From: an uncultured Flavobacteriaceae bacterium
GTDB lineage: Bacteria; Bacteroidota; Bacteroidia; Flavobacteriales; Flavobacteriaceae
Assembly (NCBI GenBank): GCA_938029725.1
Contig: CALHGE010000022.1
Location: 1-64,000, forward strand
Reading direction: 5' to 3'
DNA: 64,000 nt
Shown here in pieces: positions 1 through 64,000 of the stretch (position 1 is the first letter of the stretch; the number at the start of each line of letters is the position of its first letter). The translations under genes and the position numbers were made by a program. The notes beneath the pieces are model-generated. The model was not told where the DNA came from and made no database searches. It was given only the letters and a program-made list of their open reading frames with translations.

Positions 1-2
1 GA

Positions 3-602
3 TCTCAACCAGAAGCTGGAGACTTGGTTGGTGGCCCCTTTGAATTTACCGTTGATGGCAGCCCTGATATGGTATCAGGACTTTCACTTAGTGGTGAGCG
101 TTCAGGAAGTAATAAGACCTTTGTGATTACTGATGACCAAGGAAAGATTTTAGGATTACCGCCAACAATGGAAGCTGTGGAAAGCGTAAACTTTGATGGC
201 GCTGGCACAGGAACTTGTTTGATTTGGTATTTACGTTATGAAGATGGACTTCAAGGCGCAGAAATGGGTTTGAATGCAAATCAACTTATGGGTTGCTTTG
301 ACTTGTCTAATCCAATTGAGGTTGTGCGTATTGATGAAATTAGCACAAGTGGTAAATCAAGTGCAATAGTATTTCCCCTGCCAGCGATAGCTGTTTTAAA
401 AGTATCATTAAAACATTTTGGAAATAGCGATGTGCAAATCACCATGGTTGACTTAGCTGGAAATTTCGTTAAAAATGATAGGAAGAAAGTGCATAATAGC
501 GGTATATCTCTAGATATTCAATCAGTTCCTTCTGGATTGTATATTCTCAATATAACGAATGGAGAAGGAAAATCAGTCTCCAAAAAAGTTATCATAAGGT
601 AA
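3..602 (+). CDS. Secreted protein with T9SS type A C-terminal sorting domain (5' partial)
   Basis: The reading frame is open to the left edge of the window, so only the C-terminal ~199 residues are present; the TTG at 24 given by the ORF track is not a real start. The visible part holds a repeat-like segment (ITDDQGKILGLPPT, then an FDGAGTGTCLIW block) of a kind seen in large flavobacterial surface proteins. It ends in a ~75-residue module (VQITMVDLAGNFV ... SGLYILNI ... KKVIIR) typical of type IX secretion sorting domains, which are cut off after export across the outer membrane. The export route is well supported. The function of the mature protein cannot be told from this fragment. Confidence 0.8.
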   Translation, partial: SQPEAGDLVGGPFEFTVDGSPDMVSGLSLSGERSGSNKTFVITDDQGKILGLPPTMEAVESVNFDGAGTGTCLIWYLRYEDGLQGAEMGLNANQLMGCFDLSNPIEVVRIDEISTSGKSSAIVFPLPAIAVLKVSLKHFGNSDVQITMVDLAGNFVKNDRKKVHNSGISLDIQSVPSGLYILNITNGEGKSVSKKVIIR

Positions 603-620
603 TATTAGAAATACTTAGAA

Positions 621-657
621 CTGAAACCAGCTTCATGTATAGTTAAGCTGGTTTCAG
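621..657 (+). other. Hairpin downstream of the T9SS gene
   Basis: A perfect 13-bp inverted repeat (CTGAAACCAGCTT and its complement) with an 11-nt loop sits 18 bp after the stop codon. No T-run follows, so it is not a classical intrinsic terminator. It may stabilise the 3' end of the mRNA. Confidence 0.45.
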
Positions 658-744
658 ACACTAAAATAGGGCTATGGGTAAATTAGTAAGGTTATAAATC
701 GCCTTCATTAGCTATTGAAATTGTATTAGAATACTTGTTTAATT

Positions 745-782
745 AAAAATGCCTTGTGAATTTCTTCATGAGGCATTTTATT
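745..782. terminator. Bidirectional intrinsic terminator
   Basis: The stem AAAATGCCT/AGGCATTTT continues inward through TGTGAA/TTCATG (two wobble pairs) to a TTTC loop, with T-rich flanks on both strands. It separates the convergent T9SS gene and the minus-strand membrane protein gene that ends at 804. Confidence 0.7.
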
Positions 783-803
783 TTTGACTGTAACTAAGCG
801 TGT

Positions 804-1283
804 TTATTCCCAAGAATCGATGTGATTCAAATCATCAAATTTATATGCTCCAACAAGATCTTTTCTATATTTAAATAGTAATAGACTTAAACCAATAAGC
901 AGAAAATATAAAAAAGTTATTAGTATTCCTATCGGTAAAAATGTACCCGGTAAAGCATGGTTGCCATAATCAGAATACGTGCTTAAAACATAGATGCTTT
1001 CAAAAGCTTTATACACATAAACTAAGAAAATTCCATACAGTACATATTCTAAATTCCGCATTTGGGGATCTGTCATTTCGCCTTCCCTTATTTTAAACCG
1101 AAGCACATATAAAAAGATAAAATGGCCAACGCTTAATATTGGAATAATGTAGTTTCCTGGCTTAAAAAAGTAAAATTTACTGGTATAGGCTCCATAAAAG
1201 CTAAATACAATGAGCATTCCTAATACTATTGCAGACAATACTAAGGTTAGCTTTAAAGTAAATATATTTAAAATAAACTTCAT
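804..1283 (-). CDS. Small integral membrane protein, unknown function
   Basis: A 159-residue protein with about four hydrophobic stretches: near residues 10-30, 45-62, 78-98 and 120-147. It has no signal cleavage site, no catalytic motif and no family I recognise with confidence. The C-terminus (YKFDDLNHIDSWE) is hydrophilic and acidic. It has its own start ATG and a shared terminator at 745-782, and appears monocistronic. It lies next to another unrelated small membrane protein on the same strand, 156 bp away, too far for clear operon coupling. I infer only an inner-membrane location. Confidence 0.6.
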   Translation of the reverse strand: MKFILNIFTLKLTLVLSAIVLGMLIVFSFYGAYTSKFYFFKPGNYIIPILSVGHFIFLYVLRFKIREGEMTDPQMRNLEYVLYGIFLVYVYKAFESIYVLSTYSDYGNHALPGTFLPIGILITFLYFLLIGLSLLLFKYRKDLVGAYKFDDLNHIDSWE

Positions 1284-1439
1284 AGTTGGGAGGCGGTTAT
1301 AGCGTTGGTTAAACGCGTTTAGTTATAAAGAACGAACCTTGCCTTTGTTTTATTTAAAAAATTCGATGAAGTGCAATGAATGTTGACTAGTGCCTAAAAT
1401 ATGTGGTGAAATCTTATATTTCTGGTTTTAAAGTAACAC

Positions 1440-1880
1440 TTAAGACAGCCACTTACGATCGATACCAATTTCGGATAATATTACTAAAAGGCCAGCAATA
1501 GTAAGTACTAGAATGGGTACAATTGTTCCTTGAATCATATCAAATACATCCGTAGCATTAGTCATAAAAAAATAGTAAACCGTTCTTGCTATAATTGCTA
1601 GTAGCGATATCCAAAACAAAGGCTTTGCCCATTTCTTTCTTAGTAAGAGTGCCATACAAGCAATGGCCCCAAAAAAAACGGCTATTGCATAAGCGCCGGT
1701 AATCCAAGTCGGTTGGTTTTCGAAAATACTTTTTTGAGCTTCAGAAAAAGCAGCCCTAGTTTCGTCTTTCATATAGGCATCCATAAGATAAGCAGATACT
1801 CCCATTAAGTTCCAAAGCAGCGCGAGCACGCCTACTATCCAAAACCATAAAGGTGGTTTGATACTACTATTTGCTGTCAT
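1440..1880 (-). CDS. Conserved four-helix membrane protein, unknown function
   Basis: A 146-residue protein with four predicted membrane segments: residues 11-31, 57-80, 86-106 and 113-136. The PPLWFWIVGVLALLWNLMGV start and the RKKWAKPLF loop resemble a widespread family of uncharacterised bacterial membrane proteins. Between helices 1 and 2 is a soluble acidic stretch (DETRAAFSEAQK). No transport or enzymatic residues stand out. The gene is divergent from the TruA-like gene, with starts about 110 bp apart, so the two may share a promoter region. Confidence 0.65.
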   Translation of the reverse strand: MTANSSIKPPLWFWIVGVLALLWNLMGVSAYLMDAYMKDETRAAFSEAQKSIFENQPTWITGAYAIAVFFGAIACMALLLRKKWAKPLFWISLLAIIARTVYYFFMTNATDVFDMIQGTIVPILVLTIAGLLVILSEIGIDRKWLS

Positions 1881-1990
1881 AACAGTTTGTTGAATTGATT
1901 ATTCTTTCAATGTACAAAAAAATGGTTTGCTTAAGAAGTGTTTTTATATCTAGCTTTGATGCGGACACCAGAAACTTTAGAATTTTAAGC

Positions 1991-2773
1991 ATGCAGAAAA
2001 AACGTTTTTACTATTTAATCAAACTACAATATTTAGGTTTCCGCTATAGTGGATGGCAAAAACAGCCTAATCAGAAGACTATTGAGCAAATGCTTCAGAA
2101 AACTTTAAAATTTGTTGTTCAAGATAGTAGTTTTAAGATTTTAGGAGCAGGGCGTACCGATGCTAAAGTTTCGGCTTTAGATGCTGCATTTGAACTTTTT
2201 ATAGATGAACCCATCTACGATTTAGATCAATTTCAGATACTATTTAATAAAAATCTGCCGCCTGATATAAGAATTACAGCGATTAAAGAAGCTAATGAAC
2301 AATTTAATATTATCAAAAATAGCAAGGAAAAGGAGTATGTGTATCTGTTTTCTTTTGGAGAAAAAAACCATCCGTTTGCCGCGCCATTTATTGCAAATAT
2401 TCATGAAATATTAGATGTCGAGCTCATGAAAAAAGCTGCAAAATTATTTGAAGGAGAGCATGATTTTTCGGTCTATACAGCAAGAATACAAAAAAACACC
2501 CAATCAGTAAGAACAATTGAGCACTGTGAAATTAGGCCAAACACAATTTTAGAAGCTAACTTTTTTCCTAAAACCTCGTATGCATTGCATGTGAAGGGAA
2601 AAGGCTTTATGCGCTACCAAATTAGAATGATGATGGGAGCTTTGATTCAATTGGGTAGCGGAGAGCTCACACTTTCAGATATCCAAGAATCCCTTAGAAT
2701 AGGCAATTCTATTCAATTAAGCTATGTGGCACCAGGTTCAGGGCTTTTATTGAATTCACTTCAATTCGACTGA
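1991..2773 (+). CDS. TruA-family tRNA pseudouridine synthase, divergent
   Basis: TruA enzymes isomerise uridines 38-40 in tRNA anticodon arms. The ORF track starts at 1895, but the family N-terminus (FYYLIKLQYLGFRYSGWQ) begins right after the ATG at 1991, giving 260 residues; the extra 32 codons upstream look non-coding. The catalytic-aspartate motif is present but altered: GRTDAKVSA where typical TruA has GRTDxGVHA. The C-terminal segment FMRYQIRMMMGALIQLGSG matches the family. The fold and catalytic Asp are therefore clear, but the substrate could differ from canonical TruA. It stands alone, with corA 40 bp downstream on the same strand. Confidence 0.8.
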   Translation: MQKKRFYYLIKLQYLGFRYSGWQKQPNQKTIEQMLQKTLKFVVQDSSFKILGAGRTDAKVSALDAAFELFIDEPIYDLDQFQILFNKNLPPDIRITAIKEANEQFNIIKNSKEKEYVYLFSFGEKNHPFAAPFIANIHEILDVELMKKAAKLFEGEHDFSVYTARIQKNTQSVRTIEHCEIRPNTILEANFFPKTSYALHVKGKGFMRYQIRMMMGALIQLGSGELTLSDIQESLRIGNSIQLSYVAPGSGLLLNSLQFD

Positions 2774-2813
2774 TTAATGCAATACTTTAGTAACTTTATT
2801 AAAAGGATAATTC

Positions 2814-3905
2814 ATGTCAATCAAAAATACCAATGTATCCTCTAGGAAGCCAAAAATTTCACGAGCCAATAAAAAAGTAGGGAAAGCTCCCGGCACCATA
2901 ACGTATCTGGGTTATCGTGAAAAAACGGGTAGTGTTTTGCATGTTATCAATTACAATGAATCTTCTTTAGATGAGAGTTATCCTAAATCAATAGAAGATA
3001 TATTGAAGGCTAAGAAAACGAAACAAACCACTTGGATAGATGTTGTAGGTATCAGTGATGAAAAATTTATTGGAAATTTAGGAGAAAGTCTTGGTTTGAA
3101 TTCACTGGTACTAGAAGACGCTGTAAATACCCAGCAACGCCCAAAGGTTGATGAATATGAAAATCATATTTTTGGTGTTTTTAAGATGTTATACCTTGAT
3201 GAGGATAAGGAATTGGTCAGCGAACATGTAGCACTTGTTTTATTTAAAGATAGCGTTTTGGTCTTTCAAGAATTGGAAGAGGATGTCTTTGATGGCGTAC
3301 GAAGCCGACTAAAATCTAAAGCAAACCGCATACGATCAAAAGGAGCCGATTACTTGTTCTTTGCTCTTATTGACGCTATTATAGATAATTATTTCTTCAT
3401 TCTTGAGAATATTAACGCTAAGATTGAACGTTTAGAAGAAGAAGTATACAACAATCCTTCACCAGAGATAGCTAAAGAAATACAAAAACTTAAGAAAGAG
3501 GTATTGAAAGTCCGCCGTTTTGTTTTTCCTGTTCGTGACCTTTTGGGGCGGCTTCTTGAGTCTGAAAGTACCTTAATTACTAAAGACACCAAACTTTTCT
3601 TAAGAGATGCGCTTGACCATTGTATTGAAATTAATGAGAGTCTGCAGATTTACCGTGAAATGTCTATGAGCCTTATGGAAATGTACATGAGCAATATGAG
3701 CAATAAAATGAATGAAGTAATGAAAGTACTTACCATCATGGCTTCTATTTTTATTCCACTAACTTTTATAGCCGGTATCTACGGAATGAATTTTGACAAC
3801 ATGCCTGAACTACATTCAAAGTATGGTTATTTCATCGTTTTGGGGGTTATGACAGTTCTTTTTCTTGGTATGATGCTATATTTCAAACGTAAAAAGTGGT
3901 TATAG
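2814..3905 (+). CDS. corA: CorA-family magnesium/cobalt transporter
   Basis: CorA forms a homopentameric inner-membrane channel for Mg2+ and other divalent cations. The 363-residue length is normal. The long N-terminal cytoplasmic domain is alpha/beta then helical (LEEEVYNNPSPEIAKEIQ region), with the stalk helix leading into TM1 (MASIFIPLTFIAGIYGMNF). The signature YGMNF is intact and is followed by a short loop (DNMPELHSKYGY) and TM2, ending in a basic tail KRKKW. The first ~25 residues are basic and probably disordered. It starts 40 bp after the TruA-like gene and may be co-transcribed with it. Confidence 0.93.
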   Translation: MSIKNTNVSSRKPKISRANKKVGKAPGTITYLGYREKTGSVLHVINYNESSLDESYPKSIEDILKAKKTKQTTWIDVVGISDEKFIGNLGESLGLNSLVLEDAVNTQQRPKVDEYENHIFGVFKMLYLDEDKELVSEHVALVLFKDSVLVFQELEEDVFDGVRSRLKSKANRIRSKGADYLFFALIDAIIDNYFFILENINAKIERLEEEVYNNPSPEIAKEIQKLKKEVLKVRRFVFPVRDLLGRLLESESTLITKDTKLFLRDALDHCIEINESLQIYREMSMSLMEMYMSNMSNKMNEVMKVLTIMASIFIPLTFIAGIYGMNFDNMPELHSKYGYFIVLGVMTVLFLGMMLYFKRKKWL

Positions 3906-3959
3906 GCTTTATAAGGGAGTAAAGCCTAACTTTTTGTATCTTGAACAAAACTACTATTG

Positions 3960-4829
3960 ATGTCCTATTGGCTTTATTTATTACTCGTGATTTTGGGCAT
4001 TTATGTGGCCATAAGCGTTTTGCTTTATTTTTTGCAAGATTACCTGATGTTCAAACCTGAAAAACTAGAAAAGAATTTTCAGTTTCACTATGCTAATCAA
4101 GAAACAGAGGAGTATAACGTGGAAACCAGAGATGGAGCAATCATCAACGGGCTTCATTTTAAAGTTAAAGAACCAAAAGGGGTGGTGTTTTATTTAAAAG
4201 GAAATTCTAAAAGCATGAGAGGCTGGGGTAAATTCGCAGTCGATTTTACGAGACATGGGTATGATGTTATCATGGTTGATTACAGAGGTTTTGGAAAAAG
4301 TACGGGCCGACGAACACAAAAAGCCGTTAAGCGTGATCTTCAAGTAGTCTACAACAAAATCAAGGAAAATGTCGACGAGAAGTACGTTATTCTTTACGGT
4401 CGATCGCTAGGTTCTGGTTTTGCTACAAAATTAGCCTCCATGAATAACCCAAGAATGCTAGTTTTAGATGCACCCTATTATAGTTTAAGTAAGGTTGCGA
4501 AGCGTTATGTTCCGTTTATGCCGCTTTCTGTACTTATAAAATTTCCAATGCCTACCTATAAATGGTTGAAGTATGTGCAGTGCCCGGTTCATATTATCCA
4601 TGGAACTGATGATAAGCTAATTCCTTACAAAACCAGTGTAAAACTCTCTAAGATCAAACCAAAATTAACCACGCTACATACCATTATAGGAGGGGGGCAT
4701 AAAAACTTAAATACCTTTGAGTATTACCACAAAGTTTTGGATGAAATTATAACATCAAAACCGAAAAAAATTAATTTAGAAGGATCAAGCATGCGTGTAA
4801 AACACAGTTCTAAATCAGCTAACGCATAG
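3960..4829 (+). CDS. Membrane-anchored alpha/beta hydrolase
   Basis: The ORF track begins at TTG 3957, but the adjacent ATG at 3960 is the likelier start (289 aa). An N-terminal helix (residues ~3-25) anchors it in the membrane. The catalytic domain follows, with an oxyanion-type stretch (FYLKGNSKSMRGWG), the nucleophile elbow GRSLGSG, an acid in HGTDDKLIP and the catalytic His in GGGHKNL. This arrangement matches the serine hydrolases of the FrsA/BEM46-like group, which carry an N-terminal anchor. The substrate is unknown. The C-terminal ~30 residues are basic and low in complexity. It is separated from cysM by a convergent gap of 85 bp. Confidence 0.8.
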   Translation: MSYWLYLLLVILGIYVAISVLLYFLQDYLMFKPEKLEKNFQFHYANQETEEYNVETRDGAIINGLHFKVKEPKGVVFYLKGNSKSMRGWGKFAVDFTRHGYDVIMVDYRGFGKSTGRRTQKAVKRDLQVVYNKIKENVDEKYVILYGRSLGSGFATKLASMNNPRMLVLDAPYYSLSKVAKRYVPFMPLSVLIKFPMPTYKWLKYVQCPVHIIHGTDDKLIPYKTSVKLSKIKPKLTTLHTIIGGGHKNLNTFEYYHKVLDEIITSKPKKINLEGSSMRVKHSSKSANA

Positions 4830-4914
4830 CACAAAAAATACGTCACTTATAAACTTATAAACCCTTCATGAGCTTAAAGATTATAAGGTTTATAAAAGGC
4901 TTTTGAATCAAGGT

Positions 4915-5799
4915 TTACCTGCAATCAAACAAACCTGAAGATAAGTAGCGATCACCTCGATCACAAACAATAGATACAATTGTTCCACTATCTAAGGTCT
5001 CAGCTAACTGTAATGCTGCTGTAGCTGCTCCTCCGCTACTCATTCCTGAGAAAATGCCTTCTTCTTTTGCCAATCGTCGCGCCATATTACGGGCATCCTC
5101 CTCACTTACTTCAATTATTTGATCTACTTTATTAGCATTGAAAATCTTAGGTAAATATTCTTGCGGCCACTTCCGAATTCCTGGAATTCTTGAGCCGTCG
5201 GTCGGCTGTACGCCAACAATTTGAATATCCTTATTTTGTTCCTTTAGATAAGTTGAAGTTCCCATAATGGTTCCTGTTGTTCCCATAGAGGAGACAAAAT
5301 GTGTGATGCTTCCTTTTGTATCTTTCCAGATTTCAGGCCCTGTTGATTTATAATGCGCCTTCCAATTATCATTATTAGCGAATTGGTTCATCAGTATAAA
5401 ACCTTCTTCTTTCACCTTGTTTTCTGCATAGTCACGAGCAGCTTCAATACCATCAGGTGTCAAAGTCACCTTAGCTCCATAGGCCCTCATCGTTTGAACT
5501 CTTTCCTTAGTTGAGTTTTTTGGCATTACAAGTTCTATGTTCAATCCATAAATACCTGCAATCATAGCTAAGGCGATACCTGTATTTCCACTAGTGGCTT
5601 CTATGAGTTTTGAGTTTTTATCAAAATCACCGCGTTCTAATCCACTCCTGATCATATTAAAAGCGGCACGGTCTTTTACGCTGCCTCCAGGGTTATGTCC
5701 TTCCAATTTGAAAAATAATTTCACGTTCGGATTAGTGTTTAGAACTTTCGACGCTACCAACGGTGTATTTCCAATTAAATCTAATAAACTATGAGGCAT
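4915..5799 (-). CDS. cysM: Cysteine synthase (O-acetylserine sulfhydrylase, CysM type)
   Basis: This PLP enzyme makes L-cysteine from O-acetylserine and sulfide or thiosulfate. The PLP lysine lies in [12 protein letters not shown], and the asparagine/substrate loop [12 protein letters not shown] and the phosphate-binding glycine run [11 protein letters not shown] are present. At 294 residues it has the CysM length, and the NPGGSVKDR form favours CysM over CysK. The start ATG overlaps the 3' end of the upstream serine acetyltransferase gene by 11 bp, so translation is probably coupled. Together the two genes form a complete two-step cysteine pathway. Confidence 0.92.
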
Positions 5800-6583
5800 T
5801 TAATTTCGTTTTTATTTTAATTTCAGGCGTATGAAAAACCGTAGAATTTGCTGGAACAGAATCGGTTAGCCAAGCATTACCCCCAATTATAGAATTTTCT
5901 CCAATACTAGTTTCTCCACCCAAAATTGTAGCATTAGCATAAATAGTAACGTTATTTTCAATGCTTGGGTGTCGCTTAGTTTTTTGAAGATTTTTGGCAA
6001 CAAATAAGCCTCCTAAAGTAACCCCTTGATAAATTTTAACATGGTCTTTGATAATGGCAGTTTCTCCGATAACTACGCCAGTACCGTGGTCAATATGGAA
6101 AGAATCACCAATGGTGGCTCCAGGGTTTATATCAACTCCGGTTTGCCTGTGGGCGTATTCAGTCATCAATCTTGGAACCAAGGGAAAACCAATCTTGTAA
6201 AGCTCATGGGCCAATCTGTAGATGGCAATAGCATAAAAACCGGGGTAGGCCATATAGACTTCTTCTATAGACAAAGAGGCAGGGTCACAGTTTACCGTTG
6301 CTTCTGCATCTAGATTCAACCGTTCAAGAATCATTGGTAGTTTTTCGACATAGTTTTGCCAAACTTTTTTACAAGGTTTCTCTGTATCCCAGCAAGAAAG
6401 ATTTACTAAAGTATCGAATTCAATTTCGAGTTTATCTAGACTAGATTCAACCGGAGTCTCAATATCAAATAAAGTATAAAATAACAAATTTGAAAATACC
6501 TCAGTTCTTTCTTTAAGCTGGTATCTAAGATTGGGTTGTTTCTTATGTTCCTTTATCTTTTCAATTATTAATCTTTTATCCAT
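5789..6583 (-). CDS. cysE: Serine O-acetyltransferase
   Basis: It acetylates serine from acetyl-CoA to give O-acetylserine, the substrate of the enzyme encoded next to it. The N-terminal half is helical. The C-terminal half is a left-handed beta helix of hexapeptide repeats ([20 protein letters not shown], then GVTLGG, ATILGG, SIIGGN). The HIDHGTG motif carries the catalytic His/Asp of the SAT family. The 264-residue length is close to other bacterial SATs with an extended N-terminus. It is the first gene of the cysE-cysM pair and overlaps cysM by 11 bp. Its start is 94 bp from the divergent DUF2461 gene. Confidence 0.93.
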
Positions 6584-6677
6584 AGACTTCCTAGATTAGT
6601 TTTAATAATTACCAATATTACAAGATTGGTTTTTTAAAATCCTTAACTTTAACTCAAATTTACAAGGCTTAAGTCGC

Positions 6678-7361
6678 ATGCAAAACGAAGTAATTACTCC
6701 GGCTATTTTTTCTTTTTTAAAAAAACTGGAGAAAAACAACAATAGAGATTGGTTTACGGAGCATAAAAAAGATTTTGAAGTGCAGAAAACTGATATGAAC
6801 TCTTTTTTTACAGCTCTTTCAGAAGATGTAAAGCAAAATGATGAAATTGAACGGGTAAAGATTTTTAGAATTTACCGAGATGTTCGTTTCTCTAAGAACA
6901 AAACTCCCTACAAGATCAATTTTTCAAGTTCGCTAACTAGAGCAGGAGCGAGGTTAAGAGGGGGATACTATACCCATATTCAGCCAAACAATTCTAGTTT
7001 TATTGCTGCAGGGTTTTGGGCTCCTGAAAAAGAAGATTTACTGCGTATTAGAAAAGAATTCGAATTAGATACCTCTGAATTTAGGGAAGTTATTGGGACT
7101 GAAAAATTTAAAAATACCTGGGGTGAATTGGAAGGCGATGAATTAAAAACTTCTCCAAAAGGTTTTGACAAAGAACACCCCAATATAGACCTGATAAAAA
7201 AGAAGCAGTTTATTTTCACAAGAAGCTTTAGCGATAAAGAAGTTCTCGACAGTGACTTCAAGAAGGAAATAGGTACAGCATTTAGAGCGATTCGACCATA
7301 TTTTGATTTGATGAGTGAGATACTTACAACAGACCTCAATGGAACGTCGCTGTTAGATTAA
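6678..7361 (+). CDS. DUF2461 (TIGR02453) family protein
   Basis: A 227-residue protein matching the DUF2461 pattern along its whole length. The marks are FLKKLEKNNNRDWFTEHK near the start, FRIYRDVRFSKNKTPYKINF in the middle, GGYYTHIQP shortly after, and a C-terminal FTRSFSDKEVL block. The family is widespread in bacteria and lacks an established biochemical role. No signal peptide is seen, so it is probably cytoplasmic. The 3' end overlaps the convergent small gene at 7353 by 9 bp. It is divergent from cysE. Confidence 0.85.
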   Translation: MQNEVITPAIFSFLKKLEKNNNRDWFTEHKKDFEVQKTDMNSFFTALSEDVKQNDEIERVKIFRIYRDVRFSKNKTPYKINFSSSLTRAGARLRGGYYTHIQPNNSSFIAAGFWAPEKEDLLRIRKEFELDTSEFREVIGTEKFKNTWGELEGDELKTSPKGFDKEHPNIDLIKKKQFIFTRSFSDKEVLDSDFKKEIGTAFRAIRPYFDLMSEILTTDLNGTSLLD

Positions 7362-7763
7362 AACTGTTTTGTCAAAAAATTGAATCTGATCTTGAAGCCG
7401 TTTGATAATCATACTCATCATTCGCTTATTTAAAGCTGACGAATTTAATAGGTAGTGTTTATATTCTTCAACGGTGAATTGACCGATGACCATGCCCTTA
7501 AGAGAATTTCGAAATTTAAGGTCTTTTTGAATTGCGTGAACAATATAATCAAGACGCTTTTGAATGGTCAACTCATAAAATACATTCTTCCGCCTAACGA
7601 TGTAGTTCTCAAAAACAACTAAAAATAAATCATTCTGTAGCTTGATAATAGGGCGAAGGCTTACATTCTGAAAACGCTCGTCATCACTCATGTTATCGGT
7701 AATCTGGGCCGATGATATTTGGGGGCGGATCTTTTCAAGATTATGCGATCTTTCACTCATCAT
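7353..7763 (-). CDS. Small conserved flavobacterial protein, unknown function
   Basis: The ORF track starts at 7844, but that places the terminator hairpin of the neighbouring gene inside the coding region, and the added residues look non-coding. The double ATG at 7758-7763 is the better start, giving 136 residues. The protein is helical and basic (ERFQNVSLRPIIKLQNDLF, YIVRRKNVFYELT, KRLDYIVHAIQKD). Similar proteins in flavobacteria are sometimes labelled glyoxalase; I see no metal-binding glyoxalase motif to support that name. No signal peptide or membrane helix is present. Confidence 0.6.
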   Translation of the reverse strand: MMSERSHNLEKIRPQISSAQITDNMSDDERFQNVSLRPIIKLQNDLFLVVFENYIVRRKNVFYELTIQKRLDYIVHAIQKDLKFRNSLKGMVIGQFTVEEYKHYLLNSSALNKRMMSMIIKRLQDQIQFFDKTVLI

Positions 7764-7846
7764 ATTGGGTTTTATATAAAGATAAGGATTAACTAAGGAG
7801 TGATTTATAATCCATATTTTATTTTTTAAAAGGCTTATGAACAAAA

Positions 7847-7870
7847 AAAGCCATCTTTGAAGATGGCTTT
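7847..7870 (-). terminator. Intrinsic terminator of the beta-propeller gene
   Basis: A perfect 10-bp stem (AAAGCCATCT) with a 4-nt loop is followed on the minus strand by a run of T. It lies 20 bp beyond the stop codon of the gene ending at 7890. Confidence 0.85.
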
Positions 7871-7889
7871 GAATTCATGTATTAAAATA

Positions 7890-10800
7890 CTATTTACCTC
7901 CAACAAATTGTTCAAAAGACTTCATTTTTATAGGCTCTAGGGCTTTAAATTTCTTCTTTAGTTTCTCGAAACTACTCTGAGCAGTACTAAATTTTTCAGA
8001 AATAATTTCTAAATTTTCCAAATCAGTACTAGATGGCTTGTCATAGGTATTTGCAATCTTACTGTACAAAGAAGCCATTTTACCTCGAAGTTCAGGAGGT
8101 GCTGCTCCTACGTAGCCATCGCCTGTGGTAACCACAAGTGTTTTCTTTAGCTCCGTAAGTTTAGCTATCATTTTCTTATTTTTATCTGATGTGGCTTTCG
8201 TAGTTAACTCATCAACTTCATAAACTAAAAATGCTAACCTTTGAGTCATATCATGTAATTCTTCAGCAGTATTAATTTTAAGCTTTCGGTCTTCTTCGGA
8301 AAGTGTAGAATTTTCATCATATACCAATTCAAATGGGTGTTCATAGGTTTTTTTCCCTTTTGTAATAACCACTTTATAGCTTCCTGAAGCTACGGTGTGT
8401 GTGGCGAAGCCACTTCTCGTAAATGTTTTTCCTTTAGCAATTTTCGGAGCCTTTTTTGAAAAATTCCAATTGACAATATTAATCCCCTTTGATTTACCAG
8501 GGCCTAAATCTGTTATGACATTCCCAGACATATCATGAATTTCCATAGTCATTTTTCCAAAGGTGTGCCTTTTCTTTAAATGATATTTGAACTGTAAATC
8601 TTTGGTTTTACTAGCTCCTACAAACTGAGTCTCTGAACCAAAATTTCCAGAAAAGCTGCTTTTTTCATTAATCACTGCTGGCGCATTACTGAAAAAGTGC
8701 AGGTCTTTTGAGAGAACATCTTCGCTAATTTCTCGCAGTGGCGAAATATCATCTAAAATAATTACTCCACGACCATGCGTACCCATTACAATATCATTAG
8801 TAGCTTTTTGCATATCAATGAAATGGACAGCAACTGAAGGCATATTGTTAGTAAACTTATTCCAGTTTTTACCACCGTTAGTAGTGACGTAAAGACCAAA
8901 CTCTGTTCCTAAAAACAATAAATCAGGGTTCACATAATCCTCCTGTATATTGCGAACAAATCCTACTACTTCATCAGTAATAATACTTTTCCATGATTTT
9001 CCGAAATCAGTAGTTTTGTAGGTATAAGGGGTCATGTCTCCACTGCTATGTCCTTCGAATACCGCGTATGCTGTTCCTTTATCAAAACTGCTTGCCTCAA
9101 TATGGTAGCACCACGTATTCTTTGGTAAGCCTGATATATTAGCTACTGTATTCGTCCATGTTTTACCACCATCTTGCGTAATTTGAACATTACCATCATC
9201 TGTACCTACCCAAATAACTTTCTCATCGATTGGAGATTCAGCTATCGTAAATATTGTGGTGTAGTTTTCAGCACCTGAATTGTCAGTACTTAAACCACCA
9301 GAATCTTTCTGACCTTGCTTGGTTGCATCATTTGTAGTTAAATCAGGAGAGATGATTTTCCAATTATCACCCATGTCTTCTGATTTGTGAAGGTATTGGC
9401 TCCCCATATAAAAGCGGTCTGGTTGATGCTCACTAAGTGCCATAGGAGGATTCCAGTTAAAACGCAGCTTATCCACATCTTTGCTTTGTAAAGGTTGAAC
9501 GGTTTTCAATAATTCATTGTCAATATCATAGCGCCAAACCATTTCCGCATTATACACTTCTGAATACACAAAGTTTTTAGTAGGATGTTTTAGTACACGA
9601 AACCCATCACCACCGCCTACAGAATTCCAATCACCAGCATTTACCCCGCCTGATGATGAAGATGGTCCATACCAAGAGCCATTATCTTGTAATCCTCCAT
9701 AAACATTATAGGGTGTGTCATTATCAACGCTAATGTGATAGAACTGTGATAAGGGTAGGTTTTCTACAATTTCCATAGTCGTGCCACCATCCCAAGAGCG
9801 ATATATACCCCCATCTGTACCAAAATACATAATGTCAGAGTCGGTAATACTAAATGAAATATCATGAATATCACTATGCATGAATCCCAAATTTTTAAAG
9901 GTTTTACCGCCATCGCGAGATATTGATCCGCTAAGTCCTCCTTTAACAATAACATTTTCATCTTTGGGATCAACCACGATCCTTGAAAAATAGAATGGAC
10001 GTACTGTAATTTCAAAATCATTATTCATTTGCTTCCAACTCTCACCCGCGTTATCACTTCTATACAAACCCTTTTTTGCTTCTTCTTCGGCTTCTATCAC
10101 CGTATAAAGTACATTTGAGTTAGAAGGAGCAACTGCGATGGCTAATCGGCCCAATTTGCCTACAGGAAAACCGGTATGGATTTTGTTCCAAGTCTTACCA
10201 GCATCAACTGACTTATAAAGGGCACTTTTAGTACCTCCAGAATTGAAGCCCCAGGCGGTGCGACGAAATTCCCACATAGAAGCATATAGAATATTTGGAT
10301 TCTTAGGGTCTATAGTTAAATCGGCAGCACCCGTCGTTTGATCAACATATAATATGTTGTTCCAAGTGGCACCCCCATCCATAGATTTATAAACGCCACG
10401 TTCTTCGCTATCGCTCCAAAGAGCACCTAGAACCGCAACATAAACTTCATTTGAGTTTTCTGGGTTTACAATAATATTGGCAATACGTTCTGATTTGTCA
10501 AAACCTAACTTTTTCCAGTTTGAACCGCCATCTACCGATTTATACAATCCGTCTCCTACGGAAACACTATTTCTTGTCCAAGTTTCTCCAGTACCCACAT
10601 AAATAGTATTGTCAGGGTCATTTGGGTCTAGGGTAACAGCACCTATAGATTGACAGTATTCATCAAAAATAGGGCTAAAGGTAGCCCCTCCATTTCTTGA
10701 GCGCCAAACACCACCACCGGCAGTACCCGTATATATAATTCTATTATTGGTAGGGTGTACTTCGAGATCATTGATCCTACCGCTCATGCCGGCAGGACCA

Positions 10801-10919
10801 ATATGACGTGCCGTCATATCTCCAAAAAGCTGTTTGCCGTTTGTGTTTTTATTTTGCGAAAAGCTTGAAGAAAAGCTCAGCAGCCCGCTTATTAATATTA
10901 AAATATAGAACTGTTTCAT
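7890..10919 (-). CDS. Secreted VPS10/BNR-type beta-propeller protein
   Basis: A 1009-residue exported protein with a signal peptide (MKQFYILILISGLLSFSSSFSQ). It is built from many BNR/sortilin-like blades with recurring D-x-G-x-T/S-W units (RNGGATFSP, SVDGGSNWKK, SMDGGATWNN, SVDAGKTWNK, TQDGGKTWTN, TTNGGKNWNK) over residues ~50-720. A C-terminal ~290 residues contain a beta-sandwich-like part and a helical tail ending FEQFVGGK. Such proteins are often annotated as glycosyl hydrolase or sortilin-like, but no hydrolase active site is evident. No T9SS sorting domain is seen, so periplasmic or surface location by another route is likely. It is monocistronic, with its own terminator. Confidence 0.85.
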   Translation of the reverse strand: MKQFYILILISGLLSFSSSFSQNKNTNGKQLFGDMTARHIGPAGMSGRINDLEVHPTNNRIIYTGTAGGGVWRSRNGGATFSPIFDEYCQSIGAVTLDPNDPDNTIYVGTGETWTRNSVSVGDGLYKSVDGGSNWKKLGFDKSERIANIIVNPENSNEVYVAVLGALWSDSEERGVYKSMDGGATWNNILYVDQTTGAADLTIDPKNPNILYASMWEFRRTAWGFNSGGTKSALYKSVDAGKTWNKIHTGFPVGKLGRLAIAVAPSNSNVLYTVIEAEEEAKKGLYRSDNAGESWKQMNNDFEITVRPFYFSRIVVDPKDENVIVKGGLSGSISRDGGKTFKNLGFMHSDIHDISFSITDSDIMYFGTDGGIYRSWDGGTTMEIVENLPLSQFYHISVDNDTPYNVYGGLQDNGSWYGPSSSSGGVNAGDWNSVGGGDGFRVLKHPTKNFVYSEVYNAEMVWRYDIDNELLKTVQPLQSKDVDKLRFNWNPPMALSEHQPDRFYMGSQYLHKSEDMGDNWKIISPDLTTNDATKQGQKDSGGLSTDNSGAENYTTIFTIAESPIDEKVIWVGTDDGNVQITQDGGKTWTNTVANISGLPKNTWCYHIEASSFDKGTAYAVFEGHSSGDMTPYTYKTTDFGKSWKSIITDEVVGFVRNIQEDYVNPDLLFLGTEFGLYVTTNGGKNWNKFTNNMPSVAVHFIDMQKATNDIVMGTHGRGVIILDDISPLREISEDVLSKDLHFFSNAPAVINEKSSFSGNFGSETQFVGASKTKDLQFKYHLKKRHTFGKMTMEIHDMSGNVITDLGPGKSKGINIVNWNFSKKAPKIAKGKTFTRSGFATHTVASGSYKVVITKGKKTYEHPFELVYDENSTLSEEDRKLKINTAEELHDMTQRLAFLVYEVDELTTKATSDKNKKMIAKLTELKKTLVVTTGDGYVGAAPPELRGKMASLYSKIANTYDKPSSTDLENLEIISEKFSTAQSSFEKLKKKFKALEPIKMKSFEQFVGGK

Positions 10920-10946
10920 AGTAAAATAGAGTTTAATGTAAATAAA

Positions 10947-10970
10947 AAAGACTCTTAAAAAAGAGTCTTT
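10947..10970 (-). terminator. Intrinsic terminator of the LolA-like gene
   Basis: A perfect 10-bp stem (AAAGACTCTT) with an AAAA loop is followed on the minus strand by T-rich sequence, 15 bp after the stop of the gene at 10985. It isolates that gene from the beta-propeller gene downstream. Confidence 0.85.
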
Positions 10971-10984
10971 AATTTTGTTCTGAA

Positions 10985-11752
10985 TTAATTTTTATCACCT
11001 TCTATTTCATCTGGAAAAGCAAAGGCGTCCTCTGCTACTTCAGGATTGAGTTGAATACTTTCAATACTCATTGGAGCACCCGGTTGCCCCTTTACACCTT
11101 GCGTCATAGAAAACGGAAAGTATAAACCTTCTACTTCTTGATAATCACTCATGGTAGTAAAAGAAACCATTCCTTTTCCAGGGCCAGATTTAAGTTCGGA
11201 CTCCACAGCAATAGGAACGAAGTTTTCAGTGTCAAAATAATAGAAAGATACATCTTCTTCAGTTTTTCCATCAACCATAATAGGCTCCTTGACTAATTTA
11301 ACTTTAAAAGTTTCCGCTCCATCAATGGTTTCCTTACCTAATAATTCTACAGTATATCCTTTTTCTTTATAATCAATAAAAGGCCCAGGAAAATCATTTG
11401 CATTTAATTTAAGGTTTGCGGTAGCTTCAGCATCGCTCTTTTCTGCTTTCATCGTCATAAAATTACTTGCCCAAAGCGTTTCTCCATCAAAAACACCCTG
11501 TTTGTATTCATTTCCTTGAATACTAACAGTCGTCATTTGTCTACCATCGCTTAATTGCACAACCTCCACAGGAAATTCCATGCCTTGTTGGCTCATTTTA
11601 ATATTCATTTTCATACCCTTTAGGGCTTTCAATTTTTCAAGACCGCCGACATTCTCATAATAGTTGCTAAGTATTTCATCAACTGTCTGCGCCTGGGTTG
11701 GTAATGCGAATACCAAGGTCAATACTACAATGCAAAGTTTTACTGTTTTCAT
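10985..11752 (-). CDS. LolA/LppX-like periplasmic protein
   Basis: A 255-residue protein with a clear signal peptide ending in PTQAQ. The mature part begins TVDEILSNYYENVGGLEKL, a start common to Bacteroidota proteins annotated as outer membrane lipoprotein-sorting protein. It continues with alternating beta strands (MKMNIKMSQQGMEF, SFTTMSDYQEVEGLYFPFSM) compatible with the LolA/LppX half-barrel that carries lipid-like ligands. It is not the housekeeping LolA, since the sequence match is only at fold level. It is transcribed alone, with a terminator at 10947-10970 and a 312-bp divergent upstream region. Confidence 0.7.
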   Translation of the reverse strand: MKTVKLCIVVLTLVFALPTQAQTVDEILSNYYENVGGLEKLKALKGMKMNIKMSQQGMEFPVEVVQLSDGRQMTTVSIQGNEYKQGVFDGETLWASNFMTMKAEKSDAEATANLKLNANDFPGPFIDYKEKGYTVELLGKETIDGAETFKVKLVKEPIMVDGKTEEDVSFYYFDTENFVPIAVESELKSGPGKGMVSFTTMSDYQEVEGLYFPFSMTQGVKGQPGAPMSIESIQLNPEVAEDAFAFPDEIEGDKN

Positions 11753-12064
11753 TTTCTAGTTTTAAAGTGTTCTACTCTTTAGTATTAAATAGGTTTGAAT
11801 TGTTACATAATTAGTAATTTTTTTTAACTTTTTTATTTTTTTAGAGAAATACAACTTCAAATGTGAAATACTAACTCAGAAGTAGATGTAAATTAACTTC
11901 GAATCTAAAAATTAGTATCCCGTTGGTTTTTCCATACGATTATTGAGAAATCGAATACAAAAATGAGAAGCAATCTTTAAATTCCTAAAAAGCATCATGA
12001 TTATGGTCTAAGGTTATTTTAGGTCACTTTTGTTCTATAATTTTGTTGATTAAATCAAAATATT
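11753..12064. other. 312-bp divergent intergenic region
   Basis: It separates the LolA-like gene (minus) from the thioesterase gene (plus). It is very AT-rich, with a T/A-tract near 11815-11845. No convincing ORF or RNA gene is seen. The plus-strand promoter element is listed separately. Confidence 0.6.
12038..12045 (+). promoter_or_regulatory. Putative -7 box (TAATTTTG)
   Basis: The octamer fits the Bacteroidota consensus TAnnTTTG and lies 20 bp upstream of the thioesterase ATG. No convincing -33 TTG at the usual spacing is visible. Confidence 0.45.
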
Positions 12065-12460
12065 ATGAGATTCCATACAAGAAAACTGGTAAAGCCCGAA
12101 GACTTAAATGCCAACGAAACTCTATTTGGAGGAAAGTTATTAGCTTGGATTGACGAAGAAGCCGCGCTTTATAGTGTGATCCAATTAGAAAATAAAAGAA
12201 TCGTCACCAAATATATGTCTGAAATTAATTTTATGAGCACTGCTCAAAAAGGAGACGTCATAGAAATCGGAATTGAAGTTGTTAAATTTGGAAAAACCTC
12301 GCTTAATCTAAACTGTGAAGTGCGGAATAAGATAACAAGAGAGCCCATTATTACAGTTGACAATATTATAATGGTCAATCTTGGGGAAGACGGAAAACCG
12401 ACTCCCCATGGTAAAACCAAAATTGAATATGTTAGAGATCGTTTAGAAAAGAAAGCCTAA
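12065..12460 (+). CDS. Acyl-CoA thioesterase (hotdog fold)
   Basis: It hydrolyses acyl-CoA thioesters. The 131-residue single hotdog domain begins VKPEDLNANETLFGGKLLAWIDE, the typical helix and active-site region of the YciA/BACH group, with the acid in WIDEEAAL. KYMSEINFMSTAQKGDVIEI and GKTSLNLNCEVRN follow as the central strands. It has no signal peptide and is cytoplasmic. Chain-length preference cannot be read from the sequence. It overlaps the convergent dipeptidase gene by 4 bp at the 3' end. Confidence 0.85.
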   Translation: MRFHTRKLVKPEDLNANETLFGGKLLAWIDEEAALYSVIQLENKRIVTKYMSEINFMSTAQKGDVIEIGIEVVKFGKTSLNLNCEVRNKITREPIITVDNIIMVNLGEDGKPTPHGKTKIEYVRDRLEKKA

Positions 12461-13746
12461 CTTTTTTGAATACCTTTCGCTACAGCCTGAACCTCGTCTA
12501 AAACACGCATCAAGTTACCCCCCCAAAGTTTTTCTATTTCATCTTCGGTATACCCTCTTTTTACAAGTTCTAAGGTAACATTGAATGTTTCTGAGGCATT
12601 TGACCAACCTTCTATACCGCCACCGCCATCGAAATCAGAACTAATCCCTACATGTGCAACACCTATCAATTTTACCATATAATCAATATGATCAACAAAA
12701 TCACCCACATCAACCGCTGGTGGTAAATTCGACATTGTCTTCGTTTTTGTGTCTACAATAGCCCTTACTTTCATATATTTTGAGATATAGGCATCACGTT
12801 CATCACTAGCTAAGGCCATTACCTCTTGACGAGATATTGATGCCATTCCAATAGAATCCATTACTGCTTTTTCTATTTCTTTAATCTTCTCAGCGCGGGC
12901 TTCGTGCTTTTCTGTATTTAAATAAGAACTAAACGCAACCGTTTGGATAACGCCTCCGTTTTCTTTCATCAAAAGTAACTGCTCATCATCTAAATTTCTA
13001 CTATGATCGCACAATGCTCTTGCTGAAGAATGTGAAGCTATTATAGGTGCTTTTGATAAATTAATCATCTGCTTCATTGCTTCTTTAGATGGATGAGACA
13101 CATCAATCATCACGCCCAATCTATTCAACTCTTTTACTGCATCTTTACCTAATTGACTTAAACCGTTATGTAGCCAAACACTATCTGCTTCTCCTGTATT
13201 AGAATCTGAAAACTGGCTATGTCCGTTATGTGATAATGAGATGTATCGCGCGCCTAGTTCATAGTACTTTTCAAAGTTTGACATATCTATTCCAATTGGG
13301 TAGGCATTTTCGACACCAATCATAGCGACTTTCTTACCAGAAGCGTCGATACGTCTTATATCATCCGAGCTTAGAGCGAGTTCAATTTTTTCAGGAGCGA
13401 TTTCCTCACATAGCTTATGAATAGCTTCAAACTTAGAAATGGCATTGGCTTCTGCCTTTGCATATCCCTCATCAGTTAAAGAATCTTGACCAGTATAAAC
13501 AATCAACCACGAAACATCTAAACCGCCTTCTTCCATATTTGGAAGGTTTACCTGAGTATCTAATTTTTGAGTGTAGTTAATACTATCTGTAAAATTCTTT
13601 ACATTAATGTCGTCGTGAGTATCAATTGTAATCACTTTTTCGTGAATAATTTTTGCGCGTTCTTCTATGCTCATCTCTGCTTTTTGCTGTGTTTCACCAC
13701 AAGAATAAACAGCTAAAAAAGTCAATACTAGGAGGTAGTTTTTCAT
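12457..13746 (-). CDS. Membrane dipeptidase (M19 family) lipoprotein
   Basis: A zinc dipeptidase of the renal dipeptidase fold. The start is set at 13746, where MKNYLLVLTFLAVYSC forms a lipoprotein signal with the lipobox Cys; the ORF-track start adds 11 residues that would spoil it. Metal and active-site motifs are in order: TIDTHDD near residue 45, SLSHNGHSQFSDS, MIDVSHPSK, IIASHSSARAL, and GISSDFDGGGG near the C-terminus. It is probably anchored in the periplasmic face of a membrane and acts on dipeptides. It is transcribed alone, convergent with the thioesterase. Confidence 0.9.
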   Translation of the reverse strand: MKNYLLVLTFLAVYSCGETQQKAEMSIEERAKIIHEKVITIDTHDDINVKNFTDSINYTQKLDTQVNLPNMEEGGLDVSWLIVYTGQDSLTDEGYAKAEANAISKFEAIHKLCEEIAPEKIELALSSDDIRRIDASGKKVAMIGVENAYPIGIDMSNFEKYYELGARYISLSHNGHSQFSDSNTGEADSVWLHNGLSQLGKDAVKELNRLGVMIDVSHPSKEAMKQMINLSKAPIIASHSSARALCDHSRNLDDEQLLLMKENGGVIQTVAFSSYLNTEKHEARAEKIKEIEKAVMDSIGMASISRQEVMALASDERDAYISKYMKVRAIVDTKTKTMSNLPPAVDVGDFVDHIDYMVKLIGVAHVGISSDFDGGGGIEGWSNASETFNVTLELVKRGYTEDEIEKLWGGNLMRVLDEVQAVAKGIQKS

Positions 13747-13941
13747 GTTATCATAGTTTATACATACAAATAAAGCCATTTGACAACAATAAAGGAAACC
13801 TATGGAACATTTAATTGCCTAACCTACTTTAATTCAAGACTTTTAGTGTCAACGCGTACTAGTTTTTTTTGTAAAAAACATCACAAATAGATGTAAGAAA
13901 ATTAGCCAACGATTTAATTTAACCAATCGCCCCCAATAAAA

Positions 13942-15729
13942 TTGAATACAAAAGACCTACTTTCTCAATTAATTAGATTAGAGCGCTCGCTAAATGATTT
14001 TTCATTTGAAGAACTAACAACTGCAGAAGCATCTCACTTAAAAAAATCTTTCCAAGCCTTTCGAGTAAGTTTAGAAAATAAAATATTCACACCTTCTAGC
14101 TCCTTTTTAAACGATACTGAAATTGATACTCCGGCTGATGTAATACTACCTGAAGATCCAAAGAAAAAAGAAATAAAACCACCAAGTGCTGACATGCTAG
14201 TAGCTAAAGTTAGCCACGAAATTAGAACACCACTTAATGGAATTATAGGATTTACCGACCTTCTTAAGGAGGATGAACTTACCAGCATGCAGTTAGAAAG
14301 GGTTAACGCCATTCAAACGGCCTCCTATTCTTTAATGGACATTATCAATGAGTTACTAGAATATTCAAAACTCTCTGCAGGTTTAGAACAATTTGAGTCT
14401 ATTGATTTTAATCTAAATAGTGTTGTTGATAATGTCATGTATTTGTGTGATACGCTTATCATCGGTAAGAATATTGAACTTATAACTACTATTGATAAAG
14501 ATATCCCAATGGGCTTAGTTGGCGACCCGTCTAAATTATCACAAGTGCTGTTGAATTTAGTAGGAAATGCAGTGAAATTTGTAGAAGAGGGAAGCATAAT
14601 CCTTTCTATTGAACTGATAAAACAACGTGGAAATAAATTATTCCTAGCGTTTTCAATTGCCGACACAGGTATCGGAATCTCAGAAAATAGTTTAGCGCAT
14701 ATTTTTGATGCCTACAAGCAAGCTGAATATGATACACAAGCCAAATATGGAGGTTCTGGACTTGGCCTTAGTATTGTTAAACAAATCATCGATACTCTTG
14801 GAGGAGAGATATCTGTATTTAGTAAGCTTGGAGAAGGAACAACTTTTCGTTTCATGCTTCCATTTCAAAAAGGAAGTATCGAAAATATCGTAAAAGTAGC
14901 TGCTGCTTCGGGTATCACTAGTGATGTGCTTGAAGAAGTGGCAGGAATGCATATTCTTGTCTTTGAGGATAATGTAATAAACCAAAAGTTAATTGCTCAA
15001 CGTCTCAAATCTTGGAAATGTAAAACCTATGTTACGGATAATGCACTATATGGCTTGAATCTTCTTGAGACCAACCCAATTGATATGGTCCTTATGGATT
15101 TGAAAATGCCTGGCATGAACGGGTTTGAAGTAACTCAGCTTATTCGTAATAGCAAAATAAAGTCTGTTCTTGAGATACCTATAATCGCTGTCTCCGCAGA
15201 CTTTTCATACCAAGATCGTGAAAATTGTCAACAAAATAAAATCAACGACTTCATTTTAAAGCCTTACAGCCCCGATGAACTCTTAACCAAATTGGTGAAA
15301 AATAAAAATCGAATGAAAACAACGCTCACCATCGAATCGAAAACAATTAACCCGGCGGTTGAGCTCTATACAGATGCAACAAAAATCAACCTTTCAGTGA
15401 TTCTAGAAGATTGTCTCGGACAGATGGATTTACTTGAAGAACTGATCCTACTTTATAAGCAGAATGCGCTAGAATTTATTGGGATAGTGAAACTAAATCT
15501 TGACAAAGACGATTTAGATGAAATAGCTTTCGCAGCACATAAAATCAAATCAGGTCTAGCGATGCTGCAATCGAAGAGTTTGCACATAATTGTGGAGCAA
15601 ATACAGGCTATTTGCAAAGCGAATGGAGACCGTAAGCACTTGATGTTTTTACATAATTGTTTCATTGATGAGTATCCATTAGTAGAAAACGCTATTGATG
15701 AACAAATCAAAGCCCTAAAGAATAATTAG
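13942..15729 (+). CDS. Cytoplasmic hybrid histidine kinase with REC and Hpt domains
   Basis: A 595-residue kinase that starts with TTG, since no ATG is available in frame nearby. The order is: a short coiled N-terminus (1-85); HisKA with the phosphoacceptor in SHEIRTPLNG (His ~92); a HATPase domain (NLVGNAVKFV, DTGIGIS, YGGSGLGLSI); a receiver domain (~335-450, phospho-Asp in VLMDLKMPGMNG); and an Hpt-like domain with AHKIKSG near 533. It has no membrane helix and no recognisable sensor domain, so its signal must be internal or come from a partner. It is the first gene of a six-gene operon, and the response regulator ATG follows its stop codon directly. Confidence 0.93.
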   Translation: MNTKDLLSQLIRLERSLNDFSFEELTTAEASHLKKSFQAFRVSLENKIFTPSSSFLNDTEIDTPADVILPEDPKKKEIKPPSADMLVAKVSHEIRTPLNGIIGFTDLLKEDELTSMQLERVNAIQTASYSLMDIINELLEYSKLSAGLEQFESIDFNLNSVVDNVMYLCDTLIIGKNIELITTIDKDIPMGLVGDPSKLSQVLLNLVGNAVKFVEEGSIILSIELIKQRGNKLFLAFSIADTGIGISENSLAHIFDAYKQAEYDTQAKYGGSGLGLSIVKQIIDTLGGEISVFSKLGEGTTFRFMLPFQKGSIENIVKVAAASGITSDVLEEVAGMHILVFEDNVINQKLIAQRLKSWKCKTYVTDNALYGLNLLETNPIDMVLMDLKMPGMNGFEVTQLIRNSKIKSVLEIPIIAVSADFSYQDRENCQQNKINDFILKPYSPDELLTKLVKNKNRMKTTLTIESKTINPAVELYTDATKINLSVILEDCLGQMDLLEELILLYKQNALEFIGIVKLNLDKDDLDEIAFAAHKIKSGLAMLQSKSLHIIVEQIQAICKANGDRKHLMFLHNCFIDEYPLVENAIDEQIKALKNN

Positions 15730-16101
15730 ATGGAAAAGAAGAAGCTTTTACTTGCTGAAGATGATGAATTACTGGCATCGCTACTGAACTTTCGACTTGT
15801 AAAAGGAGGGTACGAAGTTAAAGTAAGCTCTGATGGTAGAGCGGTAAAAGAACACCTCGCTGAGCATACACCTGATTTAATAATTAGTGATATCATGATG
15901 CCTTATTTCTCTGGAATAGAACTTATTGATTATGTGAGAAAAGAATTAAATCTCAACACTCCAATAATTATCATATCATCGGCAGGAAATGAAGAGAATG
16001 TTTTAACAGCCTTTGAATTAGGCGCGAATGATTTTATATCAAAACCGATTAGTCCTTCTGAATTGATAGTTCGTATAAAAAGAGAGTTACTAAAAGTATA
16101 A
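15730..16101 (+). CDS. Single-domain response regulator
   Basis: A stand-alone receiver domain of 123 residues: acidic pocket LLLAEDDELL, phosphoacceptor in DLIISDIMMPYFSG, threonine/serine switch in PIIIISSAGNEE, and lysine in DFISKPISP. No DNA-binding or enzymatic output is attached, so it likely acts by protein contact. It could be the final acceptor of the multistep phosphorelay of the kinase upstream, and the HEAT protein downstream is the obvious candidate partner (inference). There is no gap after the kinase gene and a one-base gap before the next start, so it is certainly in the same operon. Confidence 0.93.
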   Translation: MEKKKLLLAEDDELLASLLNFRLVKGGYEVKVSSDGRAVKEHLAEHTPDLIISDIMMPYFSGIELIDYVRKELNLNTPIIIISSAGNEENVLTAFELGANDFISKPISPSELIVRIKRELLKV

Positions 16102-16102
16102 T

Positions 16103-19012
16103 TTGATTTTAAATAGCCAAACATATAACCAATTAGCCTTGATTACTGCCCCGAAAATCCACACGGATTTATTATGGGACTTATCATTCTTGTTTATTGG
16201 TTTGGCATCTCTATATTTCATTTTCATCTTTTACTTCAGAAACCGTATATCTAAAAATTTAGAAAGAGTTAAACAAAGCAAAAGAGAGTTTTCGCCAATG
16301 ATAAGTGAATTTCTCTTTCATGAAGAAGAAGCTTCCAAAGATGAAAAAAGCAATTACGTACATCTTAAAATTGAAATCCGTGAATTGTTAAAAGATGATT
16401 TTAACCGAAAGGTTATTTCAGAAGTATTATTAGACTTAAGAAAAGATGTCTCTGGCGATACTCAAAAACGACTTTTTAAATTATACCAAGACCTAGGCCT
16501 GCATACTGATGATTTTGGAAGGTTAAAGAGTTGGCGTTGGCAAATTGTGTCAAAAGCAATTCTGAACCTTACCCAAATGCAAGTTGCAGAAGCCTATAGC
16601 TTTACCACTAAATTTATTAACGATAAAAGAGATACCATACGTAAACAGGCAGAAATAGCTATTGTTACCCTTAAACCAGAGGGTGTTAACTATTTTCTAG
16701 ATACAACCAAATTTAAAATATCTGAGTGGCAACAACTGAAGCTAATGGATGTTCTTCGGATGGATGATGATTATCAACCACCACGATTCAAAGCGTGGTT
16801 GACTTCAACAAATCGCCATGTTGTTCTATTTGCATTGCGCTTAATCAAATTTTACAATCAAAATGATGCAGATGCTTCACTTATAGAATTAGTAAAGCAT
16901 AAGAACAACCAAATTAAAGAGGCGGCGATAAGTTGCATCAAAGAATTTTACATTGTGGAAGCAATCCCAACAATAAAATTAGTTTTCTGGAAGAGTTCTA
17001 CAGATGTCAAGATTTCTATTCTAAATGCCATAGGAGCACTAGGAAGTGAATCCGATATTGAATTTCTTCGGCTTATTGAAAAGAAGGAGCGTAATTTTTC
17101 AGTACGCAGTAAGGCTCATAGCAGTATCAATGAGATAGCGCCAAATAGTATTATGCCATCAAAAGGGGTAGTCAATACAGCGAAATATACAATTCCTTCC
17201 GATATTAAAATAGAAGTAACAGAAGAAGAAATTGATACCGAAGGATTTGTTCAAATAGCAAATTCTAATAGTATAGAGGATATTGAAATTGATACGGAAA
17301 CTGAATCAGAAGAGGAAATAACGATAGAACAGTATTTGCCAACTACTATATCAGAAGAATCTGTTGACAAACCAGAAGAAATAATTGATGATGAAGCTAA
17401 GATCAATATAACGAAGGAAAATCAAGAATCTAAAGAATCAGAAACATTAAGGTCTAATTCGGGTATTATACATTCTGAAGAAAACGATGACTTGAGTTTT
17501 GACTTTTTACCATTTGTGGTAGAAGAATTTATAGCGGTTAAACCTACTGATCTTGATCAAACCGATTACCGTATTGAATTAAACGAGTTGGTAATTAATT
17601 TTGAGGAAGTCTTTCCTAACCAAGAAGTGATCTCTCTAAAGAAAAAGACTTCATCCTTAGAAATTAGAGAAGAGGAACTTGCCTTTTTACCCCTTGTGAC
17701 TGATGCTAAAGAAGAGTCAGACATAGAAAATTTAAATGAAGAGCAATCAAATACGATAGTCGCAATTGAAGAGATAGAAGCTCAATTTGAAGGAGTACAA
17801 CTTGCCTCTTCAGCGAACGAGCCAAAACTTCCTTTGGATTATTCCGAATACAAAACACTTGAGATATTTGACACTCCTGTTGTATATGATGAAATTGATG
17901 TGCCAGTTATAGCTGTTTTTAAAAGCGAAAATAATAGCCAATCAGATCCGTATGCTCTGCCATTACAAAATGAGATTCCCCTAGAAGATACTATGGATTT
18001 AAAATCCAATGCAAACCAACAAACTTCGAAATCTTATGACCTGGAACCTGAAGGCGAACAAAAATTTAAGAAAATCCTTAAAACCTTAATTGACTTTAAG
18101 GAACAAAAGCAATCTAAAGAAACAAAAACAGAACTTGAAGACGCACCTTTATTGGACTTTGTAGATGAATTTAGTGATACCAATAAGATATCTGAAACGG
18201 ATAAAGAAATTGAAAGTAAAATTGACAATGACTTAGCACAGGAGCTTGAAGAAAAAGTTCAAGATAAACCGGAAATTTTCAAAGTAACCATTCCTGAAGC
18301 AATACTTACAGATGACATTTACGATGAAATCATAATCCATAAAGAGAATACCGAAGAATCACGTATGCAATTACTTGACGATATCGCTGCGATGGGAGAT
18401 CAACGTGAGGTTCCACTGTTAATCGAATTATTAGTAAATGAAAAATATCAGGCGGTAACAGATCGTGTAAAAGCGCTGATAGAAAAATTTTCTGAAACTG
18501 AAGAAAAACGAGAACCTGCTATCTTCCTTAAACCTTTCAATGTTTTTGAAGACTTATTTAGAACATGTGATACAGAAGCAAAACTAATTCTAATGGATGA
18601 GATAGTTGCCGTTGGAGATGAAGGTGAAATAGGCTTTTTAGAAGGTTTGTTAGAAGATGCAGATAATGAAATTAGCCATAAAGCTGCACATATAATCGAA
18701 GCACTAAAGGTGAAGATTTTGGCCAATGATAAGACTAAAAATCATTCAAAAAATATAGATACAAACCTTGTTAAAAAAATAGAGGTTGTACTAGAAGAAA
18801 AAACACTTATAAATTATGACTCCTTACTGGAGGAGTTGCAAATTGCGCCACCGAAAACCTCAGAAATTTTTGATCTGACTTTTGAGTTGACTGAGCCTTT
18901 AGATAAAATAGTTGACGAAGAAAGTATTGATGTTGATACCAAACGTCACGATTCTATATTTGGTCAAATATGTTGTTTTTCATCTAAAATCATCGATAAA
19001 CTGAATGGGTAA
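16103..19012 (+). CDS. Membrane-anchored HEAT-repeat protein with long acidic linker
   Basis: A 969-residue protein starting with TTG right behind the response-regulator stop codon. One N-terminal membrane helix (~24-46, LLWDLSFLFIGLASLYFIF) leaves the rest in the cytoplasm. Helical HEAT-like repeats occupy ~60-350 (NDKRDTIRKQAEIAIVTL, NNQIKEAAISCIKEF, STDVKISILNAIGAL). A highly acidic, Glu/Ile-rich, probably disordered region follows (~370-740). A second short HEAT block lies at ~750-870 (RMQLLDDIAAMGDQREVPLL, AKLILMDEIVAVGDEGEI). It is a likely scaffold between the regulator and the glycosyltransferase, whose start lies inside this gene. No catalytic motif is seen. Confidence 0.75.
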   Translation: MILNSQTYNQLALITAPKIHTDLLWDLSFLFIGLASLYFIFIFYFRNRISKNLERVKQSKREFSPMISEFLFHEEEASKDEKSNYVHLKIEIRELLKDDFNRKVISEVLLDLRKDVSGDTQKRLFKLYQDLGLHTDDFGRLKSWRWQIVSKAILNLTQMQVAEAYSFTTKFINDKRDTIRKQAEIAIVTLKPEGVNYFLDTTKFKISEWQQLKLMDVLRMDDDYQPPRFKAWLTSTNRHVVLFALRLIKFYNQNDADASLIELVKHKNNQIKEAAISCIKEFYIVEAIPTIKLVFWKSSTDVKISILNAIGALGSESDIEFLRLIEKKERNFSVRSKAHSSINEIAPNSIMPSKGVVNTAKYTIPSDIKIEVTEEEIDTEGFVQIANSNSIEDIEIDTETESEEEITIEQYLPTTISEESVDKPEEIIDDEAKINITKENQESKESETLRSNSGIIHSEENDDLSFDFLPFVVEEFIAVKPTDLDQTDYRIELNELVINFEEVFPNQEVISLKKKTSSLEIREEELAFLPLVTDAKEESDIENLNEEQSNTIVAIEEIEAQFEGVQLASSANEPKLPLDYSEYKTLEIFDTPVVYDEIDVPVIAVFKSENNSQSDPYALPLQNEIPLEDTMDLKSNANQQTSKSYDLEPEGEQKFKKILKTLIDFKEQKQSKETKTELEDAPLLDFVDEFSDTNKISETDKEIESKIDNDLAQELEEKVQDKPEIFKVTIPEAILTDDIYDEIIIHKENTEESRMQLLDDIAAMGDQREVPLLIELLVNEKYQAVTDRVKALIEKFSETEEKREPAIFLKPFNVFEDLFRTCDTEAKLILMDEIVAVGDEGEIGFLEGLLEDADNEISHKAAHIIEALKVKILANDKTKNHSKNIDTNLVKKIEVVLEEKTLINYDSLLEELQIAPPKTSEIFDLTFELTEPLDKIVDEESIDVDTKRHDSIFGQICCFSSKIIDKLNG

Positions 19013-20435
19013 TGGCATTTCAAATATCGTCCTTGATTATATAAACATTGTTTTTTTCTTGTTTACACTGGTGCTATTTAGCATGTTCTCGTTGATGGCT
19101 TATTTTTCTACAAGAAATTCTATCCATTATAAAAATAAAAACAGTTTTAACGACCTTTCAAAAGTAATGGCATCTCCGCTTGCCCCAAGTATTACAATTA
19201 TAGCTCCTGCCTACAATGAAGGAATGACAATTGTTGAGAATATTAGGTCATTAATGTCACTGCGTTATGTGAACTACGAGGTAATGGTAGTCAATGACGG
19301 TAGCAAAGATGACACCTTGCAAAAAATGATTGCTGCCTATGATTTAGTCAAAATAGAACAAAAAATCGACCCAAACTGGAAGAACAAACCCATTCGAGGC
19401 ATTTATAAATCTCCTCACAAAGCTTTTTCAAAACTTACGGTAATTGATAAAGAAAATGGAGGAAAGTCAGATGCCTTGAATACAGGTATGGCACTATCAT
19501 CAAATAAGTACGTTGGCTGTATTGATGTCGATTGCTTATTACTGCCTGACGCATTGTTGCATGTAGTAAAATCATTTTACCAAAGGTCTGAAAAGAAAGT
19601 AATAGCAGTAGGTGGAGTAATTCGCGTGGCGAATTCTTGTGTTATTAATGGAGGAAGATTAGAGGAAATACGTTTGCCAAAAAACTGGCTAGCAAAATTC
19701 CAACTATTAGAATATACGCGTTCATTTATTCTTGGTAGAATGGCTTGGGCGAGAATTGATAGTCTATTAATTATTTCTGGTGCTTTCGGGTTCTTCGATC
19801 GCGAAATTGCCCTTGAAGTTGGAGGTTATGATACAGGCACAGTAGGAGAGGATATGGAAATTGTCTTCAAGATGCGACGCCATATGCACGACCAAAAAAT
19901 ACCATACACCATAGAATACATTCCAGATCCATTATGTTGGACAGAAGTACCTGAAGACTTAAAAATATTGGTCAATCAAAGAGATCGATGGGCTAGGGGT
20001 AATCTTGAAACACTCTTTAAACATAAAGACATGTTCTTTAACTCCAAATATGGTAGGCTAGGCTTACTTAGTTACCCATATTGGTTTTTCTATGAATGGC
20101 TTGCTCCTCTGTTGGAATTTTTTGGATTGATTACCATTATTTTATTCTGGTACTTAGGCATATTGAATTGGGACTTTTTTTTAGCCATTACAGCTATGGT
20201 GTATATGTACTCTATAATGTTCTCGTTCTATGCAATTTTGTGGGATACGTATTCGTACAACGAATACAAGAAAACCAAAGACATTTTAACCCTCATGTTT
20301 TGCGCTATCATTGAACCCATAGTTTTTCATCCGGTTGTAGTGTGGGCTGCCGTGCGAGGTAATTATAAAAAATTGTTCCGGGTGAAATCAGGTTGGGGAT
20401 CACAGGTGCGTAAAGGGTTTGCAAAAGCAACTTAA
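19005..20435 (+). CDS. Processive family 2 glycosyltransferase, membrane-embedded
   Basis: A 476-residue GT2 of the cellulose/PNAG/hyaluronan synthase type. One N-terminal membrane helix (~10-33) precedes the catalytic domain, which contains APAYNEGMTI, the first Asp in VVNDGSKDD, GGKSDALNTG, the DxD in CIDVDC, the acid in TVGEDMEI, and the NQRDRWARG (Q-x-x-RW) motif of processive enzymes. Three more membrane helices lie at the C-terminus. It probably polymerises an NDP-sugar while extruding the chain across the inner membrane. The sugar is unknown. The start overlaps the HEAT gene by 8 bp, and the LtaS-like gene follows after 8 bp. Confidence 0.9.
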   Translation: MGNGISNIVLDYINIVFFLFTLVLFSMFSLMAYFSTRNSIHYKNKNSFNDLSKVMASPLAPSITIIAPAYNEGMTIVENIRSLMSLRYVNYEVMVVNDGSKDDTLQKMIAAYDLVKIEQKIDPNWKNKPIRGIYKSPHKAFSKLTVIDKENGGKSDALNTGMALSSNKYVGCIDVDCLLLPDALLHVVKSFYQRSEKKVIAVGGVIRVANSCVINGGRLEEIRLPKNWLAKFQLLEYTRSFILGRMAWARIDSLLIISGAFGFFDREIALEVGGYDTGTVGEDMEIVFKMRRHMHDQKIPYTIEYIPDPLCWTEVPEDLKILVNQRDRWARGNLETLFKHKDMFFNSKYGRLGLLSYPYWFFYEWLAPLLEFFGLITIILFWYLGILNWDFFLAITAMVYMYSIMFSFYAILWDTYSYNEYKKTKDILTLMFCAIIEPIVFHPVVVWAAVRGNYKKLFRVKSGWGSQVRKGFAKAT

Positions 20436-20443
20436 CATATATA

Positions 20444-22828
20444 ATGAATACTAGCAAAAGAGACAGGTATAGCTTAAAGCAATACACAAGAATGATCATC
20501 TCATTCTTTGTGGTTTTGTTGGTGCTCTCTATATACCAATACGCAACTTTGTATTTTAAAGGAGTTGTGGATACCATTTTTGGTACTAGTTTTTTCATTG
20601 CTGCTTTTCATCAACTTGGTTACGCTTCTTTAGTAGGTGTTCTGTTGGCCTTCCCTTTTAATTTTTGGGAAAACCTAAGACCTCGATATGGTTTTAACCT
20701 TGTTTTCGTTTTACTTATCTGTTTACTTATTATCGAAGCAATGCTGATTAGCTATTACTGTACAGCCCTTGTTCCATTAGGTTCTGATTTAATGGGCTAT
20801 AGTTTTAAGGATATTAAAATGACGATTTCTAATTCAGGCGGCATGTCCATTTCGGTAGTGGTAGGGGTCTTGGTTATTGTAGGTATGTTCTTCGGATTGT
20901 ATAAGTTCACCTCGAAGTACTACCACTACATCAGTAAGATGTATCCGTTTACGATTATTCTATTCAGCTTGTTTATCATGACGCTTTTCCTTGATGGGAA
21001 GCCAATTAACCAAAACAAGACGCAGTATTTAGCTTTAAATCTATATGATACTTCTACAGAAGATACATCGTATAAGGCTGAGGTTGAGTATCCTTTGATA
21101 AAATCGCAGCAAATCGAAAACGTACTGGGTGAATACTTTGAACTTAAGACAGAAAAACCCAATATTGTGTTTATCATGGTGGAAGGCCTTGGTAGAGATT
21201 TTGTAGGTGAAGGAGCAGAGTATGGCGGTTTCACTCCTTTTTTAGATGAACTAACTACAAAATCATTGTATTGGGAAAATTGCTTGAGTAATACTGGTAG
21301 AACATTCGGCGTATTACCCTCTTTAATGGGTTCCCTTCCTTTTGGAAAAAGCGGATTTATGGAACTCCAAAAATATCCTAATAAATTAACCCTGTATAGT
21401 ATATTAAAGAACAACGGGTACCATACCTCTTTCTATCAAGGCACCAATAGTTCTTTTGATAATGTAGATAGATTTCTGCTTAGCGAGAATGTTGATTTTG
21501 TTTTGGATAAATCTGGTTTCGGAAATCAATATGAATTGCAAGAAGAAGATGCAGCGGGTTCTACCTGGGGGTATCCAGACAAAGAACTTTTCAAAAAAAG
21601 CATGTCCATTTCAAGAGATGAGAAACAACCTCGAATGGAAGTATATATGACTATTAGTACCCATGAACCTTTCATTCCACCAAAACAAGACTACTATGAG
21701 AGCGAAGTCGAAAAGATAGTAGAAAAGGGTGACTACCAAGGTAAAATCAAAAAAGTAATAGAGAAAAATGATAATGTTTTTGCAACCTTGCTTTATACTG
21801 ATAATGCATTAAAATATCTTTTAGAGGAGTACAAGAAACAACCCAACTATGACAATACTATTTTTATTGTTACCGGCGACCACAGATTGATTCCAATTCC
21901 ACAGCGAAACAACCTAAGCCGTTTTCATGTGCCCTTGATTGTGTTTAGTCCGATGTTAAAGAAAACTAGAAAGATGAGTGCGCTTAACTCGCACTTTGAT
22001 GTTACACCAACACTATTGGCATTGCTTGAAGCTAAGTACGAATTAAAAACACCTAAAAAGGTAGCTTGGATGGGCGCTGCGCTTGATATGAACGAAGGCT
22101 TTAGATCAATTAAAGATATTCCACTAATGCGAAACAAAAACGAATTGAAGGAGTTCGTTGATGGAGAGAAGCTATTTTCTGATGGAGAGGTGTACGATAT
22201 TGATGAGAATATGGATTTAAGTTCTTCTTTCGGAGGCTCAAAAGGCGAATCGAAGCTAAGATCATTCAAGGCGATGAATGCCTATGTAACTACAAATAAT
22301 AAAATAATACCAGATAATATGGCCGTCTTTGCCATAAAGGAAGAGAAATTTACAGATAGTGAAGTTGTTTGGATCAATAGTGTGTATAACGGGCAAGATT
22401 CAGATAAGGGGTATTTCATTGCGAGAGCACTTGCTTTTGATAAGAAATTTTCTAAATCGTTATTATTATGCAAATCTATTTTAGCTGACGCTCCTAGTCA
22501 TATAGATACCAAAATACTAACAGGAAGAATCAATGTTTGGCAGGGTAACTATAAAACATCGATAGCTATCTTGAAGGAATGTATTAAAATGAACCCGAAC
22601 TATATCGATTCGTATGCTGCTCTTTTTGATGTGTATTTCTGGTCTGATAGATATAAAGAAGGATTAGAACTAGCAGCGCTTGCCAAACAAAATAGCTCGA
22701 GTGTAAATGAGATTGCTGATAAAATTGCAAGAGCAAAAAGAGAAGCTCGGAAAAGAGGGATTGTGTTGACAAAAAAAATGCCTCAAAAACAAGCAAAAGA
22801 AATTGCTATGATACGCTTTGAACAATAA
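20444..22828 (+). CDS. LtaS-like sulfatase-fold phosphotransferase with C-terminal TPR
   Basis: A 794-residue protein. About five membrane helices fill residues 15-185. An alkaline-phosphatase-superfamily domain (~230-560) follows with metal site IVFIMVEGLG, the putative catalytic Thr in SNTGRTFGVLPSLMGS, YMTISTHEPF, and VTGDHRLIP. Gram-positive LtaS and Gram-negative OpgB/EptA-like enzymes share this layout and transfer phosphoglycerol or similar groups outside the membrane. The C-terminus (~670-760) carries TPR-like helices (WQGNYKTSIAILKECI). Gene fusion of TPR to this fold and its place between a GT2 and an outer-membrane barrel suggest it decorates the polymer (inference). Its stop codon overlaps the next start (TAATG). 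Confidence 0.85.
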   Translation: MNTSKRDRYSLKQYTRMIISFFVVLLVLSIYQYATLYFKGVVDTIFGTSFFIAAFHQLGYASLVGVLLAFPFNFWENLRPRYGFNLVFVLLICLLIIEAMLISYYCTALVPLGSDLMGYSFKDIKMTISNSGGMSISVVVGVLVIVGMFFGLYKFTSKYYHYISKMYPFTIILFSLFIMTLFLDGKPINQNKTQYLALNLYDTSTEDTSYKAEVEYPLIKSQQIENVLGEYFELKTEKPNIVFIMVEGLGRDFVGEGAEYGGFTPFLDELTTKSLYWENCLSNTGRTFGVLPSLMGSLPFGKSGFMELQKYPNKLTLYSILKNNGYHTSFYQGTNSSFDNVDRFLLSENVDFVLDKSGFGNQYELQEEDAAGSTWGYPDKELFKKSMSISRDEKQPRMEVYMTISTHEPFIPPKQDYYESEVEKIVEKGDYQGKIKKVIEKNDNVFATLLYTDNALKYLLEEYKKQPNYDNTIFIVTGDHRLIPIPQRNNLSRFHVPLIVFSPMLKKTRKMSALNSHFDVTPTLLALLEAKYELKTPKKVAWMGAALDMNEGFRSIKDIPLMRNKNELKEFVDGEKLFSDGEVYDIDENMDLSSSFGGSKGESKLRSFKAMNAYVTTNNKIIPDNMAVFAIKEEKFTDSEVVWINSVYNGQDSDKGYFIARALAFDKKFSKSLLLCKSILADAPSHIDTKILTGRINVWQGNYKTSIAILKECIKMNPNYIDSYAALFDVYFWSDRYKEGLELAALAKQNSSSVNEIADKIARAKREARKRGIVLTKKMPQKQAKEIAMIRFEQ

Positions 22829-24159
22829 TGCTATCTAAAAATACACATACTGTTTTGTTCTTCGGATTCCTCTGTTTCTTTGGCAGAGGCCAAGATCTGG
22901 CCTACAATGAGGCAAGCGAAACAGCATATACTACAGCACATAATCTCGCGTATGAAGGAAATCATAGACCCGCAAAGGATATACTCCGTGAAATACTTTC
23001 TAAGAATCCAGAGAATTTAGAAGCACGAGTCTTGCTGGCCAGTACGTATAGCTGGAGTGGTCAATATGATAAAGCAAGAGATGAATTCAATGCCGTAACA
23101 TCTCAAGAAAGAACCAACAGCGCTGTATGGATTTCAGCCATTAAAAATGAGCTTTACGCAAAACAAAACGCTACAGCATTAGGGCTAGCAAATAAGGCTT
23201 TGATGTACCTCAAAAATAATACAGAGGTTGAAAGACTACTTCAGATTAGTATGGTGAAAATTCAGAATAAAACACACACTGAATTGGCTTGGTACAATAC
23301 AAAGTCTCCGCTAAATAGCCTCATTTCATCTAAAAAAAAATCAAAGGGCAAAGCTACTCCAAACGCGAAAAAAGAGGTGGCTTTAGAAGAATCAAATCAA
23401 GCGAAAACCCCAGTAGCTAAGGAAGAACAAAAGAACAGGTTAGCTATCAGAAACGCTTTTACCGTATTTGACCAGCGATATGATCCTGTTGTTTATTCTA
23501 GTATTTCTTTTAGAAGACAAACCCAAGCGGGAAGCATTATACCAAGAATCAATTATAGTAACCGCAACAATCAAAATGGCATTCAGTACGATATTGATTT
23601 CTATCCTAAATTCTCGAAGCGGTTTTATGCTTATTTAAACTATGGCTATTCAAAGGCTACTATTTACCCAAATCATAAGATGGGTGGAGATTTATATGTT
23701 AATCTGCCAGGAGCGTTTGAATTCTCAGCAGGTGGTCGTCATATTCGTTTTCCTACCAGAAATATTTCTGTAATCACAAATTCTTTAGGGCATTATCGCG
23801 GAAACTATTATTTTTCTCTTCGCTCATATATTACACCAAAACCAAGTAACTTAACAAGTATATCTGGAAACTTACTAATTCGAAAGTACTTAAAAGATGC
23901 TGAAAACTTTTTTGGCATCAATGTCGGTATGGGGTATTCTCCAGAATTGCGACAGTTAATATCAGGAGATGAGTTGTTAGCAGAAACACTTCTCTTCGTA
24001 GAATCGCAACGCTTGAGTCTAGAGTACCAGTTCACTGGTAAAAAAAATCCGAATGCATATCGCGCTAATATGAGTGTTGCACGTCAAGAGCTCGCATTCG
24101 ATTCTGGAAGTTTCTTCTGGGGAATATCTGCAGGGTTGACCTATCAGGTGAATTTCTAA
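22828..24159 (+). CDS. YaiO-family outer-membrane beta-barrel with N-terminal TPR
   Basis: A 443-residue protein. The hydrophobic start (VLFFGFLCFFGRGQ) is a plausible signal peptide. Residues ~40-150 are TPR repeats (NHRPAKDILREILSKNPENL, SGQYDKARDEFNAV). A basic linker rich in Lys follows at ~165-205. The C-terminal ~240 residues form alternating beta strands ending in GLTYQVNF, a typical outer-membrane barrel end with terminal Phe, and match the YaiO family. YaiO-type barrels often accompany exopolysaccharide synthases. It is probably the exit pore or anchor for the product of this operon. It is the last gene, and its stop codon lies 22 bp from that of the convergent GDPD-like gene. Confidence 0.85.
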   Translation: MLSKNTHTVLFFGFLCFFGRGQDLAYNEASETAYTTAHNLAYEGNHRPAKDILREILSKNPENLEARVLLASTYSWSGQYDKARDEFNAVTSQERTNSAVWISAIKNELYAKQNATALGLANKALMYLKNNTEVERLLQISMVKIQNKTHTELAWYNTKSPLNSLISSKKKSKGKATPNAKKEVALEESNQAKTPVAKEEQKNRLAIRNAFTVFDQRYDPVVYSSISFRRQTQAGSIIPRINYSNRNNQNGIQYDIDFYPKFSKRFYAYLNYGYSKATIYPNHKMGGDLYVNLPGAFEFSAGGRHIRFPTRNISVITNSLGHYRGNYYFSLRSYITPKPSNLTSISGNLLIRKYLKDAENFFGINVGMGYSPELRQLISGDELLAETLLFVESQRLSLEYQFTGKKNPNAYRANMSVARQELAFDSGSFFWGISAGLTYQVNF

Positions 24160-24181
24160 AACCTTGTACGAGTTGATGCTA

Positions 24182-25480
24182 CTACTTTGTCATCTTCTCT
24201 TTAGGAAGATCAAAAGCCCATTTATCAGCATACATACCATATACAAGTCCGATTTCATTTTCCTGAACATACTTTTCATCCTTGCCTGGATCAAAGTTCA
24301 CATTGTACACATAAACCTTTATGCCTTGCTCTTTTAGTTTTAAAAGTAATTTGGTTTCGTTGTTCAGTATTCTTCTTGACAAGGCTACATACTTTACATT
24401 ATTGACCTTCAAATAATTGATTTTATCACCAATAATTCTCATTAAAGGCGTTTGGGAAATCATAGCCTGAATACCATGTCTAGAAGCTTCCTCAACAGCC
24501 ATTTGGCTAAAGAGTTCCATAACAAGCCTATCTTTATCTACAAATTGATCAGCAAAAGCTATCGGATCGTTTACTTTATCGGTCACTAGAGTTGCATCAG
24601 TATGAGCAGCAAACCAAGCATTGATTCCTTTTAAATCAAGCGTGGTGTAGTCACCATATATTTTATGCTTCATGAATTCATCGTGACTGGGAGGCAGAGC
24701 TCCTGAGTAATCAGTAAAGCGTGACCACATCTTCCAATCATGGGCAGCCACCATTTTTTTATCTGATGTTTCTATAATATCCAATTCAAAAAGCCGAAAC
24801 CCTTTTTTATAATTCTGATCTAGAGCTTCTTTTGAATTAGTTGATTTAATACCGTTAACGGCACCGCCAGCATGAGCTATATATCTATTGTTATTTGGTT
24901 CAAATGCATAGCTTATTTTTGGAAAATAAACTTCCGTATCAGAAATACTTTTAGGTATGTTTACTATAACCGTGGTAGAAGAATCATCTATACTTTCAAA
25001 GGTTTTTCCTTTAAAATTATGCATAATATAGGCCTGTCTGCTTTTTAATGTACTCAACTGAAGTAGTCCTAATTGGGCTAACTTCTCAGCTTGTTTCTTT
25101 AAACTCTGAGCTGCAGAATCATGAGCTAATATGGCGAACTTCGCCTTATTTTTTAGCATTTTTTCTAGAATCAGTACCATCTTTTCGGCTGCTTCCTCGT
25201 TAGAATGGGTGTCGAAAGTTCTAAATTCAATTATGTTCGAAGTATTAAAATGTATAATTGTCAAGCCACGCCCGGGTTGTTCGGTTTGGTTTGCTATGGT
25301 AAACCCACTTCGTTTCTTTGCATTAAAACTATTGCTATTAAGTTCAATTGTTGGTGATTCAATATTTGTAGTCGAACTTAGAATTGATTTCGTTTCGGCA
25401 ATTACAGCCTGTGTAAAACACATCCCTAATAAAAAAGAGAAGAAAGTTTTTGTAAGAATAGATATAGAAGGTGTATTCAC
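24182..25480 (-). CDS. Secreted ILEI/FAM3-like domain fused to GDPD-like phosphodiesterase
   Basis: A 432-residue exported protein. The start is GTG at 25480, because an in-frame stop lies 18 bp upstream and no ATG precedes the signal peptide. Residues ~58-168 read like the ILEI/FAM3 domain (GRGLTIIHFNTSNIIEFRTF, then FAILAHDSAAQSL, and the YIMHNFKG strand). Residues ~197-430 are a glycerophosphodiester-phosphodiesterase-like TIM barrel: IAHAGG, FELDIIETSD, VAAHDW. The usual His-Arg is His-Ala here, while the two His and the Glu/Asp pair are kept, as in the HAGG branch of the family. It may hydrolyse phosphodiesters in the envelope or in the polymer made by the convergent operon (inference). 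Confidence 0.75.
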   Translation of the reverse strand: MNTPSISILTKTFFSFLLGMCFTQAVIAETKSILSSTTNIESPTIELNSNSFNAKKRSGFTIANQTEQPGRGLTIIHFNTSNIIEFRTFDTHSNEEAAEKMVLILEKMLKNKAKFAILAHDSAAQSLKKQAEKLAQLGLLQLSTLKSRQAYIMHNFKGKTFESIDDSSTTVIVNIPKSISDTEVYFPKISYAFEPNNNRYIAHAGGAVNGIKSTNSKEALDQNYKKGFRLFELDIIETSDKKMVAAHDWKMWSRFTDYSGALPPSHDEFMKHKIYGDYTTLDLKGINAWFAAHTDATLVTDKVNDPIAFADQFVDKDRLVMELFSQMAVEEASRHGIQAMISQTPLMRIIGDKINYLKVNNVKYVALSRRILNNETKLLLKLKEQGIKVYVYNVNFDPGKDEKYVQENEIGLVYGMYADKWAFDLPKEKMTK

Positions 25481-26051
25481 TATTTTAATTTTAGGAATTC
25501 AATTTGGTTGAAAAGCATAGTTTCTTACTTTTCTGCTACCTTGTAAGTAATCAACGTTTTTTGGTGATTCTTATTGCTAGTGAATTCATTGAAGTAGTGG
25601 TTTGATTTTCTAGATCAAGCGCGCATTTAGTGGCAAGCTCAGCAACTACAAACCAGTAGTTACCCTAAGGCACAAAGAAAAAATTTATCGTCGAGCTCCA
25701 TACATTTTCAATCCTTTAGTCTTTGCTCCTATAAAAGCAGGAGATACGTAATAGAAACAATGAATGCTGCAAGTAGGCAAGGAGTTGATACGTCGGTATT
25801 GTAAAATGTATACAAAAAAGAGCACATGGGTTGAAATCATCTAAGACCTACAACAAATTAAATAGGTCAAAAATACCGGTGAACTGCAGGCCATAATTGC
25901 GCCTTTTAATATCTTCTCTATTTAATTCCTATGTTTCGCAACAAAAATCAAGACGTTCACCACAATTAATTGTTTTACCAGAACGTTATAAAGATATTTA
26001 GAGTGTATTATTGAATACCCAAGCAATAAACTTAACCAAAACTAAATTATT
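25481..26051. other. 571-bp region without a recognisable gene
   Basis: It lies upstream of the minus-strand GDPD-like gene and of the two small plus-strand ORFs. No ORF of note, tRNA or strong hairpin was found. It probably contains two divergent promoters; I could not place either with confidence. Confidence 0.5.
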
Positions 26052-26150
26052 ATGCTTTATGATACCTACGGCGAGGAATACCTAACCTTCCTTCAAGAAT
26101 TAAATGAAATCTTAAGCGTAAACGAATTAGCGGAGTTAGACTATATGTAG
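26052..26150 (+). CDS. 32-residue small protein A of a tandem pair
   Basis: Too short for the ORF track. The ATG at 26052 follows AAATTATT, the same octamer that precedes the next small ORF. The product is 32 residues, acidic, with the motif EYLTFLQELNEILSVNEL forming a likely amphipathic helix. Aligned without gaps to the neighbour, 12 of 32 residues are identical, including Y10, L11, F13, L17-N18-E19-I20-L21, E25, L29 and Y31. Equal length and register argue for a translated, duplicated gene. I recognise no family. Confidence 0.6.
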   Translation: MLYDTYGEEYLTFLQELNEILSVNELAELDYM

Positions 26151-26185
26151 GCTTTCTTTATTAAATTTAAAAACCCCAAATTATT

Positions 26186-26284
26186 ATGGCACACAATTCA
26201 GACAATGCAGCGTATTTAAACTTTATTGAAAGTTTAAATGAAATCTTAACGGATTACGAAATCAATAAACTAAACTATTCTTAG
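26186..26284 (+). CDS. 32-residue small protein B of a tandem pair
   Basis: The start at 26186 lies 35 bp after the stop of protein A, preceded by AAATTATT as in protein A. The product is 32 residues with AYLNFIESLNEILTDYEI as the central helix. Protein B is less acidic than A, and its N-terminal nine residues are unrelated to those of A. About 180 bp of AT-rich sequence follow, then the strong terminator at 26463-26504. Possible roles include a signalling or regulatory peptide or a peptide binding a neighbouring protein; nothing in the sequence decides this. Confidence 0.6.
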   Translation: MAHNSDNAAYLNFIESLNEILTDYEINKLNYS

Positions 26285-26462
26285 AAACTATTTTAAAGGT
26301 TTGATACGTTTTTTAGTTAGTGTTTTTAAGGTCCTTTGAATAAAAAATTTCTAGCATCGCTATTGGCTATGCATGAAAATTTTTTAAAAAAGCACTAAAA
26401 TTAAAATCTAGAAAAATTTAAAGCCTCAAAATAAGGCTTTAAAAATGAACATACTTTGGTAT

Positions 26463-26504
26463 AAAAAAAAGGGACCCAACACTTGTGTTAGGTCCCTTTT
26501 TTTT
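26463..26504. terminator. Bidirectional intrinsic terminator between small ORFs and rpoD
   Basis: The stem GGGACC-CAACAC / GTGTTA-GGTCCC (one mismatch, 2-nt loop) is flanked by eight A and eight T. It works on either strand, ending rpoD 14 bp after its stop codon and any transcript from the tandem small ORFs. Confidence 0.9.
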
Positions 26505-26517
26505 AATTAGTATCCAA

Positions 26518-27381
26518 TTAACCTAAGTAGGTCTTCAATAATTTACTTCTTGAGTTGTGCCGCAACTTACGAATTGCCTTTTCACGAATCTGACGAACAC
26601 GCTCGCGTGTTAAATCAAATGTCTGTCCAATTTCAGCTAAAGTCATCGACTGTTGGTCACCAATTCCGTAGTATAATTTTACTACATCGGCTTCCCTCGG
26701 AGATAAAGTTTCCAGCGCACGAACTATCTCAATGTTTAATGATTGTTGCATTAATCCACTATCAGGTCGTGGTGACTCTCCTGAACGCAATACATCGTAC
26801 AAGTTTGAATCTTCGCCTTCACGAAGTGGCGCATCCATTGATACGTGTCTTCCTGAATTCTTCATGGACTGTTTTACTTCGGTAACCGTCATTTCTAATT
26901 CCTTGGCGATTTCCTCGGCAGAAGGCGGGCGCTCATTTGCCTGCTCTAAGTATGAAAAAGTCTTCTTGATCTTATTGATAGAACCAATCTTGTTCAATGG
27001 TAATCGAACAACTCTTGACTGTTCTGCTAAAGCCTGAAGAATAGATTGACGAATCCACCAAACGGCGTAAGAGATAAATTTAAAGCCTCTTGTTTCATCA
27101 AAACGCTTGGCAGCTTTTACCAAACCTAAGTTTCCTTCGTTAATTAAATCAGGAAGCTTTAAACCCTGATTCTGATATTGTTTTGCTACCGAAACTACAA
27201 ATCGTAGGTTGGCAGTGGTTAGTTTTTCAAGTGCCCATTGGTCACCTTTACGAATGCGCTGCGCCAATTCAACTTCTTCTGCAGCATTTATTAAATCGAT
27301 TTTGCTGATATCTTGGAGGTACTTGTCTAATGATTTTGATTCTCTATTAGTTACCTGCTTGATAATCTTTAGTTGCCTCAT
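26518..27381 (-). CDS. rpoD: Primary RNA polymerase sigma factor
   Basis: The vegetative sigma factor. The start is ATG at 27381 ([22 protein letters not shown]), which gives 287 residues, the normal length in Bacteroidota; the ORF-track start at 27495 adds unrelated sequence. Region 1.2 is [12 protein letters not shown]. Region 2 contains [22 protein letters not shown] and [15 protein letters not shown]. Region 3 follows ([12 protein letters not shown]). Region 4 has the helix-turn-helix [20 protein letters not shown]. Region 1.1 is absent, as expected for this phylum. The factor is matched by the TAnnTTTG promoters seen elsewhere in the window. Confidence 0.95.
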
Positions 27382-27555
27382 ATATTTTATGGTGTTTCGG
27401 TGTTCTACAAGAGAACATAATACATTTTTATCGCCTCTTTTCCAAAGAGATGCAGATAATCTTATACATAATTTATGAGAAGTAGCCGCTCGCACTAGCC
27501 TTTAGGCTATTCCATAAAGAAAGAATTTAAAGTGAGGCCTAAACGTTTTCCTGTA

Positions 27556-27588
27556 TTGCTGATAATTGAAAAGCAAATCCTATTTTTG
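27556..27588 (+). promoter_or_regulatory. Bacteroidota-type promoter upstream of the DUF6155 gene
   Basis: TTG at 27556-27558 and TATTTTTG at 27581-27588 match the -33 TTG and -7 TAnnTTTG boxes, with a 22-bp spacer. The start codon at 27606 is 17 bp beyond the -7 box, leaving a short leader. Confidence 0.65.
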
Positions 27589-27605
27589 AAATACAAATCC
27601 ATATT

Positions 27606-28115
27606 ATGAGTAAGAGAGCGCTTCAAAAATACTTGACGGACTTAAAGAAAAAAGAAGTTGAAGAACAAATATTGGATTTATATCAGCGCTTTCCATTAGT
27701 AAAAGAATACTATGATTTTGTATTTAATCCGAAGGAAGATAAATTGATTCAAGAAGCGAAGACCAAAATTTCTAATGAGTATTTTCCCTTAAAACGAAAA
27801 CGACCGAAAGCAAGACGTTCTGTGGCTCAGAAATTCATTAAGCATTTTAATAAATTAGGTGTAGCGCCTCATTTAGTTGCAGATGTAATGCTTTTTAATC
27901 TAGAAATCGCTCAATCCTTTTCCATCGATAGAAATGTGCCAGATTCTTTCTTTAAAAGCATGGCAAACAGTTTTACAGAAGCCGTACATTATGTGTCTGT
28001 GAATGGATTGCTTTCTGATTTTAAGGAGAGAATAGTGAAAGTCTACACCATAACCCAAGACCACGATTGGTTGTTTGAAGAGGAATTTTCTAGAGCCTTG
28101 GACATCATTGATTGA
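27606..28115 (+). CDS. DUF6155 family protein
   Basis: A 169-residue soluble, helical, basic protein. The opening (SKRALQKYLTDLKKKEVEEQ) and the segment FNPKEDKLIQEAKTKI followed by KRKRPKARRSVAQKFIKHF resemble the DUF6155 family, which lacks a known function. No signal peptide, membrane helix or catalytic motif is visible. A good promoter stands in front of it, and it is transcribed divergently from rpoD. The hydroxyacid dehydrogenase gene starts 58 bp downstream and could be in the same unit. Confidence 0.7.
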   Translation: MSKRALQKYLTDLKKKEVEEQILDLYQRFPLVKEYYDFVFNPKEDKLIQEAKTKISNEYFPLKRKRPKARRSVAQKFIKHFNKLGVAPHLVADVMLFNLEIAQSFSIDRNVPDSFFKSMANSFTEAVHYVSVNGLLSDFKERIVKVYTITQDHDWLFEEEFSRALDIID

Positions 28116-28173
28116 GTTAGCGAACTGACCTTGGGTTGTTACCGGTTAGCACAAAACTAAATTTAAATTTTCT

Positions 28174-29103
28174 ATGAGTATAGTTATCATTAGACAAGAC
28201 GATAAAATTGAACTTTGGAAAAAGAGCTTACAAGACGCTGCTCCAGATATCAAAGTGTATAGCTTCTTAGAAACGCATCCGGCTGATGAAATTGATATGG
28301 TTTTGGTTTGGAAGCATCCAAAGGGTGCCTTAGCCAAATACCCAAATTTGAAATATATCGCATCATGTGGGGCAGGGGTAGATTTTATTTTTGAAGATGA
28401 TACAACCCCCTTGAATATACCTATCACTAGAGTTGTTGATACCTTACTGGCCAGCGACATGTCGGAGTATGTGATCGCTGCGATTTTTAGCCATATAAAA
28501 GGGTTTTATCAGTATAAAGCCAATCAGACCAAATCTCTTTGGAAACCCAAACAATACTATCGAATTGCTGATCTTAGGGTTGGCATACTTGGCTTGGGAG
28601 CTTTAGGAGCGGTCTTAGCAAAAGATTTGGTCCGTTTGGGTTTCAAAACGCAAGGTTGGTCTAATTCAAAAAAAGAAATTCAAGAAGTCAAAGCATTTTC
28701 TGGGCAAGAAGAGTTGTCCGAATTTTTAGCATCAACAGAAATTCTAGTTTGTTTACTTCCCCTAACAAACGAAACTACGGGTATTCTAAATAAGAGCCTT
28801 TTTAGTCAATTACCCAAAGGCGCATTTGTAATTAATGCAGCCAGAGGTGGACATTTGGTAGACTTAGAGCTCATTGAGATGTTGAATAATGAACATTTAT
28901 CGGGTGCTACTCTTGATGTGTTTCACCAAGAACCCTTACCAGCTGAACATCCATTCTGGCAACATGAAAAAATACATATTACACCACACTATGCCAGTGT
29001 TTCCAATGCAGCTTCTGTAGTGCCCCAAGTTATAGAGAACTACCGTAGAATGCAGAAAGGATTGTCGTTATCAAATTTAGTCTCTTCTCACAAAGGGTAT
29101 TAA
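28174..29103 (+). CDS. Glyoxylate/hydroxypyruvate reductase-like D-2-hydroxyacid dehydrogenase
   Basis: A 309-residue NAD(P)-dependent reductase of 2-oxoacids, closest in layout to GhrA. The Rossmann motif is VGILGLGALGAVLAKDL. CLLPLTNETTGILN, the catalytic Arg in NAARGGHLVD, the Glu in HQEPLPAEHPFW and the His in ITPHYAS are all in the right order. The N-terminal substrate-binding part has the GAGVDFI segment. It is a cytoplasmic enzyme. The precise substrate (glyoxylate, hydroxypyruvate or other) is not settled by sequence alone. Confidence 0.85.
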   Translation: MSIVIIRQDDKIELWKKSLQDAAPDIKVYSFLETHPADEIDMVLVWKHPKGALAKYPNLKYIASCGAGVDFIFEDDTTPLNIPITRVVDTLLASDMSEYVIAAIFSHIKGFYQYKANQTKSLWKPKQYYRIADLRVGILGLGALGAVLAKDLVRLGFKTQGWSNSKKEIQEVKAFSGQEELSEFLASTEILVCLLPLTNETTGILNKSLFSQLPKGAFVINAARGGHLVDLELIEMLNNEHLSGATLDVFHQEPLPAEHPFWQHEKIHITPHYASVSNAASVVPQVIENYRRMQKGLSLSNLVSSHKGY

Positions 29104-29195
29104 ATAAGGTCCATAACTATTTAATTATAGCGCTTAGCCAGCAGTCATTTTCGACAATTCCTAAGATTAAATTTCGTCCGAGTGTAAAAATCTAT

Positions 29196-29203
29196 TAGTT
29201 TTG
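29196..29203 (+). promoter_or_regulatory. Putative -7 box (TAGTTTTG) of the first helicase gene
   Basis: It matches TAnnTTTG and lies 55 bp upstream of the TTG start. The usual -33 TTG is not clear. The helicase paralogue at 52613 also has such a box (TATTTTTG) upstream. Confidence 0.5.
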
Positions 29204-29258
29204 CAAAGTTACCCCCGCATCAAAATCTTAACGAGTATTTAAACGAAACGAGAACTAC

Positions 29259-30770
29259 TTGGAAGTGCAAAAAAATACAAAAGAAAAAACGCTATATGAC
29301 TACCAAAGTGAAGATTTAAACAAAATTTTCAAAGAACTGGATGCGTCCGAAGCAGGTGCCAACATATTATATCAATTACCAACAGGTGGAGGAAAAACCG
29401 TTGTTTTTTCAGAAATCGCCCGTAGATATATAGAGCAGACCGGTAAGAAGGTTGTTGTACTAACGCATCGCATTGAACTTAGTGTTCAGACTTCAAAAAT
29501 GCTTAGTGGCTTTGGTGTTAAAAACAAAATCATCAATAGCGAAGTTAAAGAGCTTCAAGACCAAGATGAATTCACCTGTTTTGTGGCTATGGTTGAAACG
29601 CTAAACAATCGTCTACAGGAGGAGAAAGTTGAGATTAACAACATCGGTTTGGTAATCATTGATGAAGCGCACTATAATTCTTTTCGAAAGCTTTTTAAAT
29701 ACTTTGAAAACTCCTTTATTCTTGGCGTAACAGCAACACCATTGAGCTCAAACATTAAGTTGCCGATGAAAGACAACTACTCTAAGTTGATAGTTGGTGA
29801 ATCGATATCGGCTTTGATTAAAAGGAATTTTCTGTCAAAAGCGAATGTGTATAATTATGATGTGAGTCTTCAAAATCTAAAACTCGGTATCAATGGCGAT
29901 TATACCGTAAAGTCATCAGACGAATTGTATGGTAATCAAAATATGCTAACCAAGCTGATGACTGCCTATAATGAGATTGCCAAAGGCAAGAAAACATTGA
30001 TTTTTAATAACGGAATCAATACTTCTCGCTATGTATATGAAACTTTTAAAAAGGCAAATTTTAATATACGTCATTTAGATAATAAGAACAGTGCTTCAGA
30101 ACGCCGTGAGATATTAGATTGGTTTTCAAATACGCCAGATGCGATTTTGACTTCAGTAAGTATTTTAACTACAGGATTTGATGAGCCAACTGTTGAAACG
30201 ATCATCTTAAACCGAGCTACCCGTTCATTGACTTTGTATTTTCAAATGATTGGCCGTGGTTCACGTGTACTTCCAAATAAAAAGGACTTCACTGTAGTAG
30301 ATATGGGGAACAACGTCGCCCGTTTCGGTATGTGGGATGCTCCAATTGATTGGCAGGAAATTTTTCATTTCCCAGATTTTTTCTTAGAAAACATCAAGAA
30401 TGATGAGGATATTGAACGAGAGTTCATTTACGAAATGCCCCCTGCTTTGCGTGAGAAATTTGCCAAATCAAAGAATATTGATTTTGATGTCAAAAAAGAA
30501 TACAAAAAGATATTCGCTTTGGGTCAAAAATCAAAAACCGTTTTGGAAAATAGTATTGAGCAGCACGCACAAATCTGTCTAGAAAACGCCGAAGATGTTT
30601 TCGATGCCCGTGTTTTGGCAAAACAACTTCAAGAAGAGATAAAATATCGGGTACGCCAATATTCTTATTGTATTATGAATAATACCAAGAACTATAAGGA
30701 GTGGCTCGAAGAAGATTATGAGCGTAAACTGCGTTCGAATATCTCAAAGAAGTATGCGGCTAAAATGTAG
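29259..30770 (+). CDS. Superfamily 2 DEAH-box helicase, copy 1
   Basis: A 503-residue ATP-dependent helicase or translocase. The start is TTG at 29259, with no in-frame ATG near the conserved N-terminus. Motif I is LPTGGGKT, motif II DEAH, motif III TATPLSS, motif IV region KTLIFNNGINTS, motif V SILTTGFDEPT, and motif VI QMIGRGSR. A family-specific C-terminal extension of ~150 residues (from DWQEIFHFPDFF) is helical and ends EDYERKLRSNISKKYAAKM. It is related to restriction-type SF2 helicases, but no nuclease or methylase gene is nearby. It is a clear paralogue of the gene at 52613. Confidence 0.85.
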   Translation: MEVQKNTKEKTLYDYQSEDLNKIFKELDASEAGANILYQLPTGGGKTVVFSEIARRYIEQTGKKVVVLTHRIELSVQTSKMLSGFGVKNKIINSEVKELQDQDEFTCFVAMVETLNNRLQEEKVEINNIGLVIIDEAHYNSFRKLFKYFENSFILGVTATPLSSNIKLPMKDNYSKLIVGESISALIKRNFLSKANVYNYDVSLQNLKLGINGDYTVKSSDELYGNQNMLTKLMTAYNEIAKGKKTLIFNNGINTSRYVYETFKKANFNIRHLDNKNSASERREILDWFSNTPDAILTSVSILTTGFDEPTVETIILNRATRSLTLYFQMIGRGSRVLPNKKDFTVVDMGNNVARFGMWDAPIDWQEIFHFPDFFLENIKNDEDIEREFIYEMPPALREKFAKSKNIDFDVKKEYKKIFALGQKSKTVLENSIEQHAQICLENAEDVFDARVLAKQLQEEIKYRVRQYSYCIMNNTKNYKEWLEEDYERKLRSNISKKYAAKM

Positions 30771-30861
30771 CTTACACTTTACTATAAACAGTTTTCGGTA
30801 AATAGTTGGCAATACGTATTAGAGCGTAAGTCTTACCAATAAGGATTAAACGCGAAGCAAA

Positions 30862-32106
30862 ATGAAAAAGCTCCTCATAATAGCCTTCGTCTGGCCAGAA
30901 CCGAATTCCACAGCTGCAGGAGGACGAATGCTACAGCTTATTCATTTTTTTCTAAAACAAGGGTATCAAATAACGGTGGCCAGCACAGCAGCCGAGTCTG
31001 AACTTTCACTAGATCTTGATGCGCTAAGAATCCAAAAAGTATCAATTCAATTAAACCACTCTAGCTTTGATGAGTTTGTTGTTAATTTAAACCCTGAAAT
31101 TGTTCTGTTTGATAGGTTTTTGACCGAAGAACAATTCGGATGGCGAGTAGTTGAATGCACTCCGAATGCTTTACGGATTTTAGATACCGAAGATTTGCAC
31201 TCGCTACGTCAGGCTAGGGAAAAGGCTTTTAAGTCCAATAGTCAGTTTTCTAACAAAAAATGGCTGCAAAATGATACCACCAAACGAGAAATCGCTAGTA
31301 TATATCGCTCAGACCTTTCCTTGATCATATCTAGCTATGAAATGAAATTACTTCGGGAAGTTATTCACATGAATAACAATTTGTTGCTGCATTTACCTTT
31401 TATGCTAGCGAGCATACCTGAAAAACAAATGAAAGTTTGGCCAAGCTTTGAAACCCGAAACGACTTCCTTTGCATTGGAAATGGCAAGCATGCGCCTAAC
31501 ATAGACGCCCTAGTTTGGCTAAAAAAAGTAATATGGCCTTTGATACGTAAAGCATTGCCAGAAGCGCAGCTGAAGGTTTACGGGGCCTATCTACCGCAAC
31601 ATATCAAACAAATGCATAAGCCAAAACAGGGGTTTTTGGTGCAGGGGTGGGCAGTGGATAAAGATGAGGTATTTCAAGAAGCCCGAATCAATTTAGCACC
31701 ACTACGTTTCGGAGCAGGAATAAAAGGAAAACTAATAGATGCAATTCAAAATGGCACTCCTAGTGTTACCACCCCAATAGGGGCAGAGGGCATGCATGAT
31801 GGGTTAGATTGGAGCGGAGCTATCGCAGAAGATGCAGAACGTTTTGCCCAAGCTGCGATTAGTTTATACCAAGATGAGAAGCAATGGAAACAAGCCCAAA
31901 AAAATGGGATTGAAATTGTGAACCAATTGTATGGTAACGAGAAGTTGAGCAAAGAGTTTGCTAATAGAATTGATGTTTTGAAGGCAAACTTAGAAACACA
32001 CCGGACTCAAAATTTTACAGGTCTTATCTTACAGCATCAGTCAATGGCTAGCACAAAATATATGTCTAAATGGATCGCAGAGAAAAGTAATTCAAAAAGT
32101 AGCTAG
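30862..32106 (+). CDS. Glycosyltransferase family 4-like protein
   Basis: A 414-residue GT-B-fold transferase. The N-terminal domain begins LLIIAFVWPEPNSTAAGGRM, as in sugar transferases with a glycine-rich acceptor loop. The C-terminal half has the nucleotide-sugar-binding region LNLAPLRFGAGIKGKLIDAI and the stretch GTPSVTTPIGAEGMHDG, where many GT4 enzymes keep a Glu. No membrane helix is present. It stands alone 91 bp after the helicase gene, and no polysaccharide cluster surrounds it, so its acceptor is unknown. Confidence 0.8.
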   Translation: MKKLLIIAFVWPEPNSTAAGGRMLQLIHFFLKQGYQITVASTAAESELSLDLDALRIQKVSIQLNHSSFDEFVVNLNPEIVLFDRFLTEEQFGWRVVECTPNALRILDTEDLHSLRQAREKAFKSNSQFSNKKWLQNDTTKREIASIYRSDLSLIISSYEMKLLREVIHMNNNLLLHLPFMLASIPEKQMKVWPSFETRNDFLCIGNGKHAPNIDALVWLKKVIWPLIRKALPEAQLKVYGAYLPQHIKQMHKPKQGFLVQGWAVDKDEVFQEARINLAPLRFGAGIKGKLIDAIQNGTPSVTTPIGAEGMHDGLDWSGAIAEDAERFAQAAISLYQDEKQWKQAQKNGIEIVNQLYGNEKLSKEFANRIDVLKANLETHRTQNFTGLILQHQSMASTKYMSKWIAEKSNSKSS

Positions 32107-32318
32107 ACGAATTATTTGTTCACATGACGTAGTGCCCATCTGTGAAGTATCTCGGTATAAGTTACTGCCTTACGGGGTGCTTTTCTCACCGTTAATCACG
32201 CGTTTGGTCTCATTATTTTCAAAAGAATAGGCAAGGGTCTAACTAGCGCTATTGCTATGTAAAAAAACTCTCTAAAGAAATCCTATCTTTAGGTTTCAAT
32301 TTAAAACTGACTTAGAAT

Positions 32319-33143
32319 ATGGCTGTACAGAACCCCACTGGAATTGAAAAGATGATTTCTTATCCGAAGTTTGATACTGTAGAAGCAAAACGGCATTACT
32401 TAAAACAAATTCTGGCAGGAGCCTATCGTATTTTTGGTAAGTTTGGTTTTTCGGAGGGCGTTGCGGGTCATATAACCTGCAGAGATCCAGAACATACTGA
32501 TTGCTTTTGGGTGAATCCGTTTGGGGTTTCTTTTAACCGATTGAAAATGTCTGATCTTATTTTGGTAAATGAAGATGGTGAGATTGTAGCCGGTAAACAC
32601 CAAGTATTAAATAAAGCTGCTTTTGCAATTCACGCGGCCATTCATAAAGCCAGGCCCGATGTGATTGCAGCTGCACATTCTCATACAATTTATGGTAAAA
32701 CGTGGTCTGCAATGGGTAAACTTTTGGACCCCCTAACGCAAGATTCTTGTATTTTTTATGAAGATCACGGCTTATTTGCTGACTATACTGGCGTGGTTGG
32801 AGCGCTAAGCGAAGGAGACCGAATTAGTGCGGCATTAGGAGACAATAAAGCCGCTATTCTCCAAAATCACGGTTTACTAACCGTAGGGCATAGTGTTGAA
32901 GAATGCATCTTTTGGTTTGTTACTATGGAGCGTACCTGTCAATCACAACTAGTAGCGGAAGCTACGGGTAAAGAAGCAATTAAGATTGGCCATGAAGTAG
33001 CCTTAGCAACTAGAAACAATGAAGTTGGTTTTCCTCTAGCTGGTTATTTTAGCTTTCAGCCAATGTGGCAAGATATTGTGCACGAGCAACCCGATTTTAT
33101 GGATATTACTGCTCCTGAACCGGCCATTGTCTTATTGGCATAA
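32319..33143 (+). CDS. Class II aldolase/adducin family protein
   Basis: A 274-residue zinc-dependent aldolase-like protein. The glycine-rich phosphate-loop region is EGVAGHITCRDPEHTDCFWV. The metal-ligand histidines are in AAAHSHTIYGKTWS and in QNHGLLTVGHSV, and an acid lies in FYEDHGLFADY. The family includes fuculose-phosphate aldolases and decarboxylase-like members, and the residues that choose between them are not distinctive here. Downstream lies a dehalogenase-like hydrolase (61-bp gap), so a small catabolic unit is possible. Confidence 0.8.
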   Translation: MAVQNPTGIEKMISYPKFDTVEAKRHYLKQILAGAYRIFGKFGFSEGVAGHITCRDPEHTDCFWVNPFGVSFNRLKMSDLILVNEDGEIVAGKHQVLNKAAFAIHAAIHKARPDVIAAAHSHTIYGKTWSAMGKLLDPLTQDSCIFYEDHGLFADYTGVVGALSEGDRISAALGDNKAAILQNHGLLTVGHSVEECIFWFVTMERTCQSQLVAEATGKEAIKIGHEVALATRNNEVGFPLAGYFSFQPMWQDIVHEQPDFMDITAPEPAIVLLA

Positions 33144-33203
33144 GCAGTTAGCCTCAGCTTTTAAAAACGGAAAGTGAACAGTTAAATACAGATCACTATT
33201 TAA

Positions 33204-34091
33204 ATGAGCAATATTATGACCCTGACAGATTGGAAGCATAAAGGAGCATATTTCGAATATAAGACACATCAAATATTTAATAGTGACGAAGGAAGTGGTG
33301 AAGTTGTGCTGCTCATTCACGGATTTCCGACCGCTTCATGGGATTGGTGGCAAATATCAGAAGGGCTCACAGCTAAATACCGCGTATTAAGCCTTGATAT
33401 GATAGGGTTTGGGTTTTCTGATAAACCAAAAAAATACAAGTATAGTATCTTCGATCAAGCAGATCTGATTGCACAATTTCTACAGCTAAAACAAATTAAA
33501 AAAATTAAGATTTTGAGTCATGACTATGGAGATACGGTAGCACAAGAGTTATTGGCAAGATTTCATGATCGGTTGGCTAAAAAGGAGGAGGGTTTGGAAA
33601 TAGAATCTATTTGTTTTTTAAACGGCGGGTTATTTTCTGAAACGCATCAACCTTTGTTCATTCAAAAGCTATTGATGAGTGCTGTTGGTAGCATATTTGC
33701 CAAATTTTTTAATCGAAAGACACTAGCGAAGAATTTCAAACGTATTTTTGGGCCAAACACCCAACCAACAGAAAAGGAACTCGACGAGTTTTGGAGTTTA
33801 ATCAATGTGAATGATGGAAAGCATGTTTTTCATCTCTTGATACGCTATATGCAAGAACGAAAAGATAACCGAAACCGTTGGGTAGCGGCAATTCAAATGG
33901 CAAACATTCCTATTCGCTTAATTGATGGCACATACGACCCTATTTCGGGGCAACACATGGTAGATAGGTACAAGGAAATTGTTCCCAATCCTGATGTTAT
34001 TGAACTACATAACATTGGCCACTTTCCACTAATTGAAGCGCCTAATTTGGTTTTAAAACATTACCTATCATTTATTAAGACAGCTAATTAG
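33204..34091 (+). CDS. Alpha/beta hydrolase, haloalkane-dehalogenase/epoxide-hydrolase-like
   Basis: A 295-residue hydrolase. The oxyanion/HG motif is LLIHGFPTASWDWW. The nucleophile elbow SHDYGDTVA has Asp in place of Ser, which groups it with haloalkane and fluoroacetate dehalogenases and epoxide hydrolases. The acid is in LIDGTYDPIS and the His in NIGHFPLIEAPN. It has no signal peptide. The true substrate may be another ester or epoxide; the Asp nucleophile is the main evidence. It sits between the class II aldolase and menB on the same strand. Confidence 0.8.
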   Translation: MSNIMTLTDWKHKGAYFEYKTHQIFNSDEGSGEVVLLIHGFPTASWDWWQISEGLTAKYRVLSLDMIGFGFSDKPKKYKYSIFDQADLIAQFLQLKQIKKIKILSHDYGDTVAQELLARFHDRLAKKEEGLEIESICFLNGGLFSETHQPLFIQKLLMSAVGSIFAKFFNRKTLAKNFKRIFGPNTQPTEKELDEFWSLINVNDGKHVFHLLIRYMQERKDNRNRWVAAIQMANIPIRLIDGTYDPISGQHMVDRYKEIVPNPDVIELHNIGHFPLIEAPNLVLKHYLSFIKTAN

Positions 34092-34168
34092 TCTGTAAAA
34101 ACAGCCGGTCTCGCCAAAAAAAATCCAAAGATTAGGTATCTTTATCCCTGTAAAACAAAAAATATAAA

Positions 34169-35011
34169 ATGAAGACTCCCGACTGGAAAATAGCCAAAGA
34201 ATTCGAAGATATCACCTATATGAAAAGCGATGGTGTTGCTCGTATTGCATTTAATCGCCCAAATGTTCGAAATGCATTCCGCCCAAAAACAACTAGCGAA
34301 TTGTATCAGGCTTTTTATGATGCTCAAGAAGATATCTCGATAGGCGTAGTTTTACTTTCTGCTGAAGGTCCGTCGACCAAAGACGGTATTTATTCTTTCT
34401 GCAGCGGTGGTGACCAAAAGGCTAGGGGAGACCAAGGCTATGTTGGTGAAGACGGTATGCATCGTTTGAATATTTTGGAGGTGCAGCGGCAAATTCGTTT
34501 TATGCCTAAAGCTGTTATTGCCGTAGTACCTGGCTGGGCTGTTGGTGGCGGACATAGTTTGCATGTGGTTTGCGATATGACATTGGCAAGCAAAGAACAT
34601 GCGATTTTCAAACAAACCGATGCCGATGTTACCAGTTTTGATGGCGGATACGGTTCAGCCTATTTAGCCAAAATGGTTGGGCAGAAAAAAGCACGTGAAA
34701 TATTTTTCTTAGGAAGAAACTATTCTGCACAAGAAGCATACGAGATGGGAATGGTAAATGCCGTAGTACCTCACGATGAATTGGAAGCAACTGCTTATCA
34801 ATGGGCACAAGAAATATTAGAAAAATCTCCAACGTCTATAAAAATGCTAAAATTTGCCATGAACCTTACCGATGACGGAATGGTTGGGCAACAAGTTTTT
34901 GCTGGTGAAGCCACGCGGTTGGCATACGGTACTGAAGAAGCAAAAGAGGGTAGAAATGCGTTTCTAGAAAAACGAAAACCTGATTTTGGCAAGAATAAAT
35001 GGTTGCCTTAA
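34169..35011 (+). CDS. menB: 1,4-dihydroxy-2-naphthoyl-CoA synthase
   Basis: MenB cyclises O-succinylbenzoyl-CoA in menaquinone biosynthesis. The 280-residue crotonase-fold protein shows strong matches along its length: RIAFNRPNVRNAFRP, the bicarbonate/oxyanion region FCSGGDQKARGDQGYVG, VPGWAVGGGHSLHVVCDMT, QTDADVTSFDGGYGSAYLAK with the active-site Asp, and the C-terminal KRKPDFGKNKWLP. Other men genes are not adjacent. A terminator follows at 35077-35111. Confidence 0.96.
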   Translation: MKTPDWKIAKEFEDITYMKSDGVARIAFNRPNVRNAFRPKTTSELYQAFYDAQEDISIGVVLLSAEGPSTKDGIYSFCSGGDQKARGDQGYVGEDGMHRLNILEVQRQIRFMPKAVIAVVPGWAVGGGHSLHVVCDMTLASKEHAIFKQTDADVTSFDGGYGSAYLAKMVGQKKAREIFFLGRNYSAQEAYEMGMVNAVVPHDELEATAYQWAQEILEKSPTSIKMLKFAMNLTDDGMVGQQVFAGEATRLAYGTEEAKEGRNAFLEKRKPDFGKNKWLP

Positions 35012-35076
35012 ATTCGTTCTTGCTTGTTAAATGAACATTAGCAACTGCTAGCAGAGAAATAAAACTTCTACAAACT

Positions 35077-35111
35077 AAAAAGAGCTCAATCTTTTAGGAC
35101 TGAGCTCTTTT
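35077..35111. terminator. Intrinsic terminator after menB
   Basis: A perfect 11-bp stem AAAAGAGCTCA / TGAGCTCTTTT with a 13-nt loop, A-rich before and T-rich after, 66 bp beyond the menB stop. It may also serve the convergent minus-strand hydrolase gene. Confidence 0.8.
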
Positions 35112-35248
35112 ACGAGAACACTATATGAAAATGAAAAATTTTATATCTTAATTACAAGATAAATTTACTTTCATTCTCTCAGATTTCTAAATTATTGTTG
35201 TGAAGTATACTTATGTTGTGGTGAAAAGCCCAAATAGTGATATTTATC

Positions 35249-36595
35249 TTATTTTATAGCCTTTACAAGCTCCTTGAGAAAAGTCGCGTCGTCAAAATAA
35301 GGAGCCTCTGCAAGTCCCGTTCGAACAATTACCAGGTCTTTGGAAGGTATGATATAAACGCGCTGCCCTTGAAATCCGTTAGCTGAATATAAATCTTTAG
35401 GTACATCAGGGTATTTTCCTTCTGCGTTGAGCCACCAATGGGCTCCGTAGACACCTTTTGAGCCAGGTGTTGGTTTCGTTATATAATCTATCCATTCAGG
35501 ACTAAATAATTGCGCACCGTTCCAATTTCCTTTGTTTAGATGTAGTATTCCGAATTTCGCCCAATCACGCGTAGTAGCCCATCCATAGGAAGAACCTACG
35601 AAGTTTCCTGTCATGTCGGTTTCTAGTAACATGGAGTGCATGCCCATTTTGTCTATTAGTGCTGTATACGGAAAGTCTAAATATTCTTGGTGTGTTTTGA
35701 AGTGTTTTCGAAGTACTCCAGAAAGAAAATTGGAAGTTCCAGAGGAATAGTTCCATACTTTCGGATCACCGCTCGTATACGCCGTGTTTATTTGAGACTT
35801 GGTCATGTCTGCTTCCAAAAAAAGCATTTTGGTAACATCAGATATACCGGTGTAATCTTCATTCCATGCTAAGCCGCTAGACATCCTAAGAAAATCATCT
35901 AAAGAAATAGATGCTCTAGGATCTTTACCTACAAAGCCTGTTAAATCAAGCTCTTTGAAAGGACGATAGTCCATACCAATTTCACCTTGATGTTCAAGAA
36001 TGCCAAATAAAGTAGCTATAATACTTTTTGTCATTGACCATCCGAGAATCGGCGTATCCTGGGTAAACCCTTTCCTGTATTCTTCCGAAACAATATGTCC
36101 TTTATAAGCAACCAATACAGTTCGTGTCTTTTGTACTTCATAATTAGCAAAAGCACCATTCACAGCAGAAGTCAACTTTTCATAGTCAATATTCTTAAAA
36201 ATTGTATCGGTCTTTCCGTTGTTTCCATACGGGAAAGGCAAATGGTTTGCTAATGTGGTACGATTGGGCTTTAGTAATTTCTGGGTCTTATCATAATCTT
36301 CATTAATCAAGACACAACCTAGCCCATCGCGACAAATGCTTTCACGTTCCATCAATCCATATACAGAGGTGATTACACTATTTTCATTGGTGTGTTCAAG
36401 TTCAGCAAGTTTAATTAAAGGAATAGCATTATCATTTTGTATAATATCAGCATACGATCTATCTGATATAAAATTTGTGGAAGCTAGATTTTTAGAAGCG
36501 TAGCCAGAGATAATATTGAGTTTGGGGTAATTCCAAAAAGCTACAATTATGACAACTAGTAAAAGAACGAAAAGGATACGTTTGAATCGTTTCAA
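35249..36595 (-). CDS. Serine hydrolase of the class C beta-lactamase family
   Basis: A 448-residue protein with an N-terminal membrane helix (ILFVLLLVVIIVAFW). The catalytic Ser-x-x-Lys is in GWSMTKSIIATLFG (~residue 190), the second motif is YSSGTSN (Tyr-Ser-Ser rather than Tyr-x-Asn), and the C-terminal strand is GFQGQRVYIIP. This pattern is common in esterases and peptidases of the family and does not imply antibiotic resistance. It is divergent from the 3D-domain lipoprotein, with starts 51 bp apart. Confidence 0.85.
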   Translation of the reverse strand: MKRFKRILFVLLLVVIIVAFWNYPKLNIISGYASKNLASTNFISDRSYADIIQNDNAIPLIKLAELEHTNENSVITSVYGLMERESICRDGLGCVLINEDYDKTQKLLKPNRTTLANHLPFPYGNNGKTDTIFKNIDYEKLTSAVNGAFANYEVQKTRTVLVAYKGHIVSEEYRKGFTQDTPILGWSMTKSIIATLFGILEHQGEIGMDYRPFKELDLTGFVGKDPRASISLDDFLRMSSGLAWNEDYTGISDVTKMLFLEADMTKSQINTAYTSGDPKVWNYSSGTSNFLSGVLRKHFKTHQEYLDFPYTALIDKMGMHSMLLETDMTGNFVGSSYGWATTRDWAKFGILHLNKGNWNGAQLFSPEWIDYITKPTPGSKGVYGAHWWLNAEGKYPDVPKDLYSANGFQGQRVYIIPSKDLVIVRTGLAEAPYFDDATFLKELVKAIK

Positions 36596-36646
36596 AATAG
36601 GAAGGAATTTATATGTTGTATATTTAAAAACGAATATAAGAAATCA

Positions 36647-37069
36647 ATGAAGAATAGTTTTAAGTCACTTTTAATTGTTTTCAGTAGTTTACTTTTTTCC
36701 TGTGTAGAAAAGGAGGATCCGTATATTTGGAAGCCCCTTGATGTAAAAGTATCTGCGTACAACTCTGTTCCTGAACAAACTGATGATACCCCGTTTATTG
36801 GTGCTTGGGGCGATACCTTGTCCGATCGCCAAAAGAGTATTGCCGTTTCTCGTGATTTAATTCAACTTGGATTAAAACAGAATACAAAAGTCATGATTGA
36901 GGGGCTTCCGGGGGTATATTTAGTCAAAGATAAAATGGCCGCTCGCTGGAAAAATAAAATCGATATTTATATGGGCGACAAAGTGAAGAAGGCTAAAAAG
37001 TGGGGGCTTAAAGATTTGAGTATTGTCTATGCCCTTAAAAAAGACACGGTTCTCCATGAAACGAAATAA
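36647..37069 (+). CDS. 3D-domain lipoprotein
   Basis: A 140-residue exported lipoprotein (lipobox LLFSC). The mature part is a compact 3D domain, a double-psi beta-barrel related to lytic transglycosylase domains: VKVSAYNSVPEQTDDTPFIG near the start, then IAVSRDLIQLGL, VYLVKDKMAARWKNKIDIYM and AKKWGLKDL. The aspartates of the domain are visible (TDD and IDIYMGD). It may bind or cleave glycan strands. Its 3' end overlaps the start of the amidase gene, so the two are likely one operon acting on the cell wall. Confidence 0.85.
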   Translation: MKNSFKSLLIVFSSLLFSCVEKEDPYIWKPLDVKVSAYNSVPEQTDDTPFIGAWGDTLSDRQKSIAVSRDLIQLGLKQNTKVMIEGLPGVYLVKDKMAARWKNKIDIYMGDKVKKAKKWGLKDLSIVYALKKDTVLHETK

Positions 37070-37757
37070 GATACTTTCGAAATTAACTAGCATATCAAGA
37101 GTGTTTGTTTTTATCTGGTTCATGGTCTCATGTTCTGCAGATAATAGAATTATTGATGCCCCAATACTATTTAACGAAGAACGCAAAGAACTCACCTTAC
37201 AATATCTGTCGGAGAGATATGGTTTAGAGCAAACTGAGCCTACCATTAACCCGAAAATGATTGTTTTACATTGGACGGTCATTCCTACTTTTGAGGAATC
37301 TTTTGAAACCTTTAATTCTGCGTCATTACCCAATAGACCTGATATTAAGGCTGCAAGTGCTTTAAATGTAAGCGCACAATTTATGGTAGATAGAGATGGA
37401 ACTATATATCGTTTGCTTCCGGAAACTACCATGGCCAGACATGTCATCGGATTAAATCATTGTGCCATAGGCATAGAAAACATAGGCGGTACAGAAGATT
37501 TTCCACTGACAGAAGCACAAGTTGGTTCTAATATATGGTTGGTAAATTATCTTTCGAAAAAATATAAAATAGCCTATTTAATTGGCCACTACGAATACAC
37601 ACTTTTTGAAGGTCATGAATTATGGCTAGAAAAGGATGATGGCTATCGCACTGCAAAAGATGACCCGGGAGCGGATTTTATGAAAAAAGTCAGAGACGGT
37701 ACACTAAAAAATGATTTTAAACCTAGTACTAGAATACAGCAAGTAGAGATAGAATAA
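37056..37757 (+). CDS. N-acetylmuramoyl-L-alanine amidase lipoprotein (amidase_2/PGRP)
   Basis: A zinc amidase of peptidoglycan. The start is ATG at 37056, where MKRNKILSKL and FVFIWFMVSC form a lipoprotein signal; the ORF-track start at 37023 would place this 11 residues in. The zinc histidines are in MIVLHWTVIP and TTMARHVIGLNHCAIGIEN; a further conserved stretch is LIGHYEY and KDDPGADF. The mature domain is ~210 residues. It overlaps the preceding lipoprotein gene by 14 bp, so the pair is probably translated together and works on the same peptidoglycan. Confidence 0.88.
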   Translation: MKRNKILSKLTSISRVFVFIWFMVSCSADNRIIDAPILFNEERKELTLQYLSERYGLEQTEPTINPKMIVLHWTVIPTFEESFETFNSASLPNRPDIKAASALNVSAQFMVDRDGTIYRLLPETTMARHVIGLNHCAIGIENIGGTEDFPLTEAQVGSNIWLVNYLSKKYKIAYLIGHYEYTLFEGHELWLEKDDGYRTAKDDPGADFMKKVRDGTLKNDFKPSTRIQQVEIE

Positions 37758-37778
37758 AGAGCCCGCAGCCACTGCTAA

Positions 37779-37980
37779 AGAAAAGAGAATAAAGAGTCAA
37801 GACGAACAGCAACTAGAGTGCGTCCAAGGCTTGGTTAAAAGGATATCGAGAGATAAGTACCAAAAAGAAAAGAGGCTAGCATTATGCGTCAAGATTAAAG
37901 AAGAGATAGAAATATAGTTTATCAAATTGGTATTGTTATAGAAAAGCAATCTTTGTTCTCTTATCTTTATTCTCTTTTCT
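37779..37980. repeat. MITE-like element with 17-bp perfect terminal inverted repeats
   Basis: AGAAAAGAGAATAAAGA at 37779-37795 is mirrored exactly at 37964-37980, leaving 168 bp between. The interior is A/G-rich on the plus strand and has no ORF. It fills nearly the whole gap between the amidase and the M14 peptidase genes. Purine-rich repeats of this look occur in other flavobacterial chromosomes, but no second copy was found in the window. Confidence 0.6.
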
Positions 37981-38006
37981 GAAAAACTGCACGAATACGA
38001 ACAACT

Positions 38007-39467
38007 ATGAAGATAAAAATTTTCGCTTTTCTGCTTATAATAAGCGCAAACATCTTTTCACAAGAGAGTGATATCACAACACAGCTTTTTGAAACCTACG
38101 AGAAATATAGAGAAGGTAGTTTAGACAAGCGCCGAATAAAGCATCATCAGTTAGAACCCTTATTGGCTGATTACCGAGTTAATCCGCAGTTTACAGTAAA
38201 GGTGGTTGGCAGTTCGATTGAAGGGCGCGATTTGTCTTTGGTGAGTATAGGGCAGGGGAAGACCAATGTTTTTCTTTGGTCTCAAATGCATGGAAACGAA
38301 CCCACGGCTACCCAAGCCATATTTGATATTTTAAATTTTCTGGCAAGCGAGGATTTCAAGGATGAAAAAGAAGAGATACTCAGCAATCTTACGGTACACT
38401 TTCTTCCAATGTTGAATCCTGATGGGGCCGAACGTTTTCAGCGAAGAAATGTACTGGGTGTTGATATCAATCGAGATGCCTTACGTTTACAATCTCCAGA
38501 AAGTCAAACCTTAAAAAGGGTCCGCGATAGCCTAAATGCCGATTTCGGATTTAATCTACATGATCAAAGTACGTACTACAATGCAGAGCGCACTGGAAAA
38601 CCAGCAACAATATCCTATTTGGCTCCTGCTTATAACTATGAAAAAGATATCAATGAGAAACGTGGTAATGCCATGAAAGTTATTGTTTTCATGAACACCA
38701 TTATTCAGAAATATGCTCCAGGCCAAGTAGGGCGCTACAATGATGATTTTGAACCACGCGCCTTTGGTGATAATATACAAAAATGGGGTACAAGTACTAT
38801 TTTGATTGAATCTGGCGGATATGCTAATGATGTTGAAAAACAAGAAATTCGAAAATTGAATTATGTGTCGATTTTATCTGCAATATGTACTATTGCAAAA
38901 GGGAACTATGCTGATATTCCATTAGAGGATTACGAAAAAATACCAGAGAATGATCGTAAACTATTCGATTTAAAAATCACCAATGCGACCTACAAAATTA
39001 ATGGAAAGCCCTATATCCTTGACATCGGAATGAACCGCTTAGAAGTGGCGATAGAAAATAGTACCGAATTTTGGTATAGCAGTCGTATTATCGACCAAGG
39101 CGATTTGTCTACTTATTATGGCTATGAAACTTTTGATGCGACAGGATATACCCTTGTAGCAGGAAAAACGCCTGTTTTACTGTCGGGGCTTAATCAACTC
39201 AATGAGAATAAAATCATTGAAATGCTAAGAAGCGGAAATACCTATGTTCGTGCTCAAAATATTCCTTCAGATTGGCTGGATTTTAAAATGCCAATTCACT
39301 TAATTTCAAAAGATTATCAGATGCCCGAATTTCATCTCGAAGTAGGCATAAATCCTACCTTTTTACTTAAAAAAGATGGCGTTTATAAATATGCGGTCAT
39401 CAACGGGTTTTTAATTGACCTCGAAAAAGGGAATGGCTATTTTAAAAATGCTATGATTTATCGATAA
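38007..39467 (+). CDS. Zinc carboxypeptidase (M14) with signal peptide
   Basis: A 486-residue exported metallopeptidase. Signal peptide MKIKIFAFLLIISANIFSQ. The zinc site HxxE is in WSQMHGNEPTATQAI, the substrate-binding Arg/Asn region is in LNPDGAERFQRR and VDINRDA, and the third zinc ligand His is in GFNLHDQ. The catalytic Glu is probably in TSTILIESGGY. The C-terminal ~170 residues are a beta-rich domain of unknown role. The ATG begins 26 bp after the inverted-repeat element. Peptide substrates are not predictable. Confidence 0.88.
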   Translation: MKIKIFAFLLIISANIFSQESDITTQLFETYEKYREGSLDKRRIKHHQLEPLLADYRVNPQFTVKVVGSSIEGRDLSLVSIGQGKTNVFLWSQMHGNEPTATQAIFDILNFLASEDFKDEKEEILSNLTVHFLPMLNPDGAERFQRRNVLGVDINRDALRLQSPESQTLKRVRDSLNADFGFNLHDQSTYYNAERTGKPATISYLAPAYNYEKDINEKRGNAMKVIVFMNTIIQKYAPGQVGRYNDDFEPRAFGDNIQKWGTSTILIESGGYANDVEKQEIRKLNYVSILSAICTIAKGNYADIPLEDYEKIPENDRKLFDLKITNATYKINGKPYILDIGMNRLEVAIENSTEFWYSSRIIDQGDLSTYYGYETFDATGYTLVAGKTPVLLSGLNQLNENKIIEMLRSGNTYVRAQNIPSDWLDFKMPIHLISKDYQMPEFHLEVGINPTFLLKKDGVYKYAVINGFLIDLEKGNGYFKNAMIYR

Positions 39468-39554
39468 TTTCGAGACAAGTAGTCAGGCGTAAAATTTTAC
39501 TTCTAGACCTTGTTGTTAGTAGAATCTAGCCCTTAAAAACGGCTTGGTGTTACC

Positions 39555-39677
39555 CTAGTATTCGTATCTGATATTCATATAATGGCCATAGATTAGTAAG
39601 ACTACGAGTATAACAACTAGTGACAAAACAATGATTAGAAATAGCAAAAGTGTAGCTATGCTATACCATTTTGGCAT
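39555..39677 (-). CDS. 40-residue single-membrane-helix protein
   Basis: A short ORF missed by the track, start ATG at 39677 on the minus strand. It encodes MPKWYSI followed by an uninterrupted hydrophobic run of about 24 residues (TLLLFLIIVLSLVVILVVLL) and a polar tail with Tyr. The length and single helix are typical of regulatory membrane microproteins. The surrounding 450 bp have no other gene. It may instead be a random AT-rich ORF. Confidence 0.4.
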   Translation of the reverse strand: MPKWYSIATLLLFLIIVLSLVVILVVLLIYGHYMNIRYEY

Positions 39678-39880
39678 TCAGTTTAAAGCGTTATTACGAA
39701 TAATCAAATTGAGTACATACTTGTTTTCTAATGTAATCATTAAACCTATTTTAGCTAGTAAAGATATAGGGGCTTAAAAAACTGCGGTCTGTTCTTTATG
39801 AAACGAGTATGGCGCCAAATACCCAAATACTCAGGTCGAATGGGTATGCTATTTGGTTAAGCTACTTGTTAAAACCTAAA

Positions 39881-39901
39881 AAACGCCCAAAAGGGCGCTT
39901 T
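39881..39901 (-). terminator. Intrinsic terminator of the VWA-lipoprotein gene
   Basis: A short GC-rich stem CGCCC-AAAA-GGGCG is followed on the minus strand by six T. It lies 25 bp beyond the stop codon at 39926. Confidence 0.75.
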
Positions 39902-39925
39902 CTACTATATTTTAAGGTCTAGAAA

Positions 39926-41017
39926 TTATTCGCATTCACCTGTAAATCCGGTAGCATCGAACTTTGTTTGTACCGCTCCTTGTTTACTGCCATCTTTGAC
40001 TTGAATTGCAAGATTGTTTTCGCCACTTCCATCGCGTTTCGGGCTACAGTACTCGAAAAGATAAAAGCTATTCGCTCTTTCTGATACACGTTGAGAAATC
40101 TCCGTAAAAGTTGTTTCCAATTCTTCTTTATTTGCAGCAAAAACACTGAAGGTTTTACCAATATCCATTAGTACCTCTGTGTCAATTTCGCTTCCAAGTC
40201 CGATCGTGAAAAAGGAAATGTTCGGGTCGGCTTGATCAACCTTAGTCTGCGCGGCTTCTTTTGTAAAACGAGAGGCCTGGTCTGTACCATCGGTAAAGAT
40301 TACAACAGAAGCCGCTCCAATTTTGTCGCCTTGTGTGCTCGCGACTAACAATTCAGAAGCTTTATCGGTTGACTTTATCACCGCCCCGTATAAATCTGTA
40401 GAAGGATCATTACTTATTTCAGTTGTAATGCCCTCAATAGAAGCTTTAAGCGCGCCTTTCGAAGCAGTTAACTCATTTAAAAGGTGTAACTCATTTTCTC
40501 CGTCGAACCAATAGATAGCCATTTTCACAGATTGTGTTTCAGTAGTAGGCATCACATTGTCAACAAAACTAGAACTCGCTATTTTTAATTCTTCTAAACT
40601 GCTACTTAATACACTGTTACTTAAATCGAGAACAAGTAAGGTGTTTGTAGCAAAAATTTGTGAATTCGAAGAGATTCTTGCGGCCGATTCGGAAGTAGAG
40701 ATGGTATTAAAGCAATCATCATTTCTTCCTTGCTCATAAATGGTGAATTGGTCGGCGATAAGTCCTGAAACAGGATTTCCGTCTAGATCCGAAACTTTGA
40801 ATAATACAGATACTTTTCCTGGCAGCGTGGTAAACTGTTCTTGAATGGACAGCACTAAATCATTCTCTCCTAAATCAAGGCATTCATCAACTTCTATTCC
40901 TTTGCCCAATTCCCCACCAGTATTTAATGTAAAGGTGACATCATCATCGGCATTTCCACAAGAAACAGTGGCAGCTACAATTAGAAATAAGATAATTAAT
41001 TTGTTAAATGGTTTCAT
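39926..41017 (-). CDS. VWA-domain lipoprotein
   Basis: The start is ATG at 41017 (MKPFNKLIILFLIVAATVSC, a lipoprotein signal); the ORF-track start adds 12 residues. The mature protein has an N-terminal Ig-like segment (~45-110) and a von Willebrand factor A domain (~130-330). The MIDAS motif is DLSNS in LLVLDLSNSVLSSSL, the Thr is near SNDPSTDLYGAV and the Asp is in VIFTDGTDQASRF. It probably binds a partner through a metal ion at the cell surface. The C-terminal ~35 residues (NNLAIQVKDGSKQG) look like another beta motif. It is monocistronic and well separated from its neighbours. Confidence 0.8.
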   Translation of the reverse strand: MKPFNKLIILFLIVAATVSCGNADDDVTFTLNTGGELGKGIEVDECLDLGENDLVLSIQEQFTTLPGKVSVLFKVSDLDGNPVSGLIADQFTIYEQGRNDDCFNTISTSESAARISSNSQIFATNTLLVLDLSNSVLSSSLEELKIASSSFVDNVMPTTETQSVKMAIYWFDGENELHLLNELTASKGALKASIEGITTEISNDPSTDLYGAVIKSTDKASELLVASTQGDKIGAASVVIFTDGTDQASRFTKEAAQTKVDQADPNISFFTIGLGSEIDTEVLMDIGKTFSVFAANKEELETTFTEISQRVSERANSFYLFEYCSPKRDGSGENNLAIQVKDGSKQGAVQTKFDATGFTGECE

Positions 41018-41156
41018 TTTCAAAATTTTGGGTTCACCTCTCAGAACGTACAAATTTCATTTAAATTATAGTCACCTTACCAAGAATAGTGTTAAACATT
41101 GTTAAAGAGATGCGCTAAACTTTCGATAATTGTCAGATTGAATTAAATTTCCAGAA

Positions 41157-41768
41157 ATGGATAGAAAGCCACAACTCGCTATTTTGATTCTTGCGGCAGG
41201 AGAATCATCTCGAATGGGAGAGCGTATAAAACAAATACTCCCTTGGAAAAATTATAATTTATTAGGAAATGCCCTTACTCAAGCGAAAACAACTATGGCT
41301 GATGCAACCTATGTCGTGCTAGGGGCTTATGAAGAAATCATAAAGGCAGAAGTGAGTTTTGAACCGAACTCAATTATTCAGAATCCAAATTGGAAAAATG
41401 GTTTAGGAAGCTCAATAGCGGCCGGAATGGACTATTTTTCATCGAAAGAATTAGCTTATGATGCGGTATTGATTATGTTAGCTGACCAGCCATTAATGGA
41501 TACCAATTATTTGAATAAGATGCTGGGGAATTGGAAGGCAAATTCCTCTAAAATAATAACGACTCAATACAATGGTCGTTCAGGAGTTCCTGCTATTTTT
41601 GGAAATGAATATTTTATAGAATTACAAAAACTAAATAAAGATTTTGGTGCTAAGGATATTATTGCAACCAATGAGAGTGCTATATTAGCTTTAAATCCAG
41701 AAGGCAAAGAAATCGATATTGACAGTTGGGATACCTACCAAGAATTATGTAATAAAGAATCGAAATAA
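41157..41768 (+). CDS. MobA/MocA-like nucleotidyltransferase
   Basis: A 203-residue single-domain nucleotidyltransferase. The signature loop LILAAGESSRMGERIKQILPW binds NTP, and metal and substrate residues follow in IMLADQPLMDTNYL and RSGVPAIFGNEYF. This is the pattern of molybdenum-cofactor cytidylyl/guanylyltransferases. No other molybdenum gene is nearby, so the acceptor could be another small molecule. The amidohydrolase gene starts 13 bp downstream of its stop and is likely co-transcribed. Confidence 0.78.
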   Translation: MDRKPQLAILILAAGESSRMGERIKQILPWKNYNLLGNALTQAKTTMADATYVVLGAYEEIIKAEVSFEPNSIIQNPNWKNGLGSSIAAGMDYFSSKELAYDAVLIMLADQPLMDTNYLNKMLGNWKANSSKIITTQYNGRSGVPAIFGNEYFIELQKLNKDFGAKDIIATNESAILALNPEGKEIDIDSWDTYQELCNKESK

Positions 41769-41781
41769 AACGCATAAAAAC

Positions 41782-42891
41782 ATGAATATCAAAAAGCTAA
41801 GTCTACTTATTTCTTTATTTGTAACAGTAGCAATATCATTTGTTACAGTAGCAATATCAGCTCAAGAGATGGGGTTTGAAGAGTATAATCCGAAATCAAC
41901 CTTGGTCGTTGAAGGAGAAAAATTATCGAAATCTAAATTCCCTTTTATAGACGTGCACAGTCATCAGCGAAATATGGATGGAGCTGCCCTAACTGGACTC
42001 ATTACTGATATGGACAGGCTGAATGAGGGTATAATGGTTAATCTAAGTGGGGGTTCGGGCGAAAGTTTAAATGATAAGATTGAAAGCATTAAAAATAATT
42101 ATCCAAATCGGTTTGTAGTTTTTGCCAATGTTGATTTTGATGGGGTAGGAGAGGAAGGCTGGGGCGAAAAGGCAACAGCGCAATTGGAAAAAGATATCAA
42201 AGCAGGCGCAAAAGGTTTAAAAATTTATAAAAGCTTAGGGCTACGCTATACTGATGCTAGTGGAAATCGATTGGCCATTGACGACCCGCGTTTGGATGCT
42301 ATTTGGGCAAAGTGTGGCGAATTAGGCGTTCCTGTTTTGATTCATGCTGCGGATCCAAAATCTTTTTGGGACCCAATGGATCGTGACAATGAACGTTGGT
42401 TAGAACTCAAAACACATTCCAGAAGAAAACGCTCTGCAACAGACCCTGCACCGTGGGAGCAAATAATTAAGGAGCAACATCTCATGTTTAAAAAGCATCC
42501 GAAAACTAATTTTATTAATGCCCATATGGGTTGGTATGCTAATGATTTAGGGAAGTTAGGAGAATTACTTGATGAAATTCCAAATATGAATGTCGGAATA
42601 GCAGCCGTTATTGCTGAGTTAGGAAGACAGCCAAGAAACGCAAAAGCATTTTTTGAAAAGTACCAAGACCGTATTCTATTTGGAAAAGATAGCTGGAAGC
42701 CTGAAGAATTTCCAACCTATTTTCGAGTTTTAGAATCAAACGATGAATACTTTCCGTATTATAAAAAGTACCATGCTTTCTGGTCAATGTACGGACTTGA
42801 TTTGTCTGATGAAGTTTTGAAAAAGGTGTATTATAAAAATGCTTTAAAACTAATTCCCGGCTTGGATAAGAGCCTGTTTCCTAAGGAATAA
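41782..42891 (+). CDS. Exported amidohydrolase (amidohydrolase_2 type)
   Basis: A TIM-barrel metal-dependent hydrolase. The start is ATG at 41782, after which the product begins with a signal peptide (MNIKKLSLLISLFVTVAIS...). The metal ligands are in FIDVHSHQRNMDG (HxH), LIHAADPK, INAHMGW and the Asp in LFGKDSWKPEE. Members act on lactones, aromatic acids or amides, and I cannot choose. The signal peptide contains a duplicated seven-residue unit (FVTVAIS twice), produced by a 21-bp tandem repeat listed separately. It follows the MobA-like gene closely. Confidence 0.8.
   Translation: MNIKKLSLLISLFVTVAISFVTVAISAQEMGFEEYNPKSTLVVEGEKLSKSKFPFIDVHSHQRNMDGAALTGLITDMDRLNEGIMVNLSGGSGESLNDKIESIKNNYPNRFVVFANVDFDGVGEEGWGEKATAQLEKDIKAGAKGLKIYKSLGLRYTDASGNRLAIDDPRLDAIWAKCGELGVPVLIHAADPKSFWDPMDRDNERWLELKTHSRRKRSATDPAPWEQIIKEQHLMFKKHPKTNFINAHMGWYANDLGKLGELLDEIPNMNVGIAAVIAELGRQPRNAKAFFEKYQDRILFGKDSWKPEEFPTYFRVLESNDEYFPYYKKYHAFWSMYGLDLSDEVLKKVYYKNALKLIPGLDKSLFPKE
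41818..41859 (+). repeat. 21-bp tandem duplication inside a signal-peptide region
   Basis: Two adjacent 21-bp units (TTTGTAACAGTAGCAATATCA and the same with one A-to-T change) encode FVTVAIS-FVTVAIS. The unit is a multiple of three and keeps the frame. It lengthens the hydrophobic core of the amidohydrolase signal peptide. Confidence 0.85.
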
Positions 42892-42985
42892 CGTATTAAA
42901 TTCAATGATCAGACGGCGGCTTAAAAATTGTTGTAGTGAGCTTACACCGCATAGAAACCAAGGTGATTTCACCCTTACTTTAGCA

Positions 42986-43020
42986 AAAAAATAAGTACTA
43001 CAATTAGGTGCTTATTTTTT
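42986..43020. terminator. Bidirectional intrinsic terminator
   Basis: A 13-bp stem AAAAAATAAGTAC / GTGCTTATTTTTT (one G-T wobble) with a 9-nt loop and T-runs on both strands. It lies 94 bp after the amidohydrolase stop, and it contains the stop codon of the minus-strand small ORF at 43012-43161. Confidence 0.7.
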
Positions 43021-43161
43021 GTGTTGATCAAGTTTTGAATTGACGGGCTCTACGGTACCATAATCTTGAAAAATACCACAAGAATATTGCTTTTTAATCA
43101 ATGATTTTTCTGATTTATTTTTTTTTGCTAAAGCTTCTATTTCTTTCGATAAATACTGCAT
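43012..43161 (-). CDS. 49-residue basic small protein (possible)
   Basis: A minus-strand ORF starting ATG at 43161 and ending inside the terminator stem. The N-terminal half is Lys/Glu-rich (QYLSKEIEALAKKNKSEK) and the C-terminal half reads YSCGIFQDYGTVEPV. A 9-A run in the gene keeps the frame. The match between stop codon and terminator favours a real gene. There is no recognisable family, and it could be a chance ORF in a 450-bp gap. Confidence 0.4.
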   Translation of the reverse strand: MQYLSKEIEALAKKNKSEKSLIKKQYSCGIFQDYGTVEPVNSKLDQHKK

Positions 43162-43341
43162 TCTTTTGAATTTCAATTTTTAGTACAACGATCTGAAAAA
43201 GGGAATGTTGTTCCTCTTCCTCATAATGCTGTTGCTCGAGCTGAATTTAAGATCCAATATGGATCTCATAAATTATTTTTAAAATTTTTTGTGATAATTT
43301 CAGGATACGAGATACTAATACCATAAACCCAGAAACCACGA

Positions 43342-43830
43342 ATGCAAAAAGAGACCGAATTTGTTCGCATTATAAAAGAGAACGAAGGCGTGATCTTCAA
43401 AATCACAACGCTGTATACAGATAATCGTGATGATCAGAAAGATTTGTATCAAGATGTAGTCTATCAATTATGGAAATCTTTTGATTCTTTTCGATCAGAG
43501 TCCAAAATTAGTACTTGGATGTATCGTATTGCATTAAATACTTCCCTTACAAGACTCAAAAAAACTAAGCGAATGGGAAACCCGGTCTCAATAGACAGGG
43601 TTGTAATGCAGCAGACTGAAAATTATGACCCTGAATTTGAGGAAAAGTTAAAGCTATTGTATTCTCATATCAAGCAATTAAGTGTATTAGAAAAAGCGTT
43701 GATGCTACTATTACTGGAAGGTAAAAAATATGAAGAAATAGCCGAAATCACAGGGCTCTCATCAAGTAATGTGGGAACCAAAATATCTCGAATCAAGCAA
43801 AAATTAAAGAATCAAATTGTAAACAAATAG
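43342..43830 (+). CDS. ECF-type RNA polymerase sigma factor
   Basis: A 162-residue extracytoplasmic-function sigma factor. Region 2 contains DQKDLYQDVVYQLWKSFDSF and STWMYRIALNTSL. Region 4 contains YEEIAEITGLSSSNVGTKISR. No region 3 is present, as expected for the group. It probably directs transcription of a small regulon in response to an envelope or metabolic signal. The gene for a membrane protein starts 3 bp after its stop, the usual place of an anti-sigma factor. Confidence 0.92.
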   Translation: MQKETEFVRIIKENEGVIFKITTLYTDNRDDQKDLYQDVVYQLWKSFDSFRSESKISTWMYRIALNTSLTRLKKTKRMGNPVSIDRVVMQQTENYDPEFEEKLKLLYSHIKQLSVLEKALMLLLLEGKKYEEIAEITGLSSSNVGTKISRIKQKLKNQIVNK

Positions 43831-43833
43831 ACG

Positions 43834-44433
43834 ATGGAAATTGAAGAAATGAAAGCCCTATGGTCTGATATGAGCGACCAATTAGACCAACAAAAAAAAT
43901 TAACAAACGAAATCATACTAAAGATGACACAAGAACGATACACAAATAAGTTTAGAACAATTTCTAGATATGAAACTTTTGGCGCCTTATTTTGTCTAAT
44001 AGCATTTCTGTTTATTTTAGTAAACATCCAAAAGCTAGATACCTGGTATTTGATGGCCTGCGGTGTAATGACGCTTGCTTTTATAGCTATACTGCCTCTG
44101 CTTACACTGAAATTATTAAGCCAGATTAGAAACTTCAATATTTTAGACAAGAGTTATAAAGAAGCACTTATCGGTTTTCAAAAAGCAAAAAAGAATTTGT
44201 TGAAACTACAGCAAACGGCCATCTATATTAGCTTTATAATACTATTTACATCTTCAGCCGTATTTGCCAAAATATTTGGTAATAAAGACTTCTTTTTAAT
44301 CGATAGAGGAATTAAAGAATACTTGGTTTTTGCTTTTGCTTTTGCTTTTGTTTTCTTCTTTTCTCGCTGGGGCTTTAATGCGTATAAGAAGGTAACTACT
44401 TCAGCAGAAAATGTTTTGAATGAACTAGAATAA
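43834..44433 (+). CDS. Four-helix membrane protein paired with the ECF sigma factor
   Basis: A 199-residue protein. The N-terminal ~45 residues are soluble and charged (MEIEEMKALWSDMSDQLDQQ), then four membrane helices: ~50-70, 72-97, 127-150 and 165-185. The last includes FAFAFAFVFFFS, encoded by a TTTGCT-type microsatellite. It starts 3 bp after the sigma gene, so co-expression is near certain. The position and soluble N-terminus suggest an anti-sigma factor; no classical zinc-binding HxxxCxxC motif is present, so this is inference from context. Confidence 0.6.
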   Translation: MEIEEMKALWSDMSDQLDQQKKLTNEIILKMTQERYTNKFRTISRYETFGALFCLIAFLFILVNIQKLDTWYLMACGVMTLAFIAILPLLTLKLLSQIRNFNILDKSYKEALIGFQKAKKNLLKLQQTAIYISFIILFTSSAVFAKIFGNKDFFLIDRGIKEYLVFAFAFAFVFFFSRWGFNAYKKVTTSAENVLNELE

Positions 44434-44731
44434 ACTAGAGAAGCTATACTTAAGTGCTCTAGTAAAAGAAATCAGTACTAGTTGCACTACAGTTTATTCT
44501 GGCCTTTTTTTATCAAAAAAAAATAGAGAGCAAAGAAGGCTATTTTGTTTTCTAATGATACAAAGTAGTCCTATTTGTAGAAAGCTCTAGTAGAGCTAAG
44601 GCTTTATAAAATGGATTAAAATTAGAGTGGTTTAAAACTTTGGAGTTGCATTAAGCTTAAGAAATATACTCTTTTTAACAAGGATATCTTAAAATTCGTA
44701 TTTTTAGATTCCAACTGTTTAACAATCCGGA

Positions 44732-47083
44732 ATGTACATATCAAAACTTTGTAGGCTAGCGTTAATTTTTCTTTTAGTATCCTCTTGTAAACTGGCCAAA
44801 GAAAATAGGAATGAAATAAAAATAGGAGGTCTCACTGAACCTGTAGAAATTTTAAGAGATCAGTGGGGTGTAAACCATATCTATGCTAAAAACCAACATG
44901 ACCTCTTCTTCGCACAAGGATATGCTGCAGCTAAAGACCGTCTTTTTCAGTTTGAAATTTGGCGTAGACAAGCAACCGGAACCGTAGCAGAAATCTTAGG
45001 CCCTGATGAGTTGCAAAGAGATATAGGAACGCGATTATTTCAATTTCGTGGAAATCTCGAGGAGGAGCTAGATCACTACCATGACGATGGTTCTGAAATT
45101 ATAAATGGGTATACAGCTGGCGTTAACGCATACATCGATGAAATATTAAAGACGCCAGAAAATCTTCCTATAGAATTTAAAATTCTGGGTATTTCTCCTG
45201 AAAAATGGACTCCAGATGTGGTGATTTCAAGACATCAAGGGCTTAAAGGAAATGTAAACCGTGAATTACAATATGGAATGGCAGTTGCCAAAATAGGAGC
45301 AGAGAAGGTAAAAGAACTCATGTGGTTTCACCCGAACGAGCCTAATATTACATTAGATACTAAGATTGATGCGCTTTTGTTCTCTGAAGATATTCTGGCA
45401 GTCCATAAAGCCTATGCCAGTGGTGTTAGCTTTGAAGCGCAAGACATAGATAAAGATTATTTAGACGATGGTAGTAACAATTGGGCCGTAGCGGGTAGCA
45501 AATCAGAAAGTGGGTTTCCAATGTTAGCCAATGACCCCCACCGAAGAGTTGCTTTGCCCTCTTTACGATATATGGTTCATTTGGTTGCACCCGGCTGGAA
45601 TGTGATTGGCGGAGGAGAACCTGAAATTCCAGGGATATCTATTGGCCATAATGAATATGGAGCATGGGGCCTCACCATTTTCAGAACTGATGGTGAAGAT
45701 TTGTATGTTTATGATCTAAACCCTGAGAACCTATCAGAGTACAAATACAAAGATGAGTGGGTTGCCATGAAGGAGATACAAGATATCATAGTAGTGAAGG
45801 GGCAAGACCCTGTAAAAACTACCTTGCGCTATTCGTTGCACGGCCCTGTAACCTATATTGATTCTGTAAACTACAAAGCATATGCGGTCAAGGCAGCATG
45901 GTTGGAAAAAGGAGGTGCCCCGTATTTGGCCTCCCTTCGGATGGATCAATCACAAACTTGGGAAGAATTTAAAGAAGCTTGCACGTATAGCAACATTCCT
46001 GCAGAAAACATGGTTTGGGCCGATAAGAGCGGAAACATTGGCTGGCAAGCCGTCGGTATCACGCCTATCAGAAAAAATCATAGTGGTTTGGTTCCTGTAC
46101 CCGGAGATGGTAGTTATGACTGGGACGGGTATTTGCCTATTCAAGAACGTCCGAATAGTTACAATCCTAAAAAAGGCTATTTAGCAACGGCGAATCAAAA
46201 TGTAACTTCACCTGACTATAAGTATCAAGAAACCTTAAACTATGTTTGGTCTGATTCGTATCGTGGAGCGCGTATTGGTGAAGTACTATCCGAAGAAAAA
46301 ACTTTTAGTGTAAAGGATATGGAAAAACTACAGTCTGATTACCTTTCTATTCCAGCTAGGTCGTTAGTTCCGATGCTTAAAGACCTCCCTATGAATTCAG
46401 CGAAAGCTGAGGAGGCGAAAGACAAACTTTTGAAATGGAATTCTGTTTTAGATGAAAATTCGATAGCAGCTGGAATCTATGCAATGTGGGAACGTATAAT
46501 TCGACAAGAAGCAGAAAACGCATTTATTCCTGAGGAGGTAGACGGCTTGATATCCTTACAATTAGAAAAAATTATTTCATGGCTTGAGATAGATGAGAAA
46601 ACCTTTGGACCGAGTTTTAAAAAACTAAATAAAAAAGAATTTTTGCAAAATACTTTAGCGATAAGCATTCAAAAGCTAGACGAAAAATTAGGGACAGATA
46701 TGACAAAGTGGCAATACGGACAAGCCAATTTTAAACATTCTAGTATGAAAAATGCTTTGTCTCCATTTGTAAGTGATAGCTTGAGAAAGAAAATTGACTT
46801 AGGCACTTTACCAAGAGGTGGAAATAGTTTCACTCCAAATTCTACTGGAAACAATGATAATCAAGTAAGCGGCGCCAGCTTTAAGTTTATTAGCGATTTA
46901 AGTGATTGGGATAAAGCTTTAATGATCAACTCGCCAGGACAATCGGCGAATCCGGAAAGTAAATATTATAGCAATCTCTTTGAAATTTGGGCAAAGAACG
47001 AATATTTTCCAGCCTATTACTCCCGCCAAAAAATAGAAAGTGTTACCGATAAAACAACATTACTAGTGCCAGAAAGCAACTAA
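44732..47083 (+). CDS. Penicillin acylase family lipoprotein
   Basis: A 783-residue Ntn-hydrolase. The signal MYISKLCRLALIFLLVSSC is a lipoprotein type. The precursor is expected to be cut into small and large chains before the catalytic Ser in DDGSNNWAVAG (~residue 248). The second half keeps the GWNVIGGGEPEIPG and MVWADKSGNIGW blocks, the Asn-rich AIATANQNVTSPDY-like region and PRGGNSFTPN. Family members hydrolyse N-acyl homoserine lactones, beta-lactam side chains or other amides. Here the natural substrate is unknown. It is transcribed alone. Confidence 0.88.
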   Translation: MYISKLCRLALIFLLVSSCKLAKENRNEIKIGGLTEPVEILRDQWGVNHIYAKNQHDLFFAQGYAAAKDRLFQFEIWRRQATGTVAEILGPDELQRDIGTRLFQFRGNLEEELDHYHDDGSEIINGYTAGVNAYIDEILKTPENLPIEFKILGISPEKWTPDVVISRHQGLKGNVNRELQYGMAVAKIGAEKVKELMWFHPNEPNITLDTKIDALLFSEDILAVHKAYASGVSFEAQDIDKDYLDDGSNNWAVAGSKSESGFPMLANDPHRRVALPSLRYMVHLVAPGWNVIGGGEPEIPGISIGHNEYGAWGLTIFRTDGEDLYVYDLNPENLSEYKYKDEWVAMKEIQDIIVVKGQDPVKTTLRYSLHGPVTYIDSVNYKAYAVKAAWLEKGGAPYLASLRMDQSQTWEEFKEACTYSNIPAENMVWADKSGNIGWQAVGITPIRKNHSGLVPVPGDGSYDWDGYLPIQERPNSYNPKKGYLATANQNVTSPDYKYQETLNYVWSDSYRGARIGEVLSEEKTFSVKDMEKLQSDYLSIPARSLVPMLKDLPMNSAKAEEAKDKLLKWNSVLDENSIAAGIYAMWERIIRQEAENAFIPEEVDGLISLQLEKIISWLEIDEKTFGPSFKKLNKKEFLQNTLAISIQKLDEKLGTDMTKWQYGQANFKHSSMKNALSPFVSDSLRKKIDLGTLPRGGNSFTPNSTGNNDNQVSGASFKFISDLSDWDKALMINSPGQSANPESKYYSNLFEIWAKNEYFPAYYSRQKIESVTDKTTLLVPESN

Positions 47084-47287
47084 AAGTGCTTTCTAGAAAC
47101 TAGAAATTCTCTTATTCAAGCCATTGCATGCACCTGCAAATCGCGCTTGTTCGTTGCTCATGTTATGCTAACGGTAGGCGTTAGAATGAAGGAGGGTGAA
47201 ACAGTGAACTAGACCTATAGCCATAGAATACCAAAACTAAATGGTAAGTTTTGGTGCCTTTTGGAGTTTTAAACCTATAAATAAGGA

Positions 47288-47923
47288 TTACAAAACTTCC
47301 CAGAGCTGCCGCTGTATATAATCAAGAATAAGCATCCAGTTCATTTTTAGAACCAATGAGGCTGTGGGCATATTATCATCTTCAATTGCCGAAATAATAG
47401 CATCATGTTGATTATCAGATTTAGAGTATAACAGGTCATCTGCCATAAACTCTCGCTCATAAAAAAATATTCGGATTTTTAAATCATCAAGAATATGCTG
47501 CGCAAGGCTATTTCCGTATTTCTGAGTGAGTAATTTATGAAAACCCAATTTAGCGTTGATACGTGCTACGGTATCCTGCGCGTTTTTGAAAACCAACTGT
47601 TGAATTTTAAGCTGTTCAATTGCTGCTGCATCAAATTCGGAGTTTTCTATGGCTAACACTTCTAAATCAGCTACTAATTCATACAGGTCTTTTGCTTCTT
47701 TTAAACTGAGTTCAGAAATGATGAATCCGCGATTTGGAATTGCAGTTATAATACGTGATTGCTGTAACTGTGTCAAAGCTTCACGAATAGGAGTCACGCT
47801 AACATTTAGTTTACGTGCAAGCGCCGCCAAATTTATGGTTTGTCCCTCTTGCAGATTACCTTGCTTCATCTCATTAATGAGGAATTCACGTACCTGATCT
47901 CGAAAACTTGTTTTAATAACCAT
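47288..47923 (-). CDS. GntR-family regulator with FCD domain
   Basis: A 211-residue transcription factor. The N-terminal winged helix is at ~5-70 (LQEGQTINLAALARKLNVSV, TPIREALTQLQQSRIITA, NRGFIISEL). The C-terminal FCD ligand domain is helical (~80-205) with NSEFDAAAIEQL and HDAIISAIEDDNMPTA. FCD regulators often control catabolism of organic acids or sugars. No target operator was identified. The nearest gene is the penicillin acylase gene, convergent with it, with no direct evidence that it is the target. Confidence 0.85.
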   Translation of the reverse strand: MVIKTSFRDQVREFLINEMKQGNLQEGQTINLAALARKLNVSVTPIREALTQLQQSRIITAIPNRGFIISELSLKEAKDLYELVADLEVLAIENSEFDAAAIEQLKIQQLVFKNAQDTVARINAKLGFHKLLTQKYGNSLAQHILDDLKIRIFFYEREFMADDLLYSKSDNQHDAIISAIEDDNMPTASLVLKMNWMLILDYIQRQLWEVL

Positions 47924-48153
47924 AAGCTAAAAGTAATATATCGTATACGATTTTAAAGCAAATATATTGTCATTCTTCAGTTTATTGTGGTTTTTAGCCT
48001 AAAAACTAGCTATAGTTAAGAAGTATTTAGCAAAGTACTTGCTAAGCTCTCAAGACAGCGCTATCTTTGACAAATTCTAGAAAAGACTAGTTTCTTTTCT
48101 TCAGTTGCCACTATTGGCTATTGAAAACTTAATACTACAACAGCATATAAACT

Positions 48154-48606
48154 ATGGCTAGAGCTCAAGAAACCTATGGTAAAAAAGAACGGGAAAAGAA
48201 ACGTTTAAAAAAACGTGAGGAAAAAAAGAAAAAGAAAGCAGAACGACAAGCAAATTCTAATACAGGAGCTACGTTTGAAGAGCAGCTAGTCTACGTTGAC
48301 GAGAACGGACATTTTACAGATACTCCTCCTGACCCTACCAAAAAGGTTAAAATTGATGCTGAAAGTATAGTTTTAGGCATTCCAAAGAAAGAAGACCAAG
48401 AACCCGAAGATCCGGTTAGAAAAGGTAAAGTTTCTTTCTTCGACACCTCAAAAGGTTTTGGTTTTATTATTGACTCTGAGAACAATGAAAAATATTTTGT
48501 TCACGTCAGTGGTCTAGTTGATGAAATAGCTGAGAATGATAAAGTTTCTTTTGAACTTGAGAGAGGTATGAAAGGTATGAATGCTGTTCGCGTAAAGACG
48601 GTATAG
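48154..48606 (+). CDS. Cold-shock-domain RNA-binding protein with basic N-terminal extension
   Basis: A 150-residue protein with two parts. Residues 1-35 are extremely Lys/Glu/Arg-rich (KREEKKKKKAERQ) and probably disordered or coiled. Residues ~88-150 form a cold-shock domain: RKGKVSFFDTSKGFGFI contains RNP1-like FGFI, and KYFVHVSGLVDEI has RNP2-like FVH. This split architecture is typical of Bacteroidota cold-shock proteins. It is likely an RNA chaperone. About 240 bp of unannotated sequence lie between it and the terminator at 48847. Confidence 0.85.
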   Translation: MARAQETYGKKEREKKRLKKREEKKKKKAERQANSNTGATFEEQLVYVDENGHFTDTPPDPTKKVKIDAESIVLGIPKKEDQEPEDPVRKGKVSFFDTSKGFGFIIDSENNEKYFVHVSGLVDEIAENDKVSFELERGMKGMNAVRVKTV

Positions 48607-48846
48607 TCCTCTTTGTTGTTCTAAGCATTTTTTAAAAAAAAATCGCTGTTCCTTGTGCATACATGATATTAATTCCGTTTTAAAAGTACATAAATCTTAA
48701 AATAGTCTTTGATTTAGGGGTATGCATATGTGATACATCTGCAGGCCTTACATAATCGGCTAGAATTACAGCATAAATAGCTTTAAAAGACAAAGGGAAA
48801 AAAAAAGCAAACCTTTACCCATAGGGTAGTGGCATTGCTAAAAATT

Positions 48847-48882
48847 AAAAAGGCCTGTACTTGATTAAGTACAGGCCTTTTT
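48847..48882. terminator. Strong bidirectional intrinsic terminator
   Basis: A 16-bp perfect stem (AAAAAGGCCTGTACTT) with a 4-nt GATT loop and T-runs in both directions. It could end the cold-shock mRNA from the left and the minus-strand small-ORF array from the right. Confidence 0.9.
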
Positions 48883-49051
48883 ATTGATAAGTTCAAATTC
48901 CGTGATGAGCGGAGTTAACATTTTAAATCTGTCCAACGAATTCTATTGAGGTGATTAGACTCTGAGAAAAAAATTGATGTTGTTGATATTATCGATGATT
49001 GATTGATGATTGTTTTCATAATTTCTAGTCTTTAAAAGGTTTGATCCTTGA

Positions 49052-49138
49052 CTATCTGTAGCGTCGTTTGCTATTCCAGATGTCGCTTTTTGATATTTTT
49101 AATGAATTTGTTACCGAATGTATATTTGAATTTTTCAT
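49052..49138 (-). CDS. 28-residue peptide, array copy 3
   Basis: The ORF starts ATG at 49138 behind the leader CATCATCAAAAAAACAAGATC. The product has MKNSNIHSV at the start and SKSDIWNSKRRYR at the end. Compared with copy 2 it keeps H7, the S-K-S triplet at 16-18, I20-W21-N22 and R25-R26-Y27. The basic C-terminus with a central Trp resembles short membrane-active or RNA-binding peptides; no function is claimed. Confidence 0.5.
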   Translation of the reverse strand: MKNSNIHSVTNSLKISKSDIWNSKRRYR

Positions 49139-49186
49139 GATCTTGTTTTTTTGATGATGTTTGATGAATTTGTTTTTTGATACCGC

Positions 49187-49273
49187 TTAGCTGTATCTTC
49201 TTCTATTGTTCCAGATAGTGCTTTTAGAAACTTCTGAAATTTGTCTTTGGTGATGCTTGTTTAAATTTTCCAT
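49187..49273 (-). CDS. 28-residue peptide, array copy 2
   Basis: The ORF starts ATG at 49273 behind CATCATCAAAAAAAAACAACAACATC, the clearest form of the leader. The product has MENLNKHHQRQ and ends SKSTIWNNRRRYS. It has the same length as copy 3 and aligns to it without gaps. The intervals between stop and next start are A/C-rich and lack G, a feature of well-translated Bacteroidota leaders. Confidence 0.5.
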   Translation of the reverse strand: MENLNKHHQRQISEVSKSTIWNNRRRYS

Positions 49274-49312
49274 GATGTTGTTGTTTTTTTTTGATGATGA
49301 GTACTTCGTTTA

Positions 49313-49426
49313 CTATTGAATCTTTTTACTTTTAAGCCTTTGATCGTATAACTTGTCAGTATTCCAGCCGAATCCTAATGTGAAATAGAGCCTAGGTTTT
49401 AATTGGTGCGGATATAAAGTTTTCAT
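49313..49426 (-). CDS. 37-residue peptide, array copy 1
   Basis: The ORF starts ATG at 49426 behind CACCATCAATAAAAAACAACAGCATT. It is the first unit of the array on the minus strand. The product keeps H7, W21, N22 and Y27 at the same positions as the other copies (GFGWNTDKLY), and then extends by ten basic residues (DQRLKSKKIQ). It is the most divergent copy. Confidence 0.45.
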   Translation of the reverse strand: MKTLYPHQLKPRLYFTLGFGWNTDKLYDQRLKSKKIQ

Positions 49427-49460
49427 AATGCTGTTGTTTTTTATTGATGGTGTAAAATTG

Positions 49461-49886
49461 TTGTTTTTAAACTGCTTTTGATAATCTATGTTGCTGAACT
49501 GTTGATTTCAAAAGATGAATTGTTTTTGATTGTTTCCAATTGACTTACACTTAATAGACGAGCGATTATTATTATTGTTACAGTACTATGCATAAGATGG
49601 TACTGTTTTATGTATAAATTAGCACATAGAAGCCTTAAATTCGTATCAAATTAATTATATATGCCTGATATTAAGTTATTTACTAGTAATTATGATTAAA
49701 TTAAAATTTATTGTTAAAATTTGCACTTCATTAAAATTCAGTAAGATAACAGCAAGAAGCGCTGCCGTGTTTCGTTTAAATAGGAGGTAAGAGTTGAGCG
49801 ATTAACCTTTGTCGAGTTTACCCTCTCGTAGAAAATAAACCCCAAAAAATAGGGTTATATAGGTATCTTATTAAAAACGATGCGCT
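49461..49886. other. 426-bp region without a recognisable gene
   Basis: It is AT-rich, with a series of A/C-rich minus-strand stretches near 49470-49560 that look like further decayed leader sequence. It probably holds the promoter of the array (minus) and of the metallopeptidase-like gene (plus). No ORF or RNA gene was recognised. Confidence 0.5.
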
Positions 49887-51056
49887 ATGAGAATTTTTCA
49901 ATTAAAGTATATTCCATTCAAACTATCCTATCTCTTTATGAGCGTATTGTATATCGTATTAGCTGCTTGCAGTAAGGATGCGAACCTACTTCCTGAGCAA
50001 GAAGATTCCGTAGCTGATGCGATTGAAGAAACAACAGAAGATAATACTGGGGGTGATAGTGCCAACGATGACACTACGAATGATGATTCATCAGATAATA
50101 CAGATTCAACAACACCTGGGCTAATCGTATTTGAGGAAGGCTTTACCTTAGACGAGACAAGATCTGTTGTCAATTATGTTTTATCACCATCTGATTACAA
50201 TCAATTTCTTGAGGGCGAAGGAAATATTTCTATGGTTACTGAAAAAGCATATCAATACCTAAAGGATGACTTTGATTATGTCATCATACTCTCAGTAGAA
50301 GCAATAAAGCCGCCTGATTTATTTTATGGTATATCAAGATTAGTCCAGAATCAAGTACGAGGCTTAGGGAGTAACACCTATGACAACTCTGCGGCATACG
50401 GTTCTGACGGGCAGCTCAAAAGCATCATTTATATGCCGAGAACCGAATACATTTCTAATGGGCCGTTTTTACATGAAATCGCACATTCATGGGCTAACAA
50501 GGGAATTATACCAAGTACGGTTGGCGGCCATTGGGGCTTTGCTAGTACCGCAGGACAATTAGGTGGTTTTGGAGAAATAGAAGCTTTGGGTAACAATACC
50601 TATCAAGGAAAACTAAATGGCTTAAATAGTTTTGGTACGTTCGCCAACGGTGGAAATTCAATAGTATTTGGAAATCTTGAACTCTATGCGATGGGATTCA
50701 TCGGTGCAGACGCATTAGAAAGTGTTCAAGTAGCCGTAAACCCTGAATGGGGCCAAAACCAAGGTGAATTTACAGCAGATGCGATTGAAACTTATGATGC
50801 ACAAGATATTATCGCCACGCATGGTGAACGTATTCCATCTGTAGAAAATTCTCAAAAATCGTTCAAAGCACTTACTGTAGTTATCTCCACAGTAGCTATA
50901 TCTCAAGAAAAAATAGACGAAGTAAGCCTAAATCTGGAGAATTTTTCAAGGCAAGGAAATCCAGATGCTTCTTGGGGAGGTCTTAAAAATTTTTGGTTAG
51001 CGACCCAACAAAAGGCAACTTTTGATTTTACAGTTACCCAGGAGAGTATTAAATAA
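49887..51056 (+). CDS. Putative zinc metallopeptidase lipoprotein
   Basis: A 389-residue exported protein. The signal includes YIVLAAC, a lipobox. Residues ~38-76 are an Asp/Thr/Glu-rich linker (EETTEDNTGGDSANDDTTND). The folded part contains FLHEIAHSW (~195-202), an HExxH zinc site, with GHWGFAS and LELYAMGFIGAD downstream, the latter close to the PLELYLMG block seen in related bacterial zincins. I recognise no named family, and a third metal ligand is not certain. It is probably on the cell surface or in the periplasm. Confidence 0.65.
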   Translation: MRIFQLKYIPFKLSYLFMSVLYIVLAACSKDANLLPEQEDSVADAIEETTEDNTGGDSANDDTTNDDSSDNTDSTTPGLIVFEEGFTLDETRSVVNYVLSPSDYNQFLEGEGNISMVTEKAYQYLKDDFDYVIILSVEAIKPPDLFYGISRLVQNQVRGLGSNTYDNSAAYGSDGQLKSIIYMPRTEYISNGPFLHEIAHSWANKGIIPSTVGGHWGFASTAGQLGGFGEIEALGNNTYQGKLNGLNSFGTFANGGNSIVFGNLELYAMGFIGADALESVQVAVNPEWGQNQGEFTADAIETYDAQDIIATHGERIPSVENSQKSFKALTVVISTVAISQEKIDEVSLNLENFSRQGNPDASWGGLKNFWLATQQKATFDFTVTQESIK

Positions 51057-51063
51057 GTTAAGG

Positions 51064-51663
51064 CTATTGTTTATGAAGCTCCTCTAAAAGCGTATCATAA
51101 GTTTCTATTTGAGTAAACAATCGGCCACCTATATTGAGTATGGGTGTTTTAATCGAATCTATAGGAGCAGGCAGGTAGTTTTTTAATTGCTCCTGTATTT
51201 CAGGTTTTTCACTTAGCAGGTGTTTGATGTACTTGTAATTACTCGCATTTAAAGATTTTATAATACGATCACAAGTCAGGCATGCATCAGTAATATATAC
51301 CGTAATCGATTTCTTTGGTTTTATCTTTATACGTTCGAACTCCTTTTTTAAAGCTCTTTTTGAAAGACTATCAGTTACCAACAAATCATATGTGTAATTT
51401 GGTTTTTTATCCCGGGTAAGAACAACTGTTTTTAAATGTACTTTTGACGCTGCAGGAACGCGCACCCATCTCGGGCGGCCTTGGCTTTGTCTAAAATTGG
51501 TCCCTGATATTTTTATTTGGACATCAAAATCTTGCTCGTTCTCGTTAATTGCATAAAAAGCCAAACGATTCGGAATAGCTTTAGTTTCAACACGAAGCGC
51601 TGTTTCTTGTGCATTTATTTTTGCTGCAATAAAAAGAAGCAGCAGAAGAGTGTTTAATTTCAT
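51064..51663 (-). CDS. Secreted glutaredoxin/thioredoxin-like protein
   Basis: A 199-residue protein with signal peptide ending KINAQ. The N-terminal half (~25-110) is a beta-sandwich-like region. The C-terminal ~80 residues look like a thioredoxin-fold domain: SITVYITDACLTCDRIIKSL has a CxxC pair (Cys128, Cys131), followed by KTPILNIGGRLFTQIETY, with the cis-Pro of the fold in KTP. It may reduce or shuttle disulfides in the periplasm. It is convergent with the metallopeptidase-like lipoprotein gene, 7 bp apart. Confidence 0.65.
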   Translation of the reverse strand: MKLNTLLLLLFIAAKINAQETALRVETKAIPNRLAFYAINENEQDFDVQIKISGTNFRQSQGRPRWVRVPAASKVHLKTVVLTRDKKPNYTYDLLVTDSLSKRALKKEFERIKIKPKKSITVYITDACLTCDRIIKSLNASNYKYIKHLLSEKPEIQEQLKNYLPAPIDSIKTPILNIGGRLFTQIETYDTLLEELHKQ

Positions 51664-51805
51664 AGTATGTTTTCTCGAAAGGTAAGATATGGATTCCCCT
51701 AGCGCTAAGACAAAAAAGTCTATTAATTAATAGCCTTTCACGATAAAGAGCTGTAATCAAAATCTTTACTAGTATATGTCCTTAATATTTCACTATTTTA
51801 CAATT

Positions 51806-52489
51806 ATGAAAAATATAGGACTCTTTGTATTCTTTATAACCCTAATATCTTGTTCATCTGAAGCTTCTAAAAGTCTTTTCAATGGAAAAGATTTGCAGGG
51901 TTGGCATATCGACGTGCCAGAAATGGATAGCATTCCTGATGCTCGAAACCCTTTTATCGTTAGAGATGGAATGCTCGTAAGTTTAGGCACTCCTCAAGGC
52001 CATATTATTACCGATAAGGTTTATCAAGATTTTAGATTAGAGGTAGAATATCGCTTTGCTGGCGAACCCGGTAATTGTGGCGTTTTGGTATTTGCATCGA
52101 CACCAAGGTCTTTATATAAAATGTTTCCAAAATCTATCGAAGTACAAATGATGCATCAAAACGCTGGAGATTTCTGGTGTATTGTAGAAGATATTACCGT
52201 AGATAATATGACAGAACGTCGCGGACCAAAATCTGAATGGGGTATTGTCGAAGGTAAAAAACGTAGAATAATAAATTTAACTGATGATTCTGAAAAGCCT
52301 CTTGGTGAATGGAATAGCATGCATATTGAATGCTTAAAGAATCAAGTAAAAGTATGGGTGAATGGTATTTTAGTGAACCATGGCTACAATGCTACTGCCG
52401 ATAAAGGTCAAATTGCACTTCAGGCTGAGGGCTCTGAGGTTGAATTCCGAAAAATAGTGCTAACGCCTATTTTGGAGCTGACTGAATAA
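51806..52489 (+). CDS. DUF1080 (3-keto-disaccharide hydrolase) lipoprotein
   Basis: The start is ATG at 51806, giving the lipoprotein signal MKNIGLFVFFITLISC; the ORF-track start adds ten residues. The mature domain is a beta-jelly roll of the DUF1080 family: SLFNGKDLQGWHID, YQDFRLEVEYRF, SGVLVF-like NCGVLVFAS, SIEVQMMHQNAGDFW and GQIALQAEGSEVEFRKI. Such proteins act on disaccharides or other glycans in secreted form. A substrate is not evident. It lies between the redox-like protein and the second helicase and appears monocistronic. Confidence 0.85.
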   Translation: MKNIGLFVFFITLISCSSEASKSLFNGKDLQGWHIDVPEMDSIPDARNPFIVRDGMLVSLGTPQGHIITDKVYQDFRLEVEYRFAGEPGNCGVLVFASTPRSLYKMFPKSIEVQMMHQNAGDFWCIVEDITVDNMTERRGPKSEWGIVEGKKRRIINLTDDSEKPLGEWNSMHIECLKNQVKVWVNGILVNHGYNATADKGQIALQAEGSEVEFRKIVLTPILELTE

Positions 52490-52580
52490 ATTTTATTTTT
52501 TTTTAAAAGTGTTGCATGTTTCGCATACCGATTACTTCGATAGTTTCGACGTAATAATTCAGTTAACCCTGATAAAATCG

Positions 52581-52588
52581 TATTTTTG
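52581..52588 (+). promoter_or_regulatory. Putative -7 box (TATTTTTG) of the second helicase gene
   Basis: It matches TAnnTTTG and lies 24 bp upstream of the ATG at 52613. A candidate -33 region (TTAACC near 52563) is weak. The box overlaps the ORF-track start at 52586 and argues for the later start. Confidence 0.55.
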
Positions 52589-52612
52589 CAATCTTCAAAA
52601 AAAAAGGGTTAT

Positions 52613-54166
52613 ATGGCTGATATTGCAATTGCAGTTCAAGAAAAAAAGACAGACAAAGAACTTTACGAATACCAACAAGGTGCCATTAACCAAATTTTCG
52701 ATAAATTCGAAACTGCACCAGAAGATCATCATTTACTATACCAGCTACCTACAGGAGGGGGAAAAACAGTTATTTTCTCAGAAATGGTGCGACAGTATTT
52801 GAAAAAGCATAACAAGAAAGTACTTGTTATGACACACCGTGTTGAACTTTGCCGTCAAACATCTTCAATGCTCACCGGTTTTGGTGTAAAAAACAAAGTC
52901 GTTGATAGTAAGGCTGAGCTAGATGACCAAGCGGAATATAGTTGTTACGTAGCAATGGTAGAGACGCTAAATAATCGTCTGAACGATGATAAATTAGATA
53001 TTTCTGATGTCGGTCTGGTTATTATTGATGAAGCGCACTACAACTCTTTCACCAAACTTTTTAAATTTTTTGAAAAATCCTTTATTCTAGGGGTAACGGC
53101 TACGCCTTTAAGTTCGAATAAAGAGCTACCCATGAAAGGGAACTACGATGAGCTTATCGTTGGTGAAACGATAGAGTCGCTTATTGAAAATGAATTTCTT
53201 GCACGTGCTGAAGTCTTTCAGTACGATATGGGTTTGACCTCATTGGAAATCGGATCTAATGGTGACTATACCGTAAAATCTTCGGAGGACCTATATTCTA
53301 GCCCTGCAATGCTCGAAAAACTACTGAAGGCCTACGAGAAGCATTCTAAAGGAAAGAAAGCCCTGATATTTAACAATGGAATTAATACCTCCATAAACGT
53401 GTATCATACTTTTAATGCAGCCGGACTTCCGGTTATGCATTTAGATAATACGGCGACAAAGAAACAACGTGCTCAGATTCTTAAATGGTTTAAAGAAACT
53501 CCAAATGCAATTTTAACATCAGTAAGTATTCTTACCACAGGTTTTGATGAGCCGACTATTGATACTATAATTTTGAACCGTGCAACAAAATCATTGACCT
53601 TATACTATCAAATGATTGGTCGTGGTTCTCGTATTTTGAACAATAAATCAAAATTTACGGTGGTTGATTTAGGAAATAATATGTATCGTTTTGGTCCATG
53701 GGGTGCTGATCTCGATTGGCAAACTATTTTCAAATCACCTAATTTCTATGCAGATCGCATTCAGGATGATGAAGCTATTGAAGGCAAATTCAAACATGAA
53801 ATGAATGATCAGCTTCGTGAGGAGTTTTCAAAATCAGAAGATGTTTCTTACGATATTAAGCAAGTATATATAGATGCTACAAGTAAAGGAGAGTCCTCAA
53901 AAGTAGTTCTAGAGCGTTCTATCACGCATCATGCAAAGATTTGTATAGAGAACAGTGAAGATGTTTACGATGCGCTTGCCTTGGCAAAATTACTGAAAGA
54001 AGATATTGACCAACGGATACAAACCTATGCTAAATGCATCAGTAGAAGCACCTTTAACTTTGTACACTGGTTGAAAGATGACTACAAGAAGAAGCTAAAT
54101 GCCTATCTCCGTCAGAACTTTGACGAGGTGTTTGAGGAAATTCATGGTCATCCTCCGGTAGACTAG
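52613..54166 (+). CDS. Superfamily 2 DEAH-box helicase, copy 2
   Basis: The start is ATG at 52613 (MADIAIAVQEKKTDKELYEY), giving 517 residues; the ORF-track start lies in the promoter box. It has the same motif order as copy 1: LPTGGGKT, DEAH, TATPLSS, KALIFNNGINTS, SILTTGFDEPT, QMIGRGSR. The two proteins align over their whole length, including the family-specific C-terminal part (SEDVYDALALAKLLKEDI against AEDVFDARVLAKQLQEEI). This copy has a longer C-terminal tail. It is followed by a DEAD-box gene on the same strand. Its partner molecules are unknown. Confidence 0.85.
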   Translation: MADIAIAVQEKKTDKELYEYQQGAINQIFDKFETAPEDHHLLYQLPTGGGKTVIFSEMVRQYLKKHNKKVLVMTHRVELCRQTSSMLTGFGVKNKVVDSKAELDDQAEYSCYVAMVETLNNRLNDDKLDISDVGLVIIDEAHYNSFTKLFKFFEKSFILGVTATPLSSNKELPMKGNYDELIVGETIESLIENEFLARAEVFQYDMGLTSLEIGSNGDYTVKSSEDLYSSPAMLEKLLKAYEKHSKGKKALIFNNGINTSINVYHTFNAAGLPVMHLDNTATKKQRAQILKWFKETPNAILTSVSILTTGFDEPTIDTIILNRATKSLTLYYQMIGRGSRILNNKSKFTVVDLGNNMYRFGPWGADLDWQTIFKSPNFYADRIQDDEAIEGKFKHEMNDQLREEFSKSEDVSYDIKQVYIDATSKGESSKVVLERSITHHAKICIENSEDVYDALALAKLLKEDIDQRIQTYAKCISRSTFNFVHWLKDDYKKKLNAYLRQNFDEVFEEIHGHPPVD

Positions 54167-54190
54167 CCCTATTTAACTCATAAAGCGTCG

Positions 54191-54198
54191 TACCTTTG
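54191..54198 (+). promoter_or_regulatory. Putative -7 box (TACCTTTG) of the DEAD-box gene
   Basis: A full match to TAnnTTTG 35 bp upstream of the chosen ATG at 54234. The ORF-track start at 54201 would lie too close to it to be transcribed with a leader. Confidence 0.55.
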
Positions 54199-54233
54199 TT
54201 TTGAAATACTTTTTATTTTCAAAAATTTACGCT

Positions 54234-55589
54234 ATGTCTTCCTTCGACGATTTTAAAATAACCACACCTTTACGCAATGCTATTGCCGATTTAGGCTTTG
54301 ATAGTCCACGACCTATTCAAGCGAAAGCCTTTCCTGTTGTCCTCTCAGGGAGTGACATGGTCGGAATAGCACAAACAGGCACAGGAAAGACCTTTGCTTA
54401 CATGCTTCCAATTCTGCAAATGCTTCCTTTTTCTAAGGAAAAATACCCTAGAGCTCTAGTTTTAGTCCCTACGAGGGAATTGGTAGTGCAGGTAGTTGAT
54501 GAAATCGAAAAATTTGCAAAATATACTACACTAACAGCTGTAGGTGTATATGGCGGAACCAATATGAACCGCCAAAAGGAAGCCTTAGCAGAAGGAGCCG
54601 ATATTGTAGTTGCAACTCCTGGAAGACTTTACGATTTAATGTTAAGTGGCGCAATGCGAACTAAGTCTATTAAAAAGCTGGTAATTGATGAAGTTGACGT
54701 AATGCTAGATTTGGGGTTTCGGTTTCAATTAACCAATATTATGGATCTTTTGCCAGAACGACGTCAAAATATTATGTTCTCAGCTACAATGACCCAAGAG
54801 GTAGACAAGCTTATCAACGACTATTTCAAGGCGCCAAAAAAGGTTACAATAGCCATCAGTGGAACGCCTTTAGATAATATTTCGCAGCACTGTTATGCTA
54901 TTCCAAACTTCTATACTAAAGTTAATTTTTTACTTGAGTTGTTTAAAGATAAAGAACTGTTTAGTAAAGTTTTAGTATTCACGTTAAACAAAAAAACTGC
55001 TGATCGTTTGTTTCAAGAAATTGATGAATTCTTTGGCAGTGAAGCTTGTTTGATACACTCCAACAAAACACAGAATTATCGCCTGCGCTCCATCAAGCAA
55101 TTCGAAGAAGGGGTCAATAGAATTTTAGTCACGACAGACGTAATGGCTAGAGGTTTAGATTTAGATAGTATATCCCATGTAATCAACTTTGACACCCCGA
55201 TATATCCCGAAAACTATATGCACCGCATTGGACGTACAGGGCGATCAGAGGAGGAGGGAGCTTCCTTATTATTCTACACCGAAAAAGAAGAGTCCGCCAA
55301 AGAGGCTATTGAAGCCTTGATGAAGGTTAGGATTGAGAAGCTTGAACTTCCTAAATCTATTGAGATAGCTACCAGGCTCACGCCTGAAGAAACCCCTAGA
55401 ATTAAAGAACGAGACAATCCAGACAAATCCGCAAACGATAAGGATAAAGGCGAAGGTTTTCATGAGAAAAAGGAAAAGAATACCCAAATCAATCAAGGGG
55501 GGTCTTACAAACGCATCATAGAAAAGAAATATAAGAAGGCTAAGACAAAAGGCGACAAGAATTACAATAAAAGAAATAAACGAAAATAG
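54234..55589 (+). CDS. DEAD-box RNA helicase
   Basis: An RNA helicase of the RhlE/DbpA-type core. The start is ATG at 54234 ([20 protein letters not shown]). The Q motif is [12 protein letters not shown], motif [12 protein letters not shown], motif Ia PTRELVVQV, motif II is DEVD in place of DEAD, motif III FSATM, motif [12 protein letters not shown] and motif [10 protein letters not shown]. The C-terminal ~80 residues are very charged and Lys-rich ([18 protein letters not shown]), a likely RNA-contact tail. The SDR gene follows 17 bp after its stop. Confidence 0.9.
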
Positions 55590-55606
55590 CTTACATACAA
55601 TTGTTT

Positions 55607-57157
55607 ATGAGTAAAATTGAAACAGATGGTTTAAGTAAAATCAGCGAAGCTGAAATTGACAAATGCATCACTATCTTAGAACAATTAGTAGCGAATACGG
55701 ATGTGATTTTTGATATTCCAAAAGAGAAGCGTACTGCTTTGATTAAAGCTTCAGGTCAATTATCAAGACCAAGTCGTGAAGAGTTTTCAAGAAGAAAGAA
55801 GGATGCAAAAAAGGCTCAGAAAAGAAAAAAGGCGGCAAAAGATAAAAACGCAAGAAAGGAAACCGGAATTCGGAGCGCTCGTGAGGCGATTGTGTTTGTA
55901 GCTCCTAAGTTGCTACCAGAGGCAGAAGCGAGAGACAGAGAGCTCGGAGATCTAGAGTCGCCACGGAACTGCTATGTCTGTAAAACTTTGTTTACAAAAC
56001 TTCATCATTTCTACGATACGATGTGCACTGATTGTGGAGATTTCAACTATGCTAAACGTTTTCAAACTACAGATCTAAAAGATCAAGTTGCCATAATAAC
56101 GGGGTCTCGATTAAAAATCGGGTATCACATCACTTTAATGCTACTGCGATCAGGAGCTACGGTTGTTGCCACTACGCGCTTTCCTGCTGATTCTGCGCTA
56201 CGTTTCGCTAAAGAAGAAGATTTCACTCAATGGGGGCATCGTCTAAAAATTCACGGTCTAGATTTGCGTCATATTCCGAGTGTAGAAATTTTCTGCAATT
56301 ATATCGAACAGAAGTATGATCGCCTAGATATCCTAATCAATAATGCAGCCCAAACAGTAAGGCGTCCAGCGGGATTCTATCAACACCTAATGCCAAATGA
56401 AGAACGGGCAATTAGCACACTTCCGAAATATGCTGCGGACTTGCTAAAAGACCATGTATCTTGTCTTGATGAGCTAAAATTACTGACTACTGCAGCCTCG
56501 CCTAATCAGAATATGCCGGTTACTTGGCATGGCCCTGAACCGGGAATTGGGCTTCGCGCCTCCGCCAAACTGTCTCAAATACCGTACAGCTTTGATAATT
56601 CACTGCAAACCAAAGAAGTATTTCCTGAAGGGGAATTAGATGCTGATCTGCAGCAGGTTGACCTGCGCAAGACGAATAGTTGGCGTTTAAAATTAGGTGA
56701 AATTGAAACTACAGAAATGATCGAAGTTCAATTGGTGAATTCCGTAGCACCTTTCGTGCTGTGTAACCGCCTTTCTGAATTGATGAAAAAAGAAAATACG
56801 GGTATGAAACACATTATTAATGTTTCTGCTATGGAAGGTAAATTCCATCGTTTTTTTAAAGAAGATCGTCACCCGCACACGAACATGGCCAAAGCAGCTC
56901 TTAATATGCTCACCCATACAGCTGCAGGAAGCCTAGCGAAAGACGGAATTTACATAAATGCAGTAGATACAGGCTGGGTAACTGATGAGGACCCTGCAGA
57001 GCTGGCAAAGAAAAAGCAAGAGCTACATGATTTTCAGCCCCCTCTAGATATTGTAGATGGCGCCGCAAGAGTTATGGACCCTTTAATTGACGGCATCAAC
57101 ACGGGCAAGCACTGGAGTGGTAAATTCCTAAAAGATTATCGACCAATAGATTGGTAA
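55607..57157 (+). CDS. SDR-fold protein with N-terminal zinc-ribbon-like region
   Basis: A 516-residue protein starting at ATG 55607. Residues ~1-110 are charged and helical. A four-Cys element CYVCKTLF...MCTDCGDF (~125-148) looks like a zinc ribbon. The Rossmann core follows with [15 protein letters not shown] in place of TGxxxGxG, then the N-A-A in [11 protein letters not shown]. The expected catalytic Tyr-x-x-x-Lys is HTNMAKAAL, so Lys is kept but Tyr is Thr. A long insertion lies between the NAA and active-site regions. Oxidoreductase activity is therefore uncertain. It lies downstream of the DEAD-box gene. Confidence 0.75.
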
Positions 57158-57229
57158 TTTTATTTTTCAACTGATATTATATCAGTAGTTTAGATATAGA
57201 TATATACTGTTAAGGTTTAATTAAATACA

Positions 57230-58084
57230 TTAAAATTTCCAAGATATAATACGTGTTTTCTTGTTGCCATGAACCATTGATACCGTATGGTATTCTCCTC
57301 CAAGCTTCTTTATCTGTTTCTTGATTTTAGGTAAATGCTCTGACTTAGAAACCAAGCTAGTAAATACACCAACCTGCTTCTTATAGTCCAAACTTTGTTT
57401 AATCATGCGTTTCAAGAATAATGGTTCGCCACCATTACACCAGAGTTCATTGGCTTGACCACCAAAATTGCGCTTAGCATCAGGAGTATAGCTCAGGTTC
57501 TTCTGCTTTTGTCGGGTTTCTCTTTCTGCATTTTCTTTCGAGGCATAAAAAGGAGGATTGCAGATCGTGAAATGAAAATATTCACCTGCCTTTATGATTC
57601 CCTGAAAAATATTTGCCTTGTCTTTTTGAAGTCGTATGTCAATAGAATTAGATAAGTGTGGGTTGCTTTTTACATTTGCCATAGCAGCGATGGTAGCATT
57701 CTCTTCAATATCGCTACCCACCATTTTCCAATCATAAATATGAGCCCCTAAAATCGGATAAATACAATTGGCTCCAACACCAATATCTAATCCTTTTATA
57801 GCTCCAGCTAGGCCTTCCGTTTCTAAAATAGTAGCAATATGGTGTATATAGTCAGCTCTGCCAGGTACAGGAGGACAGAGATAGCCTTCAGGAATGCTCC
57901 AGTCTACGACGCCGTAAAAATGCTTTAAAAGCGCCTTGTTTAGGGCTAATACAGCCTCGGGCTTAGCGAAATCAATTGTTTGCGTATCATGTTCGTTATT
58001 AAAAACAAAAGGTAGTAGCTCAGGGTGGGTTAAGGTGAGTGCCTCAAAATCGTAAGGGCTAGTATGAATATTGTTCGAATGCAT
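57230..58084 (-). CDS. rlmF: 23S rRNA (adenine1618-N6)-methyltransferase
   Basis: RlmF methylates A1618 of 23S rRNA using S-adenosylmethionine. The 284-residue protein has the SAM-binding GLDIGVGANCIYPILG, the catalytic NPPF in TICNPPFYAS (of the N-P-P-F/Y type for exocyclic amine methylation), and family stretches CPPVPGRADYIHHIA and GGQANELWCNGGE. It is cytoplasmic. The gene is monocistronic and divergent from the M14 peptidase gene, with 74 bp between the starts. Confidence 0.92.
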   Translation of the reverse strand: MHSNNIHTSPYDFEALTLTHPELLPFVFNNEHDTQTIDFAKPEAVLALNKALLKHFYGVVDWSIPEGYLCPPVPGRADYIHHIATILETEGLAGAIKGLDIGVGANCIYPILGAHIYDWKMVGSDIEENATIAAMANVKSNPHLSNSIDIRLQKDKANIFQGIIKAGEYFHFTICNPPFYASKENAERETRQKQKNLSYTPDAKRNFGGQANELWCNGGEPLFLKRMIKQSLDYKKQVGVFTSLVSKSEHLPKIKKQIKKLGGEYHTVSMVHGNKKTRIISWKF

Positions 58085-58158
58085 ATAAAAAAGCTTGGTG
58101 GCAAAGGTAGTTTTAACTTAATAAATTTAGCTACTTTAGTTTCCCTTAAAAATCGCTC

Positions 58159-59382
58159 ATGAAAAAAATAGTACTGCTGCTGTTTGCACTATGCCTTAGC
58201 TGCAAGAGCACATCTCCTTTAACGGCCAGCAAACATGAATATGCTAAACCTGTGGACACTACGAAAAGGCCAATTTCAAATCAAAAGAAGAAAGTGTATC
58301 AGTTTGAATACTTAGGTGTTAGAAATGATTTTCCTGCCGCAAGATTGAATGGCTTTATTAAAAATAATGATTCTACCTATACGGCTAGCATCTGGCCAGA
58401 GAACTTCCCTATAAACCCAAGTCCTTGGTACGCTTTTAAACTATGGTCGAAAACCGAACGTATCATCTATGTCAATTTGGATTATTCCAACGGCGCCAAG
58501 CATCGGTATGCGCCAAAACTCAGTGCAGATGGTGAAAATTGGACACTATTGGATTCTACATCTGTACAAAGAAGTGCTGATAGCACAAGTGCCCAAGTGA
58601 AGCTACAGGTTGGAAAAGACACCTTGTGGTTGGCTGCGCAAGAGATACAAGACCATAGGAGAGTAGGGGAATGGGTACAGAGCATGGCTCAACATAATTT
58701 TGTCAGTCAAAATTCTGCTGGTAAAAGTATGCTTGGTAGAGATTTATATAATTTAAACTTAAGTAAAGGTTTAAATATTAATAAGCCCGTGGTACTCATC
58801 ATAAGCAGACAACATCCACCAGAAGTAACTGGTTTTTTATGCATGAAAGCCTTTGTGGAGACTATTATTGAAGAAGGTTCGACCAATGGTTTTTTAGAAA
58901 AATACCGGATACTAGTATACCCATTAATGAATCCTGATGGTGTTGATTTAGGGCACTACCGTCACAATACCGGCGGCGTAGATTTAAATCGAGATTGGAG
59001 TCAATACCACCAGCCTGAAATTGAACAAGTCACTAGCCATATGGTTCATGAAACAGCAACACACAAAAACGATGTGGTGCTTGGTCTTGACTTTCATTCT
59101 ACCTATCGCGATGTATACTATACACCTCATGAAAGTATTGAAAGAAAGATTCCAAATTTTACGAAAGCTTGGCTTGAAAAAATCAGAGTTGCTGTTGGTC
59201 TAAAGGATATCAATGAAAGCCCAGGCAAAAACTTACAACCAACCTCAAGTGCATGGTTTAATCGACAGTTTGGCGCTACAGGTATTACCTATGAGATTGG
59301 TGATGACACCCCGAGAGGCTTTATCAAGACTAAGGGAGTTGAATCAGCTAGAGCTATGATGCAATTACTCCTTGCCGAATGA
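58159..59382 (+). CDS. M14-family metallopeptidase lipoprotein
   Basis: A 407-residue lipoprotein (lipobox LFALCLSC). The N-terminal ~190 residues are a beta-rich domain. The carboxypeptidase domain starts ~200 with zinc site SRQHPPEVTGF (H-x-x-E), then LMNPDGVDLGHYRHN, the VDLNRDWSQYH block, the His ligand in DFHSTYRD, and the putative catalytic Glu in GITYEIGDDTPRG. It differs from the M14 protein at 38007 in layout. It overlaps the EamA transporter start by 4 bp, suggesting that uptake or export of small molecules is coupled with cleavage (inference). Confidence 0.85.
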   Translation: MKKIVLLLFALCLSCKSTSPLTASKHEYAKPVDTTKRPISNQKKKVYQFEYLGVRNDFPAARLNGFIKNNDSTYTASIWPENFPINPSPWYAFKLWSKTERIIYVNLDYSNGAKHRYAPKLSADGENWTLLDSTSVQRSADSTSAQVKLQVGKDTLWLAAQEIQDHRRVGEWVQSMAQHNFVSQNSAGKSMLGRDLYNLNLSKGLNINKPVVLIISRQHPPEVTGFLCMKAFVETIIEEGSTNGFLEKYRILVYPLMNPDGVDLGHYRHNTGGVDLNRDWSQYHQPEIEQVTSHMVHETATHKNDVVLGLDFHSTYRDVYYTPHESIERKIPNFTKAWLEKIRVAVGLKDINESPGKNLQPTSSAWFNRQFGATGITYEIGDDTPRGFIKTKGVESARAMMQLLLAE

Positions 59383-60320
59383 AAGCACCTAAAAACACCT
59401 TATTTATTGTTTTGGCATTTTTCTCCATCTATGTGATTTGGGGATCCACCTATCTGCTTAACAAAATTGCCGTGATGGAATTACCTCCATTTATGCTTGC
59501 CGCTATCCGTTTTATAACCGCCAGCATTTTGATTTTTGTGATATGTAAGTTCATGGGTATTTCAATCGCAATAACAAAAAAGCAGTTCTTTAATACTGTT
59601 ATTGCTGGATTCTTGTTTCTCACTTTTGGAAATGGAGTGGTGGTATGGGCACTGAAATATGTAGATACAGGCTTGGCAGCACTTGAAATATCTGCGCAGC
59701 CATTGGTAGTATTGATATTGATGTTGATCTTTCAAGGAAAAAAAATACAACCCATGTCAATGGTTGGTGTGTTTTTAGGTATTGCCGGTATCTATCTATT
59801 AGTAAGTCAACAACAGATTCTAACTGCAGAAAACTCTGTTTTAGGAATGGTTATGATTTTTTTCTGTATGATCAGCTGGGGCTATGGCAGTCTTTTTGTT
59901 GGTAAGGCAGATTTGCCAAAGAACTATTTTGTGAATACCGGATATCAAATGCTTACCGGCGGAATTATGCTTATTGGCTTTAGTCTTGTTTTTAATGAAC
60001 CTTGGTCATCGCCAACTGAATGGAGCACAAAAGTGGGCTATACAATGATTCTATTGATTGTGTTCGGAAGCATTGTTGCTTTCACTTCCTTTAATTATTT
60101 ACTGCAAATGGTTTCTCCTGAAAAGGTAGCCACATCAACCTATGTGAACCCGATAATTGCTTTGCTACTAGGCTGGTATTTTTTGAATGAGCAAATTACA
60201 TCACAATCGATTATCGCCGCGGCCGTACTTTTGACAGGGGTATATTTTATAAATACAAAAAAGAAGTTGACGCTGTTCTCAAGGTTCGGTAAAGTGCCCT
60301 CGGAACCTAGCGGCAAATAG
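59379..60320 (+). CDS. EamA-family drug/metabolite transporter
   Basis: A 313-residue membrane protein with ten predicted helices and the two tandem EamA repeats. The first begins IYVIWGSTYLLNKIAV, the second MIFFCMISWGYGSLFV. Conserved turns such as LAAIRFITAS and YVNPIIALLLGWYFLNEQ mark the family. It probably exports a metabolite such as an amino acid or its derivative. The start codon overlaps the M14 gene stop by 4 bp. The stop is adjacent to the convergent kinase gene at 60321. Confidence 0.9.
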   Translation: MKAPKNTLFIVLAFFSIYVIWGSTYLLNKIAVMELPPFMLAAIRFITASILIFVICKFMGISIAITKKQFFNTVIAGFLFLTFGNGVVVWALKYVDTGLAALEISAQPLVVLILMLIFQGKKIQPMSMVGVFLGIAGIYLLVSQQQILTAENSVLGMVMIFFCMISWGYGSLFVGKADLPKNYFVNTGYQMLTGGIMLIGFSLVFNEPWSSPTEWSTKVGYTMILLIVFGSIVAFTSFNYLLQMVSPEKVATSTYVNPIIALLLGWYFLNEQITSQSIIAAAVLLTGVYFINTKKKLTLFSRFGKVPSEPSGK

Positions 60321-61262
60321 TTAGTTTACTATTGTAGCAAAATCTGTTACGGTGATTTCTTTTACAAAATCAGCAATTTCTTTTAATCCTAAGAAATGGT
60401 CAGCCATTGCTGGATCTGGATTTACATGGTTAAAATTACGATGTCTCCAAAAAGTCATAGCAGCTGCCGCATAGACTGTAAAAGCTTGCAAGGAAAGCTT
60501 TTCTAATGCATCTAATTCTATTTCTTGTTGATAGCCATTTAAAAGAGCACTCGCTTTATTTAGGTTTAAGGCTTGTCCGTCACAGCAGAGGCCAACCAAG
60601 GTCATGCCGATATCAAAAACACGGTAATAATTAGTTGCTTCTTCAAAATCCATAATAAAGGCAGCAGTACCAAAGTCACTTACTATGATGTTGCTGAAAA
60701 AAATATCACTATGAATTAAAGATTTTGGCAATTCTTCAGTCATGAAAGGTTGAATAAAATTCTTAATTCCATTTAGCCATAGTTCAAAATCAGAATTTGC
60801 AGCATAGTGGCCCACTTCATCAAAATATTCTATTCCATAGTTCAAAATTTTCGGCAAGTAGGCTGGGATTTCTATTTGATGTAATCTGCCCATTTCTTTT
60901 CCAATCACGTTCAAAATATCACTTGAAAGATTGGCTATAATTTCACCCTCAAGAAAGACTTTAAGCATTACAGGCTTTTCCTTCCAGTTTGAAATAAGAG
61001 CATTGTTACTGGTCCGTACCAATTTTGAGCTTTCGAAACCGTTTTTCGCTAGATGCTCGAGTAAATACGCTAGTTCTTCCGCCCTTTGTGCGGTTTTTTG
61101 CTCGCAAATTGTTAGCACAAATTTGCCCTTCTCAGTTGTAATCAGATAATTTGTATTTTCTGAGCCACCACTTAAAACGGAAAATGATTTTACAATTCGG
61201 ATACTATACTGACGGCAGACTTCGCTAATATCTGCAAGATCTAAAATAGAATATTGTGACAT
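60321..61262 (-). CDS. Homoserine kinase type II-like (APH-fold) kinase
   Basis: A 313-residue kinase of the aminoglycoside-phosphotransferase fold. The nucleotide loop is SVLSGGSENTNYLITT. The catalytic loop LIHSDIFFSNIIVS contains the H-x-D-x-x-x-x-N pattern, and the metal-binding D is in FIMDFEEATNY. This is the pattern of ThrB2-type homoserine kinases; it could also act on another small amino alcohol. It lies 1 bp after threonine synthase, making O-phosphohomoserine the plausible product. Confidence 0.72.
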   Translation of the reverse strand: MSQYSILDLADISEVCRQYSIRIVKSFSVLSGGSENTNYLITTEKGKFVLTICEQKTAQRAEELAYLLEHLAKNGFESSKLVRTSNNALISNWKEKPVMLKVFLEGEIIANLSSDILNVIGKEMGRLHQIEIPAYLPKILNYGIEYFDEVGHYAANSDFELWLNGIKNFIQPFMTEELPKSLIHSDIFFSNIIVSDFGTAAFIMDFEEATNYYRVFDIGMTLVGLCCDGQALNLNKASALLNGYQQEIELDALEKLSLQAFTVYAAAAMTFWRHRNFNHVNPDPAMADHFLGLKEIADFVKEITVTDFATIVN

Positions 61263-61263
61263 T

Positions 61264-62721
61264 TTAAGCTTTGTTATTGTGTTTTAAATCCCAATCCGTT
61301 GTCATAACATTCAAAAGCGCCTCTTCTAAATATGAATGATCACACAAATACACCTTTTCACATTTCGTTTTGGCTTCTTCTATGGAATCGTGTTTGCCTT
61401 CTTCTGGAATATGGCGTGTTTGTAAGGCTTCTTTTATAACCTGTGGAAATTTGGCAGGGTGAGCGGTAGCCAGGCAAATAAGTTTTTTATCACCGAGTTT
61501 ATCTTTTAGAACATCTGCTGCTGCAACGGCAACAGCCCCATGTGGGTCTAGTAAATAATTCTCTTTGGTATACATCTCATGTATCATTTCTAAGGTTCTT
61601 TTATCAGAAATGCTCACAGATAAAAACCCTTGAGAATATGAACTGTAGGTTTCGTTATCAAACTGAACCTTTCCTTTATGCATGAACTCTGTAGACCAAT
61701 CATTAATTTTTTTCGCATCTTGGTCGACGCAGAAATACAAAAACCTCCAAAAGTTATAGGGAATTAAAATATCTATTGCAGAGGATGGTGTTTCGAAAAT
61801 TGCTTGCTTAGAGAACAGTCCTTCAGAAAAAATGCGATGTAAACAGGCATTTGTATTGTTTGCAACAACAAACTTAGTGATGGGTAAACCCATTTTTCGA
61901 GCTAAGCCACCGGCACATAAGTTACCAAAAGCTCCTGAAGGTACTGACATATTAATTTCTTCACCAACGAAGTCAACCACCTGAAGGTATCCATAAAAAT
62001 AATGAACAGTCTGCATCATAATACGCCCCCAATTGATGGAATTTACGCTACTCAAATGAACTTTGTCTTTAAATGGAATATTGGCATACAATTTAGCAAT
62101 AACCAAATCAAGGTCATCACCACCATCAGGACAGTTTGATACGCCTACCGGGTGAACGTTGGCATGAGGCAAAGTAGTCATTTGTCGTTCTTGCTCCTCA
62201 GTAATAAGCCCCTTTGGGTATAATACCCAGGCCGACAAGTTTGATTTTCCTGCCGTAAAAAATGCGGTTGCCGGCCCTGTGTCACCTGTTGTTGCTACAA
62301 TCAATGATTTATACTCGTTTTTTCTTTTTAGGAAAAAATCAACTAAGTTCACTAAAAAGGCCAGACCAACATCTTTAAAAGAAATCGTTGGCCCGTAAAA
62401 CAACTCCATGATATAAGTCTCCTTTTTTGACTTTAATTGATGTAAGGGTATAATAGATGACTTTTCAAAAGGAGCGTAGGCTGTTCGAAGTAAGGCCTTT
62501 AATTCAACTTCAGAAATAACGGAACGATCAATGAATAGAGATAAAATTTCAAATGCCAAATCAATGTAGCCTAGCTGCTTCCATTTTTTTAACTGCTCTA
62601 AGGATATTTTCGGAAGACTAGTAGGCACATATAAGCCTCCATCAACTGCAAAACCGTCAAGTATGGCTGTTTCAAAATCTACGGCTGCGCCTCCTCCTTT
62701 ATTACTTACATACTGTATCAT
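61264..62721 (-). CDS. thrC: Threonine synthase (long, class II type)
   Basis: A 485-residue PLP enzyme converting O-phosphohomoserine to threonine. The N-terminus has SNKGGGAAVDFETAILDGFA and DGGLYVPTSLP. The PLP lysine is in YGPTISFKDVGLAFL, and the Thr/Ser-rich phosphate loop is VATTGDTGPATAFF. SSVNSINWGRIMMQ and PHGAVAVAAADVL follow as expected. It is encoded between an ornithine-cyclodeaminase-like protein and the kinase, spaced by 6 and 1 bp, in a single operon. A role in ordinary threonine synthesis is likely, but the neighbour leaves a special pathway possible. Confidence 0.88.
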   Translation of the reverse strand: MIQYVSNKGGGAAVDFETAILDGFAVDGGLYVPTSLPKISLEQLKKWKQLGYIDLAFEILSLFIDRSVISEVELKALLRTAYAPFEKSSIIPLHQLKSKKETYIMELFYGPTISFKDVGLAFLVNLVDFFLKRKNEYKSLIVATTGDTGPATAFFTAGKSNLSAWVLYPKGLITEEQERQMTTLPHANVHPVGVSNCPDGGDDLDLVIAKLYANIPFKDKVHLSSVNSINWGRIMMQTVHYFYGYLQVVDFVGEEINMSVPSGAFGNLCAGGLARKMGLPITKFVVANNTNACLHRIFSEGLFSKQAIFETPSSAIDILIPYNFWRFLYFCVDQDAKKINDWSTEFMHKGKVQFDNETYSSYSQGFLSVSISDKRTLEMIHEMYTKENYLLDPHGAVAVAAADVLKDKLGDKKLICLATAHPAKFPQVIKEALQTRHIPEEGKHDSIEEAKTKCEKVYLCDHSYLEEALLNVMTTDWDLKHNNKA

Positions 62722-62727
62722 TTACTG

Positions 62728-63681
62728 CTAATTATCTTGTTCATGATTTAGGTAAACTGCAGTAGTTATCATAATGTCTTGAACAGCCACACCTGTAAGG
62801 TCAACTACGCTTATTTGATTGTCATTAATTCTTTGAAAATCAGAGCTTTGAATAGCGCTACCTAGTTCTATTATTTTATTATTAGAAATAGCTCCTTTCG
62901 TAACCGCTTGGTATATTTCACCTCTTGTTTGGCTTTGTGAAATACTGTCTGCGATAACTAAATCAGCCTTTTTAAGAATAGTACTATCTAGCTCTTGCTT
63001 GGCTGATGTATCTGAACCAACTGCAGTAATATGTGTACCTGGTCTAATATCCTTGGCATTAAGAAGCCTTAGCTCAGATGGGGTAGTGGTCACAATCAAA
63101 TTACAGTTTTGAGCGACCTCTGAAGCTGATTCAGCAATATGAATATCGAAATCGTCGCTGAGTTCTTTTTGAAACTTCGTGGCATTTGCTGCTGTTCGGC
63201 CCCAAACCCACACTGTTTTACAAGGCTTGATTTTCTGTAGATATTGCAATTGCATTTTAGCCTGAGTACCAGTTCCAATAATACCAATAGCTTCCACATT
63301 TTTTGGAGCAAAATACTTCGCAGCAACAGCACCTGCAGCTGCAGTTCGTACATCTGTCAAATAACCTTCATCTAATAAGACAGCTACGGTTTCTCCAGTT
63401 TTTTGATTGAATAACAGCATCATACCTTGACTAGATGCTAGGCCTAAATTTTTATTTTCATAAAAACCTGATGCGATTTTGATGACGTAAAAATCATCAT
63501 TTTTAATATATCCATATTTGATATGAACATCTCCTGGCGGATTTTCAAATAAGAGTTCGCCAACCGGAGGCACTACTGTATTTCCATTGCTGTATTGCCG
63601 AAAACCCTCTTCCATGGCCGCGACAACATCCACTTTTTCTAAAAGGGATTTTATTTTTTCTAACGCAATAACTTTTACCAT
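62728..63681 (-). CDS. Ornithine cyclodeaminase/mu-crystallin family protein
   Basis: The start is ATG at 63681, giving 317 residues; the ORF-track start at 63738 crosses the upstream terminator. The N-terminus has LLEKVDVVAAMEEGFRQYS and VPPVGELLF. The NAD(P)-binding Rossmann motif is IGIIGTGTQAKMQLQYL. The active-site Lys/Asp region includes HIKYGYI and the conserved VVDLTGVAVQD. Members act as ornithine cyclodeaminase, alanine dehydrogenase, ketimine reductase or SbnB-like enzymes. The catalytic choice is not visible. It heads the thrC operon. Confidence 0.8.
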   Translation of the reverse strand: MVKVIALEKIKSLLEKVDVVAAMEEGFRQYSNGNTVVPPVGELLFENPPGDVHIKYGYIKNDDFYVIKIASGFYENKNLGLASSQGMMLLFNQKTGETVAVLLDEGYLTDVRTAAAGAVAAKYFAPKNVEAIGIIGTGTQAKMQLQYLQKIKPCKTVWVWGRTAANATKFQKELSDDFDIHIAESASEVAQNCNLIVTTTPSELRLLNAKDIRPGTHITAVGSDTSAKQELDSTILKKADLVIADSISQSQTRGEIYQAVTKGAISNNKIIELGSAIQSSDFQRINDNQISVVDLTGVAVQDIMITTAVYLNHEQDN

Positions 63682-63723
63682 AAAAAATTGTATTTGAGCT
63701 TTTAAAAAAAGTACAAAGAAAAA

Positions 63724-63770
63724 ACCTCCGTACACCAAACTAACTGTTGTTAGCTAAGGTGTACGGAGGT
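63724..63770 (-). terminator. Long intrinsic terminator of the gene at the right edge
   Basis: A perfect 13-bp outer stem ACCTCCGTACACC with an inner CTAAC/GTTAG stem, followed on the minus strand by TTTTTTC. It ends the gene whose 3' part lies at 63870. It lies just before the cyclodeaminase start at 63681. Confidence 0.9.
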
Positions 63771-63869
63771 CGCTCCAGAAATAATCAACTTATATTCCCA
63801 ATTTCTTCCTTATGCTAGAATAGAAGCAGGTAGCGACTAGCTACATCGTAAATATATCATTATTTTTTT

Positions 63870-64000
63870 CTATTTTGAAGCGAATCTCATAATTCCATAT
63901 GCCCAGGCAATAAAAAGGAATTGAAATGGCAAACGAATTAACGCGGCCTGATGACTTCCGATAGCCGGAGTATCTGAAAAAACATCCCAAACATGAATAG
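63870..64000 (-). CDS. C-terminal end of a membrane protein (partial)
   Basis: An open frame on the minus strand runs from the window edge to a TAG at 63870. It encodes ~43 residues: HVWDVFSDTPAIGSHQAALI then LPFQFLFIAWAYGIMRFASK. The last half is a membrane helix with a basic end. Frame openness over all 43 codons and the terminator at 63724-63770 downstream support a real gene. The family is not recognisable from this end. Confidence 0.6.
   Translation of the reverse strand, partial: IHVWDVFSDTPAIGSHQAALIRLPFQFLFIAWAYGIMRFASK

Follow-up and report, generated by a model that had tools for sequence, protein, structure and literature searches.

Introduction

ILEI/FAM3 domains have been studied mostly as animal cytokines, and in the FAM3 cytokine subfamily the cysteines of the domain form disulphides. 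In polymer decoration, LtaS draws its group from phosphatidylglycerol and so delivers sn-glycerol-1-phosphate; to our knowledge, no C-terminal ILEI or GDPD domain is on record for E. coli OpgB or for LtaS. The POMGnT1 stem binds beta-GlcNAc via Arg129, Asp179 and Arg207, and FAM3A and FAM3C bind GlcNAc as well (PMC9802357). Within the GDPD family, GlpQ shows specificity for sn-glycerol-3-phosphate and leaves intact LTA alone (PMC7086022). LyPls-PLD is an active member that hydrolyses its natural substrate, with His46 proposed as catalytic (PMC5095149), and it converts lysoPAF to a cyclic phosphate (PMC8016129). A search of the open-licence literature returned nothing relevant on bacterial ILEI domains, on PF15711, or on the pairing of phosphoglycerol transferase and GDPD in polysaccharides, and nothing useful on the operon described below.

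Here we describe ILEI-GDPD, encoded beside a polymer operon in a 64,000-nucleotide stretch of DNA from an uncultured Flavobacteriaceae bacterium (contig CALHGE010000022.1); this whole stretch is called the window. On balance we believe that ILEI-GDPD works in the periplasm as a phosphodiesterase anchored to carbohydrate, and that it edits the phosphodiester groups, probably sn-1 phosphoglycerol, attached to the polysaccharide of the operon. The basis computed here consists of both folds, the conserved catalytic and sugar-site residues, fusions of the OpgB type, and co-occurrence with an intact transferase.

Results

ILEI-GDPD joins an ILEI domain to a GDPD-type barrel

The gene coordinates bear out the tail-to-tail placement at the operon end that the original prediction had described (Table 1). 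In a promoter and terminator scan, no clear terminator was found within the 22-bp gap for either the YaiO or the ILEI-GDPD gene. The signal peptide was assigned by eye from the hydrophobic N-terminal segment. A lipobox and a T9SS tail were both looked for in the translation and neither was seen, which points to the periplasm as the probable location of the protein.

Table 1. Features of the ILEI-GDPD gene and the adjoining operon (positions in the window)
Feature	Position	Strand	Remarks
Hybrid histidine kinase, operon head	13942-15729	+	Profile match
Single-domain response regulator	15730-16101	+	Profile match
HEAT-repeat protein	16103-19012	+	PF13646; conserved in synteny
GT2 polysaccharide synthase, PgaC/IcaA-like	19005-20435	+	TIGR03937 151 bits, under family cut-off 422
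LTAS-I, LtaS/OpgB-like membrane phosphotransferase	20444-22828	+	794 aa; E247, T287, H407, D479, H480, H495 intact
TPR + YaiO outer-membrane barrel protein, last operon gene	22828-24159	+	PF19413 215.8 bits; TIGR04390 189 bits
Convergent gap	24160-24181	.	22 bp, tail-to-tail; YaiO gene end 24159, ILEI-GDPD gene end 24182
ILEI-GDPD gene	24182-25480	-	432 aa, GTG start; signal peptide, ILEI/FAM3 domain, HAGG-type GDPD barrel
GDPD-type TIM barrel	24197-24907	-	Residues 192-428; His203, Glu232, Asp234, His247, Lys302 invariant
HAGG motif (HA for HR)	24863-24874	-	Residues 203-206, H203-A204-G205-G206
ILEI/FAM3 (POMGnT1-stem-like) domain	24920-25360	-	Residues 41-187; Pfam match residues 71-158 = 25007-25270
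Arg148, proposed sugar contact	25037-25039	-	Conserved 64/66
Asp121, proposed sugar contact	25118-25120	-	Conserved 65/66
Arg71, proposed equivalent of POMGnT1 Arg129	25268-25270	-	Conserved 65/66
Sec-type signal peptide	25397-25480	-	About residues 1-28, ...FTQAVIA|ET; read from translation and N-termini of relatives

The original prediction of an ILEI domain fused to a GDPD-like domain was confirmed for both halves, each of which scored above its Pfam cut-off and matched the expected fold. The Pfam ILEI profile (PF15711) gave 32.6 bits against a cut-off of 27 (E 1.1e-07), and matched 50 of 66 ILEI-GDPD family members at E<=0.01. In the reverse direction, a profile built from the 66 homologs and compared with solved structures found FAM3B (E 2e-05), followed by CEMIP2/TMEM2, FAM3A and FAM3C; a profile of the ILEI part only gave the same FAM3-type matches. 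The AlphaFold2 model (pLDDT 89.7) agreed best over residues 41-187 with the POMGnT1 stem (5ggf; Z 15.8, rmsd 2.9, 141 aligned, 22% identity), and the predicted likeness to FAM3 proteins was found for FAM3B (2yop, Z 13.5), FAM3C (5lc3, Z 13.3) and FAM3A (Z 12.9). Profile, reverse profile and fold together rule out chance similarity. Residues 40-187 hold no cysteine; this is therefore an ILEI domain, but not one of the FAM3 secreted cytokines.

R71, D121 and R148 align with the equivalent FAM3 columns in the HMM alignment, and their spacing (50/27) nearly reproduces that of POMGnT1 (50/28). Judged by the FAM3 alignment and the spacing, rather than by superposition, they would be the equivalents of the POMGnT1 GlcNAc contacts, and the ILEI domain is predicted to bind carbohydrate. 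Elsewhere in Bacteroidia genomes, most PF15711 matches lie in very long ORFs, about 1650-1780 aa in many genomes. One locus (L108) combines Peptidase_C25, ILEI, CARDB and FlgD_ig within one frame, and ORFs of about 673 aa at two others (L124, L133) hold ILEI only.

The GDPD assignment was less clear from profiles. Pfam GDPD (PF03009) matched from residue 215 with 31.7 bits (cut-off 23.6, E 2.2e-07) when the whole protein was searched, and a six-frame single-domain search gave only 20.9 bits, weak by itself. Despite that weak score, the assignment is settled by the fold match: the model of residues 192-428 superimposed on the GDPDs T. maritima TM1621 (1o1z, Z 21.0), the C-terminal domain of S. 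aureus phage K gp155 (9f5m, Z 20.5) and B. subtilis GlpQ (5t91, Z 19.9). The barrel also matches the N-terminal GDPD-like barrel of a 'multidomain beta-1,3(4)-glucanase' (PDB 7ww4/7wwc, Z about 20), another GDPD fold associated with polysaccharides.

The catalytic His pair (H203, H247) and the Glu-x-Asp metal site (E232, D234) of the GDPD family are present, and these four residues, K302 and E322 are identical in 66/66 homologs. The HA in place of the classical HR dyad, to which the original prediction drew attention, is indeed present, but is not peculiar to this protein: HA occurs in 65/66 homologs and HG in the remaining one, and the closest solved GDPD by sequence, LyPls-PLD, has the same AHAGG(E) motif. 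Since LyPls-PLD is active, HA for HR does not imply an inactive enzyme. T300-D301-K302 is likewise invariant or nearly so, where the canonical GDPD of the same genome reads IELK (correspondence set by eye). By its motif we would class ILEI-GDPD as HAGG-type, like LyPls-PLD, rather than as a classical GDPD, and with HR changed to HA and ExK apparently to TDK, its chemistry may therefore differ from the classical one. The same two family-wide alterations could be taken as signs of a dead barrel, leaving a protein that mainly binds sugar and serves the export complex as scaffold or chaperone. This we hold to be very improbable: complete identity of the catalytic H, E, D, H and K across the 66 homologs is unexpected for a dead enzyme, and LyPls-PLD works despite its HAGG.

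The adjoining operon encodes an LtaS/OpgB-like transferase

LTAS-I matched the LtaS2 structure 2w8d (E 2e-12) and scored 65.7 bits with the NCBIfam LtaS model. As this is far under the equivalog cut-off of 970, we call it LtaS/OpgB-like, not proven LtaS or OpgB; phosphoglycerol is the head group that it would be expected to move. The HEAT-repeat protein is variable, with about 30-70% identity among relatives against 76-95% for GT2. Often only its first 350-560 residues align well, and the C-terminal half appears to evolve rapidly.

Relatives include fusions to phosphoglycerol transferases

A genome scan for ILEI-GDPD relatives returned 80 loci, and the best named relatives belong to Maribacter, Zobellia, Pricia, Croceitalea and similar Flavobacteriaceae. 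The neighbourhood that had suggested a polymer role recurs, with the same operon adjoining in comparable arrangement in 35 loci (context A), but the placement is not constant and at least 13 loci lie elsewhere. These 13, and one fragment, adjoin DUF6909 and rmlBACD genes, a sugar-nucleotide cluster (context B), and are tail-to-tail with a GH3 gene where the contig extends far enough. The remaining loci comprise 28 long fusions, a further fusion whose frame is broken, and two GDPD-only genes, one of which (L107) adjoins a sulfatase-fold gene. In one genome (G598; L038 / L157), the operon and ILEI-GDPD are found together outside the usual sigma-factor neighbourhood, still tail-to-tail, and seem to have moved as one unit. 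No relatives were found in viral contigs, searched for close relatives only, or in a phage collection, and a viral or phage origin was ruled out on this ground; plasmid records gave weak GDPD-only matches and nothing more.

Every one of the 28 long fusions matches phosphoglycerol transferase I (PRK12363). Fusions are also found under the record labels Cytophagales, Marinilabilia, Campylobacterales, Sulfurospirillum, Gammaproteobacteria and Desulfopila. In the Desulfopila protein (L103), the OpgB match (7e-125) spans residues 10-617 and the HAGG-GDPD follows directly at 635-867; the NCBIfam OpgB profile covers only the part ahead of the GDPD domain. Some fusions carry ILEI in the middle, between transferase and GDPD, and in one such chain (L075) sulfatase (71 bits), ILEI (30 bits) and GDPD (28 bits) each score above cut-off. 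The commonest neighbours of the fusions, by raw counts taken without background or enrichment test, are glycosyltransferases and sugar-nucleotide enzymes/epimerases. In Maribacter halichondriae, a PGT-ILEI-GDPD gene (L082, 9956-11158) appears split by a broken frame, and a separate context-A copy (L030) is intact.

On a quick tree of the GDPD domain, with long branches among the fusions, the standalone ILEI-GDPDs all group in a single clade (SH-aLRT 99). PGT-ILEI-GDPD fusions are its nearest neighbours on the tree, and several context-B genes branch early. This topology is consistent with an origin of the standalone protein by fission of PGT-ILEI-GDPD.

Fusion with a transferase would also suit a second synthetic step, in which the HAGG/TDK site passes the phosphoryl group on to a different hydroxyl of the polymer or releases a cyclic phosphate, so that ILEI-GDPD as a transferase, cyclase or synthetase completes the decoration. 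The family-wide changes of HR to HA and, apparently, ExK to TDK fit such a role, and there are precedents: GDPD-derived AvrBs2 synthesises a cyclic galactose phosphodiester (PMC12807533), and the cyclic phosphate made from lysoPAF is the product of an HAGG enzyme (PMC8016129). However, the natural substrate of that enzyme, LyPls-PLD, is hydrolysed (PMC5095149), and the acid-base residues and the E/D metal residues of hydrolytic GDPDs are all retained in ILEI-GDPD. We regard a synthetic role as unlikely, though worth keeping in mind.

ILEI-GDPD is found with catalytically intact LTAS

Among 46 syntenic operons, ILEI-GDPD was present with 25 of the 27 that encode a catalytically intact LTAS and with none of the 19 whose LTAS is dead (Fisher 5e-11, a value that overstates independence because the dead LTAS mostly form one clade). 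All 27 type-I proteins keep E-T-H-D-H-H, that is, the catalytic Glu and Thr, the Asp-His metal site and the substrate His; the 19 diverged proteins lack the metal-site Asp, the substrate His and usually more residues. Chromosomal neighbours and GT2 are equally conserved in both groups, which differ mainly in LTAS and YaiO. Similarly, across 299 family genomes, the 19 with standalone ILEI-GDPD all fall within the 21 that have the LTAS type of the window (>=69% identity), and the 43 with diverged LTAS have none. A separate LTAS lineage (G471) is likewise dead and likewise without ILEI-GDPD. The 19 operons with LTAS missing catalytic residues (L139-L144, L168-L179; e.g. ESKSHK for ETHDHH) are otherwise conserved, and these homologs are likely pseudo-enzymes retained in them.

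Linkage was ruled out as the sole cause, because in 10 of the 25 intact-LTAS genomes the gene lies at another locus and LTAS is intact in all ten. Mapping ILEI-GDPD presence takes 3 changes on the LTAS tree, 7 on the GT2 tree and 13 on a chromosomal-marker tree; on the marker tree LTAS switches type about 11 times, with ILEI-GDPD presence following. When only well-supported branches were used, 4.7/5 independent pairs agreed (median p 0.06), and once linked genomes were excluded, 3 of the 4 pairs agreed and 1 showed no difference. The pattern is consistent, and the strictest test is underpowered. Two genomes (G014, G628) are exceptions with intact LTAS-I and no ILEI-GDPD; tblastn of the operon region found no degraded copies in them. 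In a more distant operon class, 11 genomes have an intact LTAS homolog and lack ILEI-GDPD.

Fusion to OpgB-type transferases and this co-occurrence are better evidence for a polymer role than the position beside the operon. They also bear on whether ILEI-GDPD is an ordinary periplasmic GDPD that scavenges glycerol phosphate from phospholipid head groups, its operon position being incidental. GDPDs are common in bacteria (present in 11/14 control genomes), and the GDPD-like fold and catalytic residues would suit such a task. Nevertheless, the genome already carries a separate canonical HRG GDPD (L192) for such work, and a scavenger would need neither an ILEI domain nor to track the transferase allele, leaving both the co-occurrence and the fusions unexplained. 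We consider scavenging improbable.

Discussion

We return to the editing phosphodiesterase as the preferred reading. For this enzyme we infer what it acts on, that it hydrolyses, that it binds sugar, that it resides in the periplasm, and in which order the steps take place. The polysaccharide would be made by the GT2 enzyme, and LTAS-I would transfer to it a phosphodiester group, for which sn-glycerol-1-phosphate taken from phosphatidylglycerol is the likeliest candidate. ILEI-GDPD would hold the sugar backbone by its POMGnT1-like site (R71, D121, R148) while the GDPD site, with H203/H247 in acid-base catalysis and E232/D234 binding metal, would cleave the substituent and thereby set or recycle the degree of substitution. 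The polymer would exit via the TPR-YaiO outer-membrane protein. Since an LtaS-type product would be sn-1 and GlpQ is sn-3-specific, a dedicated sn-1 enzyme is reasonable to expect.

A broader proposal, which we advance tentatively and give less credence, is a write-and-edit module, not described before, for the surface polysaccharides of Gram-negative bacteria. Its two parts, an OpgB/LtaS-type transferase and ILEI-GDPD, either separate or fused as PGT-ILEI-GDPD, would jointly set the phosphoglycerol pattern. The sugar-anchored HAGG-GDPD would show specificity for esters of sn-glycerol-1-phosphate, the reverse of GlpQ, or would cyclise or transfer them; the editor would be absent whenever the transferase is dead.

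That an ILEI domain lies beside a catalytic domain in a polymer pathway of a marine flavobacterium, and keeps equivalents of the residues by which POMGnT1 contacts GlcNAc, speaks for carbohydrate binding as the role of the fold; bacterial ILEI-GDPD offers a simple system for testing it. For the uncharacterised HAGG-GDPD family, which is found in Bacteroidota and also, chiefly in fused form, in gammaproteobacterial, campylobacterial and desulfobacterial records, the transferase fusions and the absence with dead transferase point to a concrete substrate class. The resulting prediction is sharp: the glycerol phosphate should be sn-1, not sn-3.

Compared with known systems, ILEI-GDPD shares with the POMGnT1 stem (5ggf/5ggl) and FAM3A/B/C the fold, the PF15711 match and the R/D/R sugar-contact residues at near-identical spacing. 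It differs in that its ILEI domain is attached to a GDPD barrel, rather than to a glycosyltransferase or standing alone, is free of cysteine, and belongs to a bacterial protein predicted to be periplasmic. With GDPDs such as GlpQ (5t91), TM1621 (1o1z) and gp155 (9f5m), it shares the TIM barrel (Z 19.9-21), the acid-base His pair and the Glu/Asp metal pair; the classical members lack its HA for HR, its TDK (apparently for ExK) and its N-terminal ILEI domain. LyPls-PLD, its best sequence match among solved GDPDs, has the AHAGG catalytic motif in common with it, but is a lipid enzyme of Thermocrispum without ILEI, and has its own Glu175 and Lys177 (PMC5095149, PMC8016129) where the ILEI-GDPD family would place T-D-K. 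OpgB/MdoB phosphoglycerol transferase I and LtaS represent both the enzyme type fused to distant ILEI-GDPD homologs and the type of the neighbouring LTAS-I. The product of LtaS/OpgB would bear sn-glycerol-1-phosphate, whereas GlpQ is specific for sn-glycerol-3-phosphate (PMC7086022).
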